Below, piece by piece: positions 1 through 22,244 of a stretch of DNA of 22,244 nt. How positions within the stretch are numbered: position 1 is the first letter of the stretch; the number at the start of each line of letters is the position of its first letter. The stretch comes from a virus: positions 1 to 22,244 of IMG/VR virus record IMGVR_UViG_3300048110_000187; one strand, written 5' to 3'. The notes below the pieces were generated by a model that saw nothing but the letters and a program-made list of their open reading frames with translations, searched no databases and was not told the DNA's origin. A program made the position numbers and the translations under genes.

Positions 1-2
1 AA

Positions 3-224
3 GCTATGCTGGCACTCTATAAAGAGATGCAGATAGCAAAGAAATTTGTTATAGATAAACTAGATCACCTAGAACAATTCAGAACATTCGTTCAGACTGA
101 CAACGGTTATAAGGTCACTACCCCTGAAGGATATGTTCTACATCAGAATGGTGATATGATTAAGTTGGTCAATCGAATTGAGTTTGCATACAATAACTTC
201 ACTATACAAAAGCAATGGCGGTAG
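3..224 (+). CDS. C-terminal part of an unidentified phage protein (cut by window edge)
   Basis: The reading frame is open to the left edge, so this is the end of a longer gene; an internal ATG lies at 6. The visible 73 or so residues contain a stretch reading TPEGYVLHQNGD followed by KLVNRIEFAYNNF, which looks like a compact beta-rich C-terminus. From memory this ending resembles a family of uncharacterised marine T4-like phage proteins (possibly DUF6267), but I cannot confirm it. Its stop overlaps the start of the nucleotidyltransferase gene by 10 bases, so the two are probably translated from one message. Confidence 0.6.
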   Translation, partial: AMLALYKEMQIAKKFVIDKLDHLEQFRTFVQTDNGYKVTTPEGYVLHQNGDMIKLVNRIEFAYNNFTIQKQWR

Positions 225-784
225 ATCATATTTACAAGTGTTGTTACTTTACCTTCGGTAGGTTTCAACCACCCACTACAGGTCACGAAGAAAATATCAA
301 AGGAGTTAAAAATGCTGCTGGCAGCTGCGATTGGAGGATTTATACTTCTCGTTCTCACGATAGCAAAGGTAAAAATCCATTACGCCCAGAAAATAAAGTA
401 TCGTGGATGAAAAAAATGTTCAGGTTATATGCCAGTAACATTACAGGTGCTAAGAAAGATGTGATTGAGTGCTTGCAAGAAATTCAAGCAGCTGGATATG
501 ATGATGCTACTCTTGTGGTTGGGTCGGATAGAGTAGATGCTTTCAAATTCATACATAAATATAACGGGAAGGAATATTTCTTCCGTAAACTCGATGTGGT
601 TTCCTCAGGTAACCGTGATGCAGACGGAGATACGTTTGCCATCTCTGGTACTAAAATGCGAAGAGCAGCATTTGCTGGTGACTTTGCAACCTTTCGAGAA
701 GGTATTCCTCGTGCCCTTAGTGACACTGAATGCCAAAAGTTAATGAAAGAAATTGCTGACGCCTTACCATCAAACTTTAAATGA
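215..784 (+). CDS. Cytidylyltransferase/NMNAT-like nucleotidyltransferase
   Basis: The 189-residue protein carries the two signatures of the HxGH nucleotidyltransferase superfamily. Near the N-terminus (about residues 14-24) GRFQPPTTGHE gives the phosphate-binding T/HxGH element. Near residue 142 ISGTKMR matches the ISxTxxR motif. A VVGSDR stretch around residue 95 fits the central strand of the Rossmann-like fold. Members transfer a nucleotidyl group from NTP to a small phosphorylated acceptor, as in NAD or CDP-alcohol synthesis; the substrate here is not evident. It overlaps the genes on both sides (10 bases upstream, ATGA downstream), inside a block of late virion-type genes, so action on a virion or assembly component is possible. 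NAD salvage is the other obvious option. The fold call is firm, the role is not. Confidence 0.8.
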   Translation: MAVDHIYKCCYFTFGRFQPPTTGHEENIKGVKNAAGSCDWRIYTSRSHDSKGKNPLRPENKVSWMKKMFRLYASNITGAKKDVIECLQEIQAAGYDDATLVVGSDRVDAFKFIHKYNGKEYFFRKLDVVSSGNRDADGDTFAISGTKMRRAAFAGDFATFREGIPRALSDTECQKLMKEIADALPSNFK

Positions 785-1353
785 AAAGTTTAAACGAATT
801 TAAAACGCTCACTGAAGCTGTACTTGAGAGCTGTGGTAAAGGCGGCAAAAACGAGGAAAGATATTGTCGCCTTTGCGGTAAGCGTGAGAAGCGATCTGTG
901 TGTGGATACGGTTCAGCAGGATGGGACAAGTATTCCGTAACAGACGCTTCCGACTCAGAGAAAGAAGCTGCTGCAGTTGACGCTGGTATAGTGTCCGAAC
1001 AATCGACTGTAGATGGAGAACCAAAAACAAAATTCGCTGGAAATTATGAAGGACCTTTGTACGCCCCTCACCCCGATCTTGCTGAAAAGCGAAGGGAACT
1101 GGGACTGGATGAAGGAGCTGCCTGGACAAAGAAGTCAGGTAAGAACAAAGAAGGAGGACTCAACGAAAAAGGACGCAAGTCTTACGAGAGAGAAAATCCT
1201 GGATCAGACCTTAAGGCACCATCAAAAAAGGTTGGAAATCCCCGTAGGGCATCCTTCTGTGCTAGAATGAAAGGTATGAGAAAGAGACAGAAATCATCCA
1301 ACAACACGGGTGATGACCGTTTGTCAAAATCTCTTAGAAAGTGGAACTGCTAG
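781..1353 (+). CDS. DUF6321-like phage protein with zinc-ribbon-like N-part and capsid-targeting-like N-terminus
   Basis: The 190-residue protein has three visible parts. Residues 1-12 begin MKSLNEF and end L-T-E, resembling the T4 capsid-targeting peptide cut by the gp21 protease after (L/I)xE. Residues 18-41 hold four cysteines (C18, C29, C32, C41), a possible zinc site. The last 80 residues are basic and carry GGLNEKGRKSYERENPGS, a FCARMKGM stretch and a final KSLRKWNC. That block is widespread in T4-like marine phages and I recall it as DUF6321, whose function is not known to me. Translation is coupled to the preceding gene through ATGA. The positive charge and the N-terminus suggest a DNA-associated protein packed in the head; this is inference. 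Confidence 0.75.
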   Translation: MKSLNEFKTLTEAVLESCGKGGKNEERYCRLCGKREKRSVCGYGSAGWDKYSVTDASDSEKEAAAVDAGIVSEQSTVDGEPKTKFAGNYEGPLYAPHPDLAEKRRELGLDEGAAWTKKSGKNKEGGLNEKGRKSYERENPGSDLKAPSKKVGNPRRASFCARMKGMRKRQKSSNNTGDDRLSKSLRKWNC

Positions 1354-1354
1354 T

Positions 1355-1588
1355 ATGAAATCTTTTCGTCAATTTAGAAAATCTATCACCGAAAGATTTG
1401 AAAAAGACGTTCAGGAGGACTACAGAAAAGACCTTATATTCTCCGAAGGAGATTGGGTTCAGCACATTTCTAATGGTAAGACGGGTAAAGTGATCCGTCG
1501 TGGTCCAAACTATGTTATTGCACTGGGTGAGAACAATAAAATATTTAGATCCTGGGTCAAGGATCTAAGAGAACATTCTGTTTTATAA
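1355..1588 (+). CDS. Small KOW/SH3-like protein with capsid-targeting-like N-terminus
   Basis: The 77-residue protein starts one base after the previous stop. An in-frame start at 1310 would overlap the upstream gene and add an unlikely leader, so 1355 is preferred because it restores MKSFRQF at the N-terminus. Residues 11-13 are I-T-E, a candidate gp21-type cleavage site as in the neighbouring genes. The rest reads FSEGDWVQHISNGKTGKV with RRGPNYVIAL and WVKDLRE. This is the pattern of a small beta-barrel (KOW or SH3-like) in which a G-D-W-V strand is followed by a glycine turn. Such folds bind nucleic acid or protein. Function unknown; a packaged head protein is an inference. Confidence 0.75.
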   Translation: MKSFRQFRKSITERFEKDVQEDYRKDLIFSEGDWVQHISNGKTGKVIRRGPNYVIALGENNKIFRSWVKDLREHSVL

Positions 1589-1591
1589 ATA
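1584..1591 (+). promoter_or_regulatory. T4-type late promoter, TATAAATA
   Basis: An exact TATAAATA, the T4 late -10 element recognised through gp55 and gp33, lies 19 bases before the ATG at 1611 and overlaps the stop of the upstream gene. Its distance to the start matches the other late sites in this block. Confidence 0.75.
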
Positions 1592-1610
1592 ATTAAAATT
1601 ACTTAGTAAG

Positions 1611-2099
1611 ATGAAGCCTTTCAAGAAATTCCTTGAAGAAGCGCTTGAGCACTGGAACGTTCAGCACTTTGAAGAGACATCAGAAATCGAAGTGATGCCT
1701 GAAATCAAGGCAGACTCCGATGATCCTAAAGAAGTAAAACTAAAGAAGAAGAAAGTCAAGAAGGAAAGTGTTGGTAGCGAGTACTCTCTTGAGATTGACG
1801 GCGAGGAGTATGATCTTGTCGAAGTCAAGATGGACGGCGTTGATGACAACGGCAACACCTCTTGCTGGAAAGGTTATAAGAAGAAGGGCACCAAAAAGAA
1901 AGGTGGTAAGGAAGTCAACAACTGTGTCAAAGCAGGATTTGAACCCACTGGTGAAGAGATCAAAGAGAAGAAGCTTGATCCCGTAGGTAAAGAAGACTCT
2001 GACGTTGACAATGATGGCGACGTGGATAAGTCTGACAAGTATTTGAAGAACAGACGTTCTGCAATTGCTAAGGCAATGGGCAAAAAGAAGTCTAAATAA
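1611..2099 (+). CDS. Lysine-rich virion-type protein with EF-hand-like loop and capsid-targeting-like N-terminus
   Basis: The 162-residue protein begins MKPFKKFLEEALEHW; residues 8-10 (L-E-E) fit a gp21-type cleavage site. A charged, low-complexity lysine/glutamate stretch follows (about residues 40-60). A middle motif CWKGYKKKGTKKKGG ends in NNCVK, a cysteine-bracketed basic element I know from several cyanophage virion-type proteins. Near the C-terminus DVDNDGDVDKSD matches a calcium-binding loop of the EF-hand/dockerin kind (D at 1, 3, 5, G at 6, D at 12). The tail is basic. A late promoter lies directly upstream. The features suit an internal or structural head protein; the exact role is unknown. 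Confidence 0.75.
   Translation: MKPFKKFLEEALEHWNVQHFEETSEIEVMPEIKADSDDPKEVKLKKKKVKKESVGSEYSLEIDGEEYDLVEVKMDGVDDNGNTSCWKGYKKKGTKKKGGKEVNNCVKAGFEPTGEEIKEKKLDPVGKEDSDVDNDGDVDKSDKYLKNRRSAIAKAMGKKKSK
2091..2098 (+). promoter_or_regulatory. Possible variant late promoter, TCTAAATA
   Basis: TCTAAATA differs from the T4 late element at one base and lies 24 bases before the ATG at 2123, the same spacing range as the three exact sites at 1584, 2336 and 2966. It overlaps the end of the upstream gene. It may serve the small gene at 2123, but the mismatch is at a conserved position. Confidence 0.35.
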
Positions 2100-2122
2100 T
2101 AGAGCCTTATAACTTTATTAAA

Positions 2123-2323
2123 ATGCTTGCATTCCTACTCCCACTAGCATCGAAAATTATCAAAGATGCCGTTTCAAACATTCCTGAGAATGAAGAACTC
2201 GGTGAGAAAATGGTTGAGATCTGTCTTGTTATTCTTTCTAAGGCAGTTAAGTTGACCAAGACTGAGATGGATGACCAACTTCTTGAGGTTGTCACGAAAG
2301 CAATTGCTGCTCGCGAAGAGTAG
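2123..2323 (+). CDS. Small helical phage protein, function unknown
   Basis: The 66-residue protein starts with a short hydrophobic run (MLAFLLPLASKI) and continues as an amphipathic, leucine/isoleucine-rich helix with many acidic and lysine residues. The hydrophobic run is too short and polar-flanked for a confident membrane span, so a holin call would be unsupported. It stands alone between a late-type gene and a late promoter. I do not recognise the family beyond its resemblance to small conserved proteins of T4-like cyanophages. Confidence 0.65.
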   Translation: MLAFLLPLASKIIKDAVSNIPENEELGEKMVEICLVILSKAVKLTKTEMDDQLLEVVTKAIAAREE

Positions 2324-2335
2324 TTCTATACTTTT

Positions 2336-2343
2336 TATAAATA
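2336..2343 (+). promoter_or_regulatory. T4-type late promoter, TATAAATA
   Basis: An exact TATAAATA lies 29 bases before the ATG at 2373, in the short AT-rich gap between genes. No -35 element is expected for this promoter class. Confidence 0.8.
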
Positions 2344-2372
2344 ACTCAAGACTGTAGTTTTTATCAAAACCA

Positions 2373-2963
2373 ATGGGCGTTGACGCAAACAATTGGAAAC
2401 CGCAATTCGTTGAGAGAGAGGAGCAGGGTATTATCACTGCTCTTCCTCAAGCCGACGGTACCATCAAATACTTTCAGGGCAATCCTGACATTCTAGGAAC
2501 CATTGACACAGTTCGTGTCTACGAAAAAGGTAGATACAAGAAAGGTGCTAATGTTAGAGTTCAATTAGTAGACGCCAATGGTGATGACATCAATCATAAC
2601 GGTGCATCTTTCCGTGTGGTTATGTCTTCTAAAGGAGTCTTGATGGATGTCGAGATGGCTATGGCAGGAAACGGCAGTGGATTCACTGGCGATATGGATG
2701 TCAAATTCGTTGTCGATAACCCTCAGGATTGCATCGTTCCAGCACAAGCTAAGGCACTTGTTAACACAGGTGAGTGGATCGAACATATGACTGCTGCTGA
2801 GATTGATACTCAGAACGCACTGCTGCGCGAACAGCACGCACAAGGTCTCAGGAAACAGACTCACAAAACTAGAGGTATTCTTTTAGGAGTCCCTGATGAG
2901 AAGGGTAAGGAAGAATTCTCCGTGACCCGTGAAACCATTAATGGTCTTCCACCATCATCCTGA
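2373..2963 (+). CDS. Late virion-type protein, function unknown
   Basis: The 196-residue protein is soluble, with alternating hydrophobic strands (for example VRVQLVDANGDDI, FRVVMSS and MDVKFVVDN) suggesting a beta-rich core over residues 40-130. A more helical, charged C-terminal part follows. No signal peptide, membrane span or catalytic motif is visible. It has its own late promoter and precedes an Ig-like-domain gene that also has one, so it is probably a structural or assembly protein. I do not recognise a named T4 homologue. Confidence 0.75.
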   Translation: MGVDANNWKPQFVEREEQGIITALPQADGTIKYFQGNPDILGTIDTVRVYEKGRYKKGANVRVQLVDANGDDINHNGASFRVVMSSKGVLMDVEMAMAGNGSGFTGDMDVKFVVDNPQDCIVPAQAKALVNTGEWIEHMTAAEIDTQNALLREQHAQGLRKQTHKTRGILLGVPDEKGKEEFSVTRETINGLPPSS

Positions 2964-2965
2964 TT

Positions 2966-2973
2966 TATAAATA
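2966..2973 (+). promoter_or_regulatory. T4-type late promoter, TATAAATA
   Basis: An exact TATAAATA sits 21 bases before the ATG at 2995, immediately after the upstream stop codon. It is the third perfect late element in 1.4 kb. Confidence 0.8.
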
Positions 2974-2994
2974 CTTTTAAACAGATTTAGTACG

Positions 2995-3573
2995 ATGTCC
3001 CTCTACAAAGCTGAAGACAGCAATGCAGCAAAAACTGCGGTAGAAGCAACTCTGGTTGCTGATACTAGTGGTGCTACTGTTGTGTTTATCGATGCCACTG
3101 AAGCAGCACTTGCCGCTAATCGTAATCGCGGTTTGGTTTCTCCTGGTTGGTGGTCGTATCAGACTTATACAGACGCTGCTGGAAACACACGTCACAAGTC
3201 AGAGTGCTTGGTGAATATCCAAGACCCTGAGGCTAACGCTTCGGAGACTCAGGCAGATGATTCAATCGCTGCTGACGTTGCTGCAGCAATTGCTATCAGT
3301 TCACAACCTGCTGACGCTGCTGTAGCTGTGGGCGCTGCTATGTCTCTCGCAGTCACCGCTACTGGTACACCTCCTGGTGATGCTTCACTCCTCACCTATC
3401 AGTGGCAGAAGAAGTCTGGCAATCGTTTCGCTAACGTTGCTGGTGCAACTGCTGCAACGTATACTGTTGGAACCTATGCAGCAACCAATGCTGGCACATA
3501 CCGTGTGAAGATTAACTCTACTAACGGTGCTCCTGAATTGGTTTCTGACACAGCTGCTATCACCACTGCGTAA
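2995..3573 (+). CDS. Virion protein with C-terminal Ig-like domain (Hoc-like decoration candidate)
   Basis: The 192-residue protein has an alanine-rich N-terminal part with PGWWSYQTYTD and RHKSECLVNI (residues about 48-75), then an alanine-rich linker. A domain over roughly residues 98-192 shows Ig-like hallmarks: an SSQPADAAVAVG first strand, YQWQKK where the core tryptophan lies, and NAGTYRVKI, the tyrosine-corner strand. Phage Ig-like domains usually decorate head or tail surfaces, as in T4 Hoc, and bind carbohydrates or cells weakly. A late promoter directly upstream supports a virion role. Whether it decorates the head, tail or fibres cannot be told from sequence. Confidence 0.75.
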   Translation: MSLYKAEDSNAAKTAVEATLVADTSGATVVFIDATEAALAANRNRGLVSPGWWSYQTYTDAAGNTRHKSECLVNIQDPEANASETQADDSIAADVAAAIAISSQPADAAVAVGAAMSLAVTATGTPPGDASLLTYQWQKKSGNRFANVAGATAATYTVGTYAATNAGTYRVKINSTNGAPELVSDTAAITTA

Positions 3574-3583
3574 TGGTTAGAGA

Positions 3584-3943
3584 ATGAGATTTGACTATTT
3601 AAATGATGAAAACTTTCTTCTCTTTGCCTCAAAAAACTACAACAATCCTCAAGGAATAACTTACGAGGACTTCCTTGAGGATTTAAAACGTTTTAAATAT
3701 ATCAAGAGATTGTTTAAACGTTATGAGAAGACAGGTGAACTAAAGGTTCATCTCATTCTTAATCATATTATTGTTATCTACAATATTTTTGGTGAAGCTT
3801 CTACTCTTATGCTATTCCATAAGATAGACAAGTCTAATTGGCAAATACTAAAGTCTTTTCTTAAGTACATAAATCAATTGCCTGCAGAATTAGACGATCC
3901 TTATATTGATACATATACTTTAGAGGAATTGGATCAACTATGA
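3584..3943 (+). CDS. Conserved small T4-like cyanophage protein (DUF7207-like)
   Basis: The 119-residue protein begins MRFDYLNDENFLLFASKNY and has a strongly helical, basic middle with FKYIKRLFKRYEKTGELK and HLILNHIIVIYNIFG. No catalytic motif, membrane span or signal peptide stands out. The N-terminal pattern and length match a protein found in many cyanophages that I recall as DUF7207; this is memory, not a search. It starts 10 bases after the Ig-like gene and overlaps the next by ATGA, so it belongs to the same transcript. Function unknown. Confidence 0.7.
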   Translation: MRFDYLNDENFLLFASKNYNNPQGITYEDFLEDLKRFKYIKRLFKRYEKTGELKVHLILNHIIVIYNIFGEASTLMLFHKIDKSNWQILKSFLKYINQLPAELDDPYIDTYTLEELDQL

Positions 3944-4605
3944 ACGAGGATGCTCCCGTAAATTCAGCTGGTGACGGCAGTAGAGTTGCATTGCCTCCTG
4001 CTCACGTCATTGTTGGAAAACGTTCACGTACTAAATACAAAAAGAATAACGCTCGCTATGATGGGCGTACTAAAGCAGGTCGTAAACTCGTCTCTCGCGT
4101 TTTACTAAATCGAAAAGGAAAAATGTCTGAAGAACTGAAGAAAATTACTGAAGCTTCTAGCGAAACTGAAAGAGCTCAAAAGCAAATTCAGCAAGGCAAG
4201 AAACTTGGTCGTGCTAAGGATCTCCAAAAGAAGAGAGACGAAGCTAAGAGCAAGATGCAATCTAAAACCAAAGAGATGGACACCCTGATGAAGGCACGTC
4301 TTTCTGACTTTAAAAAGAAAGCATCCGATCAAACTAAGAAGTTTAAAAAAGAAGAATTTGTTATGGAAAATGATGTACTAGCAACAGCAACTCAACTTGC
4401 TGCTGGCGAAATTGGAGACACCCAAGGATTTGCTGACGTTCGAGTTGGTGATAATTCTATTAAGATGGATCAGTATTCTGCTAAGCGTGCAGTTGCTGTT
4501 CATCAGGCATTGGATCCCGCCAATCAAATTAGATTTCAGCAAATGCTGAACCAATCTCCTGAAACATATCTTGCAGCTATTGATTTTGCCGTCCGACAAA
4601 ACTAA
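3940..4605 (+). CDS. Basic coiled-coil virion-type protein
   Basis: The 221-residue protein opens with a disordered segment containing NSAGDGSRVALPPAHV, followed by a basic stretch. A long heptad-like region over about residues 65-140 is rich in lysine, glutamate and glutamine, with very few aromatic residues, and should form a coiled coil. The C-terminal 80 residues look like a compact helical domain (AKRAVAVHQALDPANQIRFQ). Translation is coupled to the preceding gene through ATGA. A scaffold or internal-virion role fits the late block, but no family is recognised. Confidence 0.7.
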   Translation: MNEDAPVNSAGDGSRVALPPAHVIVGKRSRTKYKKNNARYDGRTKAGRKLVSRVLLNRKGKMSEELKKITEASSETERAQKQIQQGKKLGRAKDLQKKRDEAKSKMQSKTKEMDTLMKARLSDFKKKASDQTKKFKKEEFVMENDVLATATQLAAGEIGDTQGFADVRVGDNSIKMDQYSAKRAVAVHQALDPANQIRFQQMLNQSPETYLAAIDFAVRQN

Positions 4606-4625
4606 GATATACGAATAGTAGAGCT

Positions 4626-5072
4626 ATGGATTCAGTTAGCGTTGCAATCCTTGACCGTTTAGAAGATGTTGTAACATCTTTACAAGATAATTCTATAAAA
4701 ATGGGACAATTACTGGCAGTGCATCAAGAGAAACTTGCGCAACAAGAAAAAATTGATGACGTTTTGTTTCTCAAAATCGATAACCTTCACAAAGATCTTG
4801 AGGTGAAAACTGACGAGATCAAGAAAGGTTGCGAGCGTGATATTATGCTGGTCAAGAAAAAGATTGATGAGATGGAGAAGAAGATGTACATAGCAACAGG
4901 TGCTGTCGCAGTTCTTGTGTTCTTTGTCACACCTTTTATACAAAACACCATCACCCCCTTGTTTGAGGTGAAGCCTTCTGCTATAATCGGAGGACCGACT
5001 GCTCCTGTACCTGATGAATCATCTAGATTTGCAGTACGTAAATCTACTAGCTTCCAGACTGCAGGGATTTAG
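4626..5072 (+). CDS. Coiled-coil protein with one membrane span, function unknown
   Basis: The 148-residue protein has an N-terminal coiled coil (about residues 5-85, charged heptads). One clear hydrophobic span follows around residues 88-112 (YIATGAVAVLVFFVTPFI), then a short tail with a proline-rich patch. The layout, coiled coil then a single membrane helix, resembles XhlA-type phage membrane proteins and some lysis accessories, but sequence alone does not show lysis function. Its last 59 bases overlap the primase gene in another frame, and a sigma70-type promoter lies inside its 3' end, so this gene closes the late block. Confidence 0.7.
   Translation: MDSVSVAILDRLEDVVTSLQDNSIKMGQLLAVHQEKLAQQEKIDDVLFLKIDNLHKDLEVKTDEIKKGCERDIMLVKKKIDEMEKKMYIATGAVAVLVFFVTPFIQNTITPLFEVKPSAIIGGPTAPVPDESSRFAVRKSTSFQTAGI
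4959..4987 (+). promoter_or_regulatory. Sigma70-type promoter inside a coding region, upstream of primase
   Basis: TTGTTT at 4959-4964, a 17-base spacer and TATAAT at 4982-4987 form a host-type promoter; TGC just before the hexamer makes it an extended -10. The predicted start would be near 4994, about 20 bases before the primase ATG at 5014. It lies in the 3' end of the coiled-coil gene and marks the change from late to replication genes. Confidence 0.6.
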
Positions 5073-6006
5073 TACCAAGAAGTCTGGTCTCTACAATTTT
5101 AGGTGCCCTTACTGCGGAGACTCCGAGCGTCGGAGTTCCAAGAAGAGAGGATACCTTTTCACTACTAAGACAGGTTTGGTATACAAATGCCACAACTGTG
5201 GAACTTCTAAAGCCTTTCATAATTTCCTGAAAGATCAGGACACCCAGTTATGGGAAGAGTATAATCTTGAGAAATTCAAGAGAAATACTGGTACCAAAAA
5301 GAGAAGGGTTATTGACACTAGTGTTTTTAAAAAACCTGTCTTTAAAAACAAAAAAAGAATCAAACTTCCACTAGTCTCGGACCTAAATAATCTTCACCCC
5401 GCAAGGACGTATTTAACAAAACGAGGATTGCCAGAAGAAACACTGTCAAAGTTCTATTACGCAGAAAAGTTCAAAGAGTGGACTAACTCTTTGAAGCAAA
5501 CTTATGATCGTATAGACAGTGAGGAATCTCGAATTGTTATTCCTTTGGAGGATGAAGACGGTAACCTGTTTGGGTATCAGGGGCGCTCCCTAAACCCTAA
5601 TGATAAGCTGCGGTACGTTACCGTAATGCTTGAAGATGATGTACCTAAAGTATATGGACTAAGCGACATTGACAAAACAGAAACAGTATACGTCACAGAA
5701 GGACCATTCGACAGTCATTTCCTTAGAAATGCTATCGCTATGTGTGGTAGCGATGTTGACCTCAGCTCTTTTAATTATCAATTTGTATACGCCTTCGACA
5801 ACGAACCCCGAAGTAAACAGATTGTTGATAAGATTGCAGCAACCATCCTCAAAGGAAATCCAGTAGTCATCTGGCCAAAATCAATACTACAGAAAGATCT
5901 CAATGATATGGTTAACGCTGGCATTGAAGTTCAATCCGTGGTAGAATCTAATACATTTAACGGACTCCAAGCCCAAGTAAAACTAACAGAATGGAAACGA
6001 GTATGA
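5014..6006 (+). CDS. 61: DNA primase (T4 gp61-type)
   Basis: The 330-residue protein makes RNA primers at the replication fork with the gp41 helicase. An N-terminal zinc site is visible as CPYCGD (about residues 31-36) and CHNCG (about residues 59-63), the DnaG-type zinc-binding domain. In the C-terminal half a Toprim-like core is seen: YVTEGPFDSHF (about residues 227-237, acidic catalytic Glu), VYAFDNEP (about residues 260-267, DxD-like element) and a later KDLNDM acidic motif. Length fits T4 gp61 and cyanophage primases. The start at 5014 gives the expected opening MNHLDLQYVNLL. The gene overlaps the coiled-coil gene by 59 bases and nrdA by ATGA. Confidence 0.9.
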   Translation: MNHLDLQYVNLLASRLQGFSTKKSGLYNFRCPYCGDSERRSSKKRGYLFTTKTGLVYKCHNCGTSKAFHNFLKDQDTQLWEEYNLEKFKRNTGTKKRRVIDTSVFKKPVFKNKKRIKLPLVSDLNNLHPARTYLTKRGLPEETLSKFYYAEKFKEWTNSLKQTYDRIDSEESRIVIPLEDEDGNLFGYQGRSLNPNDKLRYVTVMLEDDVPKVYGLSDIDKTETVYVTEGPFDSHFLRNAIAMCGSDVDLSSFNYQFVYAFDNEPRSKQIVDKIAATILKGNPVVIWPKSILQKDLNDMVNAGIEVQSVVESNTFNGLQAQVKLTEWKRV

Positions 6007-8309
6007 CCCCCACTGAAGAACTTACAGTTGTTAAGAGAAATGGACTTCCCGAATCACTGAATCTAGAAAAGATTCATATTATGGTAGAGGAAGCTTGCCT
6101 CGGACTCTCTGGTGTAAGTGCTTCTCAGGTTGAGATTCAATCTGGCATTCAATTTTATGATGGTATCACTACTGAACAGATTCAAGATATCTTGATTCGT
6201 TCTGCATCTGATTTGATTACCCTTGAGAATCCTAACTATCAATACGTTGCAGCACGTTTGCTTAGTATTTCTATTCGCAAGAAGTTGTATGGTAGAAATA
6301 GAAAACCTCCCCATATTTTTCAGCATCTACTCGATGGTGCTAGGAAGGGTGTCTACGACAGCACTCTTGTGAATGCTTATAATGATATTGAGTGGGATCG
6401 AATCAATAATTATATTGATTACGAACGTGATATGCTGTTTACTTATGCTGGTCTCCGTCAGGTTTCCGATAAGTATCTTGTACAGGACCGTAGTAGTGGG
6501 GAGATCTATGAGTCTCCTCAGCAGATGTATGTGCTGATTGCCGCTACGATCTTTTCTGTTTATCCGAAAGAAACTCGTCTCAAGTACGTAAAGGATTACT
6601 ACGATGCAATCTCCAAACACCAGCTCAACCTCCCAACGCCAATTATGGCGGGAGTGCGAACACCTATTAGGCAATTCGCAAGCTGTGTTCTTATTGATGC
6701 TGATGACACCCTCGATAGTATCTTTACTAGCGATATGGCTATTGGCAAATATGTTGCACAAAGGGCAGGTATCGGTATTAACGCAGGCAGAATCCGTGGC
6801 ATCAACAGTAAAATCAGAGGTGGAGAAGTTCAACACACGGGTGTTGTTCCTTTCCTTAAAAAATTTGAATCAACTGTACGATGCTGCACGCAAAATGGGA
6901 TTCGTGGAGGATCAGCAACAGTCCACTTCCCAATCTGGCACCAAGAAATCCAAGACATCCTAGTTCTTAAGAACAACAAAGGAACTGAAGATAACCGTGT
7001 CCGTAAACTGGACTACTCTATTCAGATTTCTAAACTGTTCTACCAACGTTTCATTAACAACGAAGACATCACACTCTTCAGTCCCCACGACGTTCCTGAA
7101 ATGTATGAGGAATTTGGTAGCGAGTCCTTTGATAATATGTACTTGGAAGCTGAGGCTAACGAGTTGATTCCTAAGAAGACTGTCAAAGCTCAAGAACTGT
7201 TCTTGTCTTTGCTTAAGGAACGTGCTGAGACTGGTCGTATCTATATTATGAATATCGATCATTGCAACGATCACTCTTCTTTTGATACTCCTATCAAGAT
7301 GAGTAACCTGTGTCAGGAAATTACACTGCCTACGGATCCTCTGCAGCATATTGATGGTCACGGTGAAATTGCACTGTGTATTCTGTCTGCTGTTAACCTC
7401 AGCAAACTGAGAGATTGGGATCATCTCCGTCGTCTCTGTGAACTGTCGGTAAGATCCTTGGATGTATTGATTGATTATCAACAGTATCCTGTCAAAGCTG
7501 CAGAAAACTCCACCCGTCAACGTCGTTCCCTAGGTATTGGTTTCATTGGTTTGGCACACTACCTTGCTAAACTTGGATTCAAATACGATTCTTGGGAAGC
7601 ACACAAGTCAGTGCACATTTTGGCAGAGAGATTCCAATTCTATTTGCTGGAAGCATCGATGCAACTTGCTAAAGAGTATGGTCCTTGTGAGGCATTTGAA
7701 CAGACAAAGTATTCCCGTAAGGTTATGCCTGTCGATACATATAAGACTGATATTGACGAGTTTTGTTATGATGACAAGAACCAAAAGTTTGAGCTTAAGA
7801 TGGATTGGGCAGCACTTGGTGACGAGATCTGGAACCACGGTCTTCGCAACTCCACACTGACTGCTCAGATGCCCTCGGAGTCCTCTAGCGTCGTCTGTGG
7901 CACTACGAATGGTATCGAACCTCCTCGTGACTATCTCACGGTCAAGAAGAGTAAGAAGGGTGTCCTTAAAACGATTGTGCCTCAGTATGTGAAGCACAAG
8001 AACGACTATACCCTGCTATGGGATATGCCTGACAATGATGGTTACATCAAAGTCGTTGCTATTCTCCAAAAATTCTTTGACCAAGGAATTTCTGGCAACT
8101 GGAGTTACAATCCAGCTCACTATGATAACGGTGAAGTCCCTGTTTCCGTAATGGCACAGGATCTCCTGAAGACTTACAAGTATGGATGGAAGACTTCTTA
8201 CTATCAAAACACATACGACAACAAAACAGATGATGTGCCTGATGAGAAAACTTTGTTAGAACAAATATTACAAACGGAAGGAGAAGACTGTGACAGTTGC
8301 ACCATCTAA
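6003..8309 (+). CDS. nrdA: Ribonucleoside-diphosphate reductase class Ia, large (alpha) subunit
   Basis: This subunit reduces ribonucleotides to deoxyribonucleotides for phage DNA synthesis. The N-terminal 90 residues form an ATP-cone allosteric domain (VVKRNG, then NLEKIHIMVEEAC). Class I active-site elements are visible: ASCVLID (redox cysteine), SNLCQEI (the N-x-C-x-E catalytic set), CILSAVNLS (second redox cysteine), and YYQNTY for the radical-transfer tyrosines. The C-terminus CDSCTI supplies the swinging cysteine pair reduced by thioredoxin or glutaredoxin. About 768 residues is normal for the family. The ATG at 6003 overlaps the primase stop as ATGA and is preferred; an in-frame ATG at 5991 would add four residues. 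Confidence 0.95.
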   Translation: MTPTEELTVVKRNGLPESLNLEKIHIMVEEACLGLSGVSASQVEIQSGIQFYDGITTEQIQDILIRSASDLITLENPNYQYVAARLLSISIRKKLYGRNRKPPHIFQHLLDGARKGVYDSTLVNAYNDIEWDRINNYIDYERDMLFTYAGLRQVSDKYLVQDRSSGEIYESPQQMYVLIAATIFSVYPKETRLKYVKDYYDAISKHQLNLPTPIMAGVRTPIRQFASCVLIDADDTLDSIFTSDMAIGKYVAQRAGIGINAGRIRGINSKIRGGEVQHTGVVPFLKKFESTVRCCTQNGIRGGSATVHFPIWHQEIQDILVLKNNKGTEDNRVRKLDYSIQISKLFYQRFINNEDITLFSPHDVPEMYEEFGSESFDNMYLEAEANELIPKKTVKAQELFLSLLKERAETGRIYIMNIDHCNDHSSFDTPIKMSNLCQEITLPTDPLQHIDGHGEIALCILSAVNLSKLRDWDHLRRLCELSVRSLDVLIDYQQYPVKAAENSTRQRRSLGIGFIGLAHYLAKLGFKYDSWEAHKSVHILAERFQFYLLEASMQLAKEYGPCEAFEQTKYSRKVMPVDTYKTDIDEFCYDDKNQKFELKMDWAALGDEIWNHGLRNSTLTAQMPSESSSVVCGTTNGIEPPRDYLTVKKSKKGVLKTIVPQYVKHKNDYTLLWDMPDNDGYIKVVAILQKFFDQGISGNWSYNPAHYDNGEVPVSVMAQDLLKTYKYGWKTSYYQNTYDNKTDDVPDEKTLLEQILQTEGEDCDSCTI
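8276..8283 (+). promoter_or_regulatory. Strong Shine-Dalgarno deciding the GTG start of nrdB
   Basis: GGAAGGAG lies inside the last codons of nrdA, 6 bases before a GTG at 8290. The alternative ATG at 8320 has AAGG only about two bases upstream, which is too close to work well. The site favours the GTG as the nrdB start and couples the two subunits. Confidence 0.55.
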
Positions 8310-9450
8310 AGTAGAAGGAATGACCGTTTTTAATCAAAATGCTGTCGATTATACTTCGCAACCAATGTTCTTTGGACGCCCACTTGGTGTTCAAAGATAT
8401 GATACTCAAAAGTATCCTGTGTTTGAAAAACTTACTCAGACACAGCTCAGTTATTTCTGGAGACCCGAGGAAGTCTCTCTCCAGAAAGATAGATCTGACT
8501 ATCAGACACTCAATGATGTACAAAAGCACATCTTTACCTCCAATCTTAAGTATCAGATCCTTTTGGATTCTGTACAAGGGCGTGGTCCTGGGATGGCTTT
8601 TGGTCCTTATTGTAGCTTACCCGAACTTGAGTCAGCAATGACCGTGTGGGGTATGATGGAGATGATTCATAGTCGCTCCTACACCTACATCATTAAGAAT
8701 GTCTATAGTGATCCTGCTGAGGTACTTGACCACATCACAAATGACGCTAGAATCATAGAGAGAGCAAAGTCTGTCACTGCAGCTTATGATGACTTCATCA
8801 ATGCGGCGCAGGAGTATGGTACAGGCAACCTTTGGAGAGATGATTTCAAAGATTCTCCCACTTCGCAGTGGACTCTCCGCGATCTTAAACGTAAACTCTA
8901 TCGTGCAGTTATCAATGTCAACATCTTGGAAGGGATTAGATTCTATGTCTCGTTTGCGTGCTCTTTCGCATTTGCTGAACTCAAACTTATGGAAGGATCA
9001 GCTAAAATTATCTCTTTCATCGCCAGAGACGAAAACCAGCATCTTGTCCTCACTCAAAACATTATCAAAAAGTGGCAGCAAGGGGACGACCCTGAGATGG
9101 TAGAGATTGCTAAAGAAGAAGAGGAGTATACTCTTTCTTGCTTTAAAAAATGTGTTGATGAGGAGAAAGAATGGGCAAAGTATCTGTTCAAAGATGGATC
9201 GATGCTAGGTCTGAATGACCGTCTTCTTGCTCAGTATGTTGAGTGGATTGCCAATCGTCGTATGAAGTCGATTGGTATCAAACCTGTTTATGATGTTCCT
9301 GCTAGCAACAATCCTCTGCCCTGGACAGAGCATTGGATCTCTTCTAAGGGTATGCAGGTGGCACCACAGGAGACAGAGGTTGAGTCTTATCTTATCGGTG
9401 GCATCAAACAAGATGTCAAAGCTGATACTTTTGCTGGATTTTCTCTGTAA
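8290..9450 (+). CDS. nrdB: Ribonucleoside-diphosphate reductase class Ia, small (beta) subunit
   Basis: NrdB generates the tyrosyl radical used by NrdA. The first iron-ligand helix with the radical site reads EMIHSRSY, matching E115, H118 and Y122 of the Escherichia coli protein. The second ligand helix reads RDENQHL (ExxH). A long helical ferritin-like fold fits the 386 residues. The GTG start at 8290 overlaps nrdA by 20 bases and has an ideal Shine-Dalgarno; an internal ATG at 8320 gives MTVFNQNAV, which resembles the start of other cyanophage NrdB proteins, so ten residues are uncertain. The next small gene begins in the stop codon (TAATG). Confidence 0.95.
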   Translation: MTVAPSKVEGMTVFNQNAVDYTSQPMFFGRPLGVQRYDTQKYPVFEKLTQTQLSYFWRPEEVSLQKDRSDYQTLNDVQKHIFTSNLKYQILLDSVQGRGPGMAFGPYCSLPELESAMTVWGMMEMIHSRSYTYIIKNVYSDPAEVLDHITNDARIIERAKSVTAAYDDFINAAQEYGTGNLWRDDFKDSPTSQWTLRDLKRKLYRAVINVNILEGIRFYVSFACSFAFAELKLMEGSAKIISFIARDENQHLVLTQNIIKKWQQGDDPEMVEIAKEEEEYTLSCFKKCVDEEKEWAKYLFKDGSMLGLNDRLLAQYVEWIANRRMKSIGIKPVYDVPASNNPLPWTEHWISSKGMQVAPQETEVESYLIGGIKQDVKADTFAGFSL

Positions 9451-9611
9451 TGCCTTATTGGAAACGCAGAATGTTGTTAGACAAAAGGTTCCCTCTCACT
9501 GAGGAAGAGGAAACTCTTCTTAAGAAGGGACCTAAGTCCTTAGCGCAAGCTTGGCGGTTGTCTGCATTGAAGTATCGTTATCTACGGCAACCAAATGGAA
9601 AAGGAGATTGA
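9450..9611 (+). CDS. Small basic protein, function unknown
   Basis: This 53-residue frame starts in the nrdB stop (TAATG) and overlaps the next gene by 17 bases, filling what would otherwise be a 144-base hole in a tightly packed operon. It begins MPYWKRRMLLDKRFPL, has a short acidic stretch, and continues as a basic helix with LAQAWRLSALKYRYL. No motif is recognised. Position and tight overlaps support it; it is short enough to be missed by automatic calling. Confidence 0.6.
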   Translation: MPYWKRRMLLDKRFPLTEEEETLLKKGPKSLAQAWRLSALKYRYLRQPNGKGD

Positions 9612-10032
9612 GTTCCTACGTAAGATAGGATGTGAACAGATACCTCACGATAGTAGGAACCTTCTGGCACATCTTATCGGAGTATACAAACTACTACACG
9701 ACTATAAAAGACCTGAACACGAACAACGTGCAGGTCTTTTTCACGCAATATATGGTACAGAATTTTATGTACCTGGTTTAGTGATAACTAGAGAAGCTGT
9801 TCGCCGTAATATTGGTGAGCAATCAGAGGAAATAGTATACAATTTCTGCGAGACCAGGGGAGAGAGAAGAGTGAGGTTTATGGGCGGTGTTGAGTTTGAT
9901 GAACCTCTCAAGACTTCCTTGCGCTGGTTGGATTATTGTAATATAATAGAGCAGCACAAGGAGATTGACATCCCCTTGCAAAACACAATCCACGTTTACC
10001 AAACCATACTAAATATCAATGAGAGAATTTAA
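9595..10032 (+). CDS. DUF6817-like (HD-domain-like) protein
   Basis: The 145-residue protein has the pattern HDSRNLLAHLIGVYKLL (around residues 18-34), then AGLFHAIYGTEFY (about residues 46-58). This spacing of histidines and the LFHAIYGT stretch match a family I know as DUF6817, which resembles HD-type metal-dependent hydrolases. A substrate is not known to me. It overlaps the small gene upstream by 17 bases and the next frame downstream by 14. In the replication operon beside nrdAB, a nucleotide-related role is possible but is inference. Confidence 0.7.
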   Translation: MEKEIEFLRKIGCEQIPHDSRNLLAHLIGVYKLLHDYKRPEHEQRAGLFHAIYGTEFYVPGLVITREAVRRNIGEQSEEIVYNFCETRGERRVRFMGGVEFDEPLKTSLRWLDYCNIIEQHKEIDIPLQNTIHVYQTILNINERI

Positions 10033-10036
10033 GATT

Positions 10037-10414
10037 ATGAAATGGGTGAACCGTATCCAAATCCCTGGATGTATCGTGGGAGCGTCTTTGATGGGTCTCT
10101 TATTGGGGACAACTACGGGTTTGTCTACAAAATCACCTGTAGCACCACCAACCGTTCCTACATCGGTAGAAAATACTTCTGGCAAAAACGAAAGCCTAGA
10201 GATACAGGTGGTACTGCAAAGCGGCGAAGAGTTACAAGTGAAAGTAACTGGAGAAAGTACTATGGAAGTTGTCCAGAGCTTACAGAAGATGTACGAACGT
10301 ATGGACGGGAGTCTTTTGCTAGAGAAATCCTCTCCTTACACACCACTCCAGGGCGAGTCAACTACGAAGAGACCCGCCAACTCTTCATTAATAACGTTCT
10401 TACCGAGAGCTTGA
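10037..10414 (+). CDS. Possible overlapping membrane-anchored protein in the +2 frame
   Basis: This 125-residue frame (ATG at 10037; an in-frame ATG at 10019 adds six residues) overlaps the GIY-YIG gene in another frame, and their ATGs are five bases apart. Unlike a typical shadow, it reads like a designed protein. A short N-terminal segment MKWVNRIQ leads into a hydrophobic span GCIVGASLMGLLLG. A proline/threonine/serine linker follows (SPVAPPTVPTS). Then comes a regular strand-turn-strand IQVVLQSGEELQVKVTG and an amphipathic helix MEVVQSLQKMYERM. It might be a real second gene or a chance frame; no family is recognised with certainty. Confidence 0.4.
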   Translation: MKWVNRIQIPGCIVGASLMGLLLGTTTGLSTKSPVAPPTVPTSVENTSGKNESLEIQVVLQSGEELQVKVTGESTMEVVQSLQKMYERMDGSLLLEKSSPYTPLQGESTTKRPANSSLITFLPRA

Positions 10415-10491
10415 CAGACGGCATCCCTGCCTTCTATAATAGCAACATCCTCGGGAGGTACTATCGAAAAGACTACTATGAATCAGAGTGA
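10042..10491 (+). CDS. GIY-YIG-like putative endonuclease
   Basis: The 149-residue protein opens with MGEPYPNPWMY, then YGFVYKITCSTTNRSYIGRK (about residues 25-44). This is a GIY-YIG-type core in which the two motif strands read GFVY and YIG, with the catalytic Arg/Lys following. The middle SNWRKYYGSC, and YEETRQLF with a candidate catalytic Glu, complete the pattern seen in putative endonucleases of T4-like cyanophages. Homing, recombination or restriction-type DNA cutting are all possible. Two odd points: a second open frame of 125-131 codons overlaps most of it, and a sigma70-type promoter lies in its 3' end. The gene ends inside the next small gene. Confidence 0.8.
   Translation: MGEPYPNPWMYRGSVFDGSLIGDNYGFVYKITCSTTNRSYIGRKYFWQKRKPRDTGGTAKRRRVTSESNWRKYYGSCPELTEDVRTYGRESFAREILSLHTTPGRVNYEETRQLFINNVLTESLTDGIPAFYNSNILGRYYRKDYYESE
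10411..10440 (+). promoter_or_regulatory. Sigma70-type promoter, TTGACA-18-TATAAT
   Basis: Perfect consensus hexamers TTGACA (10411-10416) and TATAAT (10435-10440) are 18 bases apart inside the 3' end of the endonuclease gene. The -35 region continues TTGACAGACGG, the same run as in the promoter at 16941. It would transcribe the 42-residue gene and, past the terminator, the tRNA and oxygenase genes. Confidence 0.75.
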
Positions 10492-10606
10492 AATTAGTAA
10501 GTACATTATCGAGCGATTAGATTATCACTCAGAGCGTAACGACGCTCAATCCTGCATCGCACTTATAGAAGAATTCAGCGAATGGCTTGACGAAGAGATC
10601 AATTGA
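10478..10606 (+). CDS. Small acidic helical protein, function unknown
   Basis: A 42-residue frame beginning MNQSEISKYIIERLDYHSER and ending in an acidic helix EEFSEWLDEEIN. It overlaps the endonuclease stop by 14 bases. It has its own promoter 37 bases upstream and a terminator whose stem overlaps its stop codon. That tidy promoter-gene-terminator unit is good support for such a short gene. No family recognised. Confidence 0.6.
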   Translation: MNQSEISKYIIERLDYHSERNDAQSCIALIEEFSEWLDEEIN

Positions 10607-10619
10607 TCTCTTCTTTTTT
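10592..10619 (+). terminator. Rho-independent terminator before the tRNA
   Basis: A perfect inverted repeat whose arms read GAAGAGATC and GATCTCTTC (10592-10613) is followed by six T (10614-10619). The stem covers the stop of the small gene, and the tRNA begins at the next base. Confidence 0.8.
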
Positions 10620-10692
10620 GGGTCAGTAGCATAATGGATAATGCATCAACCTTCTAAGTTGCCGATTGTAGGTTCGAGTCCTACCTGACCTG
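10620..10692 (+). tRNA. tRNA-Arg, anticodon TCT
   Basis: The 73-base cloverleaf has an acceptor arm GGGTCAG pairing with CTGACCT (one G-U pair) and a D arm GCAT/ATGC. The anticodon stem is CAAC/GTTG around loop CTTCTAA with anticodon TCT, a five-base variable region follows, and the T arm is GTAGG-TTCGAGT-CCTAC. The outermost anticodon-stem pair is T-C mismatched. CCA is not encoded. It reads AGA codons, which are frequent in these phage genes, so it probably offsets a codon-use difference from the host. The following gene starts two bases after it. Confidence 0.9.
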
Positions 10693-10694
10693 TT

Positions 10695-11243
10695 ATGGAA
10701 TTATACACAAAAGACAATTTTCTGGAAGACAAGCATCACTATAAGTCTTACTTGTATGCTTCCAATACCTCAGCACGTTGGGGTGAATATGATGACAGAC
10801 CTGATAGACCTACTGGTCTTACGGTAAACATTAGAGAACACGAACCAATCTATAAAAAGTTTGATCAAGTTGCTAGAGATAGTTTCAGTTGCTTGACAAA
10901 AGACTTTGATTGCATTCGTATGTATGTGAATGTATTCTTTCCTGGTGAGTGTCCTAGATGGCACTTCGATACTGTCCCTGTTGATGGACTAGAAGCTTAC
11001 ACTGTGTTGTACTACCCTCAACATCATTGGGAAAGAAACGAAGGTGGATGCACTGAGTTCTGGTGTGAAGATCATACCTATGGTTCATTGCCTTTACCTA
11101 ATAGAGCTGTTTGTTTTGATGGTGCTATCTGGCATAGGGCAACTCCATTCTCTGAGAACGTTCGCTACACCTATGCTATTAAATACGAAAACGTTACTGA
11201 CCCAGACTTAGATATGAGGATGTTCGGATCCTCCCGCACTTGA
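10695..11243 (+). CDS. Putative 2-oxoglutarate/Fe(II)-dependent oxygenase (prolyl-hydroxylase-like)
   Basis: The 182-residue protein shows the iron-binding facial triad of the double-stranded beta-helix oxygenases. WHFDT gives H90-x-D92. Further on, IWHRATPF gives H147, and R157 in SENVRYTY lies ten residues later, where the 2-oxoglutarate-binding arginine is expected. A strand LEAYTVLYYPQ and an NEGGCTEFW turn fit the fold. Members hydroxylate proteins, sugars or small molecules; the substrate here is unknown. It starts two bases after the tRNA and is followed after one base by the paralogous unknown pair, so it is probably co-transcribed with them. Confidence 0.8.
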   Translation: MELYTKDNFLEDKHHYKSYLYASNTSARWGEYDDRPDRPTGLTVNIREHEPIYKKFDQVARDSFSCLTKDFDCIRMYVNVFFPGECPRWHFDTVPVDGLEAYTVLYYPQHHWERNEGGCTEFWCEDHTYGSLPLPNRAVCFDGAIWHRATPFSENVRYTYAIKYENVTDPDLDMRMFGSSRT

Positions 11244-11244
11244 T

Positions 11245-12042
11245 ATGGCAACTAAAATTAATTACGCTCCTTGTTATCATCCTCCAGTAGGATATATTGA
11301 GCAAGATCCTAGAGTCAATACCTGCATCTGGGACCACCCTTTGCATTCTGAACACGCTTTTATCCCTCCTCAGCGTGCTCTAGACTATGCTGCTGAAGAG
11401 CATAAGGGTCACAGCTATGATGAATGCCCTGCTTGGAGGAGTTATTGGGCGAATACGTGGGTTGTGTTCAGTCAGACTGATTTGTATCTAGAATATGATA
11501 TGAAGAGCGGTCTTATTAATAAGACAAACTTTCAGGGAAAAGGTTTCCGAGATCACATCACCATTAATGAAGGTAAAATCTATGAAGACGGTGTGTTGTG
11601 GAGCAGTAGTTATATTGGTTGTCAATATCAAGGCAATCTAGTTTTTCAAATGCCTCAACTGCTCTTTATGTGGTTGCCTAAAAAGGAAAGAAACGTCTGG
11701 ATTGAATTGAATTCTTGGCCAGATACTTTTCACGATACAGGGCTTGAGTTTATCAGTGTAGAGTATCCAATTGGTAGGTGGCATCGTCCTGCTAATCCTG
11801 CATTTAAAGCACACGGTAGTAAGGTTAACATTAAACGAGGGCAACCCCTATACACTATGAGGTTTAGAGGTGGTAAGAACAACGCATATAATTTGAGAAG
11901 ATGGGCGGAACCAAAACCACCAAAAGAATTGCAGATTAGATTGAATCAACATCAAGCTTTTAAACAATGGGTGCCTGGTGGATCTTGGAACCTTTTCAAG
12001 AAAGACGACCCTTCTAAGTGTCCTATGAAATTCTGGAAATGA
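11245..12042 (+). CDS. Unknown protein, first of a tandem paralogue pair
   Basis: The 265-residue protein shares its whole length with the next gene. Shared blocks include an N-terminal HPL with a downstream PPQ, then EEH, then CPAW followed by YWANT, a VVF strand, a central EGKI, a GRW with flanking aromatic residues, a PLY strand, an RFRG turn, and a C-terminal KCP motif. The composition is rich in Trp, Tyr, His and Pro, unlike typical DNA-binding proteins, and there is no signal peptide or membrane span. I do not recognise a family. It sits between putative oxygenase genes and may act in the same pathway; that is inference. Confidence 0.75.
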   Translation: MATKINYAPCYHPPVGYIEQDPRVNTCIWDHPLHSEHAFIPPQRALDYAAEEHKGHSYDECPAWRSYWANTWVVFSQTDLYLEYDMKSGLINKTNFQGKGFRDHITINEGKIYEDGVLWSSSYIGCQYQGNLVFQMPQLLFMWLPKKERNVWIELNSWPDTFHDTGLEFISVEYPIGRWHRPANPAFKAHGSKVNIKRGQPLYTMRFRGGKNNAYNLRRWAEPKPPKELQIRLNQHQAFKQWVPGGSWNLFKKDDPSKCPMKFWK

Positions 12043-12827
12043 CTAAGATTTTTTACAACCCTAACTATCAAACTGTCAAAGCAACTAATAGTCCTGCTCA
12101 GACAGATATGCATCACCCTCTATTCATTCCTGAGTACTATCTTCCTCCTCAGAAATACATAGAGTATCACAAAGAGGAACATCAAAAAAATTCATACTAC
12201 AAGTGTCCTGCTTGGAAACAGTATTGGGCTAATACTTTTGTTGTATTCAATCAACTTGATATAAAATTCAAGTGGCAGAAGTCAGATGGTTTAGTCTATG
12301 ACACCAGCTTTCCCAGAGAAAATTGTGCAGACTATATGTTTGTGCAAGAAGGTAAGATACAATCTTACGACAGTGCGAAGTCTTCAAATCCTTATAACTT
12401 TAAAGACTTTCTTGTCATTCAATGGGCGCAAAGTATGATGTTTTGGCCACAAAAACCAAATAAAAATCTTTGGGTCGAGATGATACCCCATCCTGAACTT
12501 CATCATAAGACAGGGATGGAATTGATTACAGCTGAACTTCCTTTAGGTAGGTGGTATAGATCAATCAATGGTGCCTATCGTTGTCACAAGACAGAGGTGA
12601 ATGTCCCACGTGGCACCCCTCTTTACTGTGTTAGATTTCGTGGATCTAAAGATAATAGCTACGAACTACAGCGCTGGGAAGGGATTGAACCCCCTATGGA
12701 AGTGCAACGTAAATTTAGATTGAACCAAGGTATTAAGAATTGGTTGCCAAATAAATCCTGGTCTATGATCAAGGATGATGTAGAGGAAGAATCTAAATGT
12801 CCCTTTTCATTCATATGGAAAAAATAA
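12039..12827 (+). CDS. Unknown protein, second of a tandem paralogue pair
   Basis: This 262-residue protein is collinear with the gene before it, including YKCPAWKQYWANTFVVFNQ against DECPAWRSYWANTWVVFSQ. The pair share an aromatic-rich core, an RFRG turn and a cysteine-proline C-terminal motif. The ATG at 12039 overlaps the upstream stop as ATGA and is preferred to a GTG at 12018 inside the upstream gene. Identity is clear in the motifs but the loops have diverged, so the duplication is not recent. Function unknown. Confidence 0.75.
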   Translation: MTKIFYNPNYQTVKATNSPAQTDMHHPLFIPEYYLPPQKYIEYHKEEHQKNSYYKCPAWKQYWANTFVVFNQLDIKFKWQKSDGLVYDTSFPRENCADYMFVQEGKIQSYDSAKSSNPYNFKDFLVIQWAQSMMFWPQKPNKNLWVEMIPHPELHHKTGMELITAELPLGRWYRSINGAYRCHKTEVNVPRGTPLYCVRFRGSKDNSYELQRWEGIEPPMEVQRKFRLNQGIKNWLPNKSWSMIKDDVEEESKCPFSFIWKK

Positions 12828-13085
12828 ATGCTTACTATCAGATGCAAACAATGCAATAAAGAGCTGACCAGCTATACTATCGAAACGAAATGCTGTGGAT
12901 GTCCTAATATGTCTACAGTTACTGGTACTACCATTTCTGGTAACGACCTGTCTCTCATTGAAATAGTTTCTCAAGATAAGTTTCAAGCTGGAACGACTCC
13001 TGGGGTACTGTCAGAAAATGACAAGCAGTTTCAGGAGAATCGTAAGCAGAGAAAGATCAGGAGAATGAATTTTGAAACTAGATGA
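12828..13085 (+). CDS. Small cysteine-rich, zinc-ribbon-like protein
   Basis: The 85-residue protein has CKQC at residues 6-9 and CCGC at residues 22-25, a pattern of two close cysteine knuckles 13 residues apart that suits one structural zinc. The C-terminal 30 residues are strongly basic (NRKQRKIRRMNF). It begins directly after the paralogue's stop and its end overlaps the following oxygenase-like gene by 14 bases. Nucleic-acid or protein binding is plausible; no family is recognised. Confidence 0.65.
   Translation: MLTIRCKQCNKELTSYTIETKCCGCPNMSTVTGTTISGNDLSLIEIVSQDKFQAGTTPGVLSENDKQFQENRKQRKIRRMNFETR
13058..13064 (+). promoter_or_regulatory. Strong Shine-Dalgarno deciding a TTG start
   Basis: CAGGAGA lies 7 bases before a TTG at 13072 (8 bases from the AGGAG core). 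An in-frame TGA at 13066-13068 rules out any upstream ATG, so the TTG is the best start for the following gene. Confidence 0.6.
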
Positions 13086-13683
13086 CTTTGGTATTAAGCA
13101 GTATCTTTTAGACGAAAAAACTGCTATAATACTACGTGAAAGTCTACTGGAATCTGAGCCTGGTCTTATCAGTCTTGGCAAATCAATCTTCAATTATCCC
13201 GAAGATCAAATCACAGGAAAGCAACAGTACTATAATCTATTACACGATCTTGAGACGTGGGAAGATTATTGTTTCCCACGTGTTAAAGAAATTGTTGCTG
13301 ACTTTCTAACACTGACACCAGGAGAGGTAGTTCACTATCAATCTTGGGGAAATATCTTGAGGATGGATAATAAAATCTTTCCTCATCGTCACTTCGGTAC
13401 ACCTGATAACTACGATACTAACCCTCAAAGTGTATCAGGTAATCTCTTCTTGGGTTCTGAAAATCCTACAGCTACTACATATATTTTAGGTGGGGAAAAA
13501 ATAGATATACCCAACGAGTTTGGGCAATTTACCCTCTTCCCACCATCTCTTCCCCACGCTGTACGTTCGTACAAAGGTGAAGGTGTTCGTGTGTCTGCAG
13601 CTTTCGATTGCTTTATTCCTTCAAGAGATCCCGAAGGGCGAATAAGAACCACTAATCAATGGTACACTTGGACACATAAATGA
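13072..13683 (+). CDS. Putative 2-oxoglutarate/Fe(II) oxygenase, HxH type
   Basis: The 203-residue protein has PHRHFG (H105 and H107), an SGNLFL strand, FTLFPPSLPHAV (H162) and GVRVSAAFD with R173. The layout is that of small phage oxygenases of the 2OG-FeII_Oxy_5 kind, where HxH replaces the usual HxD. Substrate unknown. It starts with a rare TTG behind a strong Shine-Dalgarno. Its stop overlaps talC as ATGA, linking it to carbon-metabolism expression. An extended -10-like TGCTATAAT near 13122 lies inside it without a good -35. Confidence 0.65.
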   Translation: MKLDDFGIKQYLLDEKTAIILRESLLESEPGLISLGKSIFNYPEDQITGKQQYYNLLHDLETWEDYCFPRVKEIVADFLTLTPGEVVHYQSWGNILRMDNKIFPHRHFGTPDNYDTNPQSVSGNLFLGSENPTATTYILGGEKIDIPNEFGQFTLFPPSLPHAVRSYKGEGVRVSAAFDCFIPSRDPEGRIRTTNQWYTWTHK

Positions 13684-14339
13684 AAATCTTTCTTGATACA
13701 TCTGACGTAGAAGAAATTAAAAAAAGGTATTATACAGGTCTGATTGACGGTATTACTACCAACCCAACTCTTATGCTTAAAGAGGGAAGGGATCCCGTCG
13801 AAGTCATCACAGAGATTAATCATATCTTCAGAGATGACGATCGTGCTAGTATTTCTGCAGAGGTATCTGGCGATACAGCTGACGAACTGCTGGCAATGGC
13901 GGAAAAGTATATACCTATCGGACCTGCCATCACGATTAAGGTTCCCTGCACAGTAGATGGTCTGCTCGCCTGTAAGATCCTTAGCGAGCAAGACATTAAG
14001 GTAAACGTTACTTTGATCTTCAACGCGGCACAGGCGATCCTAGCTGCCAAAGCGGGAGCTTCTTATGTCTCACCATTTGTAGGTCGCTTGGATGATCAAA
14101 GCATTGCTGGTTTAGAAGTTGTTCGTTCTATCTCTGACATCTATTGCCGCCACGGTGTTCATACTGAGGTGCTAGCTGCTTCTATTCGCACTGTACCTCG
14201 TGCTGTTCGTGCCTGGTACAACGGTGCAAGTGTGTGTACATTGCCACTGAAGGTCTTTGATTCAATGTACGATCACGTACTAACTGATAAAGGTTTGGAA
14301 CAGTTTAACGCTGATTGGGCAGCATTGATGAATGACTGA
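13680..14339 (+). CDS. talC: Transaldolase, TalC type
   Basis: The 219-residue protein is the short transaldolase/fructose-6-phosphate-aldolase form found in cyanophages. The (beta/alpha)8 signatures are clear: FLDTSDV with D6, TTNPTL with N28, the Schiff-base lysine K87 in ITIKVP, and SPFVGRLDD around residue 131. It exchanges three-carbon units in the non-oxidative pentose phosphate pathway. During infection it is thought to help move carbon away from the Calvin cycle toward NADPH and ribose for nucleotides, which suits the nrdAB genes in this window. It is coupled through ATGA to the oxygenase upstream and overlaps the antitoxin-like gene by 8 bases. Confidence 0.95.
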   Translation: MKIFLDTSDVEEIKKRYYTGLIDGITTNPTLMLKEGRDPVEVITEINHIFRDDDRASISAEVSGDTADELLAMAEKYIPIGPAITIKVPCTVDGLLACKILSEQDIKVNVTLIFNAAQAILAAKAGASYVSPFVGRLDDQSIAGLEVVRSISDIYCRHGVHTEVLAASIRTVPRAVRAWYNGASVCTLPLKVFDSMYDHVLTDKGLEQFNADWAALMND

Positions 14340-14535
14340 AATTACCGTAGAAGAATTTGAAAAAGACTTCGATTCTTATATGGATAGAATTGAGTCAGGA
14401 GAAAAGTTTATCGTTAGGCAACCTGATGGCAGAGCTGTTGTAGCTGTGCCAATTGGCGACCTGTGTGAAGCAGCACAGGTAACAGGTGATGAAGAGTTGT
14501 ACGATATGTACTGCGATCACAATGATGGTTGCTGA
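14332..14535 (+). CDS. Orphan Phd/YefM-type antitoxin
   Basis: The 67-residue protein matches the N-terminal fold of Phd/YefM antitoxins: ITVEEFEKDFDSYMDRIESG, then FIVRQPDGRAVVAVPI. The pattern is a first helix, a turn, and the strand pair with the conserved R-x-P-V/A-V-x-V-P. The acidic tail (DEELYDMYCDHND) would be the toxin-neutralising part. No partner toxin (Doc, YoeB or similar) is present on either side, since talC precedes it and small unrelated genes follow. It may neutralise a host toxin or repress a promoter. A sigma70-type promoter follows directly after it. Confidence 0.7.
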   Translation: MTEITVEEFEKDFDSYMDRIESGEKFIVRQPDGRAVVAVPIGDLCEAAQVTGDEELYDMYCDHNDGC

Positions 14536-14542
14536 TAGGGGC

Positions 14543-14571
14543 TTGACCTGAACCTTTCATTGATCTATAAT
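14543..14571 (+). promoter_or_regulatory. Sigma70-type promoter, TTGACC-17-TATAAT
   Basis: TTGACC at 14543-14548 and TATAAT at 14566-14571 are separated by 17 bases in the gap after the antitoxin. The predicted start, near 14578, rules out the TTG at 14560 as start of the next gene and supports the ATG at 14593. Confidence 0.75.
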
Positions 14572-14592
14572 GCCGAAGTCGAATTCAAAACA

Positions 14593-14823
14593 ATGTCCGT
14601 ACGAAAATCGTCGTTGACTATTAAGTTCAAATCCGATCTTACCAAGTTGACTGCTGCAGTTTCTGGTGAGGTTACTCTCGATGAAGAGTACCCTCGCTTA
14701 TATCAGAAACTAATACGCTACTACGAAGAACGTGGCGTCCAATTGTATGATGACCCTGAAGATGACTACAATGTCATCCTTGACTCTGTGGAAGCAGACC
14801 TTATCGAAAGTGGAGTATTTTAA
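14593..14823 (+). CDS. Small acidic protein, function unknown
   Basis: The 76-residue protein starts MSVRKSSLTIKFKSDL and is acidic toward the C-terminus (DDPEDDYNVILDSVEADLIESG). A frame extension to a TTG at 14560 is excluded because that codon overlaps the promoter. Its stop overlaps the next start (TAATG). No motif recognised; it resembles the many small early proteins of T4-like phages that act on host machinery, which is only an analogy. Confidence 0.65.
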   Translation: MSVRKSSLTIKFKSDLTKLTAAVSGEVTLDEEYPRLYQKLIRYYEERGVQLYDDPEDDYNVILDSVEADLIESGVF

Positions 14824-15143
14824 TGAGTTGCACTAAGTACAAAGTTGCCGTGGAAGCTGCTAAAGAAGCAGTCATCCACGGTCTCAACACAAATGAAGAG
14901 ACCAATACGCTTGCTGAACTGTGGCGTCACTACTTGGGGTTGCGTCACATCGCTGACAACCACAAGCATACTGCTGAAGCTGATGATAGTATCAACTTCT
15001 CTTTCAGCAGTGCTGACTACCAGAACCACGCTGCTGAAGCAGTAGACTATGGTTATGGAGTCTTTGGTGGGCAAGATGTTATCAGTTTTGGTGACAATGT
15101 AATTGCTGGAGCATCTGCTAGCGATACTATCTCGCTCGGATGA
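14823..15143 (+). CDS. Small alanine/histidine-rich protein, function unknown
   Basis: The 106-residue protein has a helical N-terminal half (VAVEAAKEAVIHGLNTNEE, WRHYLGLRHIADNH) and a glycine/serine/aspartate-rich C-terminal half. There is no membrane span or signal peptide and no recognised domain. It is coupled at both ends (TAATG upstream, ATGA downstream to the oxygenase gene), so it belongs to the operon driven by the promoter at 14543. Confidence 0.65.
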   Translation: MSCTKYKVAVEAAKEAVIHGLNTNEETNTLAELWRHYLGLRHIADNHKHTAEADDSINFSFSSADYQNHAAEAVDYGYGVFGGQDVISFGDNVIAGASASDTISLG

Positions 15144-15772
15144 AGAAACATACTCGTGATGTTTTTTCTGTGCTGGAGGTGGACACAAACCCACCTCCTT
15201 TTCGTGAGATAGAAGAGATTATCTACAAGGATAGAGAGTGGATCCTGAACAAAGGTGGTTATTCCAAAGATCGTTCAGAAACATTTGATCCTCACGAGCA
15301 CGGGATTACATCATATTATGATTTCAATTTGTTTAATGAAGAGAGGTATCGACCTCTGATGCGTCACATTATGCAGAACCTGTATGACACATACAGAAAG
15401 TTGTTCTGTGACACTATCAAGTTCTCTACCTATCAAGCGTGGTGGACTGTGTATGAACCTGGAGCTTATATTCCTCGTCATTCTCATAGTAATTCTATGG
15501 TGAGTGGTGCGTATTACTTCAGGCAACCTACTCTTGCAGGACCGATTACTTTTTTCAATCCTATTGCTCCGTTGATTAATCACCTCTTCGATGAAGATTT
15601 GATTTTTCAGACAGCAAAAACTATGGATGTCGAACCTAAGACAGGAACACTACTGATGTTCCCTGGTTGGTTGGAACACGAGACAGAAAAAAATCAAGAC
15701 ACTGATGATAAAATTATCGTCAGTTACAATCTGACAATACAACCTCAAAATGAGAGACTGGTTAATCGGTAA
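15140..15772 (+). CDS. Putative 2-oxoglutarate/Fe(II) oxygenase (2OG-FeII_Oxy_5 type)
   Basis: The 210-residue protein shows the complete pattern of the PF13759-like phage oxygenases: PRHSHSNSMVSGAYYF with H114 and H116, FPGWLEHETEKN with H180, and a final strand IIVSYNL. The position where many members have arginine for 2-oxoglutarate is K191 here. The substrate is unknown. This is the third putative oxygenase in 5 kb and it ends 23 bases inside the cpeT-like gene, so the two should be co-expressed. Confidence 0.85.
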   Translation: MKKHTRDVFSVLEVDTNPPPFREIEEIIYKDREWILNKGGYSKDRSETFDPHEHGITSYYDFNLFNEERYRPLMRHIMQNLYDTYRKLFCDTIKFSTYQAWWTVYEPGAYIPRHSHSNSMVSGAYYFRQPTLAGPITFFNPIAPLINHLFDEDLIFQTAKTMDVEPKTGTLLMFPGWLEHETEKNQDTDDKIIVSYNLTIQPQNERLVNR

Positions 15773-16208
15773 GTGGGACAACATTAAACAAGCTCAGTCA
15801 CGTCCCACTGATTTCTCACACGTTCAACTTACCTATGACCTATCTGAGGACGGGTCTATCCACGTCGTACAGAAGTATATGTACGACGGTAAGATCTATC
15901 GCGAACGCTATCACGATCTCGTTTACTTCTCCGACACTGAAGTCCTGGTCAGGAATTATCTCAGTGACTGGACAAGGAACGAGAACTGTGATATGCTTTG
16001 TGTCTTCGATCCTCGCCTTGAGGTGTGGATTGGAAAGGGCAGTCCTCTATGCACTGCCCGTGGTGCTCAAGTCAAGTCTCATTTTAGATTGACAGAAGAC
16101 ACCATCGAGTGCTATGATTACGGCACGAAGGACGGAGAGCACATCTTCGGTGGGCAAAACCCGTACTTCTTTGACAAAGTTGCAAGTATAAATAAAACTT
16201 GTAATTAA
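15750..16208 (+). CDS. cpeT: CpeT/CpcT-like phycobiliprotein lyase
   Basis: The 152-residue protein matches the CpeT/CpcT family: LIGKWDNIKQAQSRPTDFSH at the N-terminus, a VVQKYMYDGKIYRERYHDL strand with the family's Q-x(3)-Y and YRxRxY, and a NYLSDW segment. A short C-terminal half follows. Host members attach bilin chromophores to phycobiliprotein cysteines; phage versions may alter light-harvesting antennae during infection. It is shorter than cyanobacterial CpeT (about 200 residues), as phage forms tend to be. It overlaps the oxygenase gene and contains a late promoter in its 3' end that serves the next gene. Confidence 0.85.
   Translation: MRDWLIGKWDNIKQAQSRPTDFSHVQLTYDLSEDGSIHVVQKYMYDGKIYRERYHDLVYFSDTEVLVRNYLSDWTRNENCDMLCVFDPRLEVWIGKGSPLCTARGAQVKSHFRLTEDTIECYDYGTKDGEHIFGGQNPYFFDKVASINKTCN
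16187..16194 (+). promoter_or_regulatory. T4-type late promoter, TATAAATA
   Basis: An exact TATAAATA lies in the 3' end of the cpeT-like gene, 93 bases before the ATG at 16288. The distance is three times that of the other late sites, leaving a leader with a hairpin at 16219. Confidence 0.65.
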
Positions 16209-16218
16209 TCGTTACAAC

Positions 16219-16240
16219 GAAGACTTGTCGAGTCTTCTTT
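16219..16240 (+). terminator. Hairpin with short T-run in a late leader
   Basis: GAAGACT and AGTCTTC form a 7-bp stem with a TGTCG loop, followed by only three T. It may end transcripts from cpeT weakly. As it lies downstream of the late promoter, it may instead be a leader or stability element. Confidence 0.45.
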
Positions 16241-16287
16241 CATCCGTAGGTTAAACTCTACGAGACATACTTAATTTTCTAAAACAA

Positions 16288-16659
16288 ATGATCAAAACTG
16301 TATTCGCAGCTTCCGCTGCTCTGTTCGCTTCTGCTGGTGCTGCTTTCGCAGGACCCTACGTTAACGTAGAGACCAATGCTGGTTGGACTGGATCGGAGTA
16401 CAATGGTGCTGGAACAGACCTGCACGTAGGTTACGAAGGTGCTCTTGGCGAAAGTGGTTCCTACTACGTTCAGGGCGGCGCTACCGTGCTGACTCCCGAT
16501 GGTGGTGACGCTGATACCGTTCCTTCAGGTAAGGCAGGTGTTGGTTTCGCTGTGACCGATGCCCTCGGTGCATATGGTGAAGTCTCATTCGTTGGATCTG
16601 GTGACGAAGATCTTGACCGTGGTTACGGAGCTAAGCTCGGTGTGAAGTACAACTTCTGA
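16288..16659 (+). CDS. Secreted beta-barrel-like outer-membrane protein candidate
   Basis: The 123-residue protein has a textbook signal peptide: MIKTVF, a hydrophobic alanine-rich core, and AFA before the expected cut at about residue 21. The mature part is glycine-rich and alternates hydrophobic and polar residues (YVNVETNAGW, TDLHVGYEG, YYVQGGATVL, YGEVSFVG). It ends in a strand finishing with KYNF, the terminal phenylalanine typical of outer-membrane barrels. It would suit a small four- to six-strand barrel in the host outer membrane. It has its own late promoter although surrounded by early-type genes, so a late role such as lysis or superinfection exclusion is possible; this is inference. 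Confidence 0.7.
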   Translation: MIKTVFAASAALFASAGAAFAGPYVNVETNAGWTGSEYNGAGTDLHVGYEGALGESGSYYVQGGATVLTPDGGDADTVPSGKAGVGFAVTDALGAYGEVSFVGSGDEDLDRGYGAKLGVKYNF

Positions 16660-16673
16660 TCCACTTGACAGTC

Positions 16674-16682
16674 TGCTATAAT
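16674..16682 (+). promoter_or_regulatory. Extended -10 promoter element, TGCTATAAT
   Basis: A perfect extended -10 (TG-N-TATAAT) follows the barrel gene. A TTGACA at 16665 is only six bases from the hexamer, so it cannot be the -35 partner. The predicted start near 16689 falls within the adjoining terminator stem. Confidence 0.5.
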
Positions 16683-16685
16683 ACG

Positions 16686-16707
16686 GGGGTCTTCGGACCC
16701 CTTTTTT
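16686..16707 (+). terminator. Rho-independent terminator touching the next start codon
   Basis: GGGGTC and GACCCC pair around a TTCG tetraloop, followed by six T (16702-16707). The next gene's ATG begins two bases later. It would end the late message for the barrel protein. Confidence 0.85.
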
Positions 16708-16708
16708 G

Positions 16709-16906
16709 ATGCGTTACCTTCTTCGTGGTCTTACCCATCCTGCATTCGTTTTGATCTTTACGATCTTTGGAACCCTAGGGTTCATCGAATTTGTTCACAC
16801 GCGAGCTCACCAAACTATGGAGCACGATGTCCACGGACACGTACGACAGTTCTGTAAAAGGAACTCGGAAACTTGTAAGAGCATCCTGAGAGATCAGGAT
16901 TACTAA
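16709..16906 (+). CDS. Small single-span membrane protein, function unknown
   Basis: The 65-residue protein has one hydrophobic span at about residues 11-29 (PAFVLIFTIFGTLGFIEF). A soluble tail follows that is rich in histidine and charged residues and has two cysteines (C50, C57). It starts two bases after a terminator T-run and has no Shine-Dalgarno, so its message would have a very short leader. An in-frame TTG at 16706 lies in the T-run and is unlikely. No family recognised. Confidence 0.65.
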   Translation: MRYLLRGLTHPAFVLIFTIFGTLGFIEFVHTRAHQTMEHDVHGHVRQFCKRNSETCKSILRDQDY

Positions 16907-16940
16907 TCTGAATTGTTAACAAATTCTAACAGTCAGACTC

Positions 16941-16970
16941 TTGACAGACGGTTCCCCCTTCCTATATAAT
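16941..16970 (+). promoter_or_regulatory. Sigma70-type promoter, TTGACA-18-TATAAT
   Basis: TTGACA (16941-16946), 18 bases, then TATAAT (16965-16970), 24 bases before the hli ATG. The first 11 bases, TTGACAGACGG, equal those of the promoter at 10411. Confidence 0.8.
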
Positions 16971-16994
16971 GTAACACAAGTTAACAAAACTTCT

Positions 16995-17213
16995 ATGACT
17001 GTAACAACTGAAGACGGTGGACGTACGAATATGTACGCCACAGAACCCAGAATGTATATCTCACAGACGGACGCTGAGCGTTATGGTTATGAGACTTATG
17101 CAGAACGTGCAGAAAAACTCAACGGTCGCACAGCGATGCTTGGTTTTGTTGCAGCACTTGTTTCCTACGCTACCACTGGTAGTCTATTCTTTTTCGGCGC
17201 ATTCGGTATTTAA
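16995..17213 (+). CDS. hli: High-light-inducible protein (Hli)
   Basis: The 72-residue protein has one chlorophyll-binding helix carrying AERAEKLNGRTAMLGFVAAL, where E40, N43 and R45 match the ExxNxR signature of the chlorophyll a/b-binding superfamily, followed by LVSYATTG. It would protect photosystems by binding chlorophyll and carotenoid and quenching excess energy during infection. The start at 16995 follows the promoter; an in-frame ATG at 16941 would lie inside the -35 box, so it is rejected. The stop overlaps the next start. Confidence 0.9.
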   Translation: MTVTTEDGGRTNMYATEPRMYISQTDAERYGYETYAERAEKLNGRTAMLGFVAALVSYATTGSLFFFGAFGI

Positions 17214-17440
17214 TGGAACCTTCCCTACTTGAAATTCTTACATATTATGTCATTGGAGGTGCCCTTATCATCGGACCACCTGCAATCTTCTTGATCATTG
17301 CTATGATGGGAGCGATCCAAAATACGAAAGGTCGTATGGTTGGGTACAAAGATCACAAAGAATATGGTGACAGTTCTATCTACGAGAACTCCCCTAGTGA
17401 TCAAACCAAATTCTTTCTAGAACTTGATGTCCAATCCTAA
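17213..17440 (+). CDS. Small single-span membrane protein, function unknown
   Basis: The 75-residue protein has a strong hydrophobic segment over about residues 6-34 (YYVIGGALIIGPPAIFLIIAM), then a charged tail with GRMVGYKDHKEYGD. It starts in the stop codon of hli and overlaps the next small gene by 14 bases, sitting exactly between two hli genes. A role near photosystems or thylakoids is a guess from context; it does not match PsbN or other small photosystem subunits that I can recall. Confidence 0.7.
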   Translation: MEPSLLEILTYYVIGGALIIGPPAIFLIIAMMGAIQNTKGRMVGYKDHKEYGDSSIYENSPSDQTKFFLELDVQS

Positions 17441-17576
17441 TCAACTCTATCAGGATATGCAGAAGCTTGACGATATGTACGAAGAGCTTATGTGGCATCC
17501 AGATGATGAGTTGCAATTTACACACGATGGTCAAAAGATCATCATCACCAACAAAACTATCGAGGAAAATCAATGA
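17427..17576 (+). CDS. Small acidic protein, function unknown
   Basis: A 49-residue frame starting MSNPNQLYQDMQKLDDMYEE and ending in a DELQFTHDGQKIIITNK strand pair. It overlaps both neighbours: 14 bases with the membrane-protein gene and ATGA with the second hli. Without it the operon would have a 130-base hole. It fits the usual pattern of these operons, though its function is unknown. Confidence 0.65.
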   Translation: MSNPNQLYQDMQKLDDMYEELMWHPDDELQFTHDGQKIIITNKTIEENQ

Positions 17577-17680
17577 ACGAAAACGCAGAACGCATTAACG
17601 GTTGGGCAGCAATGCTCGGTATCATCGCAGCAATCGGTGCTTACGCAACGACAGGACAAATCATCCCTGGTATCTGGTGA
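17573..17680 (+). CDS. hli: Short high-light-inducible protein (Hli)
   Basis: A 35-residue frame too short for many gene finders. It reads NAERINGWAAMLGIIAAIGA followed by YATTGQIIPGIW, the classic short cyanophage Hli. Glutamate and asparagine of the chlorophyll-binding signature are present (E6, N9), but the arginine position is tryptophan (W11), so the usual Glu-Arg ion pair is missing. It starts within the stop of the gene before it. It is the second hli in 600 bases and ends just before an extended -10 and terminator. Confidence 0.9.
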   Translation: MNENAERINGWAAMLGIIAAIGAYATTGQIIPGIW

Positions 17681-17695
17681 TAAATACCAATAACC

Positions 17696-17704
17696 TGTTA
17701 TAAT
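17696..17704 (+). promoter_or_regulatory. Extended -10 promoter element, TGTTATAAT
   Basis: A perfect TG-N-TATAAT lies after the short hli gene with no clear -35 box. The predicted start near 17711 falls in the adjoining terminator stem, the same layout as at 16674. Confidence 0.5.
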
Positions 17705-17707
17705 ATG

Positions 17708-17730
17708 GGGAGCATACGCTCCCTTTTTTT
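17708..17730 (+). terminator. Rho-independent terminator abutting a start codon
   Basis: GGGAGC and GCTCCC pair around an ATAC loop, followed by seven T (17724-17730). The carbamoyltransferase ATG is the very next base. It would end the hli operon message. Confidence 0.85.
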
Positions 17731-19464
17731 ATGAGTTATAGAGTTCTAGGAATCAGTGTTGCTCACGATTCCAGTGTCTGCGTCATCAATGATGGTGAGC
17801 TTGAGTACTTTGGAAAGGAAGAGAGGTATACAGGAGAGAAACGAGATAAGCAACCCTTCATTGCCATCGAGAAGGCAATTGAAGCAGCGAAGGGGAAGAT
17901 TGATATGGCAGTCATACAATCTCCTACTGCTTGTCCTCCTTTTTCTGACACCTTCAGGTGCTTCGTTTGTAAGAAGACAGGGTTGTCACCTGAGATGGTT
18001 GTAGACTTTACAGGAGACCATCACCTTTCTCACGCTTTCAATGCATATAATAATGCTGCAATGGAGACTGCTTTAGTCTTTGTTATCGATCGTGATGGGT
18101 CTCAGATCTATGACCCTGGTGATGAACCAGTTGGCATTGATGGATCTGGCAATCTTGAAGCAGAGTGGATTGGTAGAGAATGTGAGTCTGTATATTTGAT
18201 GCGTCAACCAGCTTTGTATAAAGAACTGTATAAAGCTTACTGGATGCGTAATCCTGGGAATCCTAGGACACCAAAGAATAATCCTGCTGGTTACGAAGAC
18301 TTCATCAAGAAGATGCAAGCAAAGAAACCTGGCGTGGAGTTGAACTATCGTAGTGGATTTGGTATCACTAAAGTATATGAAAGTGGTACTACATTGATTG
18401 GCGAAGGTCCGTTAGAGAATGGTAAGACTATGGGTCTTGCAGCTTACGGTGAAGAACAGTATTTTCCTTCATTGTTTATGGGATCTACTCCACTTGATCT
18501 GTATTTTACTCACGCTAGTTGGACTACCACGGTGTCTAATCCTAAGATGAAAATCATAGGTAAAGTTACCCGAGAAAATTTTCAACCCTATGCAAACTGG
18601 GCGCTGCACTTGCAGAAAGAGACTCAAAAGGCATTAAATTATTTGGTTCGGAAGTGGGTTAAGCATACTGGAATTAATAATGTGATTATTACTGGTGGTT
18701 ATGGACTGAATGTTGTTGCTAACAACTATTTGATTGAGCAAAATCCAGATGTAAGCTTCTACTTTGAACCCAATGCAGATGATACTGGTAATAGTATGGG
18801 TGCTGCTTGGTATTTTTATCGTCAACATACATCAGACAAGACTCCATACCCCAAGAACAATACTTTCTATCATCATCTAGATGAACAACCTGTAGTTACT
18901 GGTAGATCTGCAACCGCTAGAGACCTTGCTGAGCTGCTTGTGAAGGATAGATCTATTGCTTTGTATGATGGTCAACCTGAAGCAGGTCCACGTGCATTGG
19001 GACATCGTTCTATCATCTTTGATCCTCGTGGTAGAGATGCGAAAGACAAAGTAAATGAAATTAAGAAGAGAGAATGGTATCGTCCCTTTGCTGGTATTAT
19101 CCTAGAAGAGTATTTTGAAGAGTACTTTGAGACTCTTGGTCTCAAGTCATCTCCTGAAATGACTGTTAGTTTTAAAGCTAAACAGATTGCCATAGACAAT
19201 GCTCCTGGAGTGATCCACGTTGATGGTACGTGCAGAATACAAACTGTCACAGAGGGGTATATGGCTGAGGTGCTTAGGGAGTATCATCAGATCACTGGGG
19301 TTCCAATTCTGTTGAACACTAGTTTCAATCTTGCAGGTGCACCACTGGTGCATACCAAGCAGGATGCACTGGACACACTCAAGGATTCTATGCTCGACTA
19401 CGTGTATTTTGTCCAAGACGACGCTCTCATTAATGAGCACTTATGCTTATCTTTTGAGGGTTGA
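17731..19464 (+). CDS. Carbamoyltransferase (NodU/CmcH family)
   Basis: The 577-residue protein has the N-terminal actin-like YrdC/Kae1-type domain: GISVAHDSS near residue 7, GDHHLSHA with H97, H98 and H101, and VIDRDGS. A C-terminal domain carries AGPRALGHRSI (about residue 417), DGTCRIQTV (about 500) and NTSFNLAG (about 530). Family members transfer a carbamoyl group from carbamoyl phosphate, via carbamoyl-adenylate, to a sugar or natural-product hydroxyl. Such genes recur in T4-like cyanophages; the acceptor is unknown, perhaps a cell-surface or nucleotide sugar. No Shine-Dalgarno is present: the ATG directly follows a terminator T-run. Its stop codon overlaps the psbA promoter. Confidence 0.9.
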   Translation: MSYRVLGISVAHDSSVCVINDGELEYFGKEERYTGEKRDKQPFIAIEKAIEAAKGKIDMAVIQSPTACPPFSDTFRCFVCKKTGLSPEMVVDFTGDHHLSHAFNAYNNAAMETALVFVIDRDGSQIYDPGDEPVGIDGSGNLEAEWIGRECESVYLMRQPALYKELYKAYWMRNPGNPRTPKNNPAGYEDFIKKMQAKKPGVELNYRSGFGITKVYESGTTLIGEGPLENGKTMGLAAYGEEQYFPSLFMGSTPLDLYFTHASWTTTVSNPKMKIIGKVTRENFQPYANWALHLQKETQKALNYLVRKWVKHTGINNVIITGGYGLNVVANNYLIEQNPDVSFYFEPNADDTGNSMGAAWYFYRQHTSDKTPYPKNNTFYHHLDEQPVVTGRSATARDLAELLVKDRSIALYDGQPEAGPRALGHRSIIFDPRGRDAKDKVNEIKKREWYRPFAGIILEEYFEEYFETLGLKSSPEMTVSFKAKQIAIDNAPGVIHVDGTCRIQTVTEGYMAEVLREYHQITGVPILLNTSFNLAGAPLVHTKQDALDTLKDSMLDYVYFVQDDALINEHLCLSFEG

Positions 19465-19489
19465 CGCTGTGAGGGTTTCCTGTTATACT
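19461..19489 (+). promoter_or_regulatory. Sigma70-type promoter for psbA, TTGACG-17-TATACT
   Basis: TTGACG at 19461-19466 includes the carbamoyltransferase stop. TATACT at 19484-19489, preceded by TGT (extended -10), is 17 bases on. The start near 19496 gives a 158-base leader before psbA. Confidence 0.7.
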
Positions 19490-19585
19490 AAATAAGTCAA
19501 CAGGTTAAGGAAAGAAAACATTTCTTAACGGTTCGTAACACTCCTCAAACCAAGACCTATAGGGTGTCTAAACACGTCTTTAATA

Positions 19586-19606
19586 CCTCTGCCTAGGGCG
19601 TAGAGG
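19586..19606 (+). promoter_or_regulatory. Stem-loop in the psbA leader
   Basis: CCTCT and AGAGG form an outer stem around a GCC-TAG-GGC inner stem, with a two-base bulge, in the untranslated leader of psbA. The 164 bases between promoter and ATG hold no gene. The leader has no Shine-Dalgarno before the ATG, and a T-rich stretch at 19640-19645. Leader structures may affect message stability; not shown here. Confidence 0.35.
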
Positions 19607-19653
19607 AATAGTAACTCCACCATTCCCTGATGGTCTTACTTTTTTCAATTTCA

Positions 19654-20730
19654 ATGTCCACTCTTTCAAGACAACAATCTACTTCCTCGTGGGAATCATT
19701 CTGCGAGTGGGTAACCTCCACCAACAACCGTTTGTATGTTGGTTGGTTTGGTGTGCTGATGATCCCAACTTTGTTGGCAGCTACCATCTGCTTCATCGTT
19801 GCTTTCGTAGCAGCACCTCCCGTTGACATCGACGGTATCCGCGAACCAGTTGCTGGTTCACTTATGTACGGTAACAACATCATCTCTGGTGCTGTTGTCC
19901 CAAGTTCAAACGCAATCGGTCTCCACTTCTACCCCATCTGGGAAGCTGCCTCACTCGATGAGTGGCTTTACAATGGTGGTCCTTTCCAATTGGTAGTCTT
20001 TCACTTCCTGATCGGCATCTATGCCTATATGGGACGTGAGTGGGAACTCTCTTACCGCCTGGGTATGCGCCCCTGGATCTGTGTTGCCTACTCGGCACCA
20101 GTAGCTGCTGCGAGTGCAGTATTCCTCGTCTATCCCTTCGGTCAAGGTAGTTTCTCCGATGCTATGCCTCTTGGTATCTCTGGTACTTTTAACTATATGC
20201 TCGTCTTCCAGGCAGAGCACAATATTCTTATGCACCCGTTCCATATGCTCGGTGTTGCTGGGGTATTCGGTGGATCTCTTTTCTCTGCTATGCACGGAAG
20301 TCTCGTTACTTCCTCACTCGTCCGTGAGACGACTGAAACAGAGTCACAGAACTATGGTTATAAGTTCGGTCAAGAAGAAGAGACGTACAACATCGTTGCT
20401 GCACACGGCTACTTCGGTCGTTTGATCTTCCAATACGCTTCATTCAACAACTCCCGTTCCTTGCACTTCTTCCTTGCTGCTTGGCCTGTTGTTGGCATCT
20501 GGTTCACCGCACTTGGTGTTTCCACGATGGCATTCAACCTGAACGGTTTCAACTTCAACCAGTCCATCATCGATGGTCAAGGTCGTGTGTTGAACACCTG
20601 GGCAGATGTGCTGAACCGTGCAGGTCTTGGTATGGAAGTTATGCACGAGCGCAATGCTCACAACTTCCCATTGGATCTTGCTGCTGCTGAGTCAACTCCT
20701 GTTGCTCTTACCGCACCTACCGTAGGCTGA
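19654..20730 (+). CDS. psbA: Photosystem II reaction-centre protein D1
   Basis: The 358-residue protein is nearly complete to the host form. [12 protein letters not shown], five membrane helices, the redox tyrosine region [14 protein letters not shown] (Y160, D169), and the iron and P680 ligands around HPFHMLG are all present. Residue numbering runs one below the standard. MGREWELS places Glu at position 130, the form linked in cyanobacteria with high-light D1. The C-terminus [10 protein letters not shown] has the usual cleavage point after Ala. The start at 19654 gives MSTLSRQQS; an in-frame start at 19630 would add eight unusual residues. It replaces photodamaged host D1 during infection. 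Confidence 0.98.
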
Positions 20731-20751
20731 TATGCCTGATGGTAGTACTCA

Positions 20752-20779
20752 CCCCCTCACATATGTGGGGGGGTTTTTT
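20752..20779 (+). terminator. Rho-independent terminator of psbA
   Basis: CCCCCTCAC pairs with GTGGGGGGG (one T-G pair) around an ATAT loop, followed by six T (20774-20779), just after the psbA stop. Confidence 0.9.
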
Positions 20780-20826
20780 ATAGGTATTTTAACTCTTATC
20801 GTTCCCCTTATCTGCGTGGTATTATT

Positions 20827-21216
20827 ATGATTGGTAAACTTGATCCTGAAGAACACGTTATGAACGACATTTTAGTAGACCGAGAACGGTTTACTCAAGA
20901 ACGATTATGGGAAATGCTATCCACTCTAGGGTGGGATCTGCTCAGAGATCAGATCGTTATTGAACTCGCTGGAACTCAGGTATCTGGTATAGATGTCGGG
21001 GAAGACTATAACAAGAAATGGCAATCGCCTATTGGCACCCGTAAGTACAACAAAGATGCCTTTCTTGTTATCAAGAATCTTTCCCGAGACGACTCTACAA
21101 AATCGCAACCTATGGATAGGGAGCACAAACCACATCATCTAAAGACCGAGCAAGAGATTGCAGCTGAGGTTAAGAAAACTGATGATGAATCTGGTTACGA
21201 CACTTACGGTAAATGA
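20827..21216 (+). CDS. Unknown soluble protein between psbA and psbD
   Basis: The 129-residue protein begins MIGKLDPEEHVMNDILVDRE. A middle region reads LWEMLSTLGWDLLRDQIVIEL, and the C-terminal part is highly charged and probably disordered (SQPMDREHKPHHLKTEQE). No membrane span, so it is not a photosystem subunit. There is no obvious promoter after the psbA terminator, and the gap to psbD is only 24 bases. Its place between the two reaction-centre genes suggests co-expression with psbD; function unknown. Confidence 0.7.
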   Translation: MIGKLDPEEHVMNDILVDRERFTQERLWEMLSTLGWDLLRDQIVIELAGTQVSGIDVGEDYNKKWQSPIGTRKYNKDAFLVIKNLSRDDSTKSQPMDREHKPHHLKTEQEIAAEVKKTDDESGYDTYGK

Positions 21217-21240
21217 ACACACATTTAAAGGAAACAAACA

Positions 21241-22244
21241 ATGGTCGCGTCAACACTACAACAACAAAGGAGGGGGTGGTTTGACATCCTTGACGACTGG
21301 CTTAAACGAGATCGTTTCGTTTTTATTGGCTGGTCTGGACTTCTTCTTTTACCCACTGCTTATCTTGCTATTGGGGGCTGGCTTACTGGCACAACTTTCG
21401 TTACGAGCTGGTATACCCACGGACTCGCTAGTTCCTATCTTGAGGGTGCAAACTTTCTTACGGCAGCAGTTAGCACTCCAGCTGACGCTATGGGTCATTC
21501 TCTTCTTCTTCTCTGGGGTCCTGAGGCTCAAGGGGATTTCGTCAGATGGTGTCAACTTGGGGGACTCTGGAATTTTGTGGCGCTCCACGGTGCCTTCGCC
21601 CTGATTGGGTTTATGCTTCGTCAGTTTGAACTGTCACGTCTCATTGGTATCCGTCCGTACAATGCTATTGCGTTCTCTGGGCCTATCGCTGTTTTTGTCA
21701 GTGTGTTTCTCATCTATCCTCTCGGACAGTCCAGTTGGTTCTTTGCACCGTCGTTTGGTGTTGCAGCGATATTTAGGTTCCTACTCTTCCTACAGGGCTT
21801 CCATAACTGGACGCTCAACCCATTCCATATGATGGGAGTTGCTGGTATACTAGGTGGAGCATTGCTTAGTGCTATTCATGGAGTAACTGTAGAGAACACA
21901 CTGTATGAAGATGGAGAACAAAACAACACCTTTACAGCGTTTGATTCAACACAAGAGGAGGAAACTTACTCTATGGTCACTGCAAACCGTTTCTGGTCGC
22001 AGATCTTCGGTGTTGCATTTTCTAACAAGCGTTGGCTTCATTTCTTCATGTTGTTTGTGCCTGTTATGGGTCTATGGGTCTCCTCTATTGGCATTATTGG
22101 TCTTGCTCTCAATCTTCGTGCTTACGATTTCGTAAGTCAAGAGATCAGAGCAGCAGAAGATCCTGAATTTGAGACATTCTATACCAAGAATATTCTCCTG
22201 AATGAAGGACTACGTGCATGGTTGGCACCAGTTGATCAACCACA
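21241..22244 (+). CDS. psbD: Photosystem II reaction-centre protein D2 (partial, cut by window edge)
   Basis: The frame is open to the right edge and gives 334 residues of an expected 352 or so. It reads [48 protein letters not shown] and a final LAPVDQP, all typical of D2. The C-terminal 18 or so residues lie outside the window. AAAGGA at 21227-21232, eight bases before the ATG, is a good Shine-Dalgarno, unlike at psbA. With D1 it forms the core of photosystem II; presence of both genes is typical of cyanomyoviruses with a broad host range. Confidence 0.98.

Follow-up and report, generated by a model that had tools for sequence, protein, structure and literature searches.

Three consecutive genes of a T4-like cyanomyovirus, here denoted A, B and C, most likely encode internal head proteins that carry a T4-type capsid targeting sequence (CTS), are cut by the prohead protease gp21 and are probably injected into the host, a reading to which we assign a probability of roughly 0.78. 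The genes are located in a 22,244-base phage fragment (hereafter the window, i.e., the entire stretch of DNA analyzed), and the records related to it are Synechococcus and Prochlorococcus phages. Packaging in the head by means of a T4-type CTS had been proposed in a first-pass annotation of the same DNA; it is now well supported, if indirectly, by T4 controls, by the co-occurrence of the N-terminal label with virion detection and by virion-detected relatives of all three bodies.

The N-terminal label of A, B and C

The window starts with the C-terminal part of a T4-GC71 family protein (6..224, plus strand), a relative of which, Sf157, contains a ligase-like KWDGAP motif. It is followed by a cytidylyltransferase/NMNAT-like nucleotidyltransferase (215..784, plus strand; PF01467, HIGH-type motif GRFQPPTTGH) that lacks the label and has no match in a PDB sequence search. 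Genes A (781..1353, 190 aa), B (1355..1588, 77 aa) and C (1611..2099, 162 aa) are next on the same strand, and downstream of them are genes for a PHROG-402 protein (2123-2323), a protein without family (2373), a head-type Ig-like protein (phrog_613; 2995), DUF7207 (3584), phrog_4187 (3940) and a coiled-coil protein (4626), after which come gene 61 primase, nrdA and nrdB. A T4-type late-promoter-like motif, TATAAATA, is located ~20 nt 5' of gene C (1584..1591, plus strand); this core occurs four times in the window compared to 0.78 expected, and three of the four copies are directly 5' of genes, those at 1611, 2373 and 2995. The fragment does not include the region of the head genes; its closest near-complete relative, G013, encodes gp21 and gp22, and gp23 of G013 has LNE/A (here and below, the slash marks the cut) at the homologous, expected site.

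The N-termini are MKSLNEFKTLTEA (A), MKSFRQFRKSITER (B) and MKPFKKFLEEALE (C). As the first-pass annotation had described, the open reading frames that start at 781, 1355 and 1611 all have Phe at position 7 and an [LI]xE triplet within residues 8-13, the putative gp21 site: A reads MKSLNEF-KT-LTE/A (triplet at 10-12), B MKSFRQF-RKS-ITE/R (11-13) and C MKPFKKF-LEE/A (8-10), with positions 4 and 7 hydrophobic or aromatic in each protein. In T4, packaging of IPIII requires no more than its first ten residues; targeting depends mostly on residues 4 and 7 and processing on residues 8 and 10, and cleavage by gp21 follows [L/I]xE, the propeptides being 10-19 residues long (PMC9026906). The T4 internal proteins and A, B and C are alike in the MK-x-[aromatic/Leu]-x-x-F start, in the [L/I]xE triplet within residues 8-19 and in having small bodies that are not homologous to each other. 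The same pattern search applied to T4 as a control retrieved three proteins that we take, from their sequences, to be IPI, IPII and IPIII, along with a 54-aa protein encoded beside gene 61; IPII and IPIII read MKTYQEF-IAE/A, precisely the T4 start that the annotation had cited, and IPI reads MKTFKEF...ITE/A with the site at 17-19. The systems also differ in several respects: the bodies of A, B and C show no homology to the T4 internal proteins, the sites of A and B are 2-3 residues further in than that of IPIII (that of IPI is further still), the P1' residue of B is Arg rather than the Ala of the T4 proteins, and for A, B and C cleavage and ejection are predictions.

A scan of all ATG, GTG and TTG starts on both strands of the window recovered A, B and C plus one spurious antisense match at 20558, and no other real gene start with the label. 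The chance rate was estimated by column-shuffling ~8,400 ORF N-termini from related phages: MK.[hydrophobic]..F is expected 0.0018 times per ORF, and the same start combined with [LI]xE at residues 8-13 (which by itself has a background frequency of 3.8%) 6.6e-5 times per ORF; three consecutive labelled genes would arise by chance with a probability of ~1e-11, for which the position correction is rough. The wider search for the N-terminal pattern that the annotation had proposed, run on the same N-termini, detected the label 23 times outside the module families discussed below, compared to 0.56 expected (maximum of 3 in 200 shuffles), an excess that marks the pattern as genuine for these phages.

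A second measure was a scoring matrix trained on nucleotidyltransferase-KOW fusions only, with 11,759 N-termini as the background; A and C are independent of the training family, and B is akin to it via the barrel module, its N-terminus, that of a separate protein, being outside the training set. B outscored the entire background, C had p=0.002 and A p=0.010, with the T4 controls at 0.002 (IPI) and 0.008 (IPIII) on the same matrix, so that the labels of B and C appear strong and that of A moderate. A chance origin of the labels was rejected on the basis of the column-shuffle and the independently trained matrix. Recent duplication of one 5' end was rejected as well: over the 21 nt at their 5' ends the three genes differ at 7-8 positions, and the residues common to the labels are encoded by different codons, indicating that the labels were not copied from one another recently.

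The notion that all three N-termini are T4-like holds in that the pattern is present in each, but with unequal security, the label of A being the weakest of the three and degenerate and that of C being confined to the window clade. The label of A is not kept in relatives, which have MKYLNDIREF (G013) and MKSLHDI (L016), with F7 and the site kept in neither. In B, F7, I11 and E13 are invariant across the window clade and residues 9, 10 and 12 vary; in the wider split clade the start is MK[DN]FKKL, with Leu at 7, and in 38 of the 39 distinct lone B proteins the start is either the label itself or its degenerate Leu7 variant. The label of C is found in four of the five window-clade forms, the fifth being MKSFKQI, and is absent outside this clade, most C homologues starting with MDKQRPVN.. 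or MERQKP..

Protein bodies as shuffled modules

The C-terminal 70 residues of A, which follow a CxxC region and extend to the SLRKWNC end, match the full Pfam profile of DUF6321 (PF19846, positions 1-72; E 3e-22, 79.6 bits vs the gathering cut-off of 28.5), and the protein is basic (pI 9.4), in agreement with its initial description as a DUF6321-like basic protein. The AlphaFold2 model of A has a pTM of 0.27 and accordingly is too poor for a fold search. The label occurs in some members of the DUF6321 family only, with clear cases such as MKTYTEFIAEA, MKSFSEFLTER and MKTFKEFQEGA. We consider it possible, if doubtful, that the label is real in B and C only, MKSLNEF of A being a chance or decayed start and A reaching the virion, if at all, by means of DUF6321. 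Such an explanation would fit the background rank of A and the absence of F7 and the site in its relatives, as well as the fact that the virion-detected DUF6321 proteins S-CREM2 gp137 and S-SCSM1 ORF29 are unlabelled, but it has to contend with the clear labels on many other DUF6321 proteins and with the closeness of A to T4 IPIII on the matrix (3.07 vs 3.99). The preferred reading remains that all three proteins bear a CTS.

B is predicted to form a KOW/SH3-like barrel (residues ~31-73; pLDDT ~90 in the barrel), and the best PDB matches in Foldseek are Spt5 KOW domains (E 3e-3, TM 0.58). The predicted fold is compatible with the annotation of B as a KOW-like barrel; in Pfam, B has no KOW match and the MSSS SH3 domain is below the cut-off. 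C consists of the module CWKGYKKKGTKKKGGKEVNNCVK and the EF-hand-like module LDPVGKEDSDVDNDGDVDKSDKYLKNRRSAIAKAMGK; the loop DVDNDGDVDKSD, of the DxDxDGxxxxx[D/E] type, is EF-hand/dockerin-like by eye and has no Pfam EF-hand match, so that of the original description, lysine-rich and EF-hand-like, the first part stands (with an overall near neutral pI of 6.2) and the second is a visual assignment.

The three bodies had been regarded as unrelated, and indeed their folds are different, but they are parts of one recombining repertoire that includes the nucleotidyltransferase, given that in other phages the modules are fused to each other (N-B, Cmid-A in S-SCSM1 ORF29 and Syn9, and B-Cmid-Cef in L044). 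In particular, B is the C-terminal module of a fused nucleotidyltransferase, and in the window it is a separate gene with its own label. In a survey of 80 primase-centred IMG/VR loci and the Syn9 stretch, 72 labelled ORFs were found on the coding strand vs one on the other strand, and most of these 72 are nucleotidyltransferases fused to B's module. The label is located at the called start in 57 of the 64 fusions with a complete N-terminus (43 with the canonical form and 14 with a form shorter by one residue), whereas in the remaining 7 a label-like stretch lies slightly further in; [LIV]xE comes right after F7 in all 26 distinct canonical fusions. Lone nucleotidyltransferases without B's module are present in the window lineage and in a wider clade (S-PM2, S-CAM4, Sf-CH3), and none of their 43 distinct copies carries the label.

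Virion proteomes and proposed loading of the head

The fused nucleotidyltransferase (T4-GC190) has been detected in the virions of four cyanophages, namely S-SM1 (MKKFSAFLNEA; PMC3037559), S-SCSM1 (MKSFLQFLKEA; PMC9602691), S-CREM2 (MKNFSSFLTEA; PMC10665884) and S-SZBM1 (MRFRQFIIEA; PMC9146016), and B's module is accordingly present in the particles of all four. These cytidylyltransferase/NMNAT proteins (S-SM1_190, S-SCSM1 ORF91, S-CREM2 gp154 and S-SZBM1_140) carry the label as A, B and C do and occupy the same genomic place, upstream of gene 61/nrdA/nrdB; the nucleotidyltransferase of the window differs from them in being encoded on its own and unlabelled. The S-PM2 nucleotidyltransferase is unlabelled and undetected in the virion, whereas S-SM1_190 is labelled and detected; we do not accept this contrast as proof of the role of the label but regard it as no more than suggestive, since seven ordinary structural proteins likewise went undetected in the S-PM2 study.

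For S-CREM2, the 219 annotated starts were compared with the published virion list (PMC10665884). Under a lax pattern with a site, which is partly post hoc in that it was shaped after gp14, gp15 and gp136 had been seen, 6 of the 7 labelled CDS are virion-detected vs 46 of the 212 others (Fisher p=8e-4), and with recognised structural genes removed the lax pattern yields p=3e-5. Under the strict pattern, 3 of 4 labelled proteins are virion-detected (p=0.042), or 4 of 5 when GTG starts are allowed (p=0.012). The six labelled and virion-detected proteins are gp6 (SAM lyase), gp13, gp14 (kinase), gp15, gp136 and gp154. Among these, gp13-gp15 (a small protein, an APH/ChoK-like kinase and another small protein) are adjacent, like A, B and C in the window, and constitute a parallel backed by mass spectrometry in which the bodies are entirely different.

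Modules of C are found in virion-detected S-CREM2 gp160, S-SZBM1_139 and S-SCSM1 ORF92, and the DUF6321 module of A in gp137 and ORF29 as noted above. The proposition that the label is required for virion presence was rejected: S-SCSM1 ORF92 and ORF29 and S-CREM2 gp137 and gp160 are virion-detected without it, implying that the A and C modules do not depend on it to become virion-associated. The part of the S-CREM1 GenBank record that was examined contains no flags for detected proteins. Taken together, the labelled relatives and the same modules in purified virions point to phages of this kind as probable carriers of several preformed proteins, a head cargo that may enter the host with the DNA.

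By inference from T4, late in infection the N-terminal helical segment MKx[F/L]xxF would dock on the gp22-type scaffold core of the prohead, and the prohead protease gp21 would cut after LTE12 (A), ITE13 (B) and LEE10 (C). The mature bodies of ~178, 64 and 152 residues, respectively, would be retained in the head beside the packaged DNA and probably ejected into the host along with it. Other cyanophage cargo, namely the nucleotidyltransferase, SAM lyase and kinase, would be loaded by the same label, labels and bodies being recombined as modules. As for the action of the cargo, our guess is that B might make a KOW-type contact with nucleic acid or RNA polymerase.

An alternative is that the label does target the prohead core but that the proteins are components of the assembly core or scaffold, like T4 gp67 and gp68, which are degraded or lost and not delivered. 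In T4, gp21 likewise cleaves the core proteins, which for the most part exit the head (PMC9026906), and members of one small labelled family, S-SCSM1 ORF30 and S-SZBM1_191, are absent from the virion proteomes of S-SCSM1 and S-SZBM1; nevertheless, we deem this alternative improbable, considering that homologous modules are present in mature virions and that enzymatic labelled cargo (SAM lyase, kinase, nucleotidyltransferase) makes little sense as scaffold. Still harder to sustain is the view that these are ordinary amphipathic starts that favour translation or folding, with no role in the head, and that relatives are detected in virions because abundant proteins are carried over: possible carry-over is acknowledged by the authors of the S-SCSM1 (PMC9602691) and S-CREM2 (PMC10665884) proteomes, but the pattern is rare in general (the 23 cases outside the module families vs 0.56 expected), fits the experimentally mapped T4 determinants, accompanies virion-detected non-structural proteins in S-CREM2 and marks the same protein in four phages from separate studies.

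Beyond the reading of A, B and C as internal head proteins, it seems on balance plausible that in T4-like cyanophages a portable CTS is a general loading code for recombining cargo modules (NAD/nucleotide enzyme, SAM lyase, kinase, KOW barrel, DUF6321) that are freed by cleavage inside the head and reach the host together with the DNA. In that case, the label would predict the injected proteins of marine phages directly from sequence, a rule for cargo prediction across very abundant marine viruses, and would account for the metabolic and anti-defence enzymes in cyanophage virions. Cyanophage proteomes repeatedly list nucleotidyltransferases, kinases and SAM hydrolase in particles, the choice between cargo and carry-over being left undecided by the authors; a T4-type label, borne by these enzymes as well as by A, B and C, offers a simple reason for their presence in the virion. 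The CTS has been suggested as a possible general route for T4-like phages in the review by Black, and we found no earlier report of the CTS label in cyanophages in the openly searchable literature. T4 provides the precedent for this kind of system; what appears to be new is that these proteins use it and that it matches the cyanophage virion proteomes.

Additional observations on labelled and gp23-like proteins

Small proteins whose genes are located just 5' of gene 61 reproduce the mature N-terminal arm of the major capsid protein, gp23, of their own phage. Thus, Syn9 gp190 (L118 14414), TGYTGGDAATGPTAGYDPV, matches gp23, TGYTGGDTVTGPVAGFDPV, with an E value of 5e-10, S-CREM2 gp160 (L002 28342-29235) matches its own gp23 arm with an E value of 1e-8, and S-SCSM1 ORF97 (L003 43121) is also among these gp23-arm-like proteins. 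The 54-aa protein of T4 beside gene 61 (L102 18969, minus strand; label MKTFKEFIKE) resembles the arm of T4 gp23 (50% over 32 aa, alone not significant), and the start of the window ORF 3940-4605, MNEDAPVNSAGDG, resembles G013 gp23, LNEAAPINSVGADG (64% over 14 aa, E 0.7, not significant).

The S-CREM2 genes gp12-gp15 (L008 7704-13331, minus strand) are consecutive and all virion-detected; gp13, gp14 and gp15 are labelled, and gp12, annotated as a Cas9-like nuclease, has a label-like RFASFMAEA ~18 residues in. The label MKTFQEFIAEA of a protein encoded at L052 7774-8238 is almost identical to that of T4; its body, which starts YTLHHGTSPEAKK, is possibly ADP-ribosyltransferase-like by eye, with no Pfam match, and its match to the PHROG 'internal head protein' is through the label only. 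Virion-detected S-SCSM1 ORF93 (L003 41626-41835) contains a label-like RTFKEFLEYIE at the C-terminus, a hint that the segment might also function at that end.

A conserved small family, phrog_1742 (~105 aa; L004 44215-44535, L370 37311-37628, L258 4356-4691), has a clear label in the start MKSFKQFxSESVNISGDFNG; its gene in S-SCSM1 is directly 3' of a DUF6321 gene, near the terminase genes, and the family is not among the reported virion proteins. Finally, S-CREM2 gp14 (L008 10579-12846, minus strand) and nucleotidyltransferases such as that at L083 3215 have in common a second segment after the label, AKxxGLxxxGxxxWxDxxGK, and its presence on different enzymes suggests that label and linker may move as one cassette.
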